From Acidobacteria bacterium 28-1 (GTDB taxonomy: Bacteria > Acidobacteriota > Blastocatellia > Pyrinomonadales > Pyrinomonadaceae), in NCBI GenBank assembly GCA_002050365.1, contig MWYZ01000070.1, forward strand, positions 1 through 64,000: a stretch of 64,000 nucleotides of DNA, written 5' to 3'. The number at the start of each line of letters is the position of its first letter. Positions within the stretch are counted from its first letter, which is position 1. The notes under the pieces are model-generated. The model had not been told where the DNA came from. It saw nothing but the letters and a program-made list of their open reading frames with translations, and did no database searches. Below are positions 1 through 64,000 of this stretch, piece by piece. The position numbers and the translations under genes are program-made.

Positions 1-446
1 GCAAGTTTTTAATCGTGCAAACTTTGGACGCTAATTTGAAACCGAAAGGTAAACCGCAAGTCGCGCTCGACGCGGTTGGCGCGGGCGCGGGCGAATTGGT
101 TTTCTGGTGTCGCGGCAAAGAAGCGAGTCAAGAGTTAATAATCAACGAGTTATGGAAAGGTGAAAGTCAAGCAGCGATAAAACATTTAGAAACTCTTGAA
201 GCGAAAAATGTAATCAAACGAGATGAGTTGAAAGGCTATTTAGAGAAAAATAAAGATTACATCATCAATTACGAAAAACGAAAAGAAGCCAAGAAAGTTA
301 TCGGAAGTGGGCGAATGGAAAAACAAAATGATGTGCTAGTGGCACAAAGACAAAAACGCAAAGGAATGTCGTGGTCAAAGAATGGCTCAAGAAATTTAGC
401 AATCGTGACGGCACATCTCAATCAAGGCACGAATTATTTACAGTAA
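1..446 (+). pseudogene. Chimera: EutN/CcmL microcompartment vertex protein fragment fused to transposase C-terminal tail
   Basis: The open frame runs in from the window edge (codons from position 3). The first ~40 codons read KFLIVQTLDANLKPKG followed by VALDAVGAGAGELVF and CRGKEAS, which matches the EutN/CcmL pentameric shell protein of bacterial microcompartments. Directly after the GKEAS segment the sequence changes to a charged region ending in KKVIGSGRMEKQNDVLVAQR and KRKGMSWS. That resembles the C-terminal end of DDE transposases (the GSG..E....QR.KR.GM.WS pattern, as in ISKra4/ISLre2-type enzymes). The simplest reading is a shell-protein gene truncated by an insertion-sequence remnant, giving one fused frame. 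A GTG at 15 is not a credible native start because the shell homology begins upstream of it. Family assignments are from memory of motifs. Confidence 0.6.
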
Positions 447-459
447 CTAAAAAATTATA

Positions 460-1221
460 ATGGGAAAAGTAATAACTGTTGCCAATCAGAAAGGCGGAGT
501 TGGTAAAACTACAACATCAGTGAATTTAGCTGCCGGACTGGCAGTCGAAGAAAAGAAAGTATTATTGATTGATGCCGATCCACAAGGAAATGCAACTTCA
601 GGTTCAGGAGTTCCAAGAATTCAATCGAGAAAAACTCTTTATAATGTATTAGTGTTAGACGAAGCAGTTGAAAATGTAATTTTACCAACAGAGTTGCCTT
701 TATTGTGGGTGCTTCCCGCAGATAGAAATTTGGTAGGGGCAGAAATAGAAATAGTTAACTCAGAGAATAGAGAATATAAACTCAAAAATATAATCAATAA
801 AATAAAAAATGATTACGACTACATTATTATTGATTGTCCGCCTTCACTCGGATTATTAACTGTAAATGCTTTGACCGCAGCCGATTCATTATTGGTTCCA
901 ATTCAATGTGAATATTATGCGCTAGAAGGAGTAACTGAATTATTTGATACACTTGCGCGTTTGCGGCGTAGCTTAAATCCACAATTAAATATAGAAGGTT
1001 TACTTTTAACTATGTATGATGAACGAACTAATCTTTCATCGGCAGTTGCGCAGGATTTAAGAGATTTTTATGGTTCTCAGGTTTTAAAGACTGTAATTCC
1101 GCGAAATGTACGACTCGCTGAAGCTCCAAGTTATGGTAAACCGATTATATTATATGACATTCGTTCGCGCGGAGCAGAAAGTTATATCCAGTTAGCAAAG
1201 GAGATATTAAGTCATGAGTAG
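460..1221 (+). CDS. parA: Chromosome-partitioning ATPase ParA (Soj)
   Basis: A 253-residue ParA/Soj-type ATPase that, with ParB and parS, segregates chromosome origins. Visible motifs are the deviant Walker A KGGVGKTTT (residues ~11-19), the DADPQGN switch region, a Walker B-like YIIIDCPPS and the VPIQCEYYALEG segment typical of chromosomal Soj. There is no N-terminal DNA-binding extension, which argues for the short chromosomal rather than plasmid type I class. It overlaps parB by 8 nt, so the two are a translationally coupled operon. The usual oriC neighbours (rsmG, mnmG) are not in the window. Codon use is more AT-rich than in most of the window. Confidence 0.93.
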   Translation: MGKVITVANQKGGVGKTTTSVNLAAGLAVEEKKVLLIDADPQGNATSGSGVPRIQSRKTLYNVLVLDEAVENVILPTELPLLWVLPADRNLVGAEIEIVNSENREYKLKNIINKIKNDYDYIIIDCPPSLGLLTVNALTAADSLLVPIQCEYYALEGVTELFDTLARLRRSLNPQLNIEGLLLTMYDERTNLSSAVAQDLRDFYGSQVLKTVIPRNVRLAEAPSYGKPIILYDIRSRGAESYIQLAKEILSHE

Positions 1222-2077
1222 AAAGGTATTGGGAAGAGGCTTAAGTGCTTTATTAGGAGATGAAAAATCAAATTCATCAAGTGAAGAACTTCTCGAAATT
1301 GATTTAGATTTAATAGAATCAAATTCACAACAGCCACGCTCAAAATTTACCGAAGAAAATTTAGATGAATTAGCGCAATCAATTCGTGCAAATGGTGTTG
1401 TACAGCCAATTGTTGTTCGCCGAAGAGGTGGAAAATTTCAAATAATCGCCGGTGAAAGACGTTGGCGAGCCGCACAAAAAGCCGGTTTACGAAAAATTCC
1501 ATCTGTTGTAAGAGAAGTTGCTGATGAAAAGTTATTAGAATTAGCTTTAATAGAGAATATCCAAAGGCAAGATCTTAATCCGATTGAAGAAGCGAGAGCT
1601 TACAAAAATTTAATAGAAACCGTCGGATTAACTCAAGAAATGATTGCCGAGCGTGTAGGAAAAAATCGAACAGTCATAACAACATTTCTCAGATTATTAA
1701 AATTGCCAAACGACATACTAAGGCTGGTCGAAAATGAGCAAATAACGGCGGGTCACGCGAGGGCATTATTAATGGCAAATAATACCGAAATGCAACGCCG
1801 TTTAGCACGAAAAATTGTTGAAATGTCGTTGTCTGTTCGAGAAACAGAGAAAGCTGTTAAAAGACTAGGTAGGGAAGATACGAAAACTCCAGAAAGGGAA
1901 TTAATTAAACAAAAGATTGATGCGAATGTGAAGTCAGCAGAAACCAAACTTCGACGACAATTAAGCACGCAAGTTCACATTTTTCCGGACGGTAGAGGAA
2001 CGGGCGGGAAAATTGAGATTGAGTATTACAGCGATTCAGATTTAGATAGAATTTATCAATTAGTGATGAAAAATTAG
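1214..2077 (+). CDS. parB: Chromosome-partitioning protein ParB (Spo0J)
   Basis: A 287-residue ParB. The N-terminal LGRGLSALLG box contacts ParA. It is followed by the ParB CTPase domain with GERRWRAAQKAG (box II) and ENIQRQDLNPIEEA, then a helix-turn-helix that binds parS (around AERVGKNRTVITTFLRLLKLP) and a C-terminal dimerisation region. Length and domain order are standard. The ATG lies inside the end of parA. No canonical parS 16-mer was seen near this operon; a spaced parS-like palindrome lies far away at 53367. Confidence 0.93.
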   Translation: MSRKVLGRGLSALLGDEKSNSSSEELLEIDLDLIESNSQQPRSKFTEENLDELAQSIRANGVVQPIVVRRRGGKFQIIAGERRWRAAQKAGLRKIPSVVREVADEKLLELALIENIQRQDLNPIEEARAYKNLIETVGLTQEMIAERVGKNRTVITTFLRLLKLPNDILRLVENEQITAGHARALLMANNTEMQRRLARKIVEMSLSVRETEKAVKRLGREDTKTPERELIKQKIDANVKSAETKLRRQLSTQVHIFPDGRGTGGKIEIEYYSDSDLDRIYQLVMKN

Positions 2078-2099
2078 GTAGACGGATATATTAACGAGT

Positions 2100-3125
2100 A
2101 TGAGTCAAAAACGTTTAACAGAGATGGTTTCTTGTGCGGGTTGAGTGGCGAAACTTGCCCCGAGCGACCTTGCTCAAGTTTTGAGCAAAATGCCATCACA
2201 GGATTTTTCGACAGATGTATTAGTCGGTTTTGAAACATCTGATGATGCCGGTGTGTTCCGTTTAAACAACAACCTTGCTCTCGTCCAAACTGTTGATTTC
2301 TTTACACCTATTGCCGATGAACCTGAAATTTATGGACGAATTGCAGCTGTTAATTCATTAAATGACGTTTATGCAATGGGCGGCGTGCCGATTTCTGCAC
2401 TTTCAATTGTTTGTTATCCGCAGAAGGGCGATTGGGAAGTTTTAGGCGAAATTATACGTGGCGGGCAAAATGCTTTAAATGAAGAAAACGTCGTTGTTTT
2501 AGGTGGACATTCGGTTGACGACCAGGAAATAAAATTCGGTTACGCGGTGACGGGAACTATTGACCCGAAAAAAATTGTTAAAAATTCCGGTGCAAAAGCA
2601 GGCGACTTATTGGTTCTAACAAAACCAATCGGAACAGGCGTAATAAGCACAGGAATCAAGTTTGAAAAAGTCAGTAAAAAGACAAAAGAAGCAGCGTTAA
2701 AAACAATGACAACTTCCGCACGAGAAGCATCTAAAATTATGCAGGAAATTGGTGCAAACGGCTGCACGGATATTACGGGTTTTGGACTTCTGGGTCACAC
2801 TTATGAAATGGCAAAAGCTAGCAACGTAACATTAAAGATTGAATCTGAAAAAATTTCACTTCTTCCCGATGTTCTTAATTTGATTGAGCAAAAGATGTTG
2901 ACGCGGGGCGATAAAAACAATCGCACTTATGTCGGCGATACTGTAAAATTTAAGAATGAGATTTCAAAAGAAATGCAAAGTGCATTATTCGACCCGCAAA
3001 CTGCAGGTGGTCTATTAATTAGTCTGGAAGCGGAAAAGGCAGAACATTTTGTTAGCAAAGTCGCAGATGCAAAAATTATCGGAAGAGTAGAATCTTACAA
3101 AGAATTTTTAATAGAAGTTGAGTAA
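2100..3125 (+). CDS. selD: Selenide, water dikinase SelD with in-frame UGA (selenocysteine)
   Basis: Makes selenophosphate from selenide and ATP for selenocysteine and selenouridine synthesis. An ATG at 2100 reads MSQKRLTEMVSCAG, then TGA at 2142-2144, then VAKLAPSDL, and continues for about 326 residues of SelD sequence (DDAGVFRLN, QTVDFFTPI, NSLNDVYAMGG, GGHSVDDQE, TDITGFGLLGH, FDPQTAGGLL). The TGA falls at the position of the catalytic Cys/Sec in the N-terminal glycine-rich loop, so it is best read as Sec, giving 341 residues. Starting at the GTG at 2145 would remove the catalytic residue. A perfect hairpin with a short loop lies just downstream (separate entry). No selA, selB or selC is visible in the window, so genome-level Sec machinery is inferred. 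Confidence 0.88.
2142..2188 (+). promoter_or_regulatory. Sec UGA codon plus candidate bacterial SECIS hairpin
   Basis: The UGA is at 2142-2144. Positions 2170-2177 (TTGCTCAA) pair perfectly with 2181-2188 (TTGAGCAA) around a 3-nt GTT loop. The loop starts 33 nt after the UGA and opens with G, which fits the general pattern of bacterial SECIS elements as I recall it (stem-loop inside the coding region shortly after the UGA, G near the loop start). A nested alternative stem (GAGC/GCTC at ~2162-2175) is possible. RNA folding and a SECIS search would be decisive. Confidence 0.6.
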
Positions 3126-3161
3126 TAAAGTATATTCAACTAATTTTTATAAAATACGAAA

Positions 3162-3572
3162 ATGTTTTATTTGTTCATCCTCGAATCAATCGGCACGTCG
3201 GAATTAATTTTAATCGGATTAGTTGCGCTAATCGTATTCGGACCGCGAAGATTGCCCGAACTTGCACGAATGTTAGGAAAAGCAATGAATGAGTTTCGCC
3301 GCACGACTGATGATTTTAAGAACACTTGGACGCGGGAGGTTGATTTTGAAATTGAAGGAAATAGCGATAAGGAAAAGTTAAATTCGATTTTGGAAAATCC
3401 ACCGTTGATTGAGAATTCAATACAAAAAAATACGATTGGAGTAAAGAATGAAATTGTCGCACCGGAGATTAAAGAAATAAATCAAACAGATTTTGAAGAA
3501 AACTTTGTGAAAAAGGAAATCACTACGAAAGAACTAGGAAATAATCAAACAGATAAGCGTGATTGGTTATAA
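3162..3572 (+). CDS. tatA: Sec-independent translocase TatA/TatB family protein
   Basis: A 136-residue membrane protein of the twin-arginine translocase. One N-terminal membrane segment (roughly residues 9-25, GTSELILIGLVALIVFGP) is followed by the hinge and amphipathic helix FGPRRLPELARMLGKAMNEF and an acidic, low-complexity cytoplasmic tail. The E in the membrane segment and the P-E-L-A helix suit TatA and TatB equally. The long tail leans to TatB, but it is the only copy here and lies 40 nt upstream of tatC, so it may serve both roles. Confidence 0.85.
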   Translation: MFYLFILESIGTSELILIGLVALIVFGPRRLPELARMLGKAMNEFRRTTDDFKNTWTREVDFEIEGNSDKEKLNSILENPPLIENSIQKNTIGVKNEIVAPEIKEINQTDFEENFVKKEITTKELGNNQTDKRDWL

Positions 3573-3612
3573 AAAAGATTTGGCTAAAAACTCACTTTTT
3601 ACATTGTAGAAA

Positions 3613-4683
3613 ATGAACCCTGAAGAAACGAATACAGAAGACCTTGGCAAACAGATGTCTTTCTTGGAACATCTTGACGAGTTTCGGCGTAGGCTCGTAA
3701 ATTCAGTAATAATTGTAGTTATAGCGTTTATTTTGTGTTGGTTTGTGTCGGATAAAATCTATAATTTTTTGTCGGTACCAATTAGGCAAGCGTTGTCTGA
3801 AGCGCAAAGACGCGAACTTCCGATTGAAGGTTTAACGGGTAATGAGCGGATTCTTCCATTAAATAATTTGCAGGAAGGCGAAATAGGACGATATGTATTC
3901 GACCGCGCCACAAAACTAGGCGTGAGCGTGGTATCGCCCGGAACTTCCGTGCAGGCGATAGTAACCAGAGACGCGACAGGCAACTTGGGACTTTTTACCG
4001 ACGAACCGATTTTTACGAACAAGGCGATTATTCCGAAAGGCATTCGGCTTCCCGTAGATTTAGAAGGGAAGGATGTCAATGAACCGAGTGCGGATGAAAG
4101 ACTGATCGTGACGACGGCGCCTGAGGGATTCACGCTTTATGTCACGGTTTCGCTTTACGCAGGGATTGCTTTGTCAGTTCCTTTTTTGTTGTTTCAGATT
4201 TGGGGTTTTATCTCGCCTGCGCTCTATCGTCACGAGCGAGCTTACGTTACGCCGTTCATCGCGCTTTCTTCGGTGTCTTTCGTTATTGGTGCGGCATTCG
4301 CTTATTACATTCTGTTTCCACCCGCCGTCAAATATCTGCTCGGACTCAGTTCAGATTTTCAGTTGATGCTTCGCGCGACAGATTATTTTGAATTCATTAC
4401 GTTAATAATGTTGGCGATGGGCATAATCTTCCAGATGCCGGCGATTACCTATGTTCTATCAAGAATCGGACTTGTTTCCGCCGCGCTTTTGATAAGAAGT
4501 TGGAAGATTGCGCTCGTTGTTATCTTAATTGTCGCGGCAGTGGTTTCGCCGACAGGTGATATTCCGAACCTAATGCTTTTCGCTACGCCGATGATGTTTT
4601 TGTATGTTGTATCAATTTTTATCGCGTGGTTTTTCGGCAGACGCAGAAAGAAAGATTCGGAAGTCGAGAGTCTTGAAGCGTAA
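3613..4683 (+). CDS. tatC: Sec-independent protein translocase TatC with enlarged first periplasmic loop
   Basis: Multi-spanning core of the Tat export system; binds twin-arginine signal peptides. The N-terminal MSFLEHLDEFRRRL motif, the LYVTVSLYAGIALSVPFLLF helix, IWGFISPALYRHER and the C-terminal VVSPTGDIPNL segment are diagnostic. The protein is 356 residues against about 250 usual. The excess lies between the first membrane helix (to about residue 53) and the helix starting at about residue 175: roughly 100 extra residues (PIEGLTGNERILPL, EIGRYVFDR, VVSPGTSVQAIV) in what should be the first periplasmic loop. It follows tatA, so both Tat subunits are co-transcribed. Confidence 0.92.
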   Translation: MNPEETNTEDLGKQMSFLEHLDEFRRRLVNSVIIVVIAFILCWFVSDKIYNFLSVPIRQALSEAQRRELPIEGLTGNERILPLNNLQEGEIGRYVFDRATKLGVSVVSPGTSVQAIVTRDATGNLGLFTDEPIFTNKAIIPKGIRLPVDLEGKDVNEPSADERLIVTTAPEGFTLYVTVSLYAGIALSVPFLLFQIWGFISPALYRHERAYVTPFIALSSVSFVIGAAFAYYILFPPAVKYLLGLSSDFQLMLRATDYFEFITLIMLAMGIIFQMPAITYVLSRIGLVSAALLIRSWKIALVVILIVAAVVSPTGDIPNLMLFATPMMFLYVVSIFIAWFFGRRRKKDSEVESLEA

Positions 4684-4699
4684 CTGAATCGCAATTTCT

Positions 4700-4796
4700 T
4701 ACCGCAGAGGCGCAGAGAAATCGCAGAGATTCGCGGAAAAGTTTTTCTTTGCGTTTCTCGGCGCAAACTCTGCGTCTACTGCGGTAAAACTTTTCG
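4700..4796. repeat. Intergenic hairpin repeat, CGCAGAG-word family (copy 1)
   Basis: Between tatC and the M1 peptidase. The left arm carries ACCGCAGAGGCGCAGAG followed by further CGCAGAG words. The right arm carries CTCTGCGTCTACTGCGGT, which pairs with the left. The same word family with the same geometry recurs at 56666-56765, so this is a dispersed genomic repeat rather than a one-off terminator. Confidence 0.75.
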
Positions 4797-4863
4797 TAAT
4801 GCCTAATTGTCAATCTAAGTTAAACTATAATCTGTTTCAACAAATCTTTCGGGAGAAAAAGAT

Positions 4864-7644
4864 ATGCTTTTACGTCTTTCAGTTTTCACATTGTTTCTAG
4901 CTGCAATGAATATTTTCGCGCAAACTCCGACGATTGAAACGGGCGTTCCGCAAACGCTGGCGAAATGGCGGGCGGCGAATTATTCGGACGTGCGTTATAA
5001 ATTGAATCTGACGTTAGAGAAGATGTCGCCGACGCTGAAAGGCACGATTGAGATCTCGCTGAAAAATAACGCCGACCAAATCGTTCTCGATTGGCGCAAG
5101 ATTCGCGGCAAGGAAGATTTGTCGAAAGTCGAGAATGTTTTTATTAATGGAAAGAGCGCGAAGTTTGAAGAAACAAACGAGCATCTTGTTTTCAAAGACG
5201 GCGTTGTTAAAGGCGAAAATGTTATCAAACTCGATTTTACTTCGCCAATTTTAACCAGCGGCGGCGCAATCACGCGCTATGTTGATAAGGAAGATAATGC
5301 GGAATACGTCTATTCGCTGTTCGTGCCGTCGGACGCAAGCACGACGTTTCCCGTGTTTGACCAGCCGGATTTGAAGGCTCGATTTACTTTAACTGTTAAT
5401 TTGAGAGGAAAAAATAGAAGGGATTATCCAAGATGGAAAGTTGTTAGTAATACAGAGAAATCGTTTTCGTTTCAATCAACTTGGGGCGCAATGATTTCAT
5501 TTAAGGAAACCGAACCAATCAGCACATACGTTTTCGCATTTGCGGCGGGCGATTTCGCGGAAATAGATTGTAGGGGCGAGGCGTGTCCTCGCCCATCAAC
5601 GTCGAATAATGATAACGCAAGCGGGCAGGGACAAGCCCAGCCCCTACAAAATTCTTCCGACGTTCCGACGAAAATCTACGTCCGTAAGTCGCAATCCGAA
5701 AAATTTAAACAACACGCTTTAGAGACTTTTCGCCTCAACCGCGAAGCCGTCAAATATCTCGAAAGCTATTTCGATTACAAATTTCCGTTTCCGAAATACG
5801 ACCTTGTTTTGATTCCCGAATTTCCGTTCGGCGGGATGGAACACGCGGGCGCGACTTTTCTGCGGGAAGATAGAATCATTTTCCCGACCGAGCCGACGAA
5901 AAACGATTTCGTCACGCGGGCGAACGTCATCTTTCACGAAGCCGCGCACCAATGGTTCGGCGACACGGTGACGATGCGCTGGTTTGACGATTTGTGGCTC
6001 AAGGAAGGCTTTGCCGAGTTTATGGCGTATAAAACGCTGGAAAAAGTGATGCCCGAATACAACGCCTGGAAAATCTTTTACGAGCGCAACAAGCAAGCCG
6101 CGTATCTAACCGATTCGACCAAAGGCACAACGCCGATTTATCAGGAAATCCCGAATCTCGCGTCGGCAAAATCGGCTTACGGCAACATCGTCTATCGCAA
6201 AGCACCTTCGTTTTTGAAGCAAGCCGAGTTTTATTTGGGCGCGGATAAATTTCAAACGGCGGTTCGCGCGTTTTTGAAGAAACATCAATTCAAAAATGCA
6301 GAGTGGAAAGATTTGGTTAATGAATTTAATAAAGTTTATGACCGACGCGGATTGCCTGAATGGGCTGAATATTGGGTTAAGCAGAAAGGCATGCCGATTA
6401 TAAGAACTAGCATTACAGAAGGACATTATGAAAAATCAAATCCAGTTGCCGCAGATGGAAGTTGGTCATCTTCGTCTTGGATGGTTTCTGCTTTAGGTCT
6501 GACTTTAAGTGAGCCTTTTGAAGACTCGCCTTGGGCGTTACGAATCAAGACTCTATACAAATATGGCACTGAAACCGAAGTCCAAGAGAACTTCGTATCT
6601 GGAAATCCTTACACAGATTATCTCCCTCGTTTATTTGACAAAAATAAAAATTATGACCGAAACCATCCGCTTCCTGACCTAATTTTCCCAAACTATCAGG
6701 ATTACGGCTACGGCATCTTTCTGCTTGACGAGAAAAGCCGCGATTACGTGCAGAAAAATATCCAGAACGAAAAAGACGATTTTCTCCGCACGATGATGTG
6801 GGGAAGTTTGTGGGACTCGGTGCGCGAAACGGAATTTGCGCCGAAAGATTATGTCGAACTCGTCGTGAAAAACATCTCGGTTGACTCGGACGAAAGCACG
6901 ATTCAAACTTTGCTCAATCGCGTTTCAACCGCGATGAATTATTATTTGTCAGAGGCGCAAGGGAAAGAACTCACGCCGAAAATCGAAGCGGTTTTGATTG
7001 ATAAAATGCAGAACGCGCCGACGCTCGGACAGCGAATTACTTTTAACCGGGCGTTCTTGAATATCGCTTCGAGCGAGAAAGCCAGAACGATTTTGAAAGA
7101 TATTTTGAACGGTAAATCTCAAATTAAAGATTTAAAATTAAAAACCAAAGACCGATTCGACATCGTAACGAAACTTTTAATTTTAGGCGACAAGGACGCG
7201 CCAAGTCTTTTAGCCGAACTCGAAACAACCGAAACAACCGACGAAGCCAAACGCTATGCTTACGCCGCAAAAGCGGGAATTGCAACGACAGAAAACAAAG
7301 CGAAATTCTGGAGTAGTTTTGTAAATGATAAAACCATTTCCGAAAGCTGGATTGAATCGGCGTTCGTGCCGTTCAATTCTGTTCGACATTCGGAATTGAC
7401 TTTCCCTTACCTCGAAAAATCGTTAGCTGAATTGCCGAATCTGAAACAAAATAGAAAAATCTTTTTCGTCAACGGCTGGCTCGCGGCGTTCGTCGGCGGA
7501 CAGCGAAGCGAACAGGCTTTAGCAGTCGTCAATAAATTTTTGGCGAACAACCCGAATCTGGATAAAGATTTGCGTTTGAAAATTCTGGAAACGGTTGACG
7601 GACTCGAAAGAGCAGTCAAGATACGCAAGAAGTTTGTTGATTAA
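4864..7644 (+). CDS. Secreted M1 family metallopeptidase (aminopeptidase N type)
   Basis: A 926-residue zinc aminopeptidase. The start is supported by GGGAG about 10 nt upstream and by a signal peptide (MLLRLSVFTLFLAAMNIFAQ). The exopeptidase motif is GGMEHAGA (~residues 323-330). The zinc site HEAAHQWFGD begins at ~residue 358, with the third zinc ligand E in the downstream LWLKEGFAEFMAY segment. The C-terminal half is an ERAP1-like helical region. It likely degrades peptides in the periplasm or outside the cell. An unusual in-frame palindromic element encodes residues ~236-262 (separate entry). The 3' end is followed by the M14 peptidase gene 88 nt later. Confidence 0.9.
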   Translation: MLLRLSVFTLFLAAMNIFAQTPTIETGVPQTLAKWRAANYSDVRYKLNLTLEKMSPTLKGTIEISLKNNADQIVLDWRKIRGKEDLSKVENVFINGKSAKFEETNEHLVFKDGVVKGENVIKLDFTSPILTSGGAITRYVDKEDNAEYVYSLFVPSDASTTFPVFDQPDLKARFTLTVNLRGKNRRDYPRWKVVSNTEKSFSFQSTWGAMISFKETEPISTYVFAFAAGDFAEIDCRGEACPRPSTSNNDNASGQGQAQPLQNSSDVPTKIYVRKSQSEKFKQHALETFRLNREAVKYLESYFDYKFPFPKYDLVLIPEFPFGGMEHAGATFLREDRIIFPTEPTKNDFVTRANVIFHEAAHQWFGDTVTMRWFDDLWLKEGFAEFMAYKTLEKVMPEYNAWKIFYERNKQAAYLTDSTKGTTPIYQEIPNLASAKSAYGNIVYRKAPSFLKQAEFYLGADKFQTAVRAFLKKHQFKNAEWKDLVNEFNKVYDRRGLPEWAEYWVKQKGMPIIRTSITEGHYEKSNPVAADGSWSSSSWMVSALGLTLSEPFEDSPWALRIKTLYKYGTETEVQENFVSGNPYTDYLPRLFDKNKNYDRNHPLPDLIFPNYQDYGYGIFLLDEKSRDYVQKNIQNEKDDFLRTMMWGSLWDSVRETEFAPKDYVELVVKNISVDSDESTIQTLLNRVSTAMNYYLSEAQGKELTPKIEAVLIDKMQNAPTLGQRITFNRAFLNIASSEKARTILKDILNGKSQIKDLKLKTKDRFDIVTKLLILGDKDAPSLLAELETTETTDEAKRYAYAAKAGIATTENKAKFWSSFVNDKTISESWIESAFVPFNSVRHSELTFPYLEKSLAELPNLKQNRKIFFVNGWLAAFVGGQRSEQALAVVNKFLANNPNLDKDLRLKILETVDGLERAVKIRKKFVD
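5569..5648. repeat. Palindromic element inserted in frame inside the M1 peptidase gene
   Basis: The arms TGTAGGGGC (5569-5577) and GCCCCTACA (5640-5648) are perfect inverses. Inner arms GGGCGAGG..CCTCGCCC and GGGC..GCCC make further stems. The insert encodes a Cys/Gly/Ser/Asn/Gln-rich stretch (CRGEACPRPSTSNNDNASG and onwards) that breaks an otherwise well-behaved M1 domain between AGDFAEID and PTKIYVRKS. Elements with TGTAGGGGC termini are familiar as intergenic repeats in several phyla; an in-frame copy in a protease is unusual. The reading frame is preserved. Confidence 0.75.
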
Positions 7645-7732
7645 GATAGGTTTACAATTTCCACTTTTTGAATTTTGCCGAAAATCTGCTATTTTGCATA
7701 TGAAGCCAATAATTCGGAGGTTAAGAAAATTA

Positions 7733-9352
7733 ATGTTCCCAAAATTTTTTAGAAAACTGTGCGTCTTTATTTTTTGCATCGCCGTTTTGCCGCAAATTTT
7801 GCAGGCACAGGAAACCGAAGAAACAATCGTTGCCCGCGTTCGCGTTCGCAATTTCGCCGAAATGATGCGCGTCGCGCAGGCGGGTTTGGATTTGATGGAA
7901 TACCGCGACGGCGAAGAATTGATTTTTTGGACGACTCCCAAACAGTTCGCGGAATTGCAAAAGCAGGGTTTTGCGCTTCGCGTTGACGAGCAAAAAACCT
8001 TTGAGTTGCAGCGTGGTTTGCAAACTGACACTTTCCGCGACGGTTATCGAACGGTTGAAGAAACGCGCGATTTCTTAGACCAGATGCAAGCGCGTTTTCC
8101 GAATCTGGCGGAGGTTTTTACTTACGGACAGAGTTGGGAAAAAACTAGAAATGCCAATAATGGCTACGATTTGTTCGGCGTTAAATTAACGAACAGGCAA
8201 ATCACGGGCAGTAAACCGACATTTTTTCTGCAAGCCGGAATTCACTCGCGCGAACTCGTGCCGCCGGAAATTGCCACGCGCTTCATCGAATACTTGTTGA
8301 CGAATTACGGCACAGATGCCGACGCGACTTGGCTTTTGGACGAACATCAAATCGTCGTCGTTCCAATCGTCAATCCCGACGGCAGAAAACTTGCTGAACA
8401 AAGTTTATTGAAACGCAAAAATACTAATAATACGACCGGAAACTGCACGAACATAACTTTCGGAATTGATTTGAATCGTAATTTTTCTTTTCTGTGGGGA
8501 ACGGTGAATTTGCCGACAGAGCCGCCGTGCGGCGAAACTTTTCCCGGCTTAACCGCTGGCAGCGAGCCGGAAACGCAAGCCATTGAAAATTTGGTTGATT
8601 CGCTGTTTCCAGACCAACGCGAGCCGGGCAGAACCGAACCTGCACCTCTCGATGCAACCGGCGTTTTTCTCGATATGCACTCGACGGGAAATCTGATTTT
8701 ATATCCGTGGGGACAAGACAATACGCCGCCGCCGAATCTACAGTTGCGGACGATTGCCAGAAAAATGGCTTCGTATAACGGCTATAATCCGATTCAATCA
8801 ATTCAGCTTTACCCGACGAGCGGCTCGGCGCGGGAATACGCCTACGGCGAGCGCGGCGCGGTTGGTTTAGCGATGGAAATCGGTTCAGGTTCAGGGGGGT
8901 GCGGCGGATTTTTCGCAACGTATAGTTGTTTAGACGGCGGCAGCGGCGGAGATTTCTGGAATTTGAATCGTCCCGTTTTGCTTTACTTAGCGAAAATCGC
9001 CAGAACTCCATATATGACGGGCGAAGGCGCAACGACGGAAACTTTAACGGTATCGAAAACCGGCGCGAATTCTTTCATGTTGCGGGCGCAAATCAGCGAC
9101 GCAAACAACGGCGGGCAGACAGTTTCGGCGGCGGAAGTTTATGTTGACACACCACCTTGGCGCGGTGGAACGCCCGTTCAAATGATGGCAAAAGACGGGA
9201 CGTTTAATTCGACAGTTGAATTCGCCGTCGTTGATTTGACGGTTTCGCCGGGCAGACACATGTTTTATGTGCGCGGACGGGATGCAACAAATAATTGGGG
9301 CGCAATCAAAGCCGCTTTCGCGCCGCTACCTAAGGCTAATGTGGATTTATAA
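7733..9352 (+). CDS. Secreted M14 family zinc carboxypeptidase
   Basis: About 539 residues. The start at 7733 is chosen because GGAGG lies 12 nt upstream and the signal peptide MFPKFFRKLCVFIFCIAVLP begins there; in-frame ATGs further upstream (such as 7700) would add a charged leader. Zinc ligands are in AGIHSREL (HxxE) and FLDMHSTG. Substrate-binding residues lie in NPDGRK and GIDLNRNF, and the catalytic Glu is in VGLAMEIG. A C-terminal beta-rich domain of about 100 residues follows the catalytic domain. Likely a periplasmic or secreted carboxypeptidase working with the M1 peptidase upstream. Confidence 0.88.
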   Translation: MFPKFFRKLCVFIFCIAVLPQILQAQETEETIVARVRVRNFAEMMRVAQAGLDLMEYRDGEELIFWTTPKQFAELQKQGFALRVDEQKTFELQRGLQTDTFRDGYRTVEETRDFLDQMQARFPNLAEVFTYGQSWEKTRNANNGYDLFGVKLTNRQITGSKPTFFLQAGIHSRELVPPEIATRFIEYLLTNYGTDADATWLLDEHQIVVVPIVNPDGRKLAEQSLLKRKNTNNTTGNCTNITFGIDLNRNFSFLWGTVNLPTEPPCGETFPGLTAGSEPETQAIENLVDSLFPDQREPGRTEPAPLDATGVFLDMHSTGNLILYPWGQDNTPPPNLQLRTIARKMASYNGYNPIQSIQLYPTSGSAREYAYGERGAVGLAMEIGSGSGGCGGFFATYSCLDGGSGGDFWNLNRPVLLYLAKIARTPYMTGEGATTETLTVSKTGANSFMLRAQISDANNGGQTVSAAEVYVDTPPWRGGTPVQMMAKDGTFNSTVEFAVVDLTVSPGRHMFYVRGRDATNNWGAIKAAFAPLPKANVDL

Positions 9353-9390
9353 CGGCGGCCGGTAAACGGTTGGTATATTACCCAAACGAC

Positions 9391-9439
9391 AAGCAGTTTC
9401 CGTTCACAATTATTTGGATTAGCGGAAGATAAACTGCTT
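9391..9439. repeat. Intergenic inverted repeat (AAGCAGTTT arms)
   Basis: Positions 9391-9399 (AAGCAGTTT) pair with 9431-9439 (AAACTGCTT). The inner CCG (9400-9402) can pair with CGG at 9423-9425. It sits between the M14 gene and the terminator at 9476. Function unknown; it could be part of a 3' untranslated structure. Confidence 0.45.
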
Positions 9440-9475
9440 CCATCGGTGTATCTGCCGTAAAAGTGTTTACATTAC

Positions 9476-9519
9476 AAACACGGGTTGATGAATTCAACAT
9501 TTACCCGTGTTTTCTTTTT
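9476..9519 (+). terminator. Rho-independent terminator after the M14 peptidase gene
   Basis: The stem AAACACGGGT (9476-9485) pairs perfectly with ACCCGTGTTT (9503-9512) and is followed by a T-rich run to 9519. It separates the peptidase genes from the rrf2-suf operon. Confidence 0.75.
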
Positions 9520-9529
9520 GCTTGGAATC

Positions 9530-9558
9530 TTGACAAAAAAGTAATGATTTGCGATTCT
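9530..9558 (+). promoter_or_regulatory. Putative sigma-70-type promoter for rrf2-suf operon
   Basis: A consensus -35 TTGACA is at 9530-9535. Seventeen nt later GATTCT (9553-9558) could serve as a weak -10. It lies 38 nt upstream of the rrf2 start. The weak -10 fits an activator- or repressor-controlled promoter, and autoregulation by the Rrf2 protein is expected from the family. The sequence alone does not prove it. Confidence 0.4.
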
Positions 9559-9596
9559 AGACGTGCAAGATTAAACGCGAGGAACGCTACCGTAAG

Positions 9597-10088
9597 ATGA
9601 AAATTTCAGCCCAAGAAGAATATGGATTGCGATGTTTAGTGCAGCTTGCCAGCTTGCGCCGCGAAGAATCTTTAACGCTCAATCAGATTGCCGAACGCGA
9701 AGGAATATCGGTTGCCAATGCGGGAAAATTGATGTGGCTTTTAAATAAATCGGGTTTCGTGCAGGCAACGCGCGGAACAAAAGGCGGTTACGCTCTGGCG
9801 CGTCCGGCGAGCGAAATTTACCTGAACGAAATTATCAAAGTTTTGGATGAGGAGGTTTTAAGCAAACATTGTGAAAGTTACACGGGGATTTTAGATTCGT
9901 GTGTTCACAAAGGCGATTGCGGCATTCGCCCTGTGATTGTCGGCTTGCACGAGATTGTGGAAAATGCGCTGTCGCAGATAAATCTGGCGCAGCTCGTCGG
10001 CAACGAAGCGTCGGTTGTCGCGACCTTTCATCAAATTCAAGGAATTCACCGAACGATTGAACCGCAATTCAATCGGCGGCAGCAGTAG
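9597..10088 (+). CDS. Rrf2 family transcriptional regulator (probable Fe-S sensing suf regulator)
   Basis: 163 residues with an N-terminal winged helix (KISAQEEYGLRCLVQLA, SVANAGKLMWLLNKSGFV, GTKGGYAL). Three cysteines in KHCESYTG, DSCVHKGDC match the Fe-S ligand arrangement of IscR/SufR-like Rrf2 proteins. It is the first gene of the suf operon, so it most likely senses Fe-S status and controls the downstream genes. Operator sequences could not be identified by eye. Confidence 0.85.
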   Translation: MKISAQEEYGLRCLVQLASLRREESLTLNQIAEREGISVANAGKLMWLLNKSGFVQATRGTKGGYALARPASEIYLNEIIKVLDEEVLSKHCESYTGILDSCVHKGDCGIRPVIVGLHEIVENALSQINLAQLVGNEASVVATFHQIQGIHRTIEPQFNRRQQ

Positions 10089-10143
10089 GCAGTTGGCAAT
10101 GACCAACTTTGAACATTGAACTTAAAACATTGGACTTATTATT
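10089..10143. repeat. Heptad-period repeat arm between rrf2 and sufB
   Basis: The words TTTGAACA, TTGAACT, TAAAACA, TTGGACT follow one another with a period of about 7 nt. They are preceded by a small inverted repeat GTTGGCAATGACCAAC. This looks like one arm of the heptad-type elements seen elsewhere in the window (e.g. 31499-31553, which uses the related TTCAAAG word). No matching second arm is evident. Confidence 0.5.
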
Positions 10144-11583
10144 ATGTCAACAGCAGTAGAATTATTAGCAAACAGGGAATATAAATACGGTTTTACGACC
10201 GACATCGAAACGGAAACGATTGCGAAAGGCTTATCGGAAGATACCGTCAGGCTTATTTCAGCAAAGAAAAACGAGCCGGTATGGCTGCTCGAATTTCGCC
10301 TCAAAGCCTATCGTCATTGGCTGACAATGAAACAGCCCGACAATTGGGCGAATTTTCATTATCCGAATATTGATTTTCAAAACATAAGTTATTATTCCGC
10401 GCCGAAGCAAAAGGTGAAAAAGCAAAGTTTGGACGAAGTCGATCCGGAATTGTTGAAAACTTTTGAAAAGCTCGGCATTCCGCTGACCGAACAGAAAATG
10501 CTGGCGAATGTCGCGGTTGATGCGGTGTTCGATTCGGTTTCGGTAGCGACGACTTACAAGAAAAAACTGCTCGAAGCGGGCGTAATTTTCTGCTCGTTCA
10601 CCGAAGCGGTCGCCGATTATCCCGAACTCATCAAAAAATATCTCGGCTCGGTTGTGCCGACTTCAGATAATTATTACGCGGCTTTAAACAGCGCGGTTTT
10701 CTCTGACGGCTCATTCGTTTTTATTCCAAAAGACGTGCGTTGTCCGATGGAACTTTCGACATATTTTCGTATTAACACGCAGGATTCAGGACAATTTGAA
10801 CGGACGTTAATTGTCGCGGAAGAAGGCGGCTACGTTGCATATAATGAAGGTTGCACAGCTCCTCAGTTCGACACGAATCAGCTTCACGCGGCGGTCGTCG
10901 AATTAGTCGCTTTGGATGATGCGGAAATTAAATATTCGACCGTGCAGAATTGGTATGCGGGCGATGAAAACGGAAGAGGCGGAATTTATAATTTTGTGAC
11001 GAAACGGGGTGCGTGTCGCGGGCGGAAATCAAAAATTTCTTGGACGCAGGTTGAAACCGGAAGCGCGATTACTTGGAAATACCCAAGTGTGATTTTGCAG
11101 GGCGACGATTCTATCGGCGAATTTTATTCCGTCGCGCTGACTAATAACGCGCAAGTTGCCGACACCGGAACGAAGATGATTCATCTCGGCAAAAACACGC
11201 GCAGCACGATTATCTCGAAAGGAATTTCCGCCGGAAAATCTAACAATAGTTATCGCGGGCTCGTGAAAATTATGCCGAAAGCGGAAGGCGCACGGAATTA
11301 TACGCAGTGCGATTCGATGCTGATTGGCGGAACGTCCGAGGCAAACACATTTCCGTATATCGAAGTAATGAACGCTACGGCTCGCGTCGAACACGAAGCG
11401 ACGACTTCAAAAATTAGCGAAGACCAATTGTTTTATCTGCAACAACGCGGCATCTCGCAGGAAGATGCAGTTTCGCTGATTATCAACGGTTTTTGCAAAG
11501 AAGTTTTTAAAGAATTGCCGATGGAATATGCCGTCGAAGCGCAGAAACTTCTTGGATTGAAATTGGAAGGAAGTGTCGGTTAA
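10144..11583 (+). CDS. sufB: Fe-S cluster assembly protein SufB
   Basis: 479 residues, standard SufB length. Part of the SufBCD scaffold complex that assembles Fe-S clusters in the cytoplasm. Diagnostic stretches are FKAYRHW-like near the N-terminus, [71 protein letters not shown], and the C-terminal [20 protein letters not shown] segment. It is followed after 5 nt by an accessory gene rather than sufC, so the suf gene order is interrupted here. Confidence 0.95.
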
Positions 11584-11588
11584 TTCAG

Positions 11589-12080
11589 ATGAAACAGAGA
11601 ACACCGCAAGAAAAGAAGGCTTTGAGTTACGCCAAAGACAGACGTAATTGTTACGGTGAAAGCGATAAAGGTTCGCCCGTATCAATTCGTCGAAACAAAA
11701 CTTGTCCGAAACGCGCTTATAGAAAAAATGTTAATGATATTTTGCAAAGCGCAATTGGCGCAATTGATTTGGAGAATGCCGAAGCGATTGATGTTAAAGC
11801 CAAAGAAATCAAAAGAAGAAAGTGGAAAAAATATCCTGATAGGCAATTGGGTAAAATCATTAAAGAACGTCTTGAAGAAAAAATTGCTCGAAGAAAATTT
11901 AATAATTTGTTTCAAAATTTGGTAATTGAAGTCGAACAAGAAACGGACGGGCGCTGGATTGCCGAAATTGATGAATTGAACGGCGTTTTGGTTTGCGGCG
12001 AAACGCGCGAAGAAGCGATTACAAAAGTTAAAACATTGGTTTCGCGGGTGATTGCCGAAAGATTGGTAAAAGAAACTTAG
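11589..12080 (+). CDS. Hypothetical basic protein with C-terminal HicB-like domain
   Basis: 163 residues in two parts. Residues ~1-100 are a basic, K/R-rich region (MKQRTPQEKKALSYAKDRRN.YGES) that I associate with an uncharacterised family found in several environmental phyla. Residues ~108-160 (NLVIEVEQETDGRWIAEIDE, GETREEAITKVKTL) match a HicB/DUF1902-like partial RNase-H fold antitoxin. No HicA toxin is adjacent. It begins 5 nt after sufB and ends 3 nt before the MntA-like gene, so it is transcribed with suf. It may be a fusion or an orphan antitoxin; function unproven. Confidence 0.6.
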   Translation: MKQRTPQEKKALSYAKDRRNCYGESDKGSPVSIRRNKTCPKRAYRKNVNDILQSAIGAIDLENAEAIDVKAKEIKRRKWKKYPDRQLGKIIKERLEEKIARRKFNNLFQNLVIEVEQETDGRWIAEIDELNGVLVCGETREEAITKVKTLVSRVIAERLVKET

Positions 12081-12083
12081 AAA

Positions 12084-12404
12084 ATGTTTTTAAGCGAAAC
12101 AGACAAACAAAAAATCATCGAAATATGCAAACGCAACGGCGTTTCTTATTGTGCTGTGTTCGGCTCTTTTGCGCGTGGCGAAGCAACCGATGAAAGCGAT
12201 GTTGATTTGCTAGTTCATTTTTTCAAGCCGATTGGTTGGGCGTTTTACGGTATTGCCGAAGATTTAGAAACGGCTTTGGGCAGAAAAGTTGATTTGGCAA
12301 CTGACAAGATGATTGGCAAACGCATTCGTGAAAGCGTGATGCGTGATTTGCAGGTGATTTATGAAGAAACCGAACAACGCCGACCGACTCGGTCATATTC
12401 TTGA
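12084..12404 (+). CDS. mntA: MntA-like nucleotidyltransferase antitoxin
   Basis: 106 residues of a minimal nucleotidyltransferase. The signature GSFARGEATDESDVD fits the GSx10DxD motif of MntA antitoxins, which neutralise HepT by AMPylating it. The hepT start lies 44 nt inside this gene, the usual coupled arrangement. The C-terminus (EETEQRRPTRSYS) is encoded in the overlap. It sits between sufB and sufC. Confidence 0.85.
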   Translation: MFLSETDKQKIIEICKRNGVSYCAVFGSFARGEATDESDVDLLVHFFKPIGWAFYGIAEDLETALGRKVDLATDKMIGKRIRESVMRDLQVIYEETEQRRPTRSYS

Positions 12405-12705
12405 TGCAATTGAGAAAATTGAAAGGTATATGCAAAGCTACGACAAGCAAGCCTTTCAAGCTGACGAAAAGACGCAGGATGCCGTCGTTCGGCAAATGGA
12501 AATCATCGGCGAAGCGGCAACGAATTTGACACGAGATTTGCGTTCGGAAAATCCGCAAGTTGCTTGGCAATTTGCAACGGCAATGCGCAATCGTTTGGTT
12601 CACGGTTATTTTGACGTTGATGCAAATATTGTTTGGGATACGACGCAAAACGATTTGTCGCCGTTGAAATCGCAAATTGAAAAGATTTTGGAGAATTTAA
12701 GTTGA
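12361..12705 (+). CDS. hepT: HepT-like toxin (DUF86, HEPN ribonuclease)
   Basis: 114 residues with the HEPN signature RNRLVHGYF (the RX4HXY catalytic motif) and the upstream AVVRQMEIIGEAATNL helix typical of HepT/DUF86. Member of a MntA/HepT type VII toxin-antitoxin pair with the overlapping upstream gene. Its TGA stop overlaps the TTG start of the next gene. Catalytic residues are intact. Confidence 0.85.
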   Translation: MKKPNNADRLGHILDAIEKIERYMQSYDKQAFQADEKTQDAVVRQMEIIGEAATNLTRDLRSENPQVAWQFATAMRNRLVHGYFDVDANIVWDTTQNDLSPLKSQIEKILENLS

Positions 12706-13082
12706 AAAAAATCAAATTACCAAACGCGCCCGAACCGAAAGGTCATTATTCGTCAGCCGTTGTTCATAACGGCTTAATTTTTGTGTCGGGACAATTGCCG
12801 ATAAATCACGAAACGGGCGAAGAAATTACCGATTCAATCGAAGCGCAGACCGAACAATGTTTGCGAAACGTCGAAGCGGTTTTGCTAATGGCTGGCAGCG
12901 ATTTGAATCACGTTTTGAAGTTTACGATTTTCGTTTCGGCTGAAAATCTGTGGGGCGCGGTCAACGAAACTTACGCGCGTATTTTGGGCGAACACAAACC
13001 GGCGCGGGCGATAATTCCGGCCGGAAAGTTTCGCGGGAATTTTTTGATTGAGATTGAAGCGATTGCAGAGGTGAAAGAATGA
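12702..13082 (+). CDS. RidA family protein (YjgF/YER057c/UK114)
   Basis: 126 residues with the RidA trimer fold signatures HNGLIFVSGQLPIN, EAQTEQCLRNVEAVL and RAIIPAGKFRGNFLIEIEAIA. The conserved Arg in the P-x-R region, which in RidA binds the imine/enamine substrate, appears as PARA. Start is TTG at 12702 overlapping the hepT stop, and the 3' end overlaps the next gene by 4 nt (ATGA). Likely 2-iminobutanoate/2-iminopropanoate deaminase-like, which protects PLP enzymes. Confidence 0.82.
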   Translation: MKKIKLPNAPEPKGHYSSAVVHNGLIFVSGQLPINHETGEEITDSIEAQTEQCLRNVEAVLLMAGSDLNHVLKFTIFVSAENLWGAVNETYARILGEHKPARAIIPAGKFRGNFLIEIEAIAEVKE

Positions 13083-13696
13083 ATGTTGCAATTATTGTTT
13101 TTGATAAATTTACGGATGTTGATTTGTGGTTGATGTGGGATTTGCTCAATCGCGTTCGGTTGGAAAATTGGCAAGTTCGCATTTTAGGCGACAAAGATTC
13201 GCACGTTTCGGCGACTGGAATTTCAATTTCGATGCACGGAAAAATCGAAGAAGCCAACCGCGCGGATGCAGTTTTATTCGTCAGCGGACAAGGCACGCGC
13301 GAGAAAATGCGCGACGAAAATTGGCTGAAACGGTTCAATCTAAATCCTGAAAAACAATTCATCGGCTCGATTTGTTCCGGTTCATTAATTCTGGCGGCTC
13401 TGGGTTTGCTCAAAGGCAAGACGGCGACAACTTACCCGACTTCAAAAATCGCGCTTGAAGGTTTTGGTGTCGAAGTCGTTGAAAAACCAATTGTTGTCAA
13501 CGGAAATGTTGCGACTGCCGGCGGTTGTCTCGCACTACAGTATCTATGCGGCTGGACGATTGAAAATTTAGTCGGACAAGATTGGCGCGAGTTAGTTTTG
13601 AAATCAGTTCAGCCAGTTGGCGAAGGTTTGTTTTTTAAAGACGTGGAAAATTTAATAAAACTTTATGCAACGCCGACAAAAGCAAAAACAGTTTAA
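13079..13696 (+). CDS. DJ-1/PfpI family protein
   Basis: 205 residues of a class I glutamine-amidotransferase-like fold. The nucleophile elbow is GSICSGSLILAALGLLKG with Cys ~101, followed by TTYP. An acidic residue near the N-terminus (FDKFTDVDLW) takes the place of the usual conserved Glu/Asp. It resembles isonitrile hydratase/InhA-like members. It overlaps the RidA gene by ATGA, forming a two-gene damage-control pair inserted before sufC. Confidence 0.78.
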   Translation: MNVAIIVFDKFTDVDLWLMWDLLNRVRLENWQVRILGDKDSHVSATGISISMHGKIEEANRADAVLFVSGQGTREKMRDENWLKRFNLNPEKQFIGSICSGSLILAALGLLKGKTATTYPTSKIALEGFGVEVVEKPIVVNGNVATAGGCLALQYLCGWTIENLVGQDWRELVLKSVQPVGEGLFFKDVENLIKLYATPTKAKTV

Positions 13697-13720
13697 TTTA
13701 ACAGAGGAATTTTTAGAAAA

Positions 13721-14473
13721 ATGTTATTAGAAATTAAAGATTTACATGCCGTAATTGACGGCAAAGAAATTTTAAAGGGCTTGAACCTGCAAGTTGATAA
13801 AGGCGAAGTTCACGCGATTATGGGTCCGAACGGTTCGGGCAAATCCACATTGGCGAAAGTTCTCGCCGGTCATCCGTCATATGAAGTGACGAAAGGCGAA
13901 GTCGTCTACGAAGGCACAAATTTACTTGAACTCGATCCTGACGAACGCGCTCGGAACGGTGTTTTTCTCGCGTTTCAATATCCGGTCGAAGTTCCGGGCG
14001 TGTCAAATGCACAGTTTTTGCGTCTTGCCTACAACGAGAAAATGAAGCATCTGGGCGAGGAAGAACTCGACCCGTTGGAGTTCAACGATTTGCTCAAAGA
14101 ACGGGCAAAAATAGTTGAAATGGACAAAAGTTTTTTTAATCGTTCGGTCAACGAAGGTTTTTCCGGCGGCGAAAAGAAACGCAACGAGATTTTGCAGATG
14201 GCGGTCCTTCAGCCGAAGCTCGCTGTTTTGGACGAAACCGATTCCGGTCTCGACATTGACGCTTTGCGAATTGTCGCCGAAGGGGTAAATAAATTGCGGA
14301 ACGCGGACAAGGCGATAATTTTGGTAACGCATTATCAAAGGCTTTTGAATTACGTCGAACCGGATTTTGTTCACGTTTTGGCAAACGGAAAAATCGTTAA
14401 AGAAGGCGGCAAAGAACTCGCGCTCGAACTCGAAGAAAAAGGCTACGATTGGGTCAAAGCAGCATCGAAATAA
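13721..14473 (+). CDS. sufC: Fe-S cluster assembly ATPase SufC
   Basis: 250 residues of the ABC-type ATPase of SufBCD. Walker [21 protein letters not shown], signature [14 protein letters not shown], Walker [17 protein letters not shown] and the H-loop [10 protein letters not shown] are all present. The DETDSGLD variant is characteristic of SufC. AGAGG lies upstream of the ATG. Resumes the suf order after the accessory insert. Confidence 0.95.
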
Positions 14474-14485
14474 AAGAGGTGAAAT

Positions 14486-14704
14486 ATGGCGGAAACAACT
14501 GTAAATCAATATGCGGAAATTCCAATTGATTATCAAAATGTCTTCGCGGAAAAAATTGGCGAGTTGAAAAACAGCTTTGAAAATAAAAGAGGAAATAACA
14601 TTGCAGAAAGTAGTAAAAGAAACAAATTACGGCGCAGCCTTTCGAGAAAATTTGGCGCGAGAAGAGAATGCTTGGTTGAAATATCTGCGCGAAAATGCGT
14701 TTGA
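14486..14704 (+). CDS. Small ORF between sufC and sufD (doubtful)
   Basis: 72 codons with a good ribosome binding site (GAGGTG 6 nt before ATG). Only the first ~38 residues (MAETTVNQYAEIPIDYQNVF and onwards) lie outside sufD; the remainder overlaps sufD in another frame and looks like shadow sequence. It could be a leader peptide that couples sufD translation, or the relic of a longer sufD N-terminus after a frameshift. Not recognised. Confidence 0.3.
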   Translation: MAETTVNQYAEIPIDYQNVFAEKIGELKNSFENKRGNNIAESSKRNKLRRSLSRKFGARRECLVEISARKCV

Positions 14705-15911
14705 GTTTTTCACTGAAAACGGTTTTCCAACCGTGAAGAACGAAGAATGGAAATATACAAATGTCGCGCCGATTGAAAGAGAAATTTTTGAAATTACAAA
14801 TGGTAGAGCGGTTGACGCGGAGAAAATCAGCGAGCTTTTTTCTAAAACCGAAAGTGAAAATCGCGTGGTTTTTGTCAACAACAAACTCAATCAAGAACTG
14901 ACGAATCTTTCAAATTTGCCCGAAGGCGCGAAGATTCTAAATTTAAACAAAGCGATTCAAGATGAAATTTTCAGCCAAATTGTTAGAAAGAATTTAGGGA
15001 AATCGGTTAATGCGGAAGCGAACGGTTTTACGGCTTTAAACACGGCTTTTATTGAAGAAGGCGTGTTTATTTTCGTTCCGAAAAACACGAAAATCGAAAC
15101 GCCGATTCATCTAATTTTTATCACCGATGAAAATACGGCGAGTTTTCCGCGTGTGTTGTTGGTTGCCGAACGCGGAAGCGAAGCGATGTTAATCGAAAGT
15201 TATCTGAGAACTGCCGAAACGAAATATCTAACCGATTCGGTAATTGAAATCGTTTTAGAAGACGACGCGAAGTTAAAACATCTGCGAGTTCAGCGCGAAA
15301 GTCATAACGCTTTTCACGTCGGAACGACGGCGGCGAATTTAAATCGCGCCAGCGTTTATGATTCGACGAATATCACGCTCGGCGCGCGCCTTTCGCGCCA
15401 CGACGTTCTGGTCAAATTCAATGCGGAAGGCGCGGAATGTTTTGTAGACGGACTTTATATGATTGCGGAAGAACAACACGCCGACACGCATTCGGTTATT
15501 GACCACGCTTTGCCGAACTGCCTTTCGCATCAAACTTATAAAGGAATCGTTGACGGAAAAGCCCGCGCGGTTTTTAACGGAAAAGTTTTCGTGCGCGAAA
15601 ATGCTTCGGGAACGGACGCGCAGCAGTCGAATAAAAATCTGCTTCTATCGAACGACGCACGGGTTGATACTAAACCGCAGCTTGAAATTTTCAACGACGA
15701 TGTGAAATGCGCTCACGGCGCAACCGTCGGACAATTGGAGGAAGAAGAGTTATTTTACTTATTAAGTCGCGGTTTGAATGAGCAACTGGCGCGAAATCTT
15801 TTAACTTACGGTTTTGCAGAAGAAATTATTAATAAAATCGAGATTGAATCAATCAAAAAGCAGTTGGACGAAGCGGTTTTGAATCGTTTGAATGCGAACC
15901 TGGAAATATAA
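14601..15911 (+). CDS. sufD: Fe-S cluster assembly protein SufD
   Basis: About 436 residues. Start taken at TTG 14601, which has AGAGGA 8-9 nt upstream; the ATG at 14577 precedes that SD and is less likely. SufD features are ENGFPTVKNEEWKYTNVAPI, AKLKHLRVQRES, VDGKARAVFNGKVFVRENA, DAQQSNKNLLLSNDARVDTKPQLEI and CAHGATVGQLEEEELFYLLSRG. The last 41 nt, encoding AVLNRLNANLEI-stop, recur three times downstream, each after an accessory gene unit (separate entries). Confidence 0.95.
   Translation: MQKVVKETNYGAAFRENLAREENAWLKYLRENAFEFFTENGFPTVKNEEWKYTNVAPIEREIFEITNGRAVDAEKISELFSKTESENRVVFVNNKLNQELTNLSNLPEGAKILNLNKAIQDEIFSQIVRKNLGKSVNAEANGFTALNTAFIEEGVFIFVPKNTKIETPIHLIFITDENTASFPRVLLVAERGSEAMLIESYLRTAETKYLTDSVIEIVLEDDAKLKHLRVQRESHNAFHVGTTAANLNRASVYDSTNITLGARLSRHDVLVKFNAEGAECFVDGLYMIAEEQHADTHSVIDHALPNCLSHQTYKGIVDGKARAVFNGKVFVRENASGTDAQQSNKNLLLSNDARVDTKPQLEIFNDDVKCAHGATVGQLEEEELFYLLSRGLNEQLARNLLTYGFAEEIINKIEIESIKKQLDEAVLNRLNANLEI
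15871..15911 (+). repeat. sufD 3'-end repeat, copy 1 (in sufD)
   Basis: Reference copy of a 41-nt unit. It begins AAGCGGTTTTGAATCG, ends CTGGAAATATAA, and encodes the sufD C-terminal tail AVLNRLNANLEI-stop. Copies of identical length lie at 16124, 16762 and 17374. Confidence 0.85.
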
Positions 15912-15914
15912 ATT

Positions 15915-16121
15915 ATGAGAGTTAGGACAAATATAATATTGGCGGAAGATATATTGGCGAAAATTGATGTCTTAGCAGGCGAAAAACAAAAGCGTTCGGC
16001 GGTTATCGAAACTGCTCTGCGCGAGTATATTGCGCGGGAAGAAAGCAAAGTGCCTGCCGATAACGGCACCGAAGTTGTTAACAAAAAAGGCGGTTCGAAA
16101 GCTAAATTAACGAAAGTTTAG
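15915..16121 (+). CDS. Ribbon-helix-helix antitoxin-like protein
   Basis: 68 residues: MRVRTNIILAEDILAKIDVL (beta strand then helix), then SAVIETALREYIAREE (second helix), fitting a small RHH antitoxin/DNA-binding protein. The tail KGGSKAKLTKV is basic. No toxin follows directly, but a MazF-like C-terminal remnant lies at 17763, so it may be the surviving antitoxin of a broken pair. Directly follows sufD and is followed by a copy of the sufD 3' end. Confidence 0.65.
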   Translation: MRVRTNIILAEDILAKIDVLAGEKQKRSAVIETALREYIAREESKVPADNGTEVVNKKGGSKAKLTKV

Positions 16122-16123
16122 TA

Positions 16124-16164
16124 AAGCAGTTTTGAATCGTTAGAACGAAAATTTGGAAACGTAA
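16124..16164 (+). repeat. sufD 3'-end repeat, copy 2
   Basis: Begins AAGCAGTTTTGAATCG and ends TTTGGAAACGTAA; 41 nt, no indels, 32 of 41 positions identical to copy 1. The tail-encoding frame is preserved except for an internal stop. Non-coding here; lies between the RHH gene and the retropepsin-like gene. Confidence 0.85.
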
Positions 16165-16167
16165 AAT

Positions 16168-16521
16168 ATGGGTTTAACATACATTGAAGGAAAAGTAATC
16201 GGAAATAACGATGAAACTGCAACGGTCAATTTTTTAGTTGACAGCGGCGCGAATTATACTCTTCTGACGAAAGATATTTGGGAGAGGCTCGGGTTGAAAG
16301 CGAAGAAAACTTTGAATTTTACGTTGGCTGACGGAACAAAAATCGAACGCGATATTTCCGAGTGTCGCATCGAAATTCTCGGTGAAGATTTTCATACGCC
16401 CGTAATTCTCGGCGAAGAAGGCGATGAATCGCTTCTTGGCGCGGTTACGTTAGAAATTCTCGGTGTCGTGCTGAATCCGTTTAACCGCAGTTTGCAGCCG
16501 ATGCGAATGATGTTGGCGTGA
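16168..16521 (+). CDS. Retropepsin-like aspartic protease family protein (clan AA)
   Basis: 117 residues with a single aspartic-protease half: FLVDSGANYTLLT (the D-S/T-G catalytic motif), a downstream hydrophobic strand and LLGAVTLEILG (the conserved hydrophobic-hydrophobic-G motif). Bacterial proteins of this size are presumed homodimeric retropepsin-like proteases; physiological substrates are unknown. It overlaps the DUF2442 gene by 4 nt (ATGA), so the two form a pair. Confidence 0.72.
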   Translation: MGLTYIEGKVIGNNDETATVNFLVDSGANYTLLTKDIWERLGLKAKKTLNFTLADGTKIERDISECRIEILGEDFHTPVILGEEGDESLLGAVTLEILGVVLNPFNRSLQPMRMMLA

Positions 16522-16802
16522 TGATTATAGTTGTCGAAGCACAAGCCAACGAAGAGTTTTCGCTCAATTTGAAATTTAGCGACGGAAGGCGGAAGCGTTT
16601 TGATGCAAAGCCATATCTGGATTATGAAGTTTTCAAACCGTTAAAAGACTTAAATTATTTCAAGCGAATCAAAATCGCTTTCGGCACGGTGCAGTGGACG
16701 GATGAGCAGGACATCAGCCCCGAAACTTTATGTTTGGAGAGTAAAGAAATTAGTAAAAATGAAACGATTTTAAATCGCTTGAATGCAAATTTGGAGGCGT
16801 AA
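16518..16802 (+). CDS. DUF2442 domain protein with sufD-derived C-terminal tail
   Basis: 94 residues. The N-terminal ~75 residues (LKFSDGRRKRFDAKPYL, FKPLKDLNYFKRIKIAFGTV, WTDEQDISPETLCLES) match DUF2442, a small domain often paired with toxin-antitoxin-like genes. The last ~13 residues (TILNRLNANLEA) are encoded by copy 3 of the sufD 3'-end repeat, so this protein appears to have acquired the sufD tail in frame. Confidence 0.72.
   Translation: MMIIVVEAQANEEFSLNLKFSDGRRKRFDAKPYLDYEVFKPLKDLNYFKRIKIAFGTVQWTDEQDISPETLCLESKEISKNETILNRLNANLEA
16762..16802 (+). repeat. sufD 3'-end repeat, copy 3 (forms the DUF2442 C-terminus)
   Basis: Begins AAACGATTTTAAATCG and ends TTTGGAGGCGTAA; 41 nt without indels, 30 of 41 positions identical to copy 1. 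It is read in the native frame as ILNRLNANLEA-stop. Confidence 0.85.
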
Positions 16803-16807
16803 AAGTT

Positions 16808-17374
16808 ATGCAGCAATTAAAAATTGTCGAGCCGTTAATTACAGTTTATGACCTTGAAGCGACACCCGACGACGGTAATATTTACGAACTTTTTGAAGGA
16901 GAATTGTCTGTGGCAAAAGCACCATCGTTGAAACATCAAGAACTTATCGGACGATTTGCAACAATTTTGTATAACTATCTTGACAATAATCCAACTGGGC
17001 GAGTTTGGATTACGCCCGGCGTGATTTTCGATGAATACAACAGCGCGATTCCCGACCTTGTTTTCATCGTCAAAGAAAGAATTGACCAAATTGCTTCGGG
17101 CATACACGTCGTTGGCGCACCGGATTTGGCAATTGAAATAATGTCGCCCGGTTCGGAAAACGTCCGCCGCGACCAGATTGTCAAGCGGCAAACTTACGCC
17201 AGATTCGGCGTGAAAGAATATTGGATTGTCGAGCCGCTTGTCGAGATGATTGAGATTTCACGCTTGCAGAAATATGTTTTAGCTTCGATTGGAGTTTTCA
17301 GAAACGCGGATGAAGTTTCGTCACCGCTTCTGCCTGATTTGAAATTTTCCGTGAAAGATGTATTTAGAAAGTAA
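16808..17374 (+). CDS. Uma2 family putative endonuclease (DUF820)
   Basis: 188 residues with Uma2 signatures: ELFEGELSVAKAPSLKHQEL, the PDLVFIVKER strand, and PDLAIEIMSPGSENVRRDQI followed by KRQTYARFGVKEYWIVEP. This matches a PD-(D/E)xK-like fold (PDLVF / AIEIMSP / K). Genes of this family are abundant in multicellular and soil bacteria; function is unknown. Followed directly by copy 4 of the sufD 3'-end repeat. Confidence 0.82.
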   Translation: MQQLKIVEPLITVYDLEATPDDGNIYELFEGELSVAKAPSLKHQELIGRFATILYNYLDNNPTGRVWITPGVIFDEYNSAIPDLVFIVKERIDQIASGIHVVGAPDLAIEIMSPGSENVRRDQIVKRQTYARFGVKEYWIVEPLVEMIEISRLQKYVLASIGVFRNADEVSSPLLPDLKFSVKDVFRK

Positions 17375-17414
17375 AGCGATTTTGAATCGTTTGAGCGCAA
17401 ATTTGAAAGCATAA
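17374..17414 (+). repeat. sufD 3'-end repeat, copy 4
   Basis: Begins AAGCGATTTTGAATCG and ends TTTGAAAGCATAA; 41 nt, no indels, 32 of 41 identical to copy 1. It overlaps the Uma2 stop codon by one base. The tail peptide is still readable in one frame (AILNRLSANLKA-stop) though no gene uses it. Confidence 0.85.
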
Positions 17415-17430
17415 TTTAGGAGTTAGAGTT

Positions 17431-17736
17431 ATGAGCGAAGATATTAAATGTCCTTCCTGCGGAGATTTACTAGACATTAATTGGAATTTGAACAAATGTC
17501 CAAAATGTGACGCTTCGCTCAAAGGAATTATTCCCAAAAAATCAAAAGAATCGAAGCAAAAAAGTTTTAATCTTAATCTAATTTTGGCTTTAGGAATTTC
17601 ATTTTTAGTTTTGATTCTAGGCATAACTGCAATAACGGTAGTTGGATTAAAAGGCGGAATTCCGACAGCGATTGTCGTAATTTTATCAATCTGTATTTTC
17701 ATCTCTATACGAAAAGGAGATTGGAATATTTTTTGA
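17431..17736 (+). CDS. Small zinc-ribbon membrane protein
   Basis: 101 residues: an N-terminal zinc ribbon (CPSCGDLL and KCPKCDASL), a basic linker, then two membrane helices (LNLILALGISFLVLILGITA and a second near TAIVVILSICIFISI). GGAG lies upstream of the ATG. Not recognised beyond this architecture. It is the last gene of the insert between sufD and the mazF remnant. Confidence 0.65.
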   Translation: MSEDIKCPSCGDLLDINWNLNKCPKCDASLKGIIPKKSKESKQKSFNLNLILALGISFLVLILGITAITVVGLKGGIPTAIVVILSICIFISIRKGDWNIF

Positions 17737-17762
17737 TAAATCTAGAATATTTCTAGAGTTTG

Positions 17763-17858
17763 CACAAAACAGTTTTGACAAATTACGTTGGTGAACTTTC
17801 GGAGAATAAATTACAAGAAATGAATGGAGCTTTGAAAATCGCTTTATTAATTAAATAA
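17763..17858 (+). pseudogene. MazF/PemK-like toxin C-terminal remnant
   Basis: An open stretch reads HKTVLTNYVGELSENKLQEM then NGALKIALLIK-stop, matching the last ~30 residues of MazF/PemK toxins (the G.L....L..V...L...L pattern). No upstream part or start is present. Its TAA overlaps the sufS ATG (TAATG at 17856-17860), so residual translation could couple to sufS. It may be the broken partner of the RHH antitoxin at 15915. Confidence 0.5.
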
Positions 17859-19102
17859 TGAAAACAGCAGTAAAAGAAATGAGCAATTGGGACGTTGAAA
17901 AAATTCGCAGAGACTTTCCCGTTTTGTCGCAAAAGGTGAACGGCAATCCGCTTGTCTATTTGGACAACGCGGCATCTTCGCAAGTTCCGAATATCGTGAT
18001 TGAACGCGGCTCGGAATATTTGAAAAATGAACATTCAAATATCCATCGCGGCGTGCATTATCTTTCGCAAAAAGCGACGACCGCTTACGAAGGCGCACGC
18101 GAAAAGGTGAAGAGATTTATCAATGCGAGAGACGTTAAAGAATGTATTTTCGTTCGCGGCTGCACTGAAGGAATTAACTTGGTCGCTTACGGTTACGGAC
18201 GCAAATTCGTTGGTGAGGGCGACGAAATTATCATCAGCGCAATGGAACACCACGCCAACATCGTGCCTTGGCAAATGTTGGCGGAAGAAAAAGGCTGCGT
18301 TCTGCGCGTGATTCCGATGAACCAGCGCGGCGAACTTATCATTGACGAATACGAAGCGATGCTCAATGAACGGACGAAATTCGTTTCAATCGTTCATATT
18401 TCCAACGCGCTCGGAACTCTGAATCCCGTCAAACAGATGATTGAATCGGCGCACAAATTCGGCGTTCCCGTCCTTGTTGACGCGGCGCAGAGCGTTCCGC
18501 ATTCGATAATTGACGTGCAGGATTTGGACTGCGATTTTCTTACCTTTTCGGGACACAAGATGTTTGCGCCGACCGGCAGCGGTGTGCTTTACGGCAAACA
18601 GGAATTACTGGAAACAATGAATCCGTTTATGGGCGGCGGCGATATGATTCGCACCGTGACGTTTGAAAAAACGACTTACGCGGGCTTGCCGAACAAATTT
18701 GAAGCGGGAACTCCGGCAATCGCGTCGAACATCGGACTCGGCGCGGCGATTGATTACCTCAATTCGATTGACCGCCAGTCCGCCATCGCTTACGAACACG
18801 AATTGGTTGAATACGCGACGGAAAAACTCTCGGCAATCGAGGGCGTGAAATTAATCGGCACGGCGCGGGAAAAAGCATCGGTCGTCTCCTTCACAATTGA
18901 AAATGTTCACCCGCACGACATCGGCACGATTTTAGACCAGCAAGGAATCGCCGTCCGCGCCGGACATCATTGCGCTCAACCTGTAATGCAATTCTTCCAA
19001 GTTCCCGCAACGGCTCGCGCTTCGTTTGCTTTTTACAACACGCGCGAGGAAGTCGACGTTTTGGCGGACGCGGTGCAAAAGGTGATTGAGGTTTTTGCGT
19101 GA
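17858..19102 (+). CDS. sufS: Cysteine desulfurase SufS
   Basis: 414 residues of a PLP-dependent group II cysteine desulfurase that supplies sulfur to SufU. Features: PLACE-like NPLVYLDNAASSQVP, HRGVHYLSQKAT, MEHHANIVPWQ, DAAQSVPHSIIDVQDLDCDF, the lysine motif FSGHKMFAPTGSGVLYG, and RAGHHCAQPVMQ with the active-site Cys. ATG 17858 overlaps the preceding stop; ATG at 17879 is an alternative. Its last 76 nt are repeated at 20292. Confidence 0.95.
   Translation: MKTAVKEMSNWDVEKIRRDFPVLSQKVNGNPLVYLDNAASSQVPNIVIERGSEYLKNEHSNIHRGVHYLSQKATTAYEGAREKVKRFINARDVKECIFVRGCTEGINLVAYGYGRKFVGEGDEIIISAMEHHANIVPWQMLAEEKGCVLRVIPMNQRGELIIDEYEAMLNERTKFVSIVHISNALGTLNPVKQMIESAHKFGVPVLVDAAQSVPHSIIDVQDLDCDFLTFSGHKMFAPTGSGVLYGKQELLETMNPFMGGGDMIRTVTFEKTTYAGLPNKFEAGTPAIASNIGLGAAIDYLNSIDRQSAIAYEHELVEYATEKLSAIEGVKLIGTAREKASVVSFTIENVHPHDIGTILDQQGIAVRAGHHCAQPVMQFFQVPATARASFAFYNTREEVDVLADAVQKVIEVFA
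19027..19102 (+). repeat. sufS 3'-end repeat, copy 1 (in sufS)
   Basis: Reference copy. It starts TGCTTTTTACAACAC and includes GACGTTTTGGCGGACGCGG and GAGGTTTTTGCG, ending at the sufS stop. A near-identical segment is at 20292-20367 after three accessory genes. Confidence 0.85.
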
Positions 19103-19113
19103 AGTTGTAAAAA

Positions 19114-19422
19114 ATGGAATTGAAATTATTGCGAAAAAGAGAGTTTCTAATACCTACGATTTATTTGATTTTCGTTACGGTATGTATTTTCGTTGCATTC
19201 GATTTTGAGGGAAGAATCGTCCCAATTGCGTGGATAGTTTTGTTGGTTATAACTTTGCCTTGGAGTATTATTTCGATTTTTTTCGGCTGGGCTATAATTC
19301 ACGGAGTTGCATTGGAATTTTTTGCCGTTATGTATTTTGGCTTCGCCATTGTTAACGCATTCTTTATTTATTTAATTGCAAAACCCAAAATCAAGGGTTT
19401 GCAATCATTAAATCTTGACTAA
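19114..19422 (+). CDS. Small membrane protein, unknown
   Basis: 102 residues with three or more hydrophobic segments (FLIPTIYLIFVTVCIFVAF, IAWIVLLVITLPWSIISIFF, ALEFFAVMYFGFAIVNAFF) and a basic start (MELKLLRKRE). Not recognised. It starts 12 nt after sufS within the insert bounded by the sufS 3'-end duplication. AT-rich compared with sufS. Confidence 0.55.
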   Translation: MELKLLRKREFLIPTIYLIFVTVCIFVAFDFEGRIVPIAWIVLLVITLPWSIISIFFGWAIIHGVALEFFAVMYFGFAIVNAFFIYLIAKPKIKGLQSLNLD

Positions 19423-19423
19423 A

Positions 19424-19534
19424 GATAATCTGCGAGCCGTTGTGCCGTATCACAAATCTGTCAAAGTCGGCACATTGGAAGCGATTTTGAATCAGACTGA
19501 AGTTAGTTTAGAAAATTTTCAAAAATTGCTCTAA
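19424..19534 (+). pseudogene. HicA-like toxin C-terminal remnant
   Basis: The frame reads KDNLRAVVPYHKSVKVGTLE then AILNQTEVSLENFQKLL-stop. This matches the C-terminal half of HicA double-stranded-RNA-binding-like toxins (the P.H..VK.GTL..IL.Q...S...F..LL pattern). The N-terminal part with the catalytic His is missing. A matching HicB N-terminal fragment is at 21512. Confidence 0.6.
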
Positions 19535-19539
19535 AGAAA

Positions 19540-19956
19540 ATGCCCGCAAAAGATATTTATCACGACACGGTTAAAAACGCTCTAATCAAAGACGGCTGGA
19601 CGATTACGCACGACCCTTTGCGTTTGAGCATTGACGATAAAAATTTGTTTATTGATTTGGGCGCGGAAAGAATCATTGCTGCCGTCAAGGGGACAAAGAA
19701 AATTGCCGTCGAAATCAAAAGTTTTGTCGGACGCTCGGAAGTTGACGACTTGGAAAACGCGGTCGGGCAGTTTGTTTTGTATCAAGACCTTTTGGAAGAG
19801 AAAGAGCCGGAACGCGAACTATTTTTAGCCATTCGCCGAAAAGCCTTTGACGGAATTTTCTCTCACCGCATCGGCAGTATTTTGCTTCGCAAAAAGCGTA
19901 TTAAGCTGCTTGTTTTTGACGAGAGAAATGAGGAGGTTGTGCAGTGGATAAGTTAG
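19540..19956 (+). CDS. xisH: XisH family protein (copy 1)
   Basis: 138 residues of the XisH family, first named from cyanobacterial fdxN-element excision factors. Features: AKDIYHDTVKNALIKDGW, IDLGAERIIAAVKGTKKIAV, EIKSFVGRSEVDDLENAVGQ with the PD-(D/E)xK-like ExK, and PERELFLAI. The family name does not prove an excision role here; XisH/XisI pairs are widespread in species without such elements. It overlaps xisI by 13 nt. Confidence 0.88.
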   Translation: MPAKDIYHDTVKNALIKDGWTITHDPLRLSIDDKNLFIDLGAERIIAAVKGTKKIAVEIKSFVGRSEVDDLENAVGQFVLYQDLLEEKEPERELFLAIRRKAFDGIFSHRIGSILLRKKRIKLLVFDERNEEVVQWIS

Positions 19957-20279
19957 AAAGTTACCAAAACATAATCGAACAGATTTTGAACGAATATGCC
20001 GCTATTCCGTTTGCTTACGGCGAGATTGATTCGGAAGCCGTTTTTGACCGGACGAAAGACCGCTATTTACTAATGACCGTCGGCTGGGAAAACGAGCGTC
20101 GGGTTCATAGTTGTCTGGTTCACGTTGACATAGTTGACGGCAAATTTTGGATTCAGCGCGACGGCACGGAAGACGGCATTGCGACCGAGCTAGAGCGAGC
20201 AGGCGTTTCCAAAAGCGATATTGTCCTGGCTTTTCACGAACCTGAGTTAAGGAAGTTCACCGAATATGCGGTCGTTTAG
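19944..20279 (+). CDS. xisI: XisI family protein (copy 1)
   Basis: 111 residues matching XisI: MDKLESYQNIIEQILNEYA, DRTKDRYLLMTVGWENERRV, LVHVDIVDGKFWIQRDGTED and the C-terminal AFHEPELRKFTEYAVV. Translationally overlapped with xisH. Followed 12 nt later by the duplicated sufS 3' end. Confidence 0.88.
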   Translation: MDKLESYQNIIEQILNEYAAIPFAYGEIDSEAVFDRTKDRYLLMTVGWENERRVHSCLVHVDIVDGKFWIQRDGTEDGIATELERAGVSKSDIVLAFHEPELRKFTEYAVV

Positions 20280-20291
20280 AATTTTGCGAAA

Positions 20292-20367
20292 TGCTTTTTA
20301 CAACACTTTTGGGGAAGTTGACGTTTTGGCGGACGCGGTGCAAAGGGTGATGGAGGTTTTTGCGTAA
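20292..20367 (+). repeat. sufS 3'-end repeat, copy 2 (relic)
   Basis: Closely matches sufS 19027-19102 without indels, including GACGTTTTGGCGGACGCGG and GAGGTTTTTGCGTAA. The frame still ends in a stop at the homologous place. It lies immediately after xisI copy 1, so the 19103-20291 segment is flanked by direct repeats of the sufS 3' end. Confidence 0.9.
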
Positions 20368-20390
20368 TAAAGTGATTGTTTGGAGTAGTA

Positions 20391-21473
20391 ATGAATATAA
20401 AATTTAAATTTGTAATTTGTGTATTGCTTCTTCTCTTTCCCGTTAAAGGCTTTGCTGAAACAATCTATGACCAACCTTATCTGGGAGAGTTTCCAGATTT
20501 TTTTCGAGAAAGGTTTTCTGCATTAGCTTTGAAACAAAAAGCGGCAAATAATTTAGCAACGATAGTTCAACAATCTGATTTAATTATTTTAGCTGAATCC
20601 GAAAAAATCAGTGAAGCAGCTGAGAGTAACGATAGAATCACAATTTATGACACAAATGTAAAAATTCTTGAAATTCTCAAAGGTGAATCAACCGATAAAT
20701 TTCTAAATTTAAAGTTTGAAGCCTCAGCTACCAGCATAGAAAACGGCTCAAAACATATCTTTTTTTTAAAGAGAATAAAAGATAATATCAAAGTGTTAAA
20801 GGCTTCTTTTATCTTTCCGCGAGGGCAAGGTTACGATAATTATATGCGTATTTTCGGAGCTTACGATTGCTCAGAAGATATAGGCATTGATGTTATTAAT
20901 TATTTAGGAAATTCTACTTTTCCGATTGATTTAGACGAGCGTTTAGCAAAAGAGTATTTGAGCGAAAGTTGGGGCAAGATGTATTCATCAGTTCATATGG
21001 CATCTGCAATTTCTCCTGTTTTTGGTGTTCCTGTTCTAAAAATGGCTGTATCTGTCAAAGATAGAAAGCGTTTCGATATTGATTTGTATGGAATAGCCGC
21101 ATACAGTTTAGCCGTTCAGCAAAAACACGATTACTGGCAAACAATTTTGGAAAATATTCCGTCATTTGAGGGCAATGGACGAGTAGCCGAATCAGTTGCA
21201 TTTGATTTGGCAGCAACATTTGGAAACGAAAAAATTGTTCCTGTAATTAAAGATGTAGTATTCAAAAAACCTGAGCTTGCCGTTAGTGCAGCTTTTGCTC
21301 TATCCAAAATTAAAGGCAAAGAAGCAAAATCTCTTATTGAATTTTGGTTGAAGGACACGGAACTTTCAAAACGGGAGGAAATAATTTCTAATGGCTGGCA
21401 ACAGCGAAAAACAAATTTTTCGACACTTTTTAGAGAGGCTTTGAAGAAGATGGAAGTAACTAAAGAGCAGTAG
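20391..21473 (+). CDS. Hypothetical secreted protein
   Basis: 360 residues. ATG 20391 has GGAG about 6 nt upstream and opens a signal peptide (MNIKFKFVICVLLLLFPVKG FAE). The mid region (SDLIILAESEKISEA, ILEILKGES, KHIFFLKRIKDN) resembles secreted beta-rich proteins that handle low-complexity surface substrates. The C-terminal part (GNEKIVPVIKDVVFKKPELA, LSKIKGKEAKSLIEFWLKD) looks like HEAT-type helical repeats. Not recognised. AT-rich relative to suf genes, consistent with later acquisition. Confidence 0.6.
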   Translation: MNIKFKFVICVLLLLFPVKGFAETIYDQPYLGEFPDFFRERFSALALKQKAANNLATIVQQSDLIILAESEKISEAAESNDRITIYDTNVKILEILKGESTDKFLNLKFEASATSIENGSKHIFFLKRIKDNIKVLKASFIFPRGQGYDNYMRIFGAYDCSEDIGIDVINYLGNSTFPIDLDERLAKEYLSESWGKMYSSVHMASAISPVFGVPVLKMAVSVKDRKRFDIDLYGIAAYSLAVQQKHDYWQTILENIPSFEGNGRVAESVAFDLAATFGNEKIVPVIKDVVFKKPELAVSAAFALSKIKGKEAKSLIEFWLKDTELSKREEIISNGWQQRKTNFSTLFREALKKMEVTKEQ

Positions 21474-21511
21474 GGTATTTCAACAAATATTATTAATTTG
21501 AATGAAAAATT

Positions 21512-21598
21512 ATGCAACAAACTCCGTTTCAAGTTGGCGAATACAGTTTTACGATTTTGATTGAGCCGAACGAATCGCAAATCGCAAATCGCAAATAA
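21512..21598 (+). pseudogene. HicB-like antitoxin N-terminal fragment ending in heptad repeat
   Basis: 28 codons: MQQTPFQVGEYSFTILIEPN then ESQIANRK-stop. The YSFTILIEPNE strand resembles the first strand of HicB-type antitoxins. The end of the frame is three CGCAAAT heptads. It pairs conceptually with the hicA remnant at 19424; the two halves are separated by an xisHI unit and a secreted-protein gene. Confidence 0.4.
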
Positions 21599-22019
21599 CG
21601 AAGATGCCCGCAAGGATATTTATCACGACACGGTTAAAAACGCGCTCATTAAAGACGGCTGGACAATTACGTCTGAAAATTTGTATCTACCTTGGGGAGG
21701 AATGGAAACTTACGTCGATATTGCGGCGGAAAAAGTTTTTATTGCCGAAAAAGAAGGTCGCAAAATCGCGGTTGAAGTCAAAAGTTTCGTTGGCAAATCA
21801 AATCTGAGCGAACTTGAAAAAGCGGTTGGACAGTTTATCATTTATCGTCTGGCAATGAGAAAGGAAGAGCCTGAACGCGAACTGTTTCTGGCGATCAGCG
21901 AAAAAATCTACAACAAACTTTTCCTTAATCCCGATGTGATAGAATTGATTGAAACCGAAAACCTGAAAGTCGTGGTTTTCAATGAGTCGAAAGAGTTAAT
22001 TGTGCGATGGATAAACTAG
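21561..22019 (+). CDS. xisH: XisH family protein (copy 2), original start shifted out of frame
   Basis: The frame contains the full XisH domain (DIYHDTVKNALIKDGWTIT, DIAAEKVFIAEKEGRKIAVE, VKSFVGKSNLSELEKAVGQ, PERELFLAIS). In copy 1 the gene starts ATGCCCGCAAAAGATATT. Here the homologous ATG at 21604 reads ATGCCCGCAAGGATATT, one base shorter, so that ATG is out of frame. Translation would need an upstream TTG (21561, inside the hicB fragment) or another non-standard start. Either an authentic decay event or a start-site change. Confidence 0.75.
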   Translation: MSRTNRKSQIANNEDARKDIYHDTVKNALIKDGWTITSENLYLPWGGMETYVDIAAEKVFIAEKEGRKIAVEVKSFVGKSNLSELEKAVGQFIIYRLAMRKEEPERELFLAISEKIYNKLFLNPDVIELIETENLKVVVFNESKELIVRWIN

Positions 22020-22342
22020 AAAATTATCGAGACATCGTTGAAAAAGTTATCAGCGAATACGCGGCAATTCCATACAGCTACGGTGAAATTGAACGCCGCA
22101 CAATGTTTGACCGCGAAAAAGATTCTTACCTTCTGTACGTCGTCGGCTGGAATAATCGCGGGCGAATTCACGGCATCAACCTTCACATAGACATTATCAA
22201 CGGCAAAATTTATATCCAGCACGATAGCACGGAAGAAGGAATTGCGACGGATTTAGAACTTGCAGGCGTTCCGAAAAGTGATATTGTTTTGGCTTGGCAC
22301 GAACCCGAACTTAGAAAATACACTGAATACGCCGTTGCGTGA
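22007..22342 (+). CDS. xisI: XisI family protein (copy 2)
   Basis: 111 residues, same family and overlap arrangement as copy 1: MDKLENYRDIVEKVISEYA, DREKDSYLLYVVGWNNRGRI, LHIDIINGKIYIQHDSTEEG, WHEPELRKYTEYAVA. The two xisHI units are clearly paralogous but diverged, so they are not a very recent duplication. Confidence 0.88.
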   Translation: MDKLENYRDIVEKVISEYAAIPYSYGEIERRTMFDREKDSYLLYVVGWNNRGRIHGINLHIDIINGKIYIQHDSTEEGIATDLELAGVPKSDIVLAWHEPELRKYTEYAVA

Positions 22343-22348
22343 AATCCA

Positions 22349-22711
22349 ATGGACAAAGTAAATTTAACTGAAAAATTCGCTTTAATAAATGAACATTGGC
22401 GACCGAAAGTGGTCGGCGAACTCAACGGTCAGGAAGTCAAACTCGTTAAATTCCAAGGTGAGTTTCCGTGGCATCATCACGCGGCGGAAGACGAAATGTT
22501 TATGGCGTTGCGCGGAAGTTTTCGCATCGAATTTCGTGATAAAACCATCGAATTAAATGAAGGCGAATTTGTGATTGTGCCGCGCGGAGTCGAGCATCGC
22601 CCGGTGGCGGACGAAGAAGTTGAAGTGCTGTTATTTGAACCGGCTCAATTGCTTAATACGGGAAACATTGTTGACGAAAAATTTACTGCGCCCGCCGGCG
22701 ATAACATTTAG
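22349..22711 (+). CDS. Cupin domain protein
   Basis: 120 residues with cupin motif 1 (WHHHAAEDEMFMALRGSFRI, metal-binding HHH..E) and motif 2 (GEFVIVPRGVEHRPVADEE, His). Metal-binding residues are intact. Substrate unknown. It starts 6 nt after xisI copy 2 and precedes sufU, so it is probably in the same transcript. Confidence 0.8.
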   Translation: MDKVNLTEKFALINEHWRPKVVGELNGQEVKLVKFQGEFPWHHHAAEDEMFMALRGSFRIEFRDKTIELNEGEFVIVPRGVEHRPVADEEVEVLLFEPAQLLNTGNIVDEKFTAPAGDNI

Positions 22712-22750
22712 CGGCAATCCAAAATCGCAAATCTAAAATCCAAAATCTAA
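22711..22750. repeat. Heptad-period repeat before sufU
   Basis: CCAAAATC, GCAAATC, TAAAATC, CAAAATC words with a 7-nt period; same word family as the NadD-internal repeat at 61883. Single arm; no inverse arm nearby. Confidence 0.65.
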
Positions 22751-22752
22751 TT

Positions 22753-23202
22753 ATGTCAGAGTTAAATGATTTATATCAGGAAGTAATCTTAGACCACAAT
22801 AAAAATCCGCGAAATTTCCGCGAGATTGAAACTGCGAACTTTAAAGCCGACGGATACAATCCGCTGTGCGGCGACCAGTTGAAAGTTTTTCTCGAAGTAG
22901 AAGATGAACGGGTGAAAGACGTTTCTTTTGTCGGTTCGGGCTGCGCGATTTCAAAGGCTTCGGCAAGTATGATGACGCAAGTTGTTAAAGGAAAATCCAA
23001 GGAAGAAGCCGAGAAAATGTTCGACGAATTTCACCGAATGGTTTTGGGCGAACTCGACGAAGAAACTGAAGAAAACAATTTGGGAAAATTAAAAATTTTC
23101 GCCGGCGTGCGCGAATTTCCCGCGCGGGTGAAGTGCGCGTCTTTGAGTTGGCACACAATGAACGCCGCGCTTCACGGTGAAGAAGAAGTTTCGACTGAAT
23201 GA
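22753..23202 (+). CDS. sufU: Fe-S scaffold / sulfur-transfer protein SufU
   Basis: 149 residues, IscU-like with the SufU-specific insertion. Cys ligands are in YNPLCGDQLK, GSGCAISKASASMM and RVKCASLSWHTM; the Asp after the first Cys is present. It accepts sulfur from SufS as in Firmicutes-type SUF systems. It is separated from sufS by about 3.6 kb of accessory genes. Its stop overlaps the ATG of the broken globin gene. Confidence 0.93.
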   Translation: MSELNDLYQEVILDHNKNPRNFREIETANFKADGYNPLCGDQLKVFLEVEDERVKDVSFVGSGCAISKASASMMTQVVKGKSKEEAEKMFDEFHRMVLGELDEETEENNLGKLKIFAGVREFPARVKCASLSWHTMNAALHGEEEVSTE

Positions 23203-23569
23203 TGAAACGAGATATAGAAACGCGCGAAGATTTAGAGCTTCTATTGGGTGAATTTTACAAAATAGCCTTGTAGATTCGGACATCGGACATCATTTTGCCG
23301 AACTTGATTTAGCCGCGCACCTGCCGGTAATTGTAGATTTTTGGGAAAAAGTTTTGTTCGGCAATCCGGTTTATTTCGGCAATCCACTTGCCGTCCATCG
23401 AATCTTACACGAAAAATCCCCGCTCAAATTAGAACATTTTCAACATTGGATTGAGATTTTCAGCGAAACTGCCGACAAAATTTTTGCGGGTGAAATGACG
23501 GATAACGCCAAACTTCGCGCGAAGATGATTGCTCACAGCCTTAATCAAAATCTTAATTTCGTAAACTAG
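23199..23569 (+). pseudogene. Group III truncated haemoglobin with a single frameshift
   Basis: The first frame reads MMKRDIETREDLELLLGEFY then KIAL-stop at 23272. One base later another frame continues DSDIGHHFAELDLAAHLPVI, VDFWEKVLFGNPVYFGNPLA, VHRILHEKSPLKLEHFQHWI and on to a stop at 23569. Joined, it is a ~122-residue class III truncated globin (the F8-type His in VHRIL). A missing base around TTGTAGATT (expected TTG GTA GAT) explains the break. Could be true inactivation or a sequencing error. ATGA overlap with sufU implies co-transcription. Confidence 0.8.
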
Positions 23570-23667
23570 CTTTTGCATTTTGTCGGTAGCCCAAGCGTAA
23601 GCGCAAGTGTAAAACTCAAGCCCGCGCTCACTTTCGGCTACTGATACTTTCTCAAAAAATTTTGTCA

Positions 23668-23697
23668 TAAAACATCGCGTCGCGGTGTTTTTCTTTT
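23668..23697 (+). terminator. Probable terminator after the suf-globin region
   Basis: An imperfect stem AACATCGCG / TCGCGGTGTT followed by TTTCTTTT. It ends the suf transcript before the next gene at 23732. Confidence 0.5.
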
Positions 23698-23731
23698 GTA
23701 TTGCAAAAAAATTCAATTTCAGGAGTTCTTT

Positions 23732-24637
23732 ATGTCAAAAAATATTCAAAATTTGATGCGTCTGGCTTTTGCCTTGATAATTGTCGTCATCGGAAATTAC
23801 GTTATCGTTGCGCAGACAACGCTGACGGGTGATTGGAAAGCCAATCTCGAATCTAACAAACCGAATAAAATTCATCTTTCGTTTGAACGCCGAACGGAAA
23901 AAGGCGGTCGCAGTCAAAACGGTTCGACCTACGATTTTACGGATTTGCAAAATTTGAGCATTGAGCAGGCGAGAGGTTCAGGTGCGGTGAAATTTAGTCT
24001 GGTGCGCGAAGCCGGAACGATTGATTGCGAAGGCAGTTTTAATAATGGTAAGGGCGCGGGAACTTTTCGTTTCACTTCAAATCCGCAATTCGTCTCGATG
24101 ATGAAAACGCGCGGCTTTGATTTTGAAGCGGATTCTTCAACGGGCAAAAATAGAGATTTGGAAGAAAGACTTTTCGCCGCTGCAACGCTCAACGTAACGA
24201 CCGCGTTAGCCGACGATTTGCTCTCGGCTAACTTTGGTAAACTCGACGTAGAAGATTTATTCAAAGCGGCGATTTTCAAAGTTAATTCGGAGTTTATGCG
24301 CGAGATGAAGGCGAGCGGCTTTCCGAATCTCGGAATGGAAGATTTGGTAAAGGCGCGGATTTTCAAAATTGATGCCGGTTTCGCCAAACAAGTCGTAGCG
24401 ATGGGTTTTGATAAAGAGCCGTTTGAAAGCCTAGTCAAAATGCGGATTTTCAAAATCACTCCTGAATTTATCACGGAAGTTCGCAACGAAGGTTTAACCA
24501 ATCTTGACGTTGAGGACATTGTAAAATTGAGAATCTTTAAAATTGACGGCGCGTTTATTCGACAAGCACGAGCCGACGGTGTGCCGCTCGAAGTCGAAAA
24601 ACTCGTGCAGAAACGCATCGGCGTTTGGGGTAAATAA
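23732..24637 (+). CDS. Secreted protein with repeated ~32-residue F-x-x-x-M/V motif units
   Basis: 301 residues. Start at 23732 has AGGAG about 8 nt upstream and a hydrophobic leader. After a beta-rich domain (TTLTGDWKANLES, KIHLSFERRT), the C-terminal ~150 residues hold four or five units of the type [V/M]EDLVKARIFKID.GFA.Q...MGF. The repeat resembles short helical units found C-terminal to M56/BlaR-like peptidases in Acidobacteriota, as I recall. Function unknown; probably protein-protein interaction in the periplasm. Confidence 0.65.
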   Translation: MSKNIQNLMRLAFALIIVVIGNYVIVAQTTLTGDWKANLESNKPNKIHLSFERRTEKGGRSQNGSTYDFTDLQNLSIEQARGSGAVKFSLVREAGTIDCEGSFNNGKGAGTFRFTSNPQFVSMMKTRGFDFEADSSTGKNRDLEERLFAAATLNVTTALADDLLSANFGKLDVEDLFKAAIFKVNSEFMREMKASGFPNLGMEDLVKARIFKIDAGFAKQVVAMGFDKEPFESLVKMRIFKITPEFITEVRNEGLTNLDVEDIVKLRIFKIDGAFIRQARADGVPLEVEKLVQKRIGVWGK

Positions 24638-24639
24638 TC

Positions 24640-24783
24640 TACCTCAAATTACAAAATTTACATTACAAACCATTCATTAACTTACTTTCAAACTGCCTTA
24701 ATTTTGGAATGGCGATTTGTGATTAATAATTTCGGGTTTGTAATTTGTAAAAAAAGAGAAGGGAAATTCTTCTCTTTTTTTAT
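24640..24783 (+). terminator. Terminator with flanking heptad hairpin arms
   Basis: A strong intrinsic terminator: AAAAAGAGAAG (24751-24761) pairs with CTTCTCTTTTT (24769-24779) and runs into more T. Just outside are word-repeat arms, CAAATTAC and TTACAAACC near 24647-24672, inverse to GGTTTGTAATTTG at ~24735-24747, another member of the heptad-hairpin class. 24784-24923 shows nothing recognisable. Confidence 0.7.
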
Positions 24784-24923
24784 CATTGAGTTTGAGATAA
24801 GGACACAATCTTTTGCCGAGCAGATTTAATTTTTTGCGAAACTTTGTGAAGGTTTTTTATCCCTGTAAATTTCTATGTATTTCGCTAATCTGAAATTTAC
24901 TTGAATAACCGGAAGATTGATTA

Positions 24924-25574
24924 TTATTCAAACTGCTTCTTAAAATCTTCAAACGACTGTCGAAATAAATTGAATTCATTTCGTAAATTTTCCAACTCGC
25001 TTTCAAGATTTGCTATGCGTTCGTTTTCCGCTTGACTTCTGGAAACAGATTTTTCCTGTGGTTGATATGTAACAACGACTTCGCCCGAAAGAAGATGTGC
25101 ATAGCGAACTTCTTTCTGTCCGGGCTGACGTTCTAATTTGACGACGAGCGGTTCATCTCTTCGCATCAAACCGTCAAGCGTTTCGCTCGTTTCGCCGAGA
25201 CCGGAAAATTCGTAAAGTCTTCCCGTGCGTTCGCGCAACTCGCCCAAAGTCTGCGCTCCGCGAAGCATCAAAACACATAGGACGGCGATTTCAGGCGGCT
25301 CGAGTTCATAGACTTTATCCAAAATATGTTTATATTTCGGAACGCGGCTCGTGCTGCCGTAAAAAACATAAACGATATTTTTTTCGCGCAAATCGTCAAG
25401 AGATTTTTGCACAATTTGTTCCGAGTAGGAGACGACCGGCTCGCGGTTGGTTTTTTGATTACAAGCAGCGACCAGCGCGTTCAATGTGAGCGGATAATAT
25501 TCGGGCGTGGTCAATTGTTTTTCAATCAACGCGCCGACAATTCGCGCTTCTGTTTCGGTTAGTTTTTCCGTCAT
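24924..25574 (-). CDS. YceH family protein (DUF480, UPF0502)
   Basis: About 216 residues from ATG at 25574 (TEKLTETEARIVGALIEKQL). Two winged-helix-like halves: TTPEYYPLTLNALVAACNQK, then PPEIAVLCVLMLRGAQTLGE, LRERTGRLYEFSGLGE. A C-terminal coiled coil (ENERIANLESELENLRNEF) is longer than in many homologues. Cellular role poorly defined. Upstream region is shared with the divergent exonuclease gene. Confidence 0.85.
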   Translation of the reverse strand: MTEKLTETEARIVGALIEKQLTTPEYYPLTLNALVAACNQKTNREPVVSYSEQIVQKSLDDLREKNIVYVFYGSTSRVPKYKHILDKVYELEPPEIAVLCVLMLRGAQTLGELRERTGRLYEFSGLGETSETLDGLMRRDEPLVVKLERQPGQKEVRYAHLLSGEVVVTYQPQEKSVSRSQAENERIANLESELENLRNEFNLFRQSFEDFKKQFE

Positions 25575-25760
25575 ATTTGATTCAACAGCATAAAGCAAAA
25601 ATCCAAAGAAGTGAAACCGAAGACAAGCACCGAATTAACGCAAATGTAAAACCGCGATGGTCAAAATTAATAAGATAAAATCCTTTTCCAATTTGTGTTT
25701 ATTTGTGTAAATCTGCGGTTTCATTTCCACCTGGAATGTTTAGTGATTTACAATTTAATC

Positions 25761-26339
25761 GTGAAGATATTGGTGGCGCGTCGCGCAGATGAAATAGAAT
25801 TTGCTTACGAAAAACTTTCCGCGTCCGCGGTCTTAGGCTGCGATACGGAAACTTCCAGCTTAAGCCCGCGGCACGGAAAAATTTTAAGCGTGCAATTCTC
25901 CGACGGCTATTTTTCGGTTCTCGTTCCCTCGAGCGAAGGTGTTGATCTGGGAAAATTCGCCGCGATTTTGAAAAACCCGAATATCACAAAAACCTTTCAC
26001 AATGCAAAATTCGATTTGGAATTCTTGCGAGAAAACGGTTACCCGGTCGCAAATGTTTTCTGCACGATGATTGCCGAAAGAATTTTAACCAAAGGTGCGA
26101 ACCAATCGGCAAGTTTGGCAGAAACACTTTATCGGTATTTTGCGGTTGACCTCGATAAATCGCAACGGACAAAATTCAATCGAAATTGGAACGGCATTTG
26201 GACAGATGAGTTGGTCAATTACGCTTTAAGTGATGTCGTTCATTTGCCTGAGTTGAAACGTGAACAAGAATTGTGGCTCGAAAGATTAGGCTTGAGAACC
26301 GATTACGACCTACGAATTACAAAAGACGGATTAGTTTAA
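25761..26339 (+). CDS. DEDD-type 3'-5' exonuclease domain protein (RNase D-like)
   Basis: About 192 residues from GTG 25761. Exo I VLGCDTETSSL (DxE), Exo II KTFHNAKFDLEFL (NxxxD), Exo III YALSDVVHLPEL (YxxxD) define a DEDDy exonuclease of the DnaQ/RNase D superfamily. No HRDC or polymerase domain follows. Likely acts on DNA or RNA 3' ends; substrate not evident. The stop overlaps the repeat at 26339. Confidence 0.85.
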   Translation: MKILVARRADEIEFAYEKLSASAVLGCDTETSSLSPRHGKILSVQFSDGYFSVLVPSSEGVDLGKFAAILKNPNITKTFHNAKFDLEFLRENGYPVANVFCTMIAERILTKGANQSASLAETLYRYFAVDLDKSQRTKFNRNWNGIWTDELVNYALSDVVHLPELKREQELWLERLGLRTDYDLRITKDGLV

Positions 26340-26451
26340 ATTACGAATTTCAAATTACGAATTACGAATGATAATTTAGAGATTACGAATGATGACTTGA
26401 AGATGAGAAAAAGAATATAATCTCGCCACTCGTAATTTGAAATTCGTAATT
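26339..26451. repeat. Heptad hairpin repeat (ATTACGA words)
   Basis: The left arm 26339-26360 (AATTACGAATTTCAAATTAC plus GA) is a perfect 22-nt inverse of 26430-26451. Word period is 7 nt (ATTACGA, ATTTCAA, ATTACGA, ATTACGA). It lies between convergent genes, overlapping the exonuclease stop. Confidence 0.85.
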
Positions 26452-26455
26452 GGTT

Positions 26456-26635
26456 TTACTCCGGTGTCCAATAAACTCGATTATCCTTCTTTATCTTTTT
26501 CAAACCGAGCGCGGGCAAATCGCTTTCCGCGCTCCGAGAAAAGTAAAATGCGGCAAATCCGAGATTATTGTTTGAAACCAGCCGTGCCGCGCTAAAACCT
26601 CTCGCACTGCTGGATTCACATTTTTGTTAAGGTCA
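26456..26635 (-). pseudogene. Unrecognised C-terminal gene fragment
   Basis: The minus-strand frame reads GFSAARLVSNNNLGFAAFYF then SRSAESDLPALGLKKIKKDN and RVYWTPE-stop. It looks like genuine protein sequence (biased composition, terminal WTPE) but has no start and is preceded by an in-frame stop at its upstream end. It is probably the tail of a decayed gene downstream of the methyltransferase. Family not identified. Confidence 0.35.
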
Positions 26636-26649
26636 ACGGCGAGCAATTT

Positions 26650-27387
26650 TTACGAATTCTTCTTACTAATAATCGCAAAGTATTGCGCTTGCTCCGACTC
26701 GATAAATTCTTTAATTTGCCAACGGGAAGGAGCGATAATCTTTTCCATTTCTTCGGGCGAGACGAAAAGATAATCGAACCATTCGCCGACGGTTTTACCG
26801 AACCGGACGCGCATTCTGATTTGTCCGCCCATTCTACCACGCCGCCGGTTTGATTTGTGGTATTGAAGATGTTCTGCTTGGGCGGTTTGATAGGGGTTGC
26901 GAGTTCCTGCAATAATCTGAGGGTCGGGCGCGGTTATTCGGTTCATCTTTCCGAGAAGCAAACGGGCGTTTTCCGCATCGCCGAATAAACCGAAGTTATT
27001 GCCGAGCATTAAAATCGTATCGAAAGAATTAGATTTGAATTTATCAATGTCGGAAATCGGTCTGACAAACGCTTTTTTCAAACCGCGTAGCTTGCACACT
27101 TTAATTGCGCCGGGCGAGTTATCAATGCCCATTACGTCAAAACCTTTCTTTTGCAAATAAAGCGAATGTCGTCCCGCGCCGCAGCCGATGTCTAAAATCT
27201 TTCCTCGTGCCCGCTTAATCGCTCGTCGTTCGAGCGGCGACCATTGGCGATATTCAGAGAAATACAAACCGGCATCCGAGCCGGTATCAATATAATCGTC
27301 GTCTCTTTCGATGATTTCAGCTGTCGCCGTTCGGTTGTTGTATTGCTCCAAAAGTTGTTGTCCGTAAGCGTCACGATTAATTTTCAT
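26650..27387 (-). CDS. Class I SAM-dependent methyltransferase
   Basis: About 245 residues. ATG 27387 (MKINRDAYGQQLLEQY) is preferred over an upstream in-frame start that would overlap the thioesterase gene. Motif I ILDIGCGAGRHSLYLQKKG, acidic motif II MGIDNSPGAI and FDTILMLGNNFGLFG fit the class I fold. Substrate unknown. Lies 32 nt downstream of the thioesterase on the same strand. Confidence 0.83.
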   Translation of the reverse strand: MKINRDAYGQQLLEQYNNRTATAEIIERDDDYIDTGSDAGLYFSEYRQWSPLERRAIKRARGKILDIGCGAGRHSLYLQKKGFDVMGIDNSPGAIKVCKLRGLKKAFVRPISDIDKFKSNSFDTILMLGNNFGLFGDAENARLLLGKMNRITAPDPQIIAGTRNPYQTAQAEHLQYHKSNRRRGRMGGQIRMRVRFGKTVGEWFDYLFVSPEEMEKIIAPSRWQIKEFIESEQAQYFAIISKKNS

Positions 27388-27419
27388 TTCAATTGAAAAA
27401 TCATCATTGACAGAAAATT

Positions 27420-27887
27420 TTACCAGCGATGATAAGCCGGATGACCTTCTTTGACGGCGACGAACAAACCTTTGCACGTCGCGCAAACTTTATCGTCGGC
27501 AATCAATTCGGCTTCGACCGTCGCGCGGTCTTCCGTAGCTTCAACAACTCGCGCGACTAATTTTATCGTCGCATCAAACGGTGTCGGGCGCAGAAGTTTA
27601 ATCGAATAGTTTGCCGTTACGGTGCATTCGGGCGCGTCTTTTCCGTCGCGTTTCATCAGAAAATATGCCGCCGTCCAATTTGAATGGCAATCGAGTAGTG
27701 CGCCGACGATGCCGCCGTTGAGCATTCCGGGAAACGCTTGATGATGTGCGTCAGCTTGCCATTCAGCCGTTACTTCCTCGCCGTTTGGGAAACTTTTAAT
27801 CCGTAAACCTTTTTCGTTTTTTACGCCGCAACCGAAACAGATGCCGTTTGGCGCGTAGGTTTCTTGGAGAGATTTTTCGTCGTTCAT
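27420..27887 (-). CDS. PaaI-like hotdog thioesterase
   Basis: 155 residues. The hotdog fold helix NGGIVGALLDCHSNWTAAYF, strand TVTANYSIKLLRPTPFDATI and VEAELIADDKVCATCKGLFV are typical of PaaI/4HBT-family thioesterases. The N-terminal CFGCGVKNEKGLRI is a common extension. Probably hydrolyses an acyl-CoA; substrate unknown. Confidence 0.8.
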   Translation of the reverse strand: MNDEKSLQETYAPNGICFGCGVKNEKGLRIKSFPNGEEVTAEWQADAHHQAFPGMLNGGIVGALLDCHSNWTAAYFLMKRDGKDAPECTVTANYSIKLLRPTPFDATIKLVARVVEATEDRATVEAELIADDKVCATCKGLFVAVKEGHPAYHRW

Positions 27888-27908
27888 AGTTTTTATGATA
27901 AAGCATTA

Positions 27909-27998
27909 GCCACGAACAACACGAACAGACACAAAAAAAGAAAATGTAATCAGCTGAAAAAATTCATTTCTTCTCGTTCTTTGGTGTTTGTTCGTGGC
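27909..27998. repeat. Hairpin repeat (CCACGAACA words)
   Basis: GCCACGAACAA at 27909-27919 is inverse to TTGTTCGTGGC at 27988-27998. The left arm continues with a second ACACGAACA word. Same geometry as the CCACAGAGAA element at 36198. It lies between the divergent thioesterase and cstA genes. Confidence 0.7.
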
Positions 27999-28096
27999 AA
28001 AAATTCTGTGGCATTTTAGGTTGATAACTTGCCGTTATTAACAGAAATATCGTAAATTTGTTTCGCCTTCAAACTTTCAAAACACGGAGAATCATT

Positions 28097-29770
28097 ATGC
28101 TTGCGCTTCTGGCAATCGTCTTTTTAGTCTGGCTCGTATTCGGTTATTTCGCTTACGGGCGTTGGATTGCGAAACAATTTGAATTAGACGATTCGCGCGA
28201 AACTCCGGCAAATAAAATAAACGACGGCGATGATTTTATTCCGACGAAACCGTTTTATTTGTTCGGGCAGCACTTTTCGGCAATTGCCGCGGCGGGTCCG
28301 ATTGCCGGTCCGATTATCGCGTGTCAGGCGTTCGGCTGGCTGCCGTGTCTTTTGTGGATTGCGTTCGGCGTGGTTTTAATTGGCGCGGTTCACGATTTTT
28401 CGACGCTCGCCTCAAGCGTTCGGCACAATGCTTCTTCGATTGCAGAGATTACGAAAGAGAAATTGGGAACGGGCGCGGGGCGGGCGATGATGGCGTTTAT
28501 CTGGATTGCGCTTATTTATGTTATCGTCGCTTTTACGGATATTACGGCGGGAACTTTTGTTTCGGGAACCGAAGAATTGCAGGGCGCGAGTTTTAACGCG
28601 GGCGGCGCGGTCGCCTTCGCCAGCGTTGCTTATTTAGGTCTTTCAATCGTTCTCGGATTGGTCGAAAGATTTTTGAAGCCGCCGCTTTGGTTATCAACCG
28701 TTATTTTTGTTCCCGCAACTTTTGCGCTTTCGTATCTTGGAACAAAATTCTCGACCGTTTTTCTTTTCGAACACACGAGTTGGGGCGTTTTGATTTTGGT
28801 TTACTGCATCGTCGCTTCCTTAGTTCCCGTTTGGGCGTTGCTCCAGCCGCGCGGATATTTAGGCGGATTCGTGCTTTACACGGCGATTGCCATCGGCATC
28901 GTCGGAATTTTTTTCGGCGGCTACGAGATTCAGCAACCGTCGTTCAAATCCTGGGACATCGGCGGAATGACGGGAATGCTTTTTCCGTTTCTGTTCGTTA
29001 CGATTGCCTGCGGCGCGTGTTCGGGGTTTCACGGATTGGTTTGCAGCGGCACAACATCGAAGCAGATTGATAAGGAATCGCACACGAAAGCCGTCGGCTA
29101 CGGAGCGATGTTGGCGGAAGGTTTCGTCGCGTTTATCGCGCTCGTGACGATTATGATTGTGGCATCGGAAACTGTGAAAGGCATCTCGCCCGGCAAAATT
29201 TACGGCAACGGAATCGGCGAATTTTTGACGATTTTAATCGGGAAAGAAAATCTGCCGTTTGCGATAACCTTCGGCGCGATGGCGTTTTCGACTTTTGTTT
29301 TCGATACTTTAGATGTTTCCCTGCGGCTCGGTCGTTATATCGTTCAGGAACTTTTCGGCTTAAAAGGAAAACTCGGCGCGATAACGGGAACGCTCGCAAC
29401 CATTGTTGTGCCGTTTATCTGTGTGCTGATTGCGCCGAAGGGAAGCTGGAACGATTTCTGGACGCTGTTCGGCGCGTCGAATCAATTGCTCGCCGCTCTC
29501 ACGCTGCTTTCGATTACGGCGTGGCTTTATCAAGCACGTCAACGCATCGCTTTTACATTGCTGCCGATGCTGTTTGTATTGGCGATTACGCTGTCGGCTT
29601 TGGCGAGTCTGGTGGTCGGGAATTTTCGCGCTGCAAACGGCTTTGATATAAAGTTCGTCAACGGTCTGGCATCGCTCGTTTTGATTGTTTTAGCAATCTA
29701 TCTGGTCATCACTGCTTTGATTAAATTGAGAGGCGAAAAACGCGGCGAGTTGACTGCCGAAAACGCTTAA
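28097..29770 (+). CDS. cstA: Carbon starvation protein CstA family transporter
   Basis: About 557 residues from ATG 28097 (CGGAGAA upstream). CstA features: KPFYLFGQHFSAIAAAGPIA then GPIIACQAFGWLP, GAVHDFSTLASSVRHNASSI, GACSGFHGLVCSGTTSKQID, and AFSTFVFDTLDVSLRLGRYI. About 14-16 membrane spans. CstA/BtsT proteins import pyruvate or peptides. The 3' ~220 nt are duplicated as a relic at 39153-39375, 9.4 kb downstream. Confidence 0.92.
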   Translation: MLALLAIVFLVWLVFGYFAYGRWIAKQFELDDSRETPANKINDGDDFIPTKPFYLFGQHFSAIAAAGPIAGPIIACQAFGWLPCLLWIAFGVVLIGAVHDFSTLASSVRHNASSIAEITKEKLGTGAGRAMMAFIWIALIYVIVAFTDITAGTFVSGTEELQGASFNAGGAVAFASVAYLGLSIVLGLVERFLKPPLWLSTVIFVPATFALSYLGTKFSTVFLFEHTSWGVLILVYCIVASLVPVWALLQPRGYLGGFVLYTAIAIGIVGIFFGGYEIQQPSFKSWDIGGMTGMLFPFLFVTIACGACSGFHGLVCSGTTSKQIDKESHTKAVGYGAMLAEGFVAFIALVTIMIVASETVKGISPGKIYGNGIGEFLTILIGKENLPFAITFGAMAFSTFVFDTLDVSLRLGRYIVQELFGLKGKLGAITGTLATIVVPFICVLIAPKGSWNDFWTLFGASNQLLAALTLLSITAWLYQARQRIAFTLLPMLFVLAITLSALASLVVGNFRAANGFDIKFVNGLASLVLIVLAIYLVITALIKLRGEKRGELTAENA

Positions 29771-29924
29771 TACCAATTGCTGCGATTATTGTCGTAGCGG
29801 TCGTCATTTCAATTATTTTATTTTACGCTTCTGACAAAATAGTTTAATCTATTTCCGTTGAAGTGCTTAAAACTTGCTAATAAAAACTTTATTGCCTGTA
29901 TTTTAAGGCAAAGGAATCCCAAAA
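29771..29924. other. Intergenic stretch after cstA
   Basis: No convincing gene. One frame encodes a single hydrophobic helix (IPIAAIIVVAVVISIILFYA then SDKIV-stop) but has no usual start codon and would have to begin inside cstA. This is where the 9.4-kb accessory block begins. Confidence 0.4.
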
Positions 29925-30635
29925 ATGTCAGAAAAAAGTTGGAGCGACGCAGTTGTCGGCTGGTTTATTGTCAAAGACGAAAACGACGCGCAGAAAAGTC
30001 AGCCGGAAACTGACCTGACCGCCGACGAATTAATCAATAAATATGCCGCGGAATCGCCTTTAACAGGCGATTCCGGTTCAACGAAAATTTCTTCCGCTGA
30101 AACGAGAAACGAAAAATTCGTGCCTGAAAATTACGGAACGCCGCCGGTCTTGAATGGTCAGGTTGATTTTGAAGCGGTTTTTGAAACCGGCGGAGTTGAC
30201 GCGGAAGAACGCGAACGCGTTGCCAAAGCTAAATCTCTGCTCGACAGCTTGCCGGAAAATACCGATGTCAGCGTGAAAAAGCAAATCGTCGAAGCGTCTC
30301 TGAAAGCCTTCGGTGTGCCGATTGAAAAAATTATCGAAGCGGGCGCAGCGGAGATACAGGCTCTCGAATTTTATATCCGCAGCGGCGGAAGCGACACGGA
30401 AAAACTTCTAAAAGAATCGAGCGAAAGAATCAGTCAATATGAACAGGAAATCCAAAATCTTCGTAAGATTATGGAAGAGCGCGTTAAGGAACAAAACACG
30501 GTAACGGCGGTTTGCAACCAAAAAAAATTGGAAGTCCAGAAGGTGCTTGAGTTTTTCGGGCGCGATGTCGTCGCGCAGGTCGTTAAAGATTCGCCGAAAC
30601 TGCACGAGCCGAGCGAAGAAGTTGAGAATTCATAG
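29925..30635 (+). CDS. Hypothetical coiled-coil protein, first gene of the PspA/ABC/AAA block
   Basis: 236 residues, no signal peptide. N-terminal ~75 residues are acidic and disordered-looking (TADELINKYAAESPLTGD). A middle helical region (AKAKSLLDSLPENTDVSVKK, ASLKAFGVPIEKIIEAGAAE) leads to a C-terminal coiled coil (SERISQYEQEIQNLRKIMEE). AGGAAT precedes the ATG. Not recognised. Position just upstream of pspA suggests a soluble partner of the cluster. Confidence 0.65.
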   Translation: MSEKSWSDAVVGWFIVKDENDAQKSQPETDLTADELINKYAAESPLTGDSGSTKISSAETRNEKFVPENYGTPPVLNGQVDFEAVFETGGVDAEERERVAKAKSLLDSLPENTDVSVKKQIVEASLKAFGVPIEKIIEAGAAEIQALEFYIRSGGSDTEKLLKESSERISQYEQEIQNLRKIMEERVKEQNTVTAVCNQKKLEVQKVLEFFGRDVVAQVVKDSPKLHEPSEEVENS

Positions 30636-30639
30636 AGTT

Positions 30640-30785
30640 TTTAAAGTTTTTAGAGTTGCACAGTTTTCAGAATTGCGGAAGTTGCAGAGTTAAAATTGAT
30701 GTTCTATTTTTATTACTTCCTGAAACTTCCCGCAATTACCTGAAGCTATCTGAAACTATCTGAAACTTTGAGTTAAAAAAGGAGA
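30640..30785. repeat. Word-repeat hairpin between the first two block genes
   Basis: The left half has AGAGTTGCACAG, AATTGCGGAAGTTGCAGAG words. The right half has CTTCCTGAAACTTCCCGCAATT and CTGAAACTAT words with a 10-nt period. AATTGCGGAAGTT and AACTTCCCGCAATT pair with one bulge. Confidence 0.6.
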
Positions 30786-30793
30786 ATCAAAAA

Positions 30794-31498
30794 ATGTCAC
30801 TTTTTAGCAGAATTGGAAATTTGTGGAGAGGCTTTCTTTCGTTATGGATTGCCGATGTTGAAAAAGAGCATCCGGAAATCGCGTATGAAAACGCCATCAA
30901 TTCGATGATTGAAAAATACTCCAAATTGAAAACGGCAACGGCGGGAATTATTCGGCGGCGCGATGAAATTGACGAGCGGTTTAAGAAACTGACCGCTGAA
31001 CTAGCGCAAACCGAAGCCGAACTAGATACGGCGGTTGAAACTAATCAAGACGATTTGGCAATGGTTTTGATTCAGAAGAAAAATGCGCTGACAACGGAAC
31101 ACGCCGAGCTGACCGCCGAAGCCGAAGCTGCCAGAACCGATGCCGATTCCGCCAAATCTTCGCTGATGAGCGTTCAAACGGAAATCAAAAAATTGCAAGC
31201 CGAGCGCGAAACTATGCTGGCAAAATTTCAATCGGCGCAGGCTCGCGTCAAAATTCAGGAACAGCTTGATGGGCTTTCGGTTGACGAAGAAGTTCGCGCG
31301 CTCGACAATGTGCGTTCGCATATCAAAACGACGATTGCCGAAGCAAATCTCGGCAAGGAACTTTCCGAATCTTCGCTCGACGCGCGGCTCGGTAAATTAA
31401 AAAATCAGGTCGGCGACGTGCAAGCCAAAAAACAGCTCGAAGAATTAAAAGCCAAAAAAGCGGCACAGCAGCAGCAAGGGCAGCAAAAAACTATGTAA
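30794..31498 (+). CDS. PspA/IM30 family protein
   Basis: 234 residues, almost entirely helical. N-terminal amphipathic start ([20 protein letters not shown]) followed by long coiled coil ([40 protein letters not shown]) and a Q-rich tail. This fits ESCRT-III-like PspA/Vipp1 membrane-remodelling proteins, though the canonical DNNL-type motifs are diverged. AAAGGAG precedes the ATG. Its neighbours suggest a role in envelope stress linked to the adjacent ABC and AAA proteins. Confidence 0.78.
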
Positions 31499-31553
31499 GT
31501 TCAAAGTTCAAGGTTAAAAACAGACTTTGAACTTGAAACCTTGAACTTTGAAC
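31499..31553. repeat. Heptad hairpin repeat (TTCAAAG words)
   Basis: 31499-31515 (GTTCAAAGTTCAAGGTT) is a perfect 17-nt inverse of 31537-31553. 7-nt word period. It lies between pspA and the SBP-OmpA gene and ends just before its CCGGAGA ribosome site. Confidence 0.85.
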
Positions 31554-31563
31554 CCGGAGAAAT

Positions 31564-33186
31564 ATGACATTAACACCACTGGCAAAAGGCTTTATCACCG
31601 TCGTAATCCTTGCGGTTTTAGGATTTGTCGCCTGGTTTTGGGCGGGCAGCAGTATCAAAAATTGGGCGACGGGCGGAAGGACAGGAACGACCGAAGAAGT
31701 AAAAAAAGAAGATTTCGAGTCGCTCAAAAATACCACCGGCGACGCGAAATATAACGAAGGTTCGACGGGCGTAACCGCCGCGCAAATCGGCACGGGCAAA
31801 CTCGCTCGTCCGCTGATTGTCGCAATCAACACCTGGGCGGGACACGCGCCCGGAATTGTCTATAACAACGGGCTTGACCCGAATCCAAACTCGTTCTACA
31901 AAAAGAATTTCGGAATGGACGTAAAGTTTGTCGTCATCGAAGACCCAGCGGCAAAGCTCGCGGCGTTTCGCAAAGGCGACGTGGATATTATGTGGAACAC
32001 CGTTGACAATTGGGCGCGCGAAGCCTCGATTCTGGCGGAGCAAAATCAAGCGGCAAAATCAATTATTATGCAGGATTGGTCGCGCGGCGGCGACGGCATC
32101 GTGTCGCTCGCTTCGATTAAATCAATCGAAGATTTGAAGGGCAAACGAGTCGCCTGCACGCAATTCTCGCCGTCGCATTTTCTCCTTCTTTATCTACTAG
32201 CGCAATCGGGGTTGTCGCCGGAAGACCGCACGCAGGTCGAGAAAAACATCATCTTTACGCAGGACGCTTCCTTGGCGGCAGCCGCTTTTCGCTCAAAAAA
32301 TGTTGACGCGGCGGTTACGTGGGAGCCGGATTTATCGTCCGCCGTTGAAGCGCGGGGCGATGAAGCGCGTGTTCTGGTTTCGACCGCCGCCGCGACGAAT
32401 GTTATCGCCGACACGTTAGTCGCGCGGCAGGATTTGATTGATAAATCGCCGGAAACCGTCCGCGATTTTGTCAACGGCTGGTTTGACGGCATCGGAATGA
32501 TGCGCGACAATCCGAACCCTTCCAATGAAATCGTCGCCAAATCTCTGAAACTCGACGCGGAAACTGTTTCTGGAATGCTTTCCGGTTTGAAACTGACTCC
32601 ATATGCTGATAACGCGCAATTTTACGGTTTGACCGGCGCAAAACCGCATTATGAAACGCTGTTCGATACGGCTTTCGTTATCTGGCGCAAAAAAGGTTTG
32701 ATTAACAAAACGGTGGCAGCGAAAGATTGGTCTGATTCGCGGTTTGTTTCAAATTTAGCGGCAAAATATCCGGGACAAAAAGTTGAAGAAAAAGCGGTTG
32801 TTGCTAAAGCACCGACCGCCGCAGACGTGCCGATTTTGCAGCAGCAAATCCAGATTCAGTTTACGCCCGGCTCGGAAGAAATTATGGCGGGTTCATACTT
32901 TCTGCTCGACAAATTGGGCGAATTGATGACCTCTTTCGGCAGCACGGTTTTGCGCGTCGAAGGAAATACAGACAGCACCGGTTCGCAAAACACGAATCTG
33001 ACGCTTTCGGAAAAACGCGCAATTTCAGTGAGAAACTACATCACAAAAAATTTCCCGAATATCAAACCGGAGCGTTTTCAAACCGTCGGACGTGGTTCAG
33101 GCAATCCGGTCGCGCCGAACACAACCGAAGCCGGACGGCAAATGAATCGTCGGACGGATATTAAGGTGATTTTGACGACGGAATAA
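31564..33186 (+). CDS. Membrane-anchored ABC substrate-binding protein fused to an OmpA-like peptidoglycan-binding domain
   Basis: 540 residues. Residues ~8-28 form one membrane helix (AKGFITVVILAVLGFVAWFW). Residues ~80-400 are an SsuA/NMT1-like periplasmic binding fold (LARPLIVAINTWAGHAPGI, AAKLAAFRKGDVDIMWNTVD, LKGKRVACTQFSPSHFLLLY, AAVTWEPDLSSAV). Residues ~430-540 are an OmpA C-terminal domain (FTPGSEEIM, LRVEGNTDSTGSQNTNLTLS, EKRAISVRNYI, TVGRGSGNP, NRRTDIKV). The receptor is therefore tethered to the inner membrane and able to bind peptidoglycan, an uncommon design. The cognate permease and ATPase genes follow after one intervening gene. Confidence 0.88.
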   Translation: MTLTPLAKGFITVVILAVLGFVAWFWAGSSIKNWATGGRTGTTEEVKKEDFESLKNTTGDAKYNEGSTGVTAAQIGTGKLARPLIVAINTWAGHAPGIVYNNGLDPNPNSFYKKNFGMDVKFVVIEDPAAKLAAFRKGDVDIMWNTVDNWAREASILAEQNQAAKSIIMQDWSRGGDGIVSLASIKSIEDLKGKRVACTQFSPSHFLLLYLLAQSGLSPEDRTQVEKNIIFTQDASLAAAAFRSKNVDAAVTWEPDLSSAVEARGDEARVLVSTAAATNVIADTLVARQDLIDKSPETVRDFVNGWFDGIGMMRDNPNPSNEIVAKSLKLDAETVSGMLSGLKLTPYADNAQFYGLTGAKPHYETLFDTAFVIWRKKGLINKTVAAKDWSDSRFVSNLAAKYPGQKVEEKAVVAKAPTAADVPILQQQIQIQFTPGSEEIMAGSYFLLDKLGELMTSFGSTVLRVEGNTDSTGSQNTNLTLSEKRAISVRNYITKNFPNIKPERFQTVGRGSGNPVAPNTTEAGRQMNRRTDIKVILTTE

Positions 33187-33241
33187 TTATGGTAATTGGG
33201 TTTCTTCTTTAACAATGAAGTGCATCAAGAGTGTTAGAAAT

Positions 33242-34297
33242 ATGAAAAAACTCTTTATAGCTTTTGGTTTGATGTTATTGTGCAGTGTCTTAATAAATGC
33301 TCGAATTTCTAATGTCGAAAGCACTCCTTCTATGCCTGAAAGCAGATGCACCGTTCCTAAGACAGCTACGAAAGACAGGGAGTTTAATTGTCTGAAAGGA
33401 AATGTTCATACCGTTAAAAGCGAAGCTGCAGTATTTGTAAAAAAAAATGGTCAATATGTAAAGACTGCGGTTTCTCAAACCCACATTGTTACTTACGACA
33501 AGCAAGGCAATATGATTGAAAGTCTAACTTATGGCAGTAAAGATTACGACACTAAATCCTCTGTTCACCGAATCGTTTACAACTTCAATTCAGAAGGAGT
33601 CGCTACAGGTTGGGAAGAGTATTATGAGGGTAAACAAATTCCTGTCAAAGATGTTTACACTTATGATAATAAAGGAAAAAGGATTAAACAAACGGTTACT
33701 TACACCGAATATAATGAACAGTCTATTCTGATTCTTATTTATGACTCACAAGGTAATAAAGTTGAAGAAAGAAGTTATTATCCTGTTTCTATTATCAAAG
33801 ATAGTAATCAAACCGATACGTCCATTGAAAAATATTTAGATCGTTTCACAAAATATAAATATGATGGAAAAAATCTAATTCAAACCACTAACTACAGTAA
33901 GGACGGTTCAATTAGTTACAAGGAGATTTCTACTTATGAAAATGGCAATCTAAAGGAAAATATTGGCTATTCCGCAGATGCTAAAGGTGAACTTGTCCGA
34001 TCTAATCGAAATACTTTTAGGTATGACAATAAAGGAAATATAATTGAAAAAATCATTTATAACAAGGATGATTCAATCCAATCTAAAACCGTTTATGGTT
34101 TTGATGAGCAAGGCTATAAAATTTCAGAAATCATTTACGATTCAAATGGAATGATTAAGAACCAGAGTGCATTAAAATATGAATACGATTCTCAAGGCAA
34201 TTGGCTCAGCTACACATCTGACGACCTCAAGTTTTCTGAACGAATAAATGCTGGCGAACCATTTCCACTAGAGTTGCGAACTATTACATATTATTGA
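33242..34297 (+). CDS. Secreted YD/RHS-like repeat protein
   Basis: About 351 residues from ATG 33242 (signal MKKLFIAFGLMLLCSVLINA). Many short units of the type YD..GN..E....Y (HIVTYDKQGNMIESLTYG, VYTYDNKGKRIKQTVTY, FRYDNKGNIIEKIIYN, YEYDSQGNWLSYT) give a beta-strand repeat like RHS/YD proteins but without the RHS core or toxin domain. AT-rich compared with its neighbours and placed between the receptor and permease genes, so probably a later insertion. Length 33187-33241 upstream is non-coding. Confidence 0.65.
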   Translation: MKKLFIAFGLMLLCSVLINARISNVESTPSMPESRCTVPKTATKDREFNCLKGNVHTVKSEAAVFVKKNGQYVKTAVSQTHIVTYDKQGNMIESLTYGSKDYDTKSSVHRIVYNFNSEGVATGWEEYYEGKQIPVKDVYTYDNKGKRIKQTVTYTEYNEQSILILIYDSQGNKVEERSYYPVSIIKDSNQTDTSIEKYLDRFTKYKYDGKNLIQTTNYSKDGSISYKEISTYENGNLKENIGYSADAKGELVRSNRNTFRYDNKGNIIEKIIYNKDDSIQSKTVYGFDEQGYKISEIIYDSNGMIKNQSALKYEYDSQGNWLSYTSDDLKFSERINAGEPFPLELRTITYY

Positions 34298-34469
34298 AGT
34301 TAGAATTTGTCCGCTTTGGATTTATAAAAGCCGTTCTCTATCGCAAAACACTCGTTTTAGAAAACTTCAAATTTTATTACAAAAGAGCATTTTGAAATTG
34401 ATGAGTTTTCAATAACATAAATTTGAGAAAGTACTGGTTGTAGATAATTGTTTTCTGATAAGTGTATCT

Positions 34470-35252
34470 ATGTTTGAACTTCGCCAGCCTTTGCCGCGCA
34501 CGACCGCGCTGACAATCAGTTTTATCGCGCCGATTTTGCTGATTGCGGTTTGGTGCTTGTTGACTTACGGCAATTTAGTTAGCTCCGATACGCTGCCTTC
34601 GCCGACCGAAGTTATTCGGGGAACTTTGCAGCTTTTTATCGAATATGATTTGGCGAGTTCAATTTGGATTTCGGCAAAGCGTATCGGACTTGCGTTTTTG
34701 CTAGCTTCAGCGGTTGCCGTTCCGTTGGGTGTTTTGATGGGCGCGTTCGAGCCGGTCAATCGCTTTTTCGAGCCGATTGTCGCGCCGCTTCGTTATATGC
34801 CGATTTCGGCATTTATTCCGCTGCTGATTTGGTATTTCGGCATCTACGAATCGCAAAAAATCGCGTTTCTTTTTCTTGGGGTTTTTGTATATCTTTTGCC
34901 GGTTGTAGTTTTTGCAATTCGCGCCGTTCCCGAAGAATTGGTGCAGACGGCGTTGACGCTTGGCGCGAGCAAGTTTCAAGTCATAACAAGCGTTTTGCTG
35001 CCTGCCGCGCTGCCCGATATTTTCGATTCGTTCCGCGTGATGAACGCTATTTTGTGGACGTATGTGATTTTGGCGGAAGCCGTCAATCCTGAACACGGAC
35101 TCGGTTATATGGTTGAGCTCGCCCGGACGCATCAAAAAGTTTCGTGGTCATTTGCCGGTTTGATTGTGATTGGCGGAATCGGTTTGATAACGGATTTTAT
35201 TATTCGCGGAATTTCAAATTTGCTTTTCCGCTGGCGTGAAAAAACTTTTTAA
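34470..35252 (+). CDS. ABC transporter permease (SsuC/TauC-like)
   Basis: 260 residues, about six membrane spans. The ATPase-docking EAA loop is EELVQTALTLGASKFQVITS then VLLPAALP. SIWISAKRIGLAFLLASAVA and PLRYMPISAFIPLLIWYFGI are typical of the nitrate/sulfonate/taurine permease family. Works with the ATPase at 35362 and probably the OmpA-fused receptor at 31564. 34298-34469 upstream shows no gene. Confidence 0.88.
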   Translation: MFELRQPLPRTTALTISFIAPILLIAVWCLLTYGNLVSSDTLPSPTEVIRGTLQLFIEYDLASSIWISAKRIGLAFLLASAVAVPLGVLMGAFEPVNRFFEPIVAPLRYMPISAFIPLLIWYFGIYESQKIAFLFLGVFVYLLPVVVFAIRAVPEELVQTALTLGASKFQVITSVLLPAALPDIFDSFRVMNAILWTYVILAEAVNPEHGLGYMVELARTHQKVSWSFAGLIVIGGIGLITDFIIRGISNLLFRWREKTF

Positions 35253-35271
35253 TTCAACAGTGCAGAAACAC

Positions 35272-35312
35272 GCACGAAGTAAGTGTGCCAGTTTTTCGCC
35301 GTTACTTCGTGC
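35272..35312. repeat. Hairpin between permease and ATPase genes
   Basis: GCACGAAGTAA (35272-35282) is a perfect inverse of TTACTTCGTGC (35302-35312) with a 19-nt loop. Belongs to the intergenic hairpin class; no T-run follows, so termination is unlikely. Confidence 0.6.
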
Positions 35313-35361
35313 GGGCTTCTACATTTTAACAAATCAAAGACCATAAGAAATAGTTTTAGGA

Positions 35362-36192
35362 ATGCAGGAACAAGCCGAAACAATTCAAACAAAAACTGAA
35401 ACCGCCGCGCCGCTTGTCATTAGTGTCAAAAATCTTTCCGTCACCTACATCGGGCGCGACGGCGAACAGACCGAAGCCGTGCGCGATGTTTCTTTCGACG
35501 TTTCCGACAAACCCGGTTGCGGTGAAATTATTGTTTTTCTCGGACCTTCGGGCTGCGGCAAATCAACGATTTTAAAAGCCGTTGCCGGTTTGATTCAGCC
35601 GACGAAAGGCGAGTGTTTTGTTGACGGAAAACTGATTAAGGATGTCGGGCGCGATCGCGGAATGGTTTTTCAAACTTACACGAGTTTCGCGTGGCTGACC
35701 GTCCGCAAAAATGTCGAATACGGATTGAAGTTGCAGGGAATTGAAAAGGAAAAACGTCGCGGGCTTTCCGGTAAAATTCTCGAAGAAGTCGGACTGGCGG
35801 AATTTGCCGAACGCTATCCGAAAGATCTTTCGGGCGGAATGAAACAGCGCGTCGCCATTGCCCGAACTTTGATAAACAATCCGCGCGTCGTATTGATGGA
35901 CGAACCGTTCGGCGCACTCGACCCGCAAACCCGCTGGGGAATGCAGAGTTTGCTGCTCGACATTTCCAAACGCGAAAACAATACGATTATTTTCGTGACG
36001 CACGATGTTTCCGAAGCCGTGTATCTTGCCGATACTTGTTACGTTTTATCAAAGCGTCCGGCGCATATTCTGGAACGCGTTGATGTGCCGACTTTTCCCG
36101 TTAAAGATATTACACTCAAATCTTCGGCGGAGTTTCGAACGGTTGAAAATCAATTGTTAAATATGCTCTACAATAAAAGCGGTAAGGATTAA
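35362..36192 (+). CDS. ABC transporter ATP-binding protein (SsuB/TauB-like)
   Basis: 276 residues. Walker A FLGPSGCGKSTILKAVAGLI, Q-loop MVFQTYTSFAWLTV, signature LSGGMKQRVAIARTL, Walker B VVLMDEPFGALDPQTR, H-loop IIFVTHDVSEAVYLAD. The N-terminal ~20 residues are an unusual Q/T/E-rich extension. Supplies energy to the permease at 34470. Confidence 0.9.
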   Translation: MQEQAETIQTKTETAAPLVISVKNLSVTYIGRDGEQTEAVRDVSFDVSDKPGCGEIIVFLGPSGCGKSTILKAVAGLIQPTKGECFVDGKLIKDVGRDRGMVFQTYTSFAWLTVRKNVEYGLKLQGIEKEKRRGLSGKILEEVGLAEFAERYPKDLSGGMKQRVAIARTLINNPRVVLMDEPFGALDPQTRWGMQSLLLDISKRENNTIIFVTHDVSEAVYLADTCYVLSKRPAHILERVDVPTFPVKDITLKSSAEFRTVENQLLNMLYNKSGKD

Positions 36193-36197
36193 AATCA

Positions 36198-36295
36198 GCC
36201 ACAGAGAAACACAGGAAATAATCCATAAATGACAGGAATTAAACTGTTATAGCCGATTTCAAAAACACTCTGTGCTTCTCTATATTCTCTGTGGC
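36198..36295. repeat. Hairpin repeat (CCACAGAGAA words)
   Basis: GCCACAGAGAA (36198-36208) is inverse to TTCTCTGTGGC (36285-36295), with further CACAG/CTGTG words inside. Related to the CGCAGAG family at 4700 and 56666. Its right arm ends just before the next gene and creates a spurious upstream GTG start. Confidence 0.75.
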
Positions 36296-36308
36296 AAAAT
36301 TGTTTGAG

Positions 36309-37208
36309 ATGAGTTCATCGCAAAAACAAAGACTTCCGAATCAGCGGCAAATGGCGCAGACGAACAACCGCGCTTTGCAGGAAATTCATTTATCAGAAAA
36401 TCCGGCTGCCGAAACGCCCGAAGAGAAATTTCCCGAAAAGCCTTCATACCTCAAATATACATTCGCCAATCCTTATAATTTGACGCTTCTCGGCGGCGCG
36501 TTGCTCGCGTCTGCGCTGACGCTAAACCCTTTAATTGCGGTTGCCGCGCTCGGACTCGAAGGACTCTGGGTTTTGCACGGTTCGCAGTCGCGTTTTATGC
36601 AGCGAATGCTCTGGGACCCGATGTATGAAAAGGAACGGCTCGAATATGAACAGCGGCGGCGAATGGAGCAAGTCGAAAAACTCGGTCAAGGCGGGCAGAA
36701 CCGCGTGTTGCAGTTAATTGAAAAGGAAAAGCAGATTCAGCAATTGGCGATGCAAAACCCGTCGTTCACGGGCGATTTGCTCCGCCACGAAATTACGAAA
36801 ACGCACAATTTGGTTAATGCGTTCATAGATTTAGCCGTTACTTGTTCGCGCTATGAAAATTACCTCGCTTCGATTGACCTTAAACAGATTGAAGCGACGC
36901 GCTCACATTGGCAGCAATTTATTGAGGCGAATGTCGGCAAAGTTGATGCGGTTGAGATGGATATTGCAAAAAAGAATTTCGCCATTATCAACAAACGCAT
37001 CGAGCGCGTGGCTGAAATTCGTCGCTACTTGAAAATTGCTTACGGGCAGGTAAATCTTATCGAAAACTCATTCCAGTTGCTTGCCGACCAAATCGTCACG
37101 ATGCAATCGCCGAATGAGCTTTCCGGTCAATTGGACGAACTTCTCGACGGCGTGGAAAGTATCAAGGAAACGGCGAAGGAAACCGAGCAAATTTTAAGAA
37201 CGCTTTAA
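36309..37208 (+). CDS. Coiled-coil membrane protein, partner of the AAA+ ATPase
   Basis: About 299 residues. ATG 36309 (MSSSQKQRLPNQRQ) is preferred because an in-frame GTG upstream lies in the repeat arm. A Q/N-rich N-terminus is followed by one or two membrane helices (TLLGGALLASALTLNPLIAV, ALGLEGLWVLHG) and a long helical cytoplasmic domain (YEQRRRMEQVEKLGQGGQNR, EMDIAKKNFAIINKRIERVA). Not recognised. It starts 14 nt upstream of the AAA gene, so the two products probably interact. Confidence 0.65.
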   Translation: MSSSQKQRLPNQRQMAQTNNRALQEIHLSENPAAETPEEKFPEKPSYLKYTFANPYNLTLLGGALLASALTLNPLIAVAALGLEGLWVLHGSQSRFMQRMLWDPMYEKERLEYEQRRRMEQVEKLGQGGQNRVLQLIEKEKQIQQLAMQNPSFTGDLLRHEITKTHNLVNAFIDLAVTCSRYENYLASIDLKQIEATRSHWQQFIEANVGKVDAVEMDIAKKNFAIINKRIERVAEIRRYLKIAYGQVNLIENSFQLLADQIVTMQSPNELSGQLDELLDGVESIKETAKETEQILRTL

Positions 37209-37221
37209 CCTGCGAAAAATT

Positions 37222-39066
37222 ATGTCTGAAACGAAAATCTTACCAACCTGGGCGGAAGATTTACGCAAGCGTTATTTGCGCGGCGAATCTTCGATGTTTA
37301 TTCTTCACGGAAATGTTTTTGACGTGATTCTAAATGATGGAAAAATGCTCAGCTTAACCGAGTTTTTGACCGACGTTTTGCTCAAGGATTCACGCGAAAA
37401 TATCATTGTTTATAATCTTTCGTCGGGCGCGAGGTTTCCGAAAAAAACGGAGAATTTCAGCAATTGGCAGGAAATCGCGGTCGAAACCGACAAAGCGAAA
37501 GTTTTGGCGATGCTTGAGCGTTCGATTCGGCTGACGGATAAAACCGCTTTGATTTTGGAATACGCCGAAGCGATTGCGCCTGCCGGCGAGACGAGCTTTC
37601 AAACCGATGCCGACCGTGCTTCAATTGTTACGCTTCACCGCTGGTCTTTTCTGCCGGAAATCGAACGCGGCGACAACATCATCATTTTAATTTCCGAAAA
37701 CATCGCCGAACTCGCTCCGAAAATCGTTTCCAATCCGAAAGTCGCCGTCATCGAAGTTCCAATGCCCGATTTTGAAACGCGCCGCCAAGTCGCTTCACAA
37801 ACCGATTCGCGTCTTTCCGCAGAGGATTCAAATCGCTACGCCGAAGTGACGGCTGGATTGAAAGCCGTCCAAATCGCTTCGATTTTGCTTCCGCCGCCGC
37901 AAGCCGAAGAAGATTTGCACGACCGCGAAGCCTATATTTTATCTTTGCTTGGTAAAGGTGCAGATGCAAAAGAACGCGCTCATAAACTTGCTGCGTTGAC
38001 ATCTGGAATGAACCGCAACGAAATCAAAAAACTTGTCGCTCCTGATTCACAAACCGTAGAGACTCAAGCGAATCCGTTAGAACGCGCTAAACAGGAAGCT
38101 GATAAGCTCATCGCCAGCCGCAAACGTGAAATTATCGAACGCGAATGTTTCGGGCTGGTCGAATTCGTCACGCCCGAATACGGTTTTGAAGTCGTCGGCG
38201 GAATGGAAGAAGTCAAAAAAGATTTATTGGTGATTGCCGACAGCATTCGCAAAGGAACTCGTTCGCGCGTGCCGATGGGAATTTTATTTACCGGTCCGAT
38301 GGGAACGGGTAAAACTTTTGTTGCCGAAACTTTTGCCAAAGAATGCGGCTTGACGACTATCAAACTCAAAAATTTTCGCTCAAAATGGGTCGGCGCAACC
38401 GAAGGAAATCTCGAAAAAATCCTGAGCGTCATTAAAGCCATCGGGCAAGTCATTGTGATAATTGACGAGGGTGACCGCGCGTTCGGCAATACCGATGGTG
38501 ACGGCGACGGCGGAACTTCTTCGCGCGTTATTGCTCGCATCAAGGAATTTATGTCCGATACCTCAAACCGAGGACGAATTATGTTTTTAGTTATGACGAA
38601 TCGTCCTGACAAGCTCGACGTTGACCTCAAACGTGCCGGACGGCTTGACCGTAAAATTCCCTTTCTTTACTCACAAACACCTGAAGAAGTGGAAATGGTG
38701 GCAAAAGCTCTTTTAAGAAAAAATAAAATCAAAACCGAAGTCGATTTGGGAAAACTGCGCGAAGAATTTTCAACCAGACTTGTCGGATACAGCAACGCCG
38801 ACGTCGAAGCCGTAATTTTGATGGCAAACGACGATGCGGCACGCGAATCGGGTGACAACGCTTCGGTCGAAAAAGAACATTTCATCCGTGCAGCAAGTGA
38901 TTATTTTCCGAGCCGTGATATTGAATTACTGGAATATATGGAACTCCTCGCGGTTTTCGAATCTTCAAGCCGCAGATTTTTGCCCGTCAAATATGCGGGA
39001 ATGACGGCTGAAGAGTTGGATTTGAGATTGCGCGATTTACGCTTGCGAATTGGAAATCGGAGATAG
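37222..39066 (+). CDS. AAA+ ATPase with degenerate N-terminal ATPase-like domain
   Basis: 614 residues. The N-terminal ~270 ([51 protein letters not shown]) resembles an AAA/Ycf46-like module lacking Walker A. The C-terminal AAA domain is complete: Walker A GPMGTGKT at ~358, Walker [11 protein letters not shown] at ~411 (DEGD rather than the common DEID), sensor 1 [10 protein letters not shown] and the arginine finger region [12 protein letters not shown]. It is classical-clade AAA, so probably a hexameric unfoldase or remodeller. Last gene of the PspA/ABC block, just before the cstA relic. Confidence 0.82.
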
Positions 39067-39152
39067 AATATTTCCGAAAGGCGAATATTTCTGGTATTGA
39101 AACTCTTTACAAAAGGCTTTTCTAAAGAGTCAGCAAAATCAAATCTCAAAGG

Positions 39153-39375
39153 ATTGCTTTTACGCTGCCTCCGATACTTTGTTTTAACTATTACTTTGTG
39201 GGCTTTGGGAAGTCTGGTCGTTGGAAATTTTCAAGCGGCAAACGGCTTCGATATTAAATTTGTCAACGGCTTGGCATCGCTGTTTTTGATTGCATTGGCA
39301 GTTTATTAGGTCATCACGGCGTTGATTAAATTGGGAGGCGAAAAACGTGGCGAATTAGCGGCTGAAAATGCGTAG
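39153..39375 (+). pseudogene. Relic of the cstA 3' end
   Basis: Frame segments read GSLVVGNFQAANGFDIKFVN, GLASLFLIALAVY-stop, then VITALIKLGGEKRGEL and AAENA-stop. The equivalent cstA residues are SLVVGNFRAANGFDIKFVN, GLASLVLIVLAIYLVITALI, KLRGEKRGELTAENA. Similarity starts near ATTGCTTTTACGCTGCC (39153) and includes one frameshift and one internal stop, so it is not functional. It marks the far end of the block inserted after cstA. Confidence 0.92.
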
Positions 39376-39480
39376 TTTTTGAAATTTTCACCATACTTTT
39401 TGTCACATCAAAAAAGAATCTTTAAGGCGGTTAATCTGACTGTCTAAATTGCTTGAAATGTAGTAAAATAAAGGCTGTAA

Positions 39481-43236
<3,756 letters not shown>

Positions 43237-43251
43237 TTTTGGAGTAAAACG

Positions 43252-43926
43252 ATGGAATTAGTTTTAGATTTTCCGAAAGTAGAACCGCGAATAAAACAAC
43301 CGCCGGTTGAAAAAGAACGAACGGTTGAACGGGTTTATTTGCAAGATGTCAGTTGGGAAACATATCGGCAGATAGTCGAAGACCAAATGGGTAAGCGGAG
43401 TTTGCGTCTCACTTATGATGACGGAGATTTAGAAATTATGGTTGTTTCCTATAAACACGAAAACTATTCGTTCACATTGGGGGAAATTGTCAGCACAATT
43501 AGCGATTGGCTGGAACTTGATTTTGTTGCAGCAGGTTCAACTACGTTTCGAGGCGAAAAAAAGAAAAAAGGCTTTGAAGGCGACGGTAGTTTTTATTTCA
43601 AGAATGCACAAGTCATTCGCGGCAAAAGCGAAATTGATTTGAACATTGACCCGTCGCCCGAACTCGTTATCGAAGTTGACATCACGCACGGCTCGCTGTC
43701 GAAGTTTTCGATTTTAGCGGCTGTTGGTGTTGAAGAAATCTGGCGTTTTGACGGCGAAGGAATGAAATTTTATCGCCTGCAAGGCGAAAATTACGAAGAA
43801 GTCACGGAAAGCGTTTGTCTGCGAGGCGTGAAAAGTGAAACAGTTACCGAATTGCTTTTCGCCGCTGAAGAAATGAAGCGTTCCGAATGGCTCAAACTCG
43901 TTCACAAATTGATTGGGAAAAATTGA
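43252..43926 (+). CDS. Uma2 family putative endonuclease
   Basis: 224 residues with Uma2 features: KRSLRLTYDDGDLEIMVVSY, SEIDLNIDPSPELVIEVDIT then HGSLSKFSILAAVGVEEIWR, and the terminal FYRLQGENYEEV strand. A PD-like PELVIEVD motif is visible. GGAG precedes the ATG; 15 nt after gyrB, so probably co-transcribed. Distinct from the shorter Uma2 at 16808. Confidence 0.8.
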   Translation: MELVLDFPKVEPRIKQPPVEKERTVERVYLQDVSWETYRQIVEDQMGKRSLRLTYDDGDLEIMVVSYKHENYSFTLGEIVSTISDWLELDFVAAGSTTFRGEKKKKGFEGDGSFYFKNAQVIRGKSEIDLNIDPSPELVIEVDITHGSLSKFSILAAVGVEEIWRFDGEGMKFYRLQGENYEEVTESVCLRGVKSETVTELLFAAEEMKRSEWLKLVHKLIGKN

Positions 43927-43947
43927 AACTGTTACCGATTAAAAAAT

Positions 43948-43986
43948 AAAAATAGCTGATGGTTAATAATCATCAGCTATTTTTAT
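43948..43986 (+). terminator. Bidirectional-looking terminator after gyrB-uma2
   Basis: AAAAATAGCTGATG (43948-43961) is a perfect inverse of CATCAGCTATTTTT (43971-43984), 9-nt loop, with A-run before and T-run after. Confidence 0.85.
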
Positions 43987-44049
43987 TTGCCAGATTCTTT
44001 TGGCGTTGGCTTTGCTCTCTCTCAAAATGATATTCTCGAAATATCAATT

Positions 44050-45324
44050 ATGTTCAATAATTTTACCAAGCCACGCCGAGTTGTTATTACGGGTTTCGGC
44101 TGCGTTACGCCAATCGGCATCGGGCGCAAATTTTTCTGGAAAGCCTTACGCGAAGGAAAAAGCGGTGTCGGCAGAATCGAAAGTTTCGATGTTTCCGAGT
44201 CAAAAGTGAAAATTGCGGCGGAAGTTAAAAATTTCGATTGGGAAGCCGAACTCGATCCAAAAGACCGCAAGAATGTTGCGCGAACTGTTCCGCTGGCGCT
44301 GGCGGCGGCGCGTGAAGCAGTTAAAGATGCGAAAATTGAAACTGACAAACTCACTTTAACCGAAAGACAAAATTTCGGCGTGATTTTAGGGACGGGCGGC
44401 GGCGGTTTGGCGTTCACGGAAAAACAATATAGATACTGGTTCGCGGGCGAAGAAAAAAAGGCGAGTATTTACACGATTCCTGCTTCGACGCACGGCGGAT
44501 TATCTTCGGAACTCTCGATGGTTTTCGGTCTGCACGGTCTTTCGCACATTGTTTCGACCGGCTGCACAAGTTCAACCGACGCAATCGCTTACGCGGCACA
44601 GCACATTGCGCTCGGCAAGCAGGATTTTATGCTGACCGGCGGAGTTGACGCACCGCTAGCACTCGGAATTCTAAAAGCCTTCAATGTAATGACCGTTCTT
44701 ACAAACGAGTGGAATGATGAACCGAACCGCGCTTCACGTCCGTTTTCAAAAGACCGTTCTGGTATTGTATTGGGCGAAGGCGCGTGGATTTTCGTCCTTG
44801 AAAGTTTGGAAAGCGCGCACCGGCGAAAGGCGAAAATTTACGCCGAAATTAAAGGTTACGGTTCGACGTGCGATGCTTATCATCGCGTCCGTCTGGAAGA
44901 AAACGGCGTTGAGCCGGCGCGGGCGATGTCTTTAGCGATGGAAGATGCCGGAGTTTCACCCGAAACAGTTGATTATGTTAATCTGCACGGAACTTCGACG
45001 CAGTTAAATGACAAAATCGAAACTTTGAGCATCAAAAATGCCTTTGGCGCACACGCTTACAAACTTTCGACGAGCGCGACGAAATCGCAAATCGGACATC
45101 CGCAGGGCGCATCGGGCGCTGCTGGAATCGGCGCAACACTACTCGCATTAAACGAAAATATTATCGCGCCGACAATAAATCTTGACGTGCCTGACGCGGA
45201 TTGCGATTTAGACTACACACCGAATAAAGCGAAGGAAAAAGCCAACGTAAAAATCGCATTGTGCAACTGCATCGGCTTCGGCTCGAAAAATTCCGCGTTG
45301 GTTTTAGAGAAAATTAGAGTCTAA
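44050..45324 (+). CDS. Beta-ketoacyl-ACP synthase II-type (FabF-like)
   Basis: About 424 residues from ATG 44050 (MFNNFTKPRRVVITGFGCVT). Cys-His-His triad: STGCTSSTDAIAYAAQ, NLHGTSTQLND, KSQIGHPQGASGAAG. Condensing enzyme of type II fatty-acid or polyketide synthesis; no acyl carrier protein or other fab gene is adjacent, so it could be either. The stop codon TAA (45322-45324) lies within the terminal core box of the last attC site. Confidence 0.88.
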   Translation: MFNNFTKPRRVVITGFGCVTPIGIGRKFFWKALREGKSGVGRIESFDVSESKVKIAAEVKNFDWEAELDPKDRKNVARTVPLALAAAREAVKDAKIETDKLTLTERQNFGVILGTGGGGLAFTEKQYRYWFAGEEKKASIYTIPASTHGGLSSELSMVFGLHGLSHIVSTGCTSSTDAIAYAAQHIALGKQDFMLTGGVDAPLALGILKAFNVMTVLTNEWNDEPNRASRPFSKDRSGIVLGEGAWIFVLESLESAHRRKAKIYAEIKGYGSTCDAYHRVRLEENGVEPARAMSLAMEDAGVSPETVDYVNLHGTSTQLNDKIETLSIKNAFGAHAYKLSTSATKSQIGHPQGASGAAGIGATLLALNENIIAPTINLDVPDADCDLDYTPNKAKEKANVKIALCNCIGFGSKNSALVLEKIRV

Positions 45325-45432
45325 CGACCGAGTTGACGTGGGGCGAAACCGAATTCACGCAAGCCGAAAGAAACAACGCAACGTGATAAGAAAATCGCTG
45401 CCCGCGCCCTCACATCCAATGACTTGTTGGGC
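45319..45432 (-). repeat. attC site 1 (last cassette, abuts fabF)
   Basis: 114 nt. Minus-strand R'' GCCCAAC (45432-45426), R' GTTAGAC (45325-45319, perfect GTTRRRY). Stem words GACGTGGGGCGAAACC on the fabF side; the other arm is more diverged (GCCCTCACATCCAATGA). Confidence 0.88.
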
Positions 45433-45448
45433 GGAACTTCGGCAGCAC

Positions 45449-46171
45449 TCAAGTTTTATTTGCCCATTTAAATGAGCTAAGGATTTGTTTAATCGTTTCA
45501 TCCCAACCAGATTGATGTATGAAAACAAATACAACTGTTTTGTTACCGAAGGAGCGATAATAAAAATCAATGTCTTTAAACAGCAAGGTATGACTTCCCA
45601 TTTTTAAGACACCCATCGTTTGTTTCTCCCAAGTTCCATAATTCCCCGAAGTCAACGAAGCCTTTTCAAAAACACTTAGGGCTTTATTAAGTCCTTGATT
45701 CTTAATTTTTTCAGTAACTTGTTGAGAGTTTAAGTTAACGACGAATACTCTAGCTTGCAAATCTGATGTCAGACCATTACCCCAACCCTTACTTCCAACG
45801 TGAGCCGCGCAATTTTCAAATGGCAGAACGGAATTCATAACTTTTGCATCTTCTTCATCAGAGAAGCCGTTATTAAAATCAAGCTGATTTAATTCGTTGA
45901 AGTCCTGCCAGCTTAGATAGAGATTTTTTGGAGGTTCTAGCGCAGGCTTCGGCGCAAGCCAATCTTCAGGTATGTCAAACGTCGCATCATAAGGTTTGAG
46001 CCGAATAGTTCTGCCTTCAAGGAGAGAATACGGACTGTTGTTTTCAGACGAATGAGTTGCCCCGTAAGGATTTAAAGTTTTTATTTTGTCCCAAGCGAAT
46101 AAATAAATGGCTGCTGTGCCAATAGAGAATGCGATGATAGCAACCAACAAACGCTGTATGTATTTTTTCAT
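45449..46171 (-). CDS. Cassette 5 gene: secreted hypothetical protein
   Basis: 240 residues with an N-terminal signal/anchor (MKKYIQRLLVAIIAFSIGTA). A beta-rich body (RTIRLKPYDATFDIPEDWLA, LYLSWQDFNELNQ) and a C-terminal LLFKDIDFYYRSFGNKTVVF-like strand series. Not recognised. It fills its cassette almost completely (ends 17 nt before attC 1), as integron cassette genes do. Confidence 0.65.
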   Translation of the reverse strand: MKKYIQRLLVAIIAFSIGTAAIYLFAWDKIKTLNPYGATHSSENNSPYSLLEGRTIRLKPYDATFDIPEDWLAPKPALEPPKNLYLSWQDFNELNQLDFNNGFSDEEDAKVMNSVLPFENCAAHVGSKGWGNGLTSDLQARVFVVNLNSQQVTEKIKNQGLNKALSVFEKASLTSGNYGTWEKQTMGVLKMGSHTLLFKDIDFYYRSFGNKTVVFVFIHQSGWDETIKQILSSFKWANKT

Positions 46172-46242
46172 TTCAACTCCGATTGTAACAAAGAACTATT
46201 AAACTGTTATTTCTTTAGACACTGAAAACGCGAATTTGTTCC

Positions 46243-46356
46243 GCCCAACGGTTGAGATGACGTGGGGCGAAACCGCCGCCACGCCCGCCGAAAAGTAACG
46301 GACGACGTTCCAAACAAAGTCGCTGTTTCGCCCTCACGTCCATTGAATTGTTGTGC
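46243..46356 (-). repeat. attC site 2
   Basis: 114 nt. Plus-strand ends GCCCAAC (46243-46249) and GTTGTGC (46350-46356); arms GATGACGTGGGGCGAAACC and GTTTCGCCCTCACGTCC pair. Downstream of the GNAT cassette gene on the minus strand. Confidence 0.9.
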
Positions 46357-46370
46357 TGCGTGTTGGTGAG

Positions 46371-46808
46371 CTATGCTCGTTTCATCTTAAAGTGGGCATC
46401 ATCTTCGCCTTCTACAACGAAGCCTAGCCGCTCATAAAACCGCCGTGCGGGATTCACTTTCAACACTTGCAGAGTCACAAATCGCTCCTGCCGTTGAGCC
46501 TGACGAATAATTTTCAAAATGACGACACTGCCAATTCCTTTACTTTGGTGTTCAGGCAGTATTTGGATGTTGCCAATATGCGCTCTATCTTCCTTGTAAT
46601 CTACCTCAACACGCCCAATGTCGTGACCATTTAACATGATAATCTGGTTGGCATCAGGCTGAAAATGTTCCTTAAAATGGCTTTGCTGCCACGCCTCATC
46701 CCAACCCCAAGTAGCTTCGATGTAATCATACATAGTTGTGCAATGTAAGGCATACAAGAAGCCATAATCTTCTGGTGTAGCGATGCGAATGTTGATTGCA
46801 TCTTCCAT
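46371..46808 (-). CDS. Cassette 4 gene: GNAT family N-acetyltransferase
   Basis: About 145 residues from ATG 46808 (MEDAINIRIATPEDYGFLYA). A longer start would run into attC 3. Acetyl-CoA-binding motif A is IGNIQILPEHQSKGIGSVVI, followed by VTLQVLKVNPARRFYERLGF. Substrate unknown; GNAT enzymes are common cassette cargo, including antibiotic acetyltransferases, but nothing here indicates which substrate. Confidence 0.85.
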   Translation of the reverse strand: MEDAINIRIATPEDYGFLYALHCTTMYDYIEATWGWDEAWQQSHFKEHFQPDANQIIMLNGHDIGRVEVDYKEDRAHIGNIQILPEHQSKGIGSVVILKIIRQAQRQERFVTLQVLKVNPARRFYERLGFVVEGEDDAHFKMKRA

Positions 46809-46847
46809 ACGCTTTAGTTTTGCATTCGGCACCGTCGCACATAAGCA

Positions 46848-46959
46848 GCACAACGATTGAGTTGACGTGGGGCGAAACCGAATACAGACAACGTGAAATT
46901 AACCACGCAAGTTTTTAAAGAATAGCTGTTTCGCCCTCACGTCCAATGATTTGTTGGGC
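46848..46959 (-). repeat. attC site 3
   Basis: 112 nt. Plus-strand ends GCACAAC (46848-46854) and GTTGGGC (46953-46959). Conserved arms TTGACGTGGGGCGAAACC and GTTTCGCCCTCACGTCC. Confidence 0.9.
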
Positions 46960-46994
46960 GGCGGCTTCACTGGAAACGCGCCGCTTGTTTTCTT

Positions 46995-47462
46995 TCACGT
47001 TTCAACAGCGCGATTGCTTGCGCGAAAAATTTTCCAATTGATAACTGTTCCGACAAGATAGGCTAAACCGATTACCAGCGAAACCAGAGAAAACACGACT
47101 TCACGCGGTGCAACCTGCACCGATGATGTAGCTATCTGAAAGATTTGCTGAAAAACGAAGACTCCGCGAAGCGTGTAAATAGCACCTATCAACAACAAAG
47201 CTATTGTCAAAAGCGGCAACCGACGAATTACTCCTGCGCCCGAAAAAGCATACAAACCCCAGATGGTAAAAACCGCTACCAGAACTAACGTTATCAGCGC
47301 GGGAAAAGCCGAACCGGATTCTGCCGCCGTTGCCATATCTTCACCTGCGCCAAAATATCTGTAAGCGGGCGCACCGACGAAAATAATGACGAGATGCAGA
47401 AGTGCGACAACAAAGCTAAGGATGCCGCCTAATTTCAACCATTGATTTCCATTACGCATCAT
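46995..47462 (-). CDS. Cassette 3 gene: four-helix membrane protein
   Basis: 155 residues with about four membrane helices (LGGILSFVVALLHLVIIFVG, FPALITLVLVAVFTIWGLYA, LLTIALLLIGAIYTLRGVF, VVFSLVSLVIGLAYLVGTVI). No known motif. The start codon lies 16 nt from the upstream attC 4, typical of a compact cassette. Confidence 0.7.
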   Translation of the reverse strand: MMRNGNQWLKLGGILSFVVALLHLVIIFVGAPAYRYFGAGEDMATAAESGSAFPALITLVLVAVFTIWGLYAFSGAGVIRRLPLLTIALLLIGAIYTLRGVFVFQQIFQIATSSVQVAPREVVFSLVSLVIGLAYLVGTVINWKIFRASNRAVET

Positions 47463-47477
47463 AAGCTACCGATAGCC

Positions 47478-47591
47478 GCCCAACGGTTGAGATGACGTGG
47501 GGCGAAACCGCCAACACGCAACTCCGAGTTTAACGGACATCTTCGATAACAAAGTCGCTGTTTCGCCCTCACGTCCATTGAATTGTTATAC
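47478..47591 (-). repeat. attC site 4
   Basis: 114 nt. Plus-strand ends GCCCAAC (47478-47484) and GTTATAC (47585-47591); arms GATGACGTGGGGCGAAACC and GTTTCGCCCTCACGTCC. Central part nearly identical to site 5. Confidence 0.9.
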
Positions 47592-47605
47592 AGCATTTTA
47601 GCAAT

Positions 47606-48382
47606 CTATGACGCGCTCCGGTCACGCAACCTGCGCTCAAATTCGTTTAAGTCAGACTTCTTAGACAAATTTACCAACTCATCTTTTAACTTCGGATACT
47701 CAGACTCAGAAACTTTGAGAAAGTCCGCAATTACGTGCAAATAGTCGTTTTCGTGCGGATGACTAACATCTATGTAAGCCCTTAAATACGCTTCTCGATT
47801 ATCAGGGCTTTTGGCTCGAATCTGGTCAGCTATCCTCGCAGATTGTTCTGCTATCCTTGCAGATTGTTCTGCGGCAATTTGAGTTTTTGATTCTTCCTCC
47901 ACAAATGTATTCATTTGTTCGGGCGTAAAATTCCATCCTTTATTTTGAAGAAGACTTAGTAGTTTTTCGTCAGCTCCGTTTTCGTGTCTCAATTCACTCC
48001 GCGCGAAGTCTCTCACGAGTTGAAAATCGGGTGAACTTAAAAACTCAACTTTCTTTGCGTCGGAAGCCCTATCCTCGTAAACCTTATAGCCAATGTAAAC
48101 GACAAATGCGATAACGGCAATGACAATAATTCCTATGACGAGTTGAATAAGTCCATAAAAAAGATTGGTTATTGTGCCGGCGGGTGTCGCACAGATAAGC
48201 CAAATCAGCCCAACGATAATGAGACTAGCTATCGCACCATACCATTTCTGCCGGTCAATTTCTTCGGGAGTAACAACGAAACCGCATTGTGGGCATTTGC
48301 GCGTTGTTTGGGTTACGCGCATCTTTAGCTGCAAAGTCGTTCTACAGTTTGGACAAGTCCAGAAGTATTTGTAGCCAGCCAT
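47606..48382 (-). CDS. Cassette 2 gene: zinc-ribbon membrane protein
   Basis: 258 residues. N-terminal zinc ribbon (CPNCRTTL ... KCPQCGF), two membrane helices (WYGAIASLIIVGLIWLICAT, LVIGIIVIAVIAFVVYIGYK), then a helical cytoplasmic part with a tandem heptapeptide (EQSARIA twice, then DQIRA). Not recognised. Domain order resembles the small zinc-ribbon membrane protein at 17431 but without clear homology. Confidence 0.7.
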   Translation of the reverse strand: MAGYKYFWTCPNCRTTLQLKMRVTQTTRKCPQCGFVVTPEEIDRQKWYGAIASLIIVGLIWLICATPAGTITNLFYGLIQLVIGIIVIAVIAFVVYIGYKVYEDRASDAKKVEFLSSPDFQLVRDFARSELRHENGADEKLLSLLQNKGWNFTPEQMNTFVEEESKTQIAAEQSARIAEQSARIADQIRAKSPDNREAYLRAYIDVSHPHENDYLHVIADFLKVSESEYPKLKDELVNLSKKSDLNEFERRLRDRSAS

Positions 48383-48444
48383 AAAAATCTAGAGTGAAAG
48401 TTTAGCCATCACAACTTTTCCTAATCGTCTGCAACGTGAGAGCT

Positions 48445-48556
48445 GTATAACGGCTGAGATGACGTGGGGCGAAACCGCCAACACGCAACTCCGAGTTAAC
48501 GGACAACGTGATAATAAAGTCGCTGTTTCGCCCTCACGTCCATTGAATTGTTGGAC
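48445..48556 (-). repeat. attC site 5 (first cassette)
   Basis: 112 nt. Plus-strand ends GTATAAC (48445-48451) and GTTGGAC (48550-48556); arms GATGACGTGGGGCGAAACC and GTTTCGCCCTCACGTCC. Confidence 0.9.
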
Positions 48557-48581
48557 AGCGCGTTGATTTAAACGAGTTACT

Positions 48582-48992
48582 TTATATTTTGTCATTTGAA
48601 CCAACCCAAATTTCAAGAACAACTTCGTGCTGATTTTTGCCGCCCCACGTTCTCTTTGGTTTTTGAAACACATACTTTAGTTTAACGCGCCTGCCAACAA
48701 TATAGGCTTCATCTTTTCCTTCGCGTGTCCAACGAGTTTTTTCTTGTCCATCGTCAATTTCAAATTCAGGATAATCATTATGCCCGCTCATATATACGCG
48801 AGAAATAACGCCTTCAATCGTATGAACAGGAATTACGTTTTCCTCAATAGCACGCCACCAATCGACAGAACCAAACAAAGCGTGTTCAGTAATAAAACCA
48901 TTTTCTTTGCTTTCGAGGCAAGCCTTTTGAATCAAGCCAATTCTACGATGGTCTTGTTTCAAGTCGTAGATTTTCACAAGTTCATCGGTCAT
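48582..48992 (-). CDS. Cassette 1 gene: hypothetical protein
   Basis: About 136 residues from ATG 48992 (MTDELVKIYDLKQDHRRIGL); a TTG at 49019 would overlap the boundary core site GTTGGAC. Contains ALFGSVDWWRAIEENVIPVH, TIEGVISRVYMSGHNDYPEF, YIVGRRVKLKYVFQKPKRTW. Looks like a compact beta-rich soluble protein. Not recognised. First cassette, so nearest to any upstream promoter. Confidence 0.6.
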   Translation of the reverse strand: MTDELVKIYDLKQDHRRIGLIQKACLESKENGFITEHALFGSVDWWRAIEENVIPVHTIEGVISRVYMSGHNDYPEFEIDDGQEKTRWTREGKDEAYIVGRRVKLKYVFQKPKRTWGGKNQHEVVLEIWVGSNDKI

Positions 48993-49020
48993 ATGCTTAA
49001 ACAAGAGAAAGATGTCCAAC

Positions 49021-49348
49021 TTTGTATTCTGCTGAATTAAAGTTTTCTTAGACCGAATTTTTATAATGCTTTTTTAATCGAAAGTCAATAAAAAGTTTGA
49101 TTTTAACTGATGATTGAGCTATCTTCGTGGCTAAACAAAAATTCTGCCTAAATTTTTATGCCGAATTATCAAAACTGTTTGATGCTGTCCAAAATATGAT
49201 GGGCGTCCAATTCGCTTTATCACCGAAGAAAAACTTTCTGCCAAAACCTTTTACGGTTGCCTTGCGTATCAACAAAATCCAAAATCAGATAAAGCCAAAC
49301 GAAAAGTTTGTATTTTCTATTTCCCAAAATTTACAAGGAGTACTAGCG
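49021..49348. other. Region between cassette array and M16 gene
   Basis: No attI-adjacent integrase gene is present. 49127-49348 is open in the M16 frame but has no signal-peptide-like start and looks like 5' leader or relic. AAGGAG at 49335-49340 positions translation at 49349. AT-rich patches near 49060-49110 could hold promoters in either direction. Confidence 0.4.
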
Positions 49349-52147
49349 ATGGATTTTAAGAGAACAATTGTTTTTCTGCTCGCCTTTGTTTTACTTATGA
49401 CAACCACGACGAGTTACGCACAGACGAATAGCGCGGACAAACTGCCGCCGATCAAGTATCAGGAATTCACTTTGCCGAACGGTTTGCGCGTGATTATGCA
49501 CGTTGACAAATCCACGCCAATTGTCGCCGTCAACGTTTGGTATCACGTCGGCTCGAAAAACGAAGTCGCCGGGCGCACCGGATTTGCTCATCTGTTTGAG
49601 CATATGATGTTTCAAGGCTCGAAGAATTATGATGCCGATTATTTTACGCCGCTGCAGGAAGCGGGCGCGAATCTGAATGGCTCGACTAATCCCGACCGAA
49701 CGAATTACTGGGAAGTCGTGCCGTCGAATTTTTTGGAAACGGCTCTATTTCTGGAAGCCGACCGGATGGGCGGACTGCTCGAAGCGATGACGCAGGAAAA
49801 ACTCGACAACCAGCGCGATGTAGTGAAAAATGAGCGTCGGCAGAATTACGACAACCAGCCTTACGGCACGGCAGCCGAAAAAATTGCCGCGCTGATGTTT
49901 CCGAAAACGCATCCGTATAGCTGGACGACTATTGGCTCACTCGACGATTTAACCGCCGCTTCGATAGACGACGTTAAAGCGTTTTTCCGCGAATATTATG
50001 TGCCGAACAATGCCTCCTTGGTGATTGCGGGCGATTTCGACCCGAAGGAAGCGCAGAAGTTAGTCGAAAAACATTTCGGCTCGGTTGCGAAAGGCGCGAC
50101 GATTAAACGCCCGAATCCGCCGATGCCGAAGCTCGACAAAGAGATTCGCGTTCAATACGAAGATAATGTTCAATTGCCGCGTCTTTTTATGGGCTGGCAC
50201 ACTGTTCCGCGTTTTGACAAAGACGAAGCGGCGCTCAGCATCCTGGGTGGAATTTTGTCGGCGGGCAGAGGCTCGCGTCTGCAAAGCAATCTGGTTTACG
50301 GCAAACAAATCGCGCAGGACGCTTCGGCTTTTAATTCGGCACAGGAAATCGCCGGACGCTTTCAAATAGCTTCAACTGCGCGTCCCGGAAAGACGCTGGA
50401 AGAAATTGAAAAAGAAATAAACGCGGAAATCGAGCGTATCAAACAAGAACCGCCGACGGTTGACGAAATCAATCGTTCGTTAAATCAAATCGAATCTTCA
50501 TTCATTTACAGTATGCAATCGGTTGGTGGTTTCGGCGGCAAATCCGACCAGCTTAACAGCTACGCAACTTTCACCGGCAAACCTGATTATTTTCTAACGG
50601 ATTTGGAACGTTACCGTAAAGTTACGCCCGCCGATGTGCAACGCGTCGCCAATGCTTATTTGATTGATAAGCGTCTGGTGATGAGTTTTGTGCCGCGACC
50701 GAAAGATAAGGAAATGCCGAAAATGAATGCGGCGGCAAATCAGCAGACCTCGGTCAGCAAAAAAGAAAAGGCAAAGATTGACAGCTCAAAGTTGCCGAAG
50801 CCGACGGCGAATCCGAACTTCACTTTTCCGAAGGTGGAAAAAACTAAACTCTCGAACGGTTTGGAAGTTTGGCTGGTCAAGCAAGCAGAGCTTCCGCTGG
50901 TGACGATGAATATGGTTTTCAAAACCGGCACGACCGTCGACCCGCAAAATTTGAGCGGTTTGGGCAACACGACTTCCACGTTGCTCGACGACGGCACGAA
51001 AACTCGTTCGGCGGTGGACATCGCCAACGAAGTTCAATCCATCGGCGCACAGCTTTCGACCGGCGCGGACGACGATTCCTCCGGCGTGAGGATGTTGACG
51101 CTGACCAAACATTTGGATAAAGCGTTGGACATTTATGCGGATGTGATTCAAAACGCCGAATTCCCCGAAAAAGAAGTCGAAACTTATCGCAGTCGTGCGC
51201 TCGTTTCGCTCAAACAACGCCGCGATAATGCGAACATCGTCGCCAACCTCGTCTACAATCGAGTTCTCTACGGCGACGCGCATCCTTACGGCGCAATTTT
51301 AACCGAAACCTCCGTTAATGCGATTAAACGCGATGATTTGAAAAAGTATTACTCGACTTATTACCGCCCAAATAACGCGGTTTTAATTGTCGTCGGCGAT
51401 GCTGATTTGAAAACGCTGACTCCGAAGCTCGAAGCGAAATTCAAGGATTGGAACGCGGGCGAAATCACGGCGATGACTTTGCCGAACGCTCCCGTGCGCG
51501 ACAAGGCTGCGATTTACGTCGTTGACAAACCGGGCGCGGCGCAATCGGTCATCAGCATCGGACAAGTCGGCGTGTCGCGTGACAATCCCGATTATTTCCC
51601 GCTGCAAGTGATGAACACGATTCTCGGCAGCGGCTTTACTTCGCGCATCAATATGAATTTGCGCGAAGACAAAGGCTACAGCTACGGAGCGCGTTCCGGC
51701 TTTTCCTACCGGCGCGGCGCGGGACCGTTTACGGCTTCGGCGGGCGTGCAAACCGCCGTTACGAAAGAATCAGTGATAGAATTTTTGAAGGAAATTCGCG
51801 GCATTCGCGGCGAGATTCCAGTCACGGCGGCGGAACTCGAATACAACAAACAAAGTTTGGTTCGGCGTCTTCCGGCGGGCTTTGAAACGGTTGACCAAAT
51901 CGCTTCGCAACTCGCCAACTCGGTCATCTACAATCTGCCCGACAATTATTTCACCGATTATGCCGCTCGCGTCAACGCCGTCACTTTGGAAGACGTGAAC
52001 CGCGTTGCCAACAAATATCTGACACCGGATAAATTGGCAATCGTCGTCGTCGGCGACCGAAAAACGATTGAATCGGGCTTGAAGGCAATTGAAGGATTGG
52101 ACGATTCGATTATCTATCTCGACCCAGAAGGTAATACAATTCAATAA
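49349..52147 (+). CDS. Secreted M16 family zinc peptidase (two-domain)
   Basis: About 932 residues from ATG 49349 (AAGGAG 8 nt upstream; signal MDFKRTIVFLLAFVLLMTTT). The inverted zinc motif HLFEH lies in GRTGFAHLFEHMMFQGS, with the downstream Glu in NERRQNYDNQPYG. Two pairs of M16 domains: the N-terminal half is active, while the second (KLSNGLEVWLVKQAELPLVT, GLGNTTSTLLDDG) lacks HxxEH, as usual in pitrilysin-like proteases. Likely periplasmic peptide degradation. Confidence 0.9.
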   Translation: MDFKRTIVFLLAFVLLMTTTTSYAQTNSADKLPPIKYQEFTLPNGLRVIMHVDKSTPIVAVNVWYHVGSKNEVAGRTGFAHLFEHMMFQGSKNYDADYFTPLQEAGANLNGSTNPDRTNYWEVVPSNFLETALFLEADRMGGLLEAMTQEKLDNQRDVVKNERRQNYDNQPYGTAAEKIAALMFPKTHPYSWTTIGSLDDLTAASIDDVKAFFREYYVPNNASLVIAGDFDPKEAQKLVEKHFGSVAKGATIKRPNPPMPKLDKEIRVQYEDNVQLPRLFMGWHTVPRFDKDEAALSILGGILSAGRGSRLQSNLVYGKQIAQDASAFNSAQEIAGRFQIASTARPGKTLEEIEKEINAEIERIKQEPPTVDEINRSLNQIESSFIYSMQSVGGFGGKSDQLNSYATFTGKPDYFLTDLERYRKVTPADVQRVANAYLIDKRLVMSFVPRPKDKEMPKMNAAANQQTSVSKKEKAKIDSSKLPKPTANPNFTFPKVEKTKLSNGLEVWLVKQAELPLVTMNMVFKTGTTVDPQNLSGLGNTTSTLLDDGTKTRSAVDIANEVQSIGAQLSTGADDDSSGVRMLTLTKHLDKALDIYADVIQNAEFPEKEVETYRSRALVSLKQRRDNANIVANLVYNRVLYGDAHPYGAILTETSVNAIKRDDLKKYYSTYYRPNNAVLIVVGDADLKTLTPKLEAKFKDWNAGEITAMTLPNAPVRDKAAIYVVDKPGAAQSVISIGQVGVSRDNPDYFPLQVMNTILGSGFTSRINMNLREDKGYSYGARSGFSYRRGAGPFTASAGVQTAVTKESVIEFLKEIRGIRGEIPVTAAELEYNKQSLVRRLPAGFETVDQIASQLANSVIYNLPDNYFTDYAARVNAVTLEDVNRVANKYLTPDKLAIVVVGDRKTIESGLKAIEGLDDSIIYLDPEGNTIQ

Positions 52148-52167
52148 GAAAGTGAAAAGGTGAAAAG

Positions 52168-52242
52168 GTGAAAAAGGTGGAAAAGTGAAAAAGTTTAGCG
52201 ACAAGTCGTTACTAAACTTTTTCACTTTTCCACCTTTTTCAC
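52168..52242. repeat. Perfect 31-bp inverted repeat (GTGAAAA words) between convergent genes
   Basis: 52168-52198 is an exact inverse of 52212-52242 with a 13-nt loop. Left of it further GTGAAAAG words repeat. It sits between the M16 and ruvB stops and could act as a bidirectional transcription end. Related words occur at 60231-60325. Confidence 0.92.
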
Positions 52243-52252
52243 TTTTGGACTT

Positions 52253-53311
52253 TTAGCTTGCCAATGCCTGAATTTGTTGCTCGACGACCGGCGGCGTAAA
52301 ACCGAAATGCCGATAAGCCGCGTCCGTTACGATTCGTCCGCGCGGCGTTCGATTCAAAAATCCTATCTGAATCAAATATGGTTCAATCATCTCCTCGATT
52401 GATTCGCGATCTTCGCTGATTGACGCGGAAATCGTTCCGACTCCGACCGGTCCGCCCTCAAATTTTTCGATAATTGATAAAAGCAATTTTCTATCAACTT
52501 CGTCCAAGCCGAAACGGTCAACTTCCATTTCATCAAGTCCGCGCTGCGCGAGATTTCCTGTAATCCTGCCGTCGCCAAGAACTTCTGCATAATCTCTCAC
52601 GCGACGAAGTAGACGGTTGGCAATACGCGGTGTTCCGCGTGAACGGCGGGCGAGTTCATCTGCACCGCTCGCTTCAATCTCGACTTTTAAGATTTCCGCC
52701 GAGCGATGAATAATAATTTCCAATTCTTTTTTAGAATAAAAATCCAAATGATTGACGATACCAAAACGTCCGCGCAGAGGCGCAGAAATCATTCCCGCTC
52801 GCGTAGTTGCTCCGACAAGAGTAAATTTCGGCAAATCAATTTTAATCGAACGCGCAGCCGTGCCTTGCCCAATCATCAAATCGAGTTGATAATCTTCCAT
52901 CGCCGGGTAAAGAATCTCTTCGATTTGCGGTTTTAGGCGATGAATTTCATCAATAAACAAAACATCGCCTTCTTCCAAATTGGTCAAAACCGCCGCCAAA
53001 TCGCCCGATTTTTCAACCGACGGCGCACTCGCAGTTTTCAAATTTGCGCCGAGTTCGTTTGCCAAAATCATCGCCAGACTAGTTTTGCCAAGCCCCGGCG
53101 GACCGAAAAGTAAAACGTGGTCAAGGGCTTCGCCGCGACGAAGCGTAGCTTTCAAAAAAATCTTTAAGTTGTTGACAATTTTCGCTTGTCCGATGTATTC
53201 ATCCAATTTTTTCGGACGCAAACTCGGCTCACTTTGCACGTCTTCGAGTGTCGCTTGTCCAACAATCAAACCGCTCTGCCGAACGGGACTTTCAACTAAT
53301 TCTAATGCCAT
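52253..53311 (-). CDS. ruvB: Holliday junction branch migration helicase RuvB
   Basis: 352 residues. Walker [21 protein letters not shown], Walker [20 protein letters not shown], sensor 1 [20 protein letters not shown] and the arginine finger region, C-terminal winged helix ([16 protein letters not shown]). Standard length. ruvA and ruvC are not adjacent. Confidence 0.95.
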
Positions 53312-53366
53312 TTCTGAACCTCTTTGTTGTTTTTTCTGACTATGATATTTTACTACTTACAGGATT

Positions 53367-53386
53367 TTGTTTCAACTGTGAAACAA
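53367..53386. promoter_or_regulatory. parS-like palindrome with 4-nt spacer upstream of ruvB
   Basis: TTGTTTCA-ACTG-TGAAACAA is a perfect 8-bp inverted repeat. The half-sites equal those of canonical parS (TGTTTCA-CG-TGAAACA) but with ACTG instead of CG between. A further TGTTTCA half-site follows at 53387. It could be a divergent operator for ruvB and the XPB helicase gene or a decayed parS. Confidence 0.4.
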
Positions 53387-53490
53387 TGTTTCAATGATTT
53401 TATTTTCTTCAAAAACGCAAATGAATAATTCGGCTTTTGAGCCGATTAAATCTTACTCAATCTTTGGTTTTGTTATGATATTGTTAATAA

Positions 53491-54897
53491 ATGTCAGAAA
53501 TAAATTTCAAACTTAAATTCGAATCAGGCACGTTGATTCTGGAGGGCGCGAGTGAAACCAACGACGTACCGAAACCATTCGTTTGGGATGAGCGAACCAG
53601 ACATTTCCGTGCGCCCGCTTATAAATACCGAGAGATTATCAAAGAATTTATTCAAACAAAAACGGCTTACGAAGACGAGGCGAAAAAGTATCAAACATTC
53701 GATTTCAAACAAAAATTTCACATTGAACCGCGTCCGTATCAAACTGCATCCATCGAAGCGTGGCGAGAGAATGAGCGATGTGGCACGATTGTTTTGCCGA
53801 CCGGCGCAGGCAAAACTCACGCGGCGACAATGGCGATTGAAATGTGCAAGCGACAAACTTTGGTCGTTGTGCCGACCCTTGATTTGATGAATCAATGGTA
53901 TGACCTCTTGCTTTCAACATTTAACGCGGAAATCGGACTTATCGGCGGCGGTTTTTTTGAGGTCGGCGCGATAACCGTAACCACTTACGCTTCGGCTTTC
54001 CGTCATCAAGAGCGGCTCGGCAATCAATTCGGCTTGGTGATTTTCGACGAAGTGCATCATCTTCCGTCGGAAGGTTACAAATACGCGGCGGAATTTGCGC
54101 TCGCGCCGTTTCGTCTCGGCTTAACGGCAACGCCCGACCGCGCCGACGGCAATGATTCGCTGCTTGAAAACCTCGTCGGCAAATTCGTCTATCGGCTCGA
54201 AGCGCAGGAACTCGCGGGCGAATATCTGGCTGATTACGTCGTCGAGCGTATCGAGGTTGATTTGAGCCAGGAAGAGAGAACGGCTTACGGGAGCGAACGA
54301 GCGATTTACACAAATTTCAAGCGGGCGAAAAACCTTCCATACGGACACGAAGGCTGGCGGATGTTTTTGATTCACAGCGCAAAGTCCGAAGACGGCAGAC
54401 GCGCGATGAAAGCCTATCGCAACTCGAAAAAAATCGCGCTTGGCACGGAAGCCAAAGTAAGAGTTTTGCAAGATTTGCTCGTTCGCCACCGGCGCGACAA
54501 AGTTCTAATTTTCACGCACGAAAATGAAATGGTTTATCGCATCTCGCAGGATTATCTAGTGCCGGCAATCACGCACGAAACCAACGTCAAAGAAAGAAAA
54601 TTTTGGCTTGACGCATTTAACAAAGGCGACGTTCTGGCGTTAGCGACATCGAAAGTTTTGAACGAAGGCGTGAACATTCCCGACGCTTCAGTGGCGATAA
54701 TTCTTTCAGGTTCGGGTTCATCACGCGAACACATTCAACGCTTGGGACGGATTTTGAGAAAGAAAGCGGACAAGCAAGCGATTTTGTATGAAGTCGTAAC
54801 CAGAAATACAACCGAAGAATATATCAGTCAAAGACGAACCGACGCGCGCCAATTTCAAGATGCGAAAAAGGGAGACAATAGAAATTTATTTAATTAA
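53491..54897 (+). CDS. XPB/SSL2-like DEAD superfamily 2 helicase
   Basis: 468 residues. N-terminal damage-recognition-like domain, then RPYQTASIEAWRENE, Walker A VLPTGAGKTHAATMA, Walker B VIFDEVHHLPSE (DEVH), motif III LGLTATPDR, then motifs V and VI (TSKVLNEGVNIPDASVAII, HIQRLGRILRKK). Close to the archaeal/bacterial XPB family. Bacterial XPB is often paired with a Bax1-type nuclease, which lies convergently at 55436. Confidence 0.87.
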   Translation: MSEINFKLKFESGTLILEGASETNDVPKPFVWDERTRHFRAPAYKYREIIKEFIQTKTAYEDEAKKYQTFDFKQKFHIEPRPYQTASIEAWRENERCGTIVLPTGAGKTHAATMAIEMCKRQTLVVVPTLDLMNQWYDLLLSTFNAEIGLIGGGFFEVGAITVTTYASAFRHQERLGNQFGLVIFDEVHHLPSEGYKYAAEFALAPFRLGLTATPDRADGNDSLLENLVGKFVYRLEAQELAGEYLADYVVERIEVDLSQEERTAYGSERAIYTNFKRAKNLPYGHEGWRMFLIHSAKSEDGRRAMKAYRNSKKIALGTEAKVRVLQDLLVRHRRDKVLIFTHENEMVYRISQDYLVPAITHETNVKERKFWLDAFNKGDVLALATSKVLNEGVNIPDASVAIILSGSGSSREHIQRLGRILRKKADKQAILYEVVTRNTTEEYISQRRTDARQFQDAKKGDNRNLFN

Positions 54898-54919
54898 CAA
54901 ACTAATTTAAAATACTTTT

Positions 54920-55132
54920 ATGAAACGTCCGATTATAACAATTTCAAATGAAGTAATGGGCGGGACACCTGTTTTTGCGGGAACTCGTGTGCCGCTTTTA
55001 ACTTTGATTGACTATCTCAAAGCAGGGGACTCAATTGATGATTTTCTCGAAGGTTTTCCAACTGTTAAGCGCGAGCAAGTTATAGAATTTCTCGAAGAAG
55101 CGGAAAGAGAAATGGAGAAAAAAGCTGCGTGA
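54920..55132 (+). CDS. DUF433 family antitoxin
   Basis: 70 residues: ITISNEVMGGTPVFAGTRVP, LLTLIDYLKAGDSIDDFLEG, FPTVKREQVIEFLEEAE. This is the typical DUF433 (VapB45-like winged helix) antitoxin. ATGA-type overlap with the DUF5615 toxin gene downstream. Confidence 0.88.
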   Translation: MKRPIITISNEVMGGTPVFAGTRVPLLTLIDYLKAGDSIDDFLEGFPTVKREQVIEFLEEAEREMEKKAA

Positions 55133-55446
55133 AAGTTTTACTAGATGAATGTCTCGACCGGCGTTTGGCGAAAGATTTAATCGGTTTTGAAGTGAAAACT
55201 GTTCCGCAGATGGGTTGGGCGGGCGTAAAAAACGGCAGTTTGATGATTTTGGCGGAAGCGGAATTCGACGTTTTCATTACGGTTGACCGCAATCTTTCGT
55301 TTCAACAAAACCTACCGAAATTCGATGTCGCGGTTTTGGTAATTTACGCTAAATCAAATCGCCTAGCTGATTTGCAACCGTTTGTGCCGAAAATTTTGGA
55401 AGTGTTGTCGAATGTGAAAAAAGGCGAAGTGATTTTTATTGATTGA
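55129..55446 (+). CDS. DUF5615 PIN-like toxin
   Basis: 105 residues with PIN-type acidic residues: MKVLLDECLDRRLAKDL (first D/E pair), AEAEFDVFITVDRNLSFQQN (T-x-D-x-N), VLVIYAKSNRLADL. Partner of the DUF433 protein. Its end overlaps the convergent Bax1-like gene by 11 nt. Confidence 0.87.
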   Translation: MKVLLDECLDRRLAKDLIGFEVKTVPQMGWAGVKNGSLMILAEAEFDVFITVDRNLSFQQNLPKFDVAVLVIYAKSNRLADLQPFVPKILEVLSNVKKGEVIFID

Positions 55447-56641
55447 CTAAAAGTTTGTCCGCCGTTTCTTCAAGGATGCGCGGTTCGAGTTTCGATTTGA
55501 AAAAAACAACATTCTCACTTTCCCAAAGCGGTTCTTCACGACTTCCGCGCAATTCAGCCCACGCGGCGAGAATGTAATTTTTAAAATTTGCGGCGCGAAA
55601 TTCTTCAAGCCGTTTCTGCAAACTTTTGGGAGTCCAAAATCCTAAAACATCGAGATAAACTTTTTCGTTGTCGGGCGAAACCAAAACGAAATCGGGAACA
55701 AATGCAGTTTTGCCTAAATCAAGAACTTCTTTATTTTCTTCCAACTTCCAATTTGACGAAGATTTCTCCCAATCTTTTTTCAACCGTTCAAAAATCGGAT
55801 TCGCATATTCGGGTTCGTCAAAATAACATGAAACAAGTTCAGTTTGCTCGCTAGTCAATTCATAAAAAGAATTGCCCACTTCTTTGTTGGCGATTTCCGC
55901 AGACATTTTCCAATTTCTGCAAAGCAGAAGCGCGGGCAGAAAAACCGACATTCGGATGCCGTATTTTTGCGAACGATGAAATAGCGAAGCCGCGCCTGTC
56001 AGAGTAATTTCGTAACCGTTTGTTGCATTTCCAATGACCGAATGTATCAAACCAAAGTGCTTTATCCAACCGAAAATCTGGCGGTAATTTGCCGCGTCCG
56101 ACGGAGCAACACGAATTTTCATCTCGACGCATTTGTAAAGTAACGCTTGTGCTTGCGCGAGATTGTAGCGGTCGAGCAAATCTGTCGGCGTGGTTGAATC
56201 AAACGAAATCAGCTTTTGTTGGGCGGACAAATCAGCGTAGAGATTGGACGAGATTGTATCGGCGTCGGTGCCGAATTCTTCAGCGATTAATTCCAAAACT
56301 TCGCTTTTTGATTTTGAATTAGGCAGAACAGGTTGAAATTTTCTGGCTTCGAGAAAAACTTTTTGGCGAATCTCGATTGGTTCGGCAACGCTTGATGTAG
56401 CAAATTTGCATCTGTCGGTCAGCAGTTTGATGAACCCGCGCAAAATTCTGTAATCCGTGCCTGTGCCGACATATTCTTCAAGTTCAAGTTCGAGTTCGCC
56501 GCGTGTTTTACCGAGGAACTCGTCGAAAATTTCAATTAAAACCTGAGCGTCACGCTGGAAATTTGCGTTGTCAGTTTTAATCAGACGCGGAAAAATTTTA
56601 CCGCCGCGCCGCCAATTGATGGCTAAATCGGATGTCAGCAT
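55436..56641 (-). CDS. DUF790 / Bax1-like nuclease
   Basis: 401 residues. N-terminal helical region (LAINWRRGGKIFPRLIKTDN), central YNLAQAQALLYKCVEMKIRV, and C-terminal PD-(D/E)xK-like nuclease (AFVPDFVLVSPDNEKVYLDV then LGFWTPKSLQKRLEEF). Bax1 is the nuclease partner of XPB in archaea; the adjacent XPB gene supports the same pairing in DNA repair here. Confidence 0.85.
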   Translation of the reverse strand: MLTSDLAINWRRGGKIFPRLIKTDNANFQRDAQVLIEIFDEFLGKTRGELELELEEYVGTGTDYRILRGFIKLLTDRCKFATSSVAEPIEIRQKVFLEARKFQPVLPNSKSKSEVLELIAEEFGTDADTISSNLYADLSAQQKLISFDSTTPTDLLDRYNLAQAQALLYKCVEMKIRVAPSDAANYRQIFGWIKHFGLIHSVIGNATNGYEITLTGAASLFHRSQKYGIRMSVFLPALLLCRNWKMSAEIANKEVGNSFYELTSEQTELVSCYFDEPEYANPIFERLKKDWEKSSSNWKLEENKEVLDLGKTAFVPDFVLVSPDNEKVYLDVLGFWTPKSLQKRLEEFRAANFKNYILAAWAELRGSREEPLWESENVVFFKSKLEPRILEETADKLLVNQ

Positions 56642-56665
56642 CTTTTAATTCAGAGTAAATAACTA

Positions 56666-56765
56666 TTTTACCGCAGAGACGCAGAGAATTTGCGCTGAGA
56701 TTCGCAGAGATTTTCATTTTCTCCGCAGCACTCTGCGAAAAACTCTGCGCCTCGGCGGTAAAAAT
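56666..56765. repeat. Intergenic hairpin repeat, CGCAGAG-word family (copy 2)
   Basis: TTTTACCGCAGAGACGCAGAG on the left is inverse to CTCTGCGCCTCGGCGGTAAAA on the right, with inner CGCAGAG/CTCTGCG words. Same family and size as 4700-4796. Confidence 0.85.
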
Positions 56766-56849
56766 TTACAATTAGCAACTTGCGTTAAATAATCCTTGAT
56801 TATAATAGTCGTATATCTTGAAAAAATCATAAAGGACTTTTTCCAATAA

Positions 56850-57971
56850 TCAATCCGTTGTCAAAAGCGATTCATTGATTAAAGGATTTCCGTTTGAAAC
56901 TGTGAAAACTTTCGCGCCGTTGCCAAAGTTTTCAACAAAACTTTCTTTAGAAGTTGTAACAAAAGTCTGCGTTTTGTCTTGCAAAAACTCGAGCAATTGA
57001 CCGATCCGTTTGTAATCAAGTTCCGCGTCAATGTCGTCGAGCAAAAACAGCGGATATTCCTGATTTTGCGAATGATACACCGATAAATTAGCGAGCTGCA
57101 GAACGAGTAGTGCGCTTCGTTGCTGACCCGAAGAGCCGAATTTTCGCAAATCGTGTCCGTCAAATAAAATGTCTAAATCGTCGCGGTGCGTTCCAATCAG
57201 CGAATAGCCCGCCGCGAGTTCGGCTTGCACGCGGAGTTTCAATCGTTCCGCTAGAAGATTTGCATAATCGTCCAAATCGCCTTTGCCTTCTAAAGATGAC
57301 GCGTAACGAATCGAAATTTCTTCGCGGTCGAACAGTTTTTTTTCTAAAACCTCGTTTAACCTTTCGACGAAACGAAGTCGCGCTTTATGAATTCTGGTCG
57401 CGTGCAGAATTAATTGTTCGTTCCAGGGCTCAAGCAGTTCGGCGGTTTTTTCGATCGAAAATCCGTTGTCTTGCGACGACTGAAGAAGCGAATTTTTCTG
57501 CCGGATCACACGGTTGTAATCGGTCAATGTTTGAACGAATGGCGGATAAATCGAAACAATTCCGCCGTCTAAAAACTTTCGACGCGCTTCCGGGTTGCCG
57601 CGCACGATTTCCAGTTCGTCAGAGTTAAAAATGACGGCGTGAAGCTGTCCTAAAAATCTTTGGACGGTTTCCTTTTTGTTATTGACGCTTAAACTTTTCG
57701 TGTTGCCTTCAATAGCGACTTGCAAAAGGCGGCTAATCTCCGCGCTTCGTTCGACCGAGCCGCGCACAATCGCTAATTCTTCGTTGAATTTTATCGCTTC
57801 TTGAAGTCGTGCCGTCTTAAAAGATTTAGTCGTTGCCAACAGATAAATCGCTTCGAGCCAATTAGTTTTACCTTGACCGTTTTCGCCAAAAATGATGTTT
57901 AAATTTTTGCCGCACAACATTTCGCCGTGCAGATTACGGAAGTTTTGTGCGACAATCATTTCAAGCAGCAT
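56850..57971 (-). CDS. recF: DNA replication and repair protein RecF
   Basis: 373 residues. Walker A FGENGQGKTNWLEAIYLLAT, signature GSSGQQRSALLVLQLANLSV, Walker B YPLFLLDDIDAELDYKRIGQ, and RGNPEARRKFLDGG typical of RecF. Loads RecA at gaps. Separated from gyrB here, unlike the dnaA-dnaN-recF-gyrB order of many bacteria. The region upstream of its start is the redoxin remnant. Confidence 0.94.
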   Translation of the reverse strand: MLLEMIVAQNFRNLHGEMLCGKNLNIIFGENGQGKTNWLEAIYLLATTKSFKTARLQEAIKFNEELAIVRGSVERSAEISRLLQVAIEGNTKSLSVNNKKETVQRFLGQLHAVIFNSDELEIVRGNPEARRKFLDGGIVSIYPPFVQTLTDYNRVIRQKNSLLQSSQDNGFSIEKTAELLEPWNEQLILHATRIHKARLRFVERLNEVLEKKLFDREEISIRYASSLEGKGDLDDYANLLAERLKLRVQAELAAGYSLIGTHRDDLDILFDGHDLRKFGSSGQQRSALLVLQLANLSVYHSQNQEYPLFLLDDIDAELDYKRIGQLLEFLQDKTQTFVTTSKESFVENFGNGAKVFTVSNGNPLINESLLTTD

Positions 57972-58014
57972 ACGGCTATTTTAACACAGCTGACGACAAA
58001 AACTTTTCACGCTT

Positions 58015-58314
58015 TGCTGGGAAAAAATTCTCTTTAGCAGTCTGTGTAAATGTCGTGTTTCTCGGCTTGATAATGGAAGGTCTCAAACTAAGATTGAGGC
58101 TTATTTAAAAAAATCCTTCGATTTTAATATTATTCCGAACAGTTTCGGCATGGTTTTGAAATACGCCCAGAAAGATGGCGACGGCAATATTTCGATGGGT
58201 TTTCCTTCTCATTTTGTAATCAATCAAGAAGGCAAAATCGAATTAAAAACTAACGGGTTCGATAAAACTGCGATGCTCGATGCACGAATAAATCAACTTC
58301 TGCTTTCAAAATAA
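58015..58314 (+). pseudogene. TlpA/thioredoxin-like protein C-terminal remnant
   Basis: The frame from ~58090 reads KIEAYLKKSFDFNIIPNSF, GMVLKYAQKDGDGNISMGFP then SHFVINQEGKIELKTNGFDK and a stop at 58312. The GFPSHFVINQEGKI piece is the cis-Pro and following strand of a redoxin. The N-terminal part with the CxxC motif is absent or unrecognisable, so the gene is broken. Confidence 0.6.
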
Positions 58315-58346
58315 TTTTAAACTCTATCAATATTAAAAAATAAAAA

Positions 58347-58376
58347 GCGGAAAATTCTTTGCAAAGAATTTTCCGC
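58347..58376 (-). terminator. Terminator for the M43 peptidase gene
   Basis: A perfect 30-nt palindrome (GCGGAAAATTCTTTG and its inverse). On the minus strand it is followed by TTTTTATTTTTT. Confidence 0.8.
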
Positions 58377-58404
58377 CCAAAATGAAATTTAACCGAAGTT
58401 ATTT

Positions 58405-59334
58405 TTATTTACCAAAACGATAGGTTGTAAAAAGCGAGTCCATCCGTGTGTCTTGCCCGGATGTAAATTCGAACATACAAGCATCGTCCGTATAATCCAT
58501 AAAGTTTGTAATCGGGTCGAGACCTGATCTATTGCGGCACGAATCCTGCCCCGACGGGCAACCGTAAGCGGGCGAGCGTTCTGCCGCAGTGTCGGAAACA
58601 TAATCGCCGCTGCCGTTACAGCCGCCCTGGAAAGTGTGATACAAGCCCATCCAATGTCCGACTTCGTGCGTTCCCGTGTCGCCCAAGTTATACGGCGCGG
58701 CGCTTCCGCCCGGCAGCGACGAGTAAAGCAGAACTACTCCGTCTTTAGACGGTGCGCTCGAATAGCTGGACGGGAAAGTTGCGTAACCCAAGATTCCGCC
58801 GCTCGGATTACACGTATAAATATTTAAATCATCCGCCGTTCCTTGATGCAAAGCACTTTTCATCGCGGTTTCCGATGCACCGTAGCAATCGTTATACCAG
58901 ATTGAATTGGTTGTGCGATCGGTCGAAACTCGATTGAACGACCAACCCGAAATGGCGAAAGCGCTATTTAAAACATTCATTTGATCTGCAATCATCGCAT
59001 CCGTAATGTCACCGTTGGCAATGCCCGTGCCTTTGTTGACTACGTGAAAATAGACGTTTATAACGCCGCCGGTAGCATCAATGCCCGGACTATCTTTTAA
59101 CTCAGCCCGTCGAACGGCAAAATCAGTTTCTGCCGCCGCGACTTTTTGCGGATCGTGGTCGGTTCCGCAAAGTCGGTCGCCTTTAATAACAACGGCTCGA
59201 GTGTTTTTGTCAACCTCAGCTTGGTCGGTAGATTCGACGGTAGATTGGGCGACGGACACGTAATTGATTCCGAAAGCCACCAAAGCAATCGCAAAAAGGC
59301 TAAAAACAGCCGCAAATGCACGAAATTTATTCAT
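58405..59334 (-). CDS. Secreted M43 family zinc metallopeptidase (pappalysin-like)
   Basis: 309 residues with signal peptide (MNKFRAFAAVFSLFAIALVA). The metzincin motif HEVGHWMGLYH (HExxHxxGxxH) follows TGT; the Met-turn lies in DPITNFMDYTDDACMFEFTS. A cysteine-rich region (GGCNGSGDYVSDT, GCPSGQDSCRN) matches pregnancy-associated plasma protein-A-type M43B peptidases such as ulilysin. Extracellular or periplasmic. Confidence 0.88.
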   Translation of the reverse strand: MNKFRAFAAVFSLFAIALVAFGINYVSVAQSTVESTDQAEVDKNTRAVVIKGDRLCGTDHDPQKVAAAETDFAVRRAELKDSPGIDATGGVINVYFHVVNKGTGIANGDITDAMIADQMNVLNSAFAISGWSFNRVSTDRTTNSIWYNDCYGASETAMKSALHQGTADDLNIYTCNPSGGILGYATFPSSYSSAPSKDGVVLLYSSLPGGSAAPYNLGDTGTHEVGHWMGLYHTFQGGCNGSGDYVSDTAAERSPAYGCPSGQDSCRNRSGLDPITNFMDYTDDACMFEFTSGQDTRMDSLFTTYRFGK

Positions 59335-59504
59335 TATCAGTTAACTCCTTAGAAATTAAATTTAATATTTAGAAAAGCGAAAGATTTATAAAAAAATCAC
59401 CGACTAAAAAACAGGGTTGAGAAAGAAGATATATTGTTTTAAGGAAAAGGTCAACTGATTTTCGTAAAACAGATTGTTAAATAGAAAAAAGAGGTGTCTG
59501 TTAA

Positions 59505-60227
59505 TTACAAAGTTTTCGCCAACGTAAAAACATAAACTTTGCCTGCGCCGTTTATTTTGAGAGCTTTCGCGCAATTGGAAACGGTTGCGCCCGATGTGAA
59601 AACATCGTCAACCAACAAAACATTTTCGCCTTTAATAAGTTTCGGACGTTTTACTTCAAAAGCGTTTTCGACGCTCATCTCACGCGCTTTGCCGTCCATT
59701 CCGACGCGGTGCATCGGCGTATGAATTTTGCGAACGAGGCTTTGTTCATCGAGGTTTACACTAATTTGTTTAGCGAGAATCTTCGACAAAACAGCGGCTT
59801 GATTAAATCCGCGCTCCAGAAGGCGTTTTTTTGAAAGCGGAACGGGAACAATCAGCGTCGCATCTTGAAAATCGGAGCTTTGAAAACGCGAAACGAAAAG
59901 TTTCTGTAATTTTTTAGCGACGAACGGCTCGCGCTTGAGATGCAGAACCGAAGCCGAAAGCGCGAGTTCGTAAATACCGACGGCGCACGCCGAATCGTAA
60001 AAATGCTCGTCGCAACGATGACAAAAAGTTTGGAAATCTGACGGTTTTGATTGAAGAAATGCGCCACATTTAGCGCATAAAGTTTCGATTCCTGAAAAGA
60101 GATTTGTTTTTGTCCAGCACGGCTGGCAGGCAACGCCGTCCGCTAAATTTTCGACGCTGTTTTCACAGATTTGACAGGCTTGAGGATAGGCGAGCGTGAG
60201 CAGGGAATCGAAAATTTTATAAAACAT
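59505..60227 (-). CDS. ComF family phosphoribosyltransferase-like protein
   Basis: About 240 residues from ATG 60227; an upstream start would fall in the repeat at 60231. N-terminal zinc-binding Cys pairs (CQICENS, CQPC, CAKCGAFL, CHRCDEHF) and C-terminal PRTase domain (IVPVPLSKKRLLERGFNQAA, NVLLVDDVFTSGATVSNCAK). ComF/GntX family; linked to DNA uptake in competent bacteria. Confidence 0.87.
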   Translation of the reverse strand: MFYKIFDSLLTLAYPQACQICENSVENLADGVACQPCWTKTNLFSGIETLCAKCGAFLQSKPSDFQTFCHRCDEHFYDSACAVGIYELALSASVLHLKREPFVAKKLQKLFVSRFQSSDFQDATLIVPVPLSKKRLLERGFNQAAVLSKILAKQISVNLDEQSLVRKIHTPMHRVGMDGKAREMSVENAFEVKRPKLIKGENVLLVDDVFTSGATVSNCAKALKINGAGKVYVFTLAKTL

Positions 60228-60230
60228 AAA

Positions 60231-60325
60231 AAAGTGAATGAGTGAAAAAGTTGAAAAGTGAAAAAGCAAGCCGTCAAAAACTAACCAACTTTTTCACTCG
60301 TTCACTTTTCCAGTTTTTCACTTGG
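60231..60325. repeat. Hairpin repeat (GTGAAAA words) upstream of comF-like gene
   Basis: The left arm AGTGAATGAGTGAAAAAGTTG and right arm CCAACTTTTTCACTCGTTCACT are inverse. Same word family as the 31-bp repeat at 52168. Occupies the whole space between two genes. Confidence 0.8.
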
Positions 60326-60679
60326 TTATTCTTCGTCAAGCAAGCCTTGTTCGACAAGTTCTTGACAATTCAAGCAATACCGTGCCCATGGCACAGCATC
60401 GAGTCGTTTCGGATTGATTGGTTTCTCGCAGTTTTGACAAGTTCCGTATTCGTCGTCGCTAATGCGCGTTAACGCTTCATTAATCAAAATTACCTGACGG
60501 CTGTCGTTTTCCGAAACCGCCAGCATCACATTCTTGGAATAATTTCTGACCGCCAAATCCACCGGGTCGGGAGTTTCCGAAGAGTCAACCGAAAGGTCAT
60601 TGCCGTTTAACTTGGCTAACAGAAGTTCACGTTCAAGGATAAGTTTGTCTTTAATTTTTTCTGTTTTCAATACACTCAT
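60326..60679 (-). CDS. DksA/TraR family zinc-finger protein
   Basis: 117 residues. C-terminal C4 zinc finger (YGTCQNCEKPINPKRLDAVP, WARYCLNCQELVEQG) preceded by a coiled-coil region (LILERELLLAKLNGNDLSVD). The acidic tip residues of true DksA are not obvious, so it may be a DksA-like regulator of RNA polymerase rather than orthologous. ATGA overlap with rlmH. Confidence 0.83.
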   Translation of the reverse strand: MSVLKTEKIKDKLILERELLLAKLNGNDLSVDSSETPDPVDLAVRNYSKNVMLAVSENDSRQVILINEALTRISDDEYGTCQNCEKPINPKRLDAVPWARYCLNCQELVEQGLLDEE

Positions 60680-61116
60680 TTCTGATATGGAAAGCCTTTT
60701 ATTATTGTATACGCACGATATAATTGCTCGGTTAAAACTACTCGCGCCGTTTCGTGCGTGAAAGTTAGAAACGATAAGGATAAACTAAAGTCCGCCCTTT
60801 CGACAACCTCAGAGGCGACACCATCTGCGCCGCCGATGACAAAGGCGATTTCTTTGAACCCGCGATTTTGCCAATGCTCGATTTTCATCCCTAATTCGTG
60901 CGAGGAAACCGAGCGTCCCTTCACGTCTAAAAGACAGACGAAGTTGCTTTGATTCACTTTTTCCAAAATACGTTTGCTTTCCGTTTCTCGGTCGCTGTCT
61001 TTAATTTCTGTAATTTCAAACTTTACAAAATGCGAAAGGCGCGACAGATATTCTTCCTGTAACGCCAGCCAATTTTTATCTCTGGTTTTGCCAATCCAAA
61101 CGAAACGAAACTTCAT
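60676..61116 (-). CDS. rlmH: 23S rRNA pseudouridine-1915 N3-methyltransferase RlmH
   Basis: 146 residues with SPOUT features: VCLLDVKGRSVSSHELGMKI, IAFVIGGADGVASEVVERAD, LSFLTFTHETARVVLTEQLY and terminal GFPYQK (usually GLPYHK). Slightly short but complete. Part of the minus-strand operon with rsfS upstream. Confidence 0.9.
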   Translation of the reverse strand: MKFRFVWIGKTRDKNWLALQEEYLSRLSHFVKFEITEIKDSDRETESKRILEKVNQSNFVCLLDVKGRSVSSHELGMKIEHWQNRGFKEIAFVIGGADGVASEVVERADFSLSLSFLTFTHETARVVLTEQLYRAYTIIKGFPYQK

Positions 61117-61120
61117 AAAT

Positions 61121-61231
61121 TAGTTGGCAGTAATCAGCAGCAGTTGACAGTAGTTCGTTACCTGCCGTCTGAACCTTCTCATCGCGCTCCTCGCCTTGAA
61201 CTGCCAACCACCAACTGCTGCTGATTACTCA
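61121..61231. repeat. Hairpin repeat (CAGTTGGCAGTAATC words)
   Basis: 61129-61146 (AGTAATCAGCAGCAGTTG) is a perfect inverse of 61212-61229. The outer and inner parts repeat TTGGCAGT words. The right end overlaps the rsfS stop codon. Confidence 0.85.
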
Positions 61232-61666
61232 AAATATTTCTTCAGGCAATTGAACTTTTTTCGCATCGCGCCAGAGCCGTTCCAAATCGTAAAACTCACG
61301 CGCTTTCTGCTCGAAAATGTGCACGATAAAATCGCCGTAATCAAGCAGAATCCATTCGCCCGTTTGATAACCTTCGATGCGAATGACGCGCGAATTTAAT
61401 TGCTCTTTGAGTTTTTCAGTAATTTCGTCGGAAATTGCCTGCACCTGGCGCATATTTGTGCCGCTGGCGATGATGAAAAACTCCGTGAAACTCGCAATCT
61501 CGCGCAAATCAATAGCGACTATATCAAAGGCCTTTTTCTCGCTTGCGCAACTTATCGCAAGTTTTACTTCATCATCCAACTCGGCAAACGGCGTGACGGC
61601 TTCGACGACGAGAAGCGATTCCGCGTTTTCACGCTGGAGAGATTTTTCTTTCGTTTCTTCTTCCAT
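61229..61666 (-). CDS. rsfS: Ribosomal silencing factor RsfS
   Basis: About 145 residues from ATG 61666 ([16 protein letters not shown]). The family core [60 protein letters not shown] and [12 protein letters not shown] is complete. Binds ribosomal protein L14 to block subunit joining. Downstream of nadD in the conserved nadD-rsfS order. Confidence 0.93.
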
Positions 61667-61677
61667 AATTTCATTAC

Positions 61678-61748
61678 ATTTAGCATTTACCATTAAACAT
61701 TTATCAACTATTCGCTCGTGTCGAATGCTAACTGATAAATGTTAAATG
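61678..61748. repeat. Heptad hairpin repeat (CATTTA words) overlapping nadD 3' end
   Basis: TTTAGCA, TTTACCA, TTAAACA, TTTATCA words (7-nt period), inverse to TGATAAATGTTAAATG on the right. The right arm contains the nadD stop codon. Confidence 0.8.
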
Positions 61749-62404
61749 TAAAGTTCGTATTTTTCGATGTATTTTGCAACCTCGTTCGGCACAAGTTCGC
61801 GCCAATCATCTTCTTTAGCGCGAATTTTTCGGCGGATTTCCGTTGCCGAAACATCAAGATTAACGGCATCGGTGATATAAATCTTTTGGATTTTGGATTT
61901 TAGATTTTGGATTTTGGATTTTAATTCTTGATTGTCTTTTAAATTAATTATCCTTTTCTTTATTTCTTCAGTTACGTGCGAAAAACTAATTTCGTAATCG
62001 GGGCGAGTTACAACGATAACATTCGTCTGCGTCAGAACTTTTTCCCATTCGCGCCAAGTGTCAATCTCTGCCCAAGAATCCGCGCCGATGACAAAAAAAA
62101 TCTCGGCATCGGGCAAATCATTTTTTAATTTCGTTTGCGTCTCAAATGTAAAAGGTTTGTCGGGCGCATCTAGTTCGACGCTTGAAACTCTGAATTTACC
62201 TTCGTTTTCAATTGCTAAAGACAACATCGCAAATCGATGAAACGCGGAAGTCGGCTTTTTATTTTTTTTGTGAGGCGCGTGAAATGCGGGAATGAAAACG
62301 AATTCGTCGAGCGCAAACAATTTCGATAGCTTTCGAGCAATCGTCAGGTGTCCGTTGTGCGGCGGATCAAACGAGCCGCCGTAAAATGCAATTCGTTTCA
62401 TCAA
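61742..62404 (-). CDS. nadD: Nicotinate-nucleotide adenylyltransferase NadD
   Basis: 220 residues. GGSFDPPHNGHLTIA (nucleotidyltransferase HxGH motif) and VSATEIRRKI (the ISxTxxR-like motif). An extra segment KSKIQNLKSKIQK just before the ITDAVNLDVSATEIRR motif is encoded by a heptad DNA repeat (61883-61921). Catalyses NaMN to NaAD in NAD synthesis. Confidence 0.92.
   Translation of the reverse strand: MMKRIAFYGGSFDPPHNGHLTIARKLSKLFALDEFVFIPAFHAPHKKNKKPTSAFHRFAMLSLAIENEGKFRVSSVELDAPDKPFTFETQTKLKNDLPDAEIFFVIGADSWAEIDTWREWEKVLTQTNVIVVTRPDYEISFSHVTEEIKKRIINLKDNQELKSKIQNLKSKIQKIYITDAVNLDVSATEIRRKIRAKEDDWRELVPNEVAKYIEKYELYI
61883..61921. repeat. Heptad repeat within nadD coding sequence
   Basis: Plus strand reads TTTTGGA repeated with one TTTTAGA variant (about five 7-nt words). 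In the nadD frame it encodes a Lys/Ile/Gln-rich helix insert. Same words as the intergenic arm at 22711. Confidence 0.85.
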
Positions 62405-62706
62405 TCTAAAAGCTGGCGAAAATGCTCAATAATTTCAAACAAAATTTCTTCGGGACATTCAGGGTCCCTGACAAAAAACCAGTAATCGCCGAATTGATTA
62501 GTAACGGAAAATTCGTGTTCGCGAAACTCAAAATCAAGCCATATTCCGATTACGCCATCCGTGATAAATTCAGTTATTTCAACGCCGTTGAGTTCCTCCG
62601 TATGGTCATAGAATTCATCAAAAAATACAACTTCCGGCATATCAACGAAATGCCGTGAACCGTCGTTCATCTTGTTTTCGAGCAAATCACTAAACATCAA
62701 TCTCAT
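62401..62706 (-). CDS. Hypothetical acidic protein between obgE and nadD
   Basis: 101 residues, acidic ([60 protein letters not shown]). It overlaps the obgE end by 17 nt and the nadD start by 4 nt, so it is translated within the operon. No family recognised. Confidence 0.65.
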
Positions 62707-63727
62707 CGCTCAAATCAATTTCCGTTGCCTTTATTTCAGCCAATTTTTGCGCGACCAAATTAACTAAATCCTTTGTTCCCAAATTCGTTACAGCGGAAAT
62801 TTGCAAAAACGGCTTGCCGTCCGCGTCCGCTGCTTCGCGCAATCTTTCCAAGCGTTCCGGCTCATCAAGCGCGTCAATTTTCGTCGCCACAACAATCTGC
62901 GGACGGTCGGCTAAATCTTGATTATAGTTTGCCAATTCGCGGTCAATGATTTCATAATCGGAAATCGAATCGCGCCCGGAAATCGAAGAAACGTCAACCA
63001 GATGTAAAATCAATTTTGTGCGTTCGACGTGCCGCAGAAATCTATCGCCGAGTCCGGCGCCTTCCGACGCGCCTTCAATCAAACCGGGAATGTCGGCGAC
63101 GACAAATGTTTTATATTCGCCCAAATCAACCACGCCCAAATTTGGCTCTAACGTCGTAAAAGGATAATCAGCGATTTTTGGTTTGGCGGCGGAGATTACG
63201 GAAATTAAAGTTGATTTTCCCGCGTTTGGAAATCCGACAAGACCAACATCGGCAATTAATTTTAATTCAAGTTGCAGTTCGCGTTCTTCGCCCGTTCTGC
63301 CTACGTAATGATACCTCGGTGCGCGATTTGTCGAAGTGGCAAAATGCTGATTTCCCCAGCCGCCTTTGCCGCCTTTAGCCGCAAGAAATTTCTGTCCGCT
63401 TTCCGTGAAATCAAATAAAAGCTCTTCCGATTCGGCATCGAAAACCTGTGTTCCGACGGGAACTTTTATCACCACGTCGGGACTGTCTTTGCCGTGGCGG
63501 TTCGAGCCTTCGCCGTGTCTGCCGCGGTCGGCTTTGTGTTCGGGATTGTAGCGCAGGTGCAGCAGAGTATTTAAACTTTCATCTGCTTCCATCCATACAT
63601 CGCCGCCTTTTCCGCCGTCGCCGCCCGAAGGTCCACCGCGCGGCACGAATTTCTCACGCCGAAACGCCGTTACACCGTCACCGCCTTTGCCGGAGGCGAC
63701 ACGAATTTTTACGCGGTCAATAAACAT
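62690..63727 (-). CDS. obgE: GTPase Obg (ObgE/CgtA)
   Basis: 345 residues. Glycine-rich Obg fold ([40 protein letters not shown]), then G1 [21 protein letters not shown]3 [21 protein letters not shown]4 [10 protein letters not shown]5 ISA. Late 50S ribosome assembly GTPase. No OCT domain. First gene of the minus-strand run. Confidence 0.95.
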
Positions 63728-63791
63728 AAAGATTGATTGTAGAATTTCTGCGGCAGGTTGGCAAAATGCGAAGTCTGACTAAAGCGCAAGC

Positions 63792-63834
63792 AAAAAAATC
63801 AGGTGTTACCTTAATTTCTCAAAGCAACACCTGA
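63792..63834 (-). terminator. Minus-strand terminator upstream of obgE
   Basis: AACACCTGA (63826-63834) pairs with TCAGGTGTT (63799-63807). On the minus strand a T-tract (A7 at 63792-63798) follows. It ends a transcript that comes from beyond the structured region below. Confidence 0.75.
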
Positions 63835-63848
63835 CTTTTGTCTTAGTT

Positions 63849-63998
63849 GAATACCGAAGTATTCGATTAAGGTTGGCGAATCTCACATGTACACGCTCGA
63901 TTCGCCGATTTTGTATTCCGAAGCGGCTCGCGGCGAGCGCATCTCCGGTCAGCACTCAAAATATTTACATATTTTGCTGCGTTTCTCTCGAAACGCCG
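63849..63998. ncRNA. Hairpin-dense region, candidate structured RNA (partial)
   Basis: Five consecutive stems in 150 nt: 63849-63864 (GAATACCGAAGTATTC), 63875-63882 with 63899-63906 (GGCGAATC/GATTCGCC), 63926-63938 (GCTCGCGGCGAGC), 63957-63964 with 63969-63976 (CAAAATAT/ATATTTTG), and 63979-63996 (GCGTTTC TCTC GAAACGC). On the minus strand it is followed by an intrinsic terminator. It matches no tRNA, rRNA, tmRNA, SRP or RNase P signature I know. A plus-strand frame from ATG at 63886 stays open to the edge but is weak. Confidence 0.4.
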
Positions 63999-64000
63999 TG

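Follow-up and report, generated by a model that had tools for sequence, protein, structure and literature searches.

Displaced sufD 3' ends ahead of accessory genes in the sufD-sufS spacer of a member of the family Pyrinomonadaceae, and their probable origin

The sufD-sufS spacer of Acidobacteria bacterium 28-1 is probably a fossil stack of alternative sufD neighbours, formed by recombination with suf homology as the anchor on one side and an illegitimate joint on the other. The layout is sufD-RHH-[tail-retropepsin-DUF2442]-[tail-Uma2]-[tail-zinc ribbon]-sufS, each tail being a displaced copy of the sufD 3' end. Little is understood of how orphan TA-like genes enter conserved operons, since no mobile element accompanies most of these genes. 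At the sufD-sufS locus the joints can still be read, and sister genomes show several intermediate states. The window, i.e. the whole stretch of DNA analysed, is 64,000 nt in length (contig MWYZ01000070.1). About 100 related suf loci were used for comparison.

Structure of the repeat array

The 41-nt sufD 3' end is present in four copies, the genuine one (R1) and three displaced ones (R2, R3, R4). All are ungapped and in register with the sufD frame. Pairwise identity is 30–33 of 41; identity to R1 is 32/41 for R2, 30/41 for R3 and 32/41 for R4. Differences between R3 and sufD are mostly at synonymous sites. R2 carries an in-frame stop. The C-terminus of DUF2442 is supplied in frame by R3 (...SKNETILNRLNANLEA, then stop), as the earlier note had stated. 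Left edges of R2, R3 and R4 coincide despite different preceding genes and are sharp only to about 3 nt. In the sister genome G003 the Uma2/repeat joint has about 14 extra nt compared with the joint here.

Apart from the copies, the sufD end has no ungapped match better than 25/41 in the window and none better than 20/41 within the spacer. Over 2,000 simulated spacers (Markov-1) the mean maximum was 21.8/41, and 27/41 was never exceeded. Alignment, simulation and genome search confirm the four indel-free copies of exactly 41 nt reported earlier, with 30–32 of 41 positions identical to sufD. The whole-genome search for the 41-mer, set beforehand as a test, yielded no additional copies: the family is restricted to the sufD-sufS locus, two of the copies matching at E ~1e-4 and all other matches being at chance level. 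A dispersed repeat was rejected for this reason. No Rfam match to a structured RNA was found in 15.0–23.5 kb. No transposase is encoded among the genes of the locus, and the units have no matching terminal inverted repeats.

The sufS end is copied behind the XisH-XisI pair; this is the same phenomenon at the next gene, absent from the earlier note. In G020 the ORF preceding sufS ends (LSEEKLQELNEALKIAL) similarly to the putative MazF-type remnant.

Table 1. Features of the suf locus (positions in the window).
Feature	Position	Strand	Basis or remark
sufC, SUF-system ABC ATPase	13721..14473	+	Pfam ABC_tran, ORF list, operon position
sufD, core gene	14601..15911	+	Pfam SUFBD_core 4.8e-87; listed ORF opens at TTG 14577, start provisional
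R1, genuine sufD 3' end	15871..15911	+	
RHH / VapB-like gene	15915..16121	+	Weak Pfam VapB_antitoxin match (6e-5), just under cut-off
R2, displaced sufD tail, head of retropepsin unit	16124..16164	+	Stop is TAG; GGAA 9 nt 5' of next ATG
Retropepsin-like gene	16168..16521	+	Pfam gag-asp_proteas 1e-9
DUF2442 gene	16518..16802	+	Pfam DUF2442 2.9e-12; C-terminus from R3
R3, displaced sufD tail, head of Uma2 unit	16762..16802	+	GGAGG 10 nt 5' of Uma2 ATG
Uma2 gene	16808..17374	+	Pfam Uma2 4e-26; stop codon abuts R4
R4, displaced sufD tail 5' of zinc-ribbon-like membrane ORF	17374..17414	+	
ORF, two CxxC motifs and hydrophobic C-terminus	17431..17736	+	Sub-threshold zinc-ribbon matches only
MazF-type toxin gene 3' end, probable remnant	17756..17857	+	Directly 5' of sufS; read by eye
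sufS, cysteine desulfurase, core gene	17858..19102	+	Pfam Aminotran_5 4.5e-148
XisH-XisI pair behind sufS	19540..20279	+	Pfam XisH 4e-55, XisI 2e-45
sufS 3'-end relic behind XisHI unit	20292..20365	+	66/74 identical to last 74 nt of sufS
sufU (NifU_N), next core gene	22753..23202	+	Pfam NifU_N 2e-25

Gene order in relatives and relics of other gene ends

Accessory genes directly behind sufD vary by species in the family: RHH, Uma2, retropepsin, MazEF-like, DUF4160-like with DUF2442, others. The spacer is nearly empty (9–40 nt) in many relatives. The retropepsin family occurs in 8 of 119 family genomes, in 8/8 within the sufD-sufS spacer and in five directly behind sufD. Uma2 is found directly behind sufD in G151 (83% aa), G003, G079, G081, G173 and G174; most Uma2 homologues are located away from sufD. 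A close homologue of DUF2442, with a different C-terminus, lies in the suf spacer of G004. The RHH gene, taken in the earlier note for an inserted unit, is the immediate 3' neighbour of sufD in nine genomes from several genera (G001, G002, G004, G020, G026, G031, G044, G045, G055) and is, judged from gene order, an ancestral sufD neighbour in the clade and no new insert.

The order is sufD-Uma2-[tail]-retropepsin-sufS in G003 and sufD-RHH-[tail]-first 12 Uma2 codons-sufS in G001, which implies that the tail travels with the gene 3' of the repeat. Since Uma2 (in G151, for instance) and retropepsin adjoin the true sufD end in other genomes, the repeat is to be read as the head of the following unit and not as closure of the preceding one, as had been claimed. 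The retropepsin and Uma2 units, not the zinc-ribbon unit, are collinear with real sufD-gene junctions elsewhere. In possible donors (e.g. G151, G003, G016) the same genes are flanked by sufD and sufS. That accessory genes were added one after another behind a core gene, also proposed earlier, agrees with the 0 to several units behind an intact sufD in relatives; there is no sign of a cassette system at sufD. The expected spacing of 0 to several units was found, without a repeat at every junction: accessory genes lacking it are common in relatives.

Relics of other gene ends occur in other spacers. Whole-gene profiles were compared with 166 spacers. All matches with E<0.2 are same-strand ends of genes bordering the spacer concerned (sufD 3', sufS 5', sufS 3', sufU 5'), except in G145, where a relic of the sufU start was rejected as an artefact of a mis-called sufU start. 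The best match of the reversed controls had E 0.63. The relics in other suf spacers derive from sufS starts, sufS ends or sufU starts; in G031 a putative RM-like pair is accompanied by a duplicated sufS start.

Within the genome studied, of which about 1.5 of 4.15 Mb was sampled for layout, tail relics lie behind small inserted genes at radA, hemH and dapA. Inserts with isolated tail relics are BrnTA (radA), a DUF4160-like ORF with DUF2442 (hemH) and HigBA (a 642-aa gene). The relics of sufS starts, sufS ends, sufU starts, radA, hemH and dapA are 37–126 nt long. Case C59 was rejected and left out of the count, the neighbouring ORF being repeated too, as in a larger duplication. Genome-wide, relics of gene starts were not in excess (9 upstream, 11 downstream as control), so the genome-wide claim is limited to tail relics.

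Proposed origin and alternatives

DNA of a relative, carrying a sufD tail with its neighbour gene, would have recombined into the locus. One side would be joined by ordinary homology within a suf gene, the other by an illegitimate joint at a short likeness between the sufS start (ATG AAAGCAGT) and the sufD tail (GAAGCGGT). Each event would retain the old neighbour and trap a piece of foreign sufD tail; three rounds would produce the present layout. Natural transformation is the presumed route, as are the direction of transfer and the one-sided anchoring presumed. Competence is presumed from homologues of comEC and dprA, two genes common to most bacteria.

The joints appear to be located where the sufS start resembles the sufD tail. 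Four of the five sufD-tail relics start with AAAGC, like sufS codons 2–3; none of 94 sufD tails does. The 8-mer of sufS codons 2–4 at the observed breakpoint ranks first or second of 113 offsets in 30/30 comparisons, effectively one test because the breakpoint is shared. The resemblance amounts to only 5–7 of 8 bases. An unrestricted search for microhomology between the sufS start and the sufD tail gave best matches at other spots and did not single out the breakpoint.

R3 is most similar to the sufD tail of G151, a sufD-Uma2 genome (37/42, against 31/42 with its own sufD), and its distance to the Uma2 ATG (5 nt) equals the sufD-Uma2 gap of G151. R4 is most similar to the tail of G030 (35/42), and no exact donor piece for it was found among the genomes compared. 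With R2 and R4 a foreign donor is favoured by no more than 2–3 bases. The genome's own tail ranks only 10th–21st of 101 for each of the five sufD-tail relics, these being short sequences; tails of 42 nt carry little phylogenetic signal. In the sister genome G004, sufD groups with G000/G002 (84% nt) and the 3' part of sufS with G001/G006/G008 (91–93%). The two genes are of discordant ancestry.

Insertion with long target duplication is considered unlikely. Each incoming gene would have inserted near the sufD end, with a 41-nt duplication of the sufD of the recipient itself, and the spare copies would have decayed later. The pattern is published for restriction-modification genes, direct target repeats flank the inserts, and many relatives have nearly empty sites. 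Isolated tail relics behind radA, hemH and the 642-aa gene, with TA-like inserts, make it a general pattern here. The hemH relic is closest to its own gene by far (40 versus 22 for the next best), which is compatible with a simple duplication of the target or with a very closely related donor. For the sufD relics, in contrast, the own tail is never the closest; R3 has eight sites in common with G151 against two with the sufD of its own genome. In other genomes the inserted genes already stand next to sufD, and the three left edges coincide though the preceding genes differ.

The tails were probably retained for the Shine-Dalgarno sequence that their last sufD codons (TTG GAG/GAA) provide to the gene 3' of them. 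In R1, R2, R3, G003 and G151 the tail has GGAA or GGAGG at 9–10 nt 5' of the next ATG. The same spacing would be expected of selected leader elements (ribosome-binding or coupling signals), duplicated or converged without interspecies recombination. As a full explanation this is very unlikely: selection on Shine-Dalgarno sequences would not preserve a 41-nt stretch that takes in the EAVLNRL codons further 5', such a leader is missing from most accessory genes in the spacers of relatives, and the ribosome-binding site of the R4 unit lies outside the repeat.

A site-specific system, in which an integrase adds units with a 41-nt recombination site at the sufD end, as in integrons or at tRNA ends, has a slightly smaller chance still. 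Unit-repeat-unit layout and coinciding edges would fit it, and the genome has an integron integrase and the window an attC-like array. On direct reading, however, the 41-mers are without attC core sites (RYYYAAC / GTTRRRY). No recombinase is encoded in the locus, no att site fits, and the 41-mer is absent from the rest of the genome. Relics of different genes, ends and lengths, in other loci and elsewhere in the genome, argue against a common site. Least probable is homing-like drive, in which nuclease-like Uma2 and XisH would cut unoccupied sufD-sufS junctions and be copied in with flanking sufD: Uma2 occupies the same sufD site in several genera and co-conversion would bring the tail along, but the pattern is equally seen in the retropepsin, RHH and BrnTA units, which have no nuclease of this kind, most homologues of Uma2 are found at other places, and cutting is purely hypothetical.

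A wider proposal is tentative and rather unlikely. In the family, small accessory modules (TA-like, Uma2, DUF2442, XisHI) may quite generally dock at the ends of housekeeping genes. Their spread between genera would be recombinase-free, riding on a conserved neighbour whose 3' tail would contain their ribosome-binding site and act as shared address. The modules would then be mobile genes borne by homology, with tail relics as a readable record.

Comparison with known systems

If the import of tails with neighbours is right, a mechanism so far known from loci of polymorphic toxins also operates in a housekeeping operon, and displaced gene tails are molecular fossils by which such imports can be dated and sourced in any genome. 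For arrays of orphan T6SS immunity genes in Vibrio cholerae, a mechanism akin to homology-facilitated illegitimate recombination was proposed (Kirchberger et al. 2017, PMC5361080). Shared features are serial insertion behind a conserved anchor, with the old downstream gene kept and pushed downstream, and, in one described case, a remnant of the 3' end of the gene upstream, like the sufD tails. The anchors here differ in being housekeeping suf genes, not polymorphic toxin/effector genes with immunity genes; the genes that follow are small and unrelated, the function of the upstream protein is preserved, and the anchor is possibly on either side.

Displaced C-terminal tips of Rhs (Jackson et al. 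2009, PMC2935791) likewise occur in strings, joined to core-gene fragments. With Rhs, allelic tips are exchanged, so that the C-terminus of the protein itself is altered, and circular intermediates are invoked; the sufD product is unchanged in kind. Restriction-modification genes, as related in PMC3874152 and PMC1643837 (Nobusato et al. 2000; Furuta et al. 2010), insert without transposase between direct target repeats of about 100 bp. Inserts here are likewise transposase-free and lie between direct repeats; compare the putative RM-like pair in G031. Unlike in that account, donor tails explain the sufD repeats better, the stack is three deep, and most inserts are small genes of TA-like or orphan type. 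Integron cassettes also form arrays of unrelated genes separated by a repeat; unlike them, the array here has no attC, and its repeat is the coding end of the neighbouring core gene.

The repeat and the genes at sufD

Four copies of the sufD tail are present, the true 3' end (R1) and three displaced copies (R2, R3, R4). Each is 41 nt long and ungapped, as the earlier note had recorded, with pairwise identities of 30–33/41. The runner-up match in the sufD–sufS spacer reaches only 20/41; across 2,000 composition-matched simulated spacers, the maximum never exceeded 27/41. The genome-wide search proposed earlier (pattern and BLAST, entire 4.15-Mb assembly) returned no family member beyond these four. 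The sufD reading frame is kept in register by every copy; translated tails are EAVLNRLNANLEI in sufD and KAVLNR*NENLET, ETILNRLNANLEA and KAILNRLSANLKA in the copies. Differences between R3 and sufD are mainly synonymous. No Rfam match to a structured RNA was obtained at the locus.

Features of the locus and of other regions (window positions unless a locus is named)
Feature	Position	Assignment or remark
sufD		Pfam SufBD core
R1	15871	tail of sufD itself
RHH gene		weak Pfam match, VapB/RHH antitoxin-like
R2	16124	displaced sufD tail
Retropepsin-like aspartic protease		Pfam
DUF2442		Pfam
R3	16762	displaced sufD tail
Uma2		Pfam
R4	17374	displaced sufD tail
ORF 3' of R4		two CxxC motifs and hydrophobic tail; without accepted family
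sufS		Pfam class-V aminotransferase (SufS)
HicA-type toxin 3'-end remnant	19420-19537	apparent, read by eye; between sufS and XisH
XisH-XisI	19540-20279	Pfam
sufS-tail copy	20292-20365	3' of XisH-XisI
Second XisHI pair	~21604-22342	downstream
GyrB with intein	39517-43236	Pfam Intein_splicing 2.7e-21, residues 440-866
Another Uma2 gene	43252-43926	directly 3' of the intein-bearing GyrB gene
Five attC-like repeats	45312-48575	0.6-0.95 kb apart; cassette-like ORFs on minus strand, one of them for a GNAT acetyltransferase; has the appearance of an integron cassette array, integron integrase encoded elsewhere in the genome
radA tail relic	L204:5991-8134 (with radA and BrnTA)	with BrnT-BrnA pair
hemH tail relic		with DUF4160-like ORF and DUF2442
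dapA tail relic
Methylmalonyl-CoA mutase gene tail relic
Inositol-phosphate-synthase-like gene tail relic

Gene order in relatives

sufD was found in 107/119 family genomes (G handles), many of them fragmented assemblies, and about 100 loci (L handles) were read. The sufD–sufS distance varies from ~0 to 2.25 kb. The variable spacing foreseen in the earlier note was thus observed, with tail copies in G003 and G001; a repeat at every junction was not, since in G002 and G026 sufS starts straight after the RHH gene without one. The RHH gene directly follows sufD in nine genomes (G001, G002, G004, G020, G026, G031, G044, G045, G055) and is therefore an old neighbour, not the inserted unit it had been taken for.

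The retropepsin family occurs in 8/119 genomes, always within the sufD–sufS spacer and five times directly 3' of sufD. Uma2 lies directly 3' of sufD in G151, G003, G079, G081, G173 and G174. In other lineages, both units are long-standing neighbours of sufD. Gene order in G003 is sufD, Uma2, sufD-tail copy, retropepsin, sufS; in G001 it is sufD, RHH, sufD-tail copy, first dozen codons of Uma2, sufS. Among all sufD tails, R3 is best matched by that of G151 (37/42, versus 31/42 for its own sufD), the 42-nt tail being too short for a robust tree. G151 lies outside the genus, and its sufD precedes the closest Uma2 (83% aa); the gap between repeat and Uma2 ATG is 5 nt in both. The repeat belongs with the gene 3' of it, heading that gene instead of closing the preceding unit as first proposed.

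Relics of other gene ends

A set of 166 spacers was scanned with whole-gene profiles for sufS, sufU and the C-terminal part of sufD. Every match with E <0.2 is the same-strand end of a gene flanking the spacer concerned, save one in G145, rejected as a mis-called true sufU start. Detected were sufD 3'-end relics (G000, G003), sufS 5'-start relics ahead of inserted genes (G044, G008), sufS 3'-end relics (G000, G034, G145) and sufU-start relics (G147, G080). Weaker sufS-start relics are visible by short profile or by eye in G031 and G020. Relics in suf spacers are 37 to 126 nt long; the best E in reversed-spacer controls was 0.24 (short profiles) and 0.63 (whole-gene profiles). The final 74 nt of sufS are likewise copied in bacterium 28-1 (66/74), a second instance in the same operon. 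Relic formation is not specific to sufD.

The G031 spacer (L045) carries a sufS start fused to a DNA methyltransferase-like ORF, probably of a restriction-modification pair, with complete sufS behind. The G034 locus (L055, reverse strand) is a patchwork of pieces: ~1.05–1.7 kb past the sufS stop, a sufS-end relic lies 3' of XisHI, followed by an unrelated gene and an 85-nt XisH 5'-end copy fused to a hydrolase-like gene.

The own genome was surveyed over 1.5 Mb holding 1,058 ORFs. Here 10 isolated 3'-end copies lie downstream of the gene they match, not counting one larger duplication, versus 2 upstream (Fisher p 0.02) and 2/2,023 mid-gene controls (p 0.0005). The radA, hemH, dapA, methylmalonyl-CoA mutase and inositol-phosphate-synthase-like relics of the table belong to these 10. 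Start relics showed no comparable excess in this survey. Manual inspection added one more tail relic, accompanied by a HigB-HigA pair. The radA-BrnTA-relic arrangement recurs in another genus (G044, L299); BrnTA is absent at radA in G006 and G004, both closer relatives.

Proposed mechanism and known systems

At all three joints, the preceding gene stops about where sufS would start, and the repeat begins at the same sufD point, ~42 nt before the stop-codon end. AAAGC opens 4/5 relics, as it does sufS after its ATG, and 0/94 readable sufD tails, where GAAGC or GAGGC is usual. With sufS codons 2–4 (8 nt) compared against the sufD tail, the breakpoint position ranks best or second best of 113 in 30/30 comparisons. 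Each joint thus looks like a sufS-start/sufD-tail recombination: gene X with the sufS start on one chromosome would have recombined with the sufD tail and gene Y on another, the other side being anchored by ordinary homology in sufD or sufS. The sufD of G004 groups with G000 and G002 (84% nt), its sufS with G001, G006 and G008 (91–93%, 3' part); ancestry discordance documents recombination across the spacer independently of the joints. Duplication of the own gene followed by decay could also account for R2 and R4. For the hemH relic it seems the correct reading, because that relic is far nearer own hemH than any relative's.

For recombination between chromosomes, DNA uptake would be by transformation; comEC and dprA homologues are present. 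The last sufD codons, TTG-GAG/GAA, place GGAGG or GGAA 9–10 nt before the next start codon (read directly in R1, R2, R3, G003 and G151), so the neighbour gene may need the sufD tail, and may function only with it ahead. Tail retention is plausibly due to translation. Mechanism and polarity are what we infer.

In the open literature, most subscription journals being outside its scope, nothing directly on tail relics combined with toxin-antitoxin genes or this bacterial family was found. Insertion with long target duplication of restriction-modification genes, a related structure, is cited in PMC3874152 and PMC1643837. New are the three-deep stack with intermediate states in sister genomes, the evidence of tail relics accompanying small accessory genes genome-wide, and the housekeeping operon as anchor. 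The same array logic is described for T6SS immunity-gene arrays (PMC5361080) and Rhs tips (PMC2935791), from which the sufD array differs by that anchor.

Follow-up and report, generated by a model that had tools for sequence, protein, structure and literature searches.

A probable integrase-less integron platform in an Acidobacteriota genome, one of a dispersed set sharing a promoter-attI leader

The cassette array at 45319-49020 of the window (the whole analysed stretch of 64,000 nucleotides, on contig C23 of the genome of a soil acidobacterium) is probably an integron platform devoid of an integrase gene, one of a dispersed set, with cassettes inserted by IntI acting in trans. As we picture it, the platform between fabF and the M16 peptidase gene would combine a palindrome, a cassette promoter (Pc), an attI site and five cassettes. 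Through attC x attI recombination at G|TT, IntI made elsewhere in the genome would bring circular cassettes into the platform attI, and Pc would allow the transcription of the first cassettes. Integrons are usually pictured with one platform per genome and with intI beside attI, and arrays without intI mostly as degraded remains. The genus of Acidobacteriota studied here, together with some genera of its family, carries several to about 19 promoter-attI sites per genome, mostly without intI, and several of these docking sites occupy conserved places in the genus with different cargo.

Cassettes, attC sites and leader of the window array

Five attC repeats of 114, 114, 112, 114 and 112 nt lie on the minus strand within 45319-48556 (Table 1), all with a RYYYAAC-like start and a GTTRRRY-like finish. 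Their stem reads GACGTGGGGCGAAACC on the plus strand. All five sites retain the AAC/GTT core, and each has a 15-bp stem in which a single A is unpaired (extrahelical); the outer R-box bases are variable. Upon folding of the recombining (plus) strand, four of the five sites formed hairpins better than most shuffles (z -1.7 to -3.2); the site at 45319-45432, with its degenerate L'' arm, formed none better than shuffles (z +0.5).

Both ends of a circular cassette stem from a single attC. The start of an inserted cassette is therefore expected to be the reverse complement of the end of its own attC and not of its neighbours'. In the five window cassettes, the start matched the reverse complement of the cassette's own attC R'' over 8, 10, 10, 10 and 12 nt, a total of 50, and the true pairing of starts with attC sites was the unique best among the 120 possible pairings. 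This boundary comparison is the best test independent of any attC model. The original prediction of five sites of 112-114 nt, delimiting five minus-strand cassettes over 45319-49020, is upheld at exactly the positions first given. Each cassette carries its own attC, and the span ends precisely at 49020, the G of the G|TT where the first cassette begins.

The covariance model was built from the five window sites themselves. Applied to the whole genome, it matched 84 sites at E <= 2.2e-5, the window five included, falling in 26 clusters on 22 contigs; among them are sites directly adjoining the intact and the broken IntI described below. The same model found up to 94 sites per genome in relatives, and an Rfam scan of the window gave no family match. 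A wide occurrence of the repeats away from cassettes, named at the outset as an observation that would count against attC sites, was not found: most sites of the genome belong to arrays with cassette-like spacing.

With respect to cargo, the predicted GNAT acetyltransferase was confirmed (Table 1), and defence-system models had no match among the five cargo proteins of the window array. Cassette 1 has a counterpart in a different array of a congener, with 78% identity over 804 bp.

Table 1. Features of the array, its leader and its neighbours (window coordinates)
Feature	Positions	Strand	Description
fabF-like gene, beta-ketoacyl synthase (left neighbour)	43987..45324	+	
attC of cassette 1	45319..45432	-	L'' arm degenerate; R' end overlaps fabF stop codon (45324)
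Cassette 1 (last)	45325..46248	-	ORF 45449-46171, 240 aa; hydrophobic N-terminal segment; no family
attC of cassette 2	46243..46356	-	Covariance model, fold
Cassette 2	46249..46853	-	GNAT acetyltransferase, PF00583, 44 bits; ORF 46371-46808 from likely ATG (listed ORF to 46853)
attC of cassette 3	46848..46959	-	Covariance model, fold
Cassette 3	46854..47483	-	Membrane protein of 155 aa (ORF 46995-47462); sub-threshold resemblance to DUF2569
attC of cassette 4	47478..47591	-	Covariance model, fold
Cassette 4	47484..48450	-	ORF 47606-48382, 258 aa; zinc-ribbon-like N-terminus, hydrophobic segments; family matches sub-threshold
attC of cassette 5	48445..48556	-	Covariance model, fold
Cassette 5 (first, attI-proximal)	48451..49019	-	ORF 48582-49019, TTG start (later ATG likely), 145 aa; no family match
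attI core	49018..49039	-	TAATTCAGCAGAATACAAAG|TT; cassettes joined after G49020
Predicted cassette promoter Pc	49060..49088	-	TTGACT (49088-49083), 17-nt spacer, TATAAA (49065-49060); consensus
Palindrome	49140..49167	-	28 bp (11+6+11): AATTCGGCATA-AAAATT-TAGGCAGAATT; intI-side end of leader
Whole leader (palindrome-Pc-attI)	49015..49173	-	159 bp, upstream of first cassette; no intI next to it
Peptidase M16 gene (right neighbour)	49352..52147	+	

The array had been described as attC sites and cassettes alone, and the attI/Pc leader at its head had been overlooked. This leader is 93% identical to the stretch that separates attI from the start codon of a broken intI at C17 of the same genome, with an alignment score of 258 against at most 31 for shuffles, and the homology stops 3 bp short of the C17 intI start. 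In relatives, the same leader directly adjoins an intact intI (G001, G003, G004 and G006 in the genus, G020 and G127 in the family), which identifies it as Pc plus attI. With such a leader, the locus would be an integron platform lacking intI and not bare attC debris. Sequence and cassette boundary both point to an attI at the window locus, and the intI that adjoins attI in a complete integron is missing there.

Towards the cassettes, the leader runs from the palindrome through TTGACT-N17-TATAAA and the word ATTCGGTCTAA to the attI core. Pc is found with at most two mismatches in 30 of the 36 intI-less leaders, where shuffles would provide 4.7 (8 at most). By consensus and conservation, it is predicted to be a promoter directed towards the cassettes and would be active. 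The attI core occurs with at most one mismatch at C17, C23 (the window), C50, C67 and C63 and with two mismatches at C11, the reversed pattern used as control giving none. The 28-bp palindrome is almost confined to leaders (seven of its eight occurrences in this genome) and is perhaps a candidate integrase-binding or second recombination site.

Dispersed platforms and the presumed capture of cassettes

The original prediction that no integrase gene is near the array stands for the locus and for its contig, C23, which holds no TIGR02249 match. It does not extend to the genome. The genome-wide search recommended at the time returned, beside the 84 attC sites, one intact IntI at C72 (454 bits) and the broken one at C17, which is interrupted by one in-frame stop and one frameshift; intI fragments lie at C101 and C29.

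Leaders were found in the window genome at C17, C23 (the window), C50 (two copies), C67, C63, C11 and C73, the last without attI; at least five attI-bearing leaders thus exist besides the window one. Leader matches reach 19 per genome in the genus (G004), most of them without intI, and at most one leader per genome adjoins an intact intI. G005, G007 and G008 possess an intact intI with no leader detected beside it, and no intact intI was found in the 86%-complete assembly of G002. Altogether, 42 leaders were examined in genomes that are fragmented drafts where some platforms reach contig ends; intI is missing from 36, and same-orientation attC sites follow 25 of the latter. In the wider family, leaders are present in 16 of 119 genomes and 7 of 29 genera, with intI-less leaders followed by attC in G127, G053 and G046.

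The boundary comparison was extended to the 24 intI-less platforms having a first attC. The start of the first cassette matched its own attC R'' over a mean of 6.7 nt, against a mean of 3.2 nt and a maximum of 4.5 nt in 2000 re-pairings, a difference indicating that most first cassettes joined those attI sites by integron recombination.

Several intI-less platforms are syntenic between species. Three sets (C50/G004:C79/G006:C38; C67/G002:C117; G001:C242/G004:C250/G003:C150) and two further pairs (G002:C72/G004:C287; G003:C174/G007:C208) were recognized; their flanks are 73-82% identical, those of the three sets 77-82% up to the leader, and none of them contains intI. Despite these conserved flanks, the cassettes compared within the first three sets share no similarity between species. 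The simplest reading of unrelated cassettes between conserved intI-less flanks is that cassettes were presumably captured at platforms without their own integrase, IntI acting in trans. Whole-array swaps by rearrangement, of which one case was seen, could explain part of these differences. A cassette of a C50 platform and one of G002 share 93.8% identity over 962 bp, the fabF of G002 being 79% identical to that of the window; this points to a recent capture or exchange.

The window platform has no ortholog bearing both leader and array, and the argument for action in trans is therefore one of analogy: its cassettes may have been captured as those of the syntenic platforms presumably were. We infer the action of IntI in trans, the activity of Pc and the application of both to the window platform. 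The C17 IntI, the cognate integrase in the window's own genome, is broken. The C72 IntI is only 57-59% identical to the integrase type cognate to the window leader and has an attI that differs from the window type, so that the C72 enzyme is at best a candidate for acting on the window platform.

Origin of the platform and alternative readings

The window array occupies the gap between fabF and the M16 peptidase gene. In G003 and G004, these genes are adjacent and separated by an ordinary gap, with neither leader nor array. In G006, same-orientation attC sites adjoin fabF, with no leader detected there; the insertion at fabF may therefore predate the window species, or else this place was perhaps used twice. 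The platform could have originated in this gap from a complete integron that lost its intI, or by the copying of a Pc-attI unit. The chromosomal neighbours (fabF, M16, gyrB and ruvB) argue against carriage by a transposon or a plasmid.

The loss of intI is one process behind platforms that lack it, and has left traces at several loci. G002:C62 corresponds to the intI locus of G004:C253 without its intI, and intI remnants persist at the leaders of C73 (first codons), G004:C17 (first 30 codons) and G004:C209 (an internal piece). Together with the window leader being closest to that of the C17 intI, and with the degenerate last attC of the window, these traces could make the array an inert relic, left by a complete integron between fabF and the M16 gene and decaying since intI was deleted. 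We hold this to be unlikely, although it is the most serious alternative. No significant intI remnant lies in the 70 bp adjoining the leader of the window (alignment p about 0.06-0.16), the Pc and attI of the window are still intact, and the receipt of cassettes continued at other intI-less platforms. The reading of the locus as a platform served in trans draws on what the sequences themselves hold, namely the attI/Pc leader, the exact cassette boundaries, the dispersal of the leaders and the syntenic intI-less platforms with unrelated cassettes.

Platforms might also multiply by another route. G003:C150 carries two tandem leaders. The second, bounded by G|TT, matches the intI-side leader at G003:C184 without any difference over 148 nt and begins precisely where the first attI has its AAAG|TT. 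This second leader suggests a promoter-attI unit able to move. For G004:C253 and G008:C615, the G|TT where a leader begins belongs to an attC R'. We tentatively propose, as an idea with somewhat less than an even chance of being right, that the Pc-attI unit is mobile, IntI recombining attI at G|TT with the palindrome, with a second attI or with an attC. If true, an attC-less cassette made of a promoter and a docking site would spread through the genome and seed new integrase-less integrons. The footprints of such movement amount to three cases in draft assemblies and are not proof.

Serial insertion of cassettes at a chance G|TT near fabF, of the attG type, would have created a bare CALIN (a cluster of attC sites lacking an integrase). 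IntI is encoded elsewhere in the genome, and off-target insertion has been put forward as one way in which CALINs originate (PMC8618304). Further attC clusters of the window genome may have such an origin. At the window locus, this origin is highly improbable: a chance site would not carry a 159-bp attI/Pc leader at 93% identity, and the gap in G003 and G004 has neither leader nor array. Bare off-target insertion was rejected for the window locus because of this leader.

It is scarcely credible that the leader is an ordinary dispersed, MITE-like repeat lying by chance beside cassettes: its multiple copies, its palindromic end and the copies without detectable attC would fit such a repeat, but at several intact integrons it separates intI from the first cassette, cassettes begin exactly at its G|TT, and same-orientation attC sites accompany the majority of its intI-less copies (25 of 36).

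Comparison with known systems

If IntI serves the dispersed platforms in trans, arrays without intI can be working platforms whose attI is overlooked by the usual software. Two questions now become testable, the activity of intI-less arrays and the mobility of the attI-promoter unit. In the literature searched, which covered few subscription journals, we found no description of many platforms with attI and Pc but without intI in one genome.

CALINs are a class defined by IntegronFinder (PMC9024848, PMC8618304). The window array resembles them in that two or more attC sites accompany cassettes and intI is not adjacent, and the name given to it in the original prediction is correct by definition, with five attC sites and no intI nearby. 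The name is nevertheless incomplete: unlike a CALIN, the locus retains attI, Pc and the intI-side palindrome, all within 49015-49173. IntegronFinder limits attI detection to class 1 (PMC9024848); being blind to any other attI, it would file such platforms as CALINs. CALINs, the loss of intI and the mobilisation of CALIN cassettes in trans are established ideas (PMC8618304, PMC9668308, PMC12444791). Xanthomonas harbours intI-less arrays at conserved loci, and the passages of the same source do not describe an attI there (PMC12444791).

The window locus shares with sedentary chromosomal integrons of the Vibrio and Xanthomonas type a chromosomal location, one homogeneous attC type, and attI and Pc upstream of the first cassette. 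It differs from them by the absence of intI, by its few cassettes and by the many attI-bearing platforms per genome. Recombination of attI with attI by IntI was demonstrated in the laboratory (Escudero et al. 2016, PMC4792948), and the 146-bp Pc-attI unit that seems to have entered a second attI at G003:C150 is a possible natural footprint of this reaction.

Flanks and cassettes of different platforms

Past their arrays, the right-hand flanks of two platforms, on G000:C67 (L052) and, in a congener genome, on G001:C242 (L156), share 81% identity over 2440 bp, and their left-hand flanks come from different syntenic groups, a combination which, as judged from sequence, is the mark of a rearrangement between two platforms. 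Nearly identical cassettes (93-96% identity) are found on different arrays, within one genome (C109 and C35) as well as in two species (C94 and the congener contig G002:C117).

In another congener, G006, fabF is also adjoined by attC sites, oriented as in the window, and no leader was detected with these sites. The leader on G000:C11 is devoid of Pc, its palindrome lying directly against attI; it still has two cassettes behind it, the first being similar (85%) to the first cassette of C50, a contig with two leaders.

Coordinates of the features discussed
Feature	Location	Positions	Strand
gyrB with intein	window	39517-43236	+
Repeated word, example	window	49018-49167	
attC sites beside fabF	G006:C239 (L181)	7706-8403	
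Leader without Pc	G000:C11 (L053)	6630-6679	
Cassette pair, one genome	G000:C109; C35	14492; 53302	
Cassette pair, two species	G000:C94; G002:C117	2028; 67481	
Intact intI near tRNA-Lys-like gene	C72 (L001)	about 1140-1209 and 1501-2433	

The gyrB intein

The gyrB gene of the window carries an in-frame intein after GDSAGG (residues 440-866; Pfam Intein_splicing, 76 bits), with an HNH-like stretch inside; the Toprim match picks up again past it, at residue 867.

Repeated word and attI variants

About four copies of AATTCGG(C/T)ATAA, or a close variant, occur in every leader, two inverted in the palindrome, one past the -10 box and one in attI, and may represent integrase-binding arms. The intact intI of C72 has a short attI, CGGTATAATAACTAG|TT, similar to variant forms of attI, CGGTATAATACAAAG|TT, that certain dispersed leaders carry.
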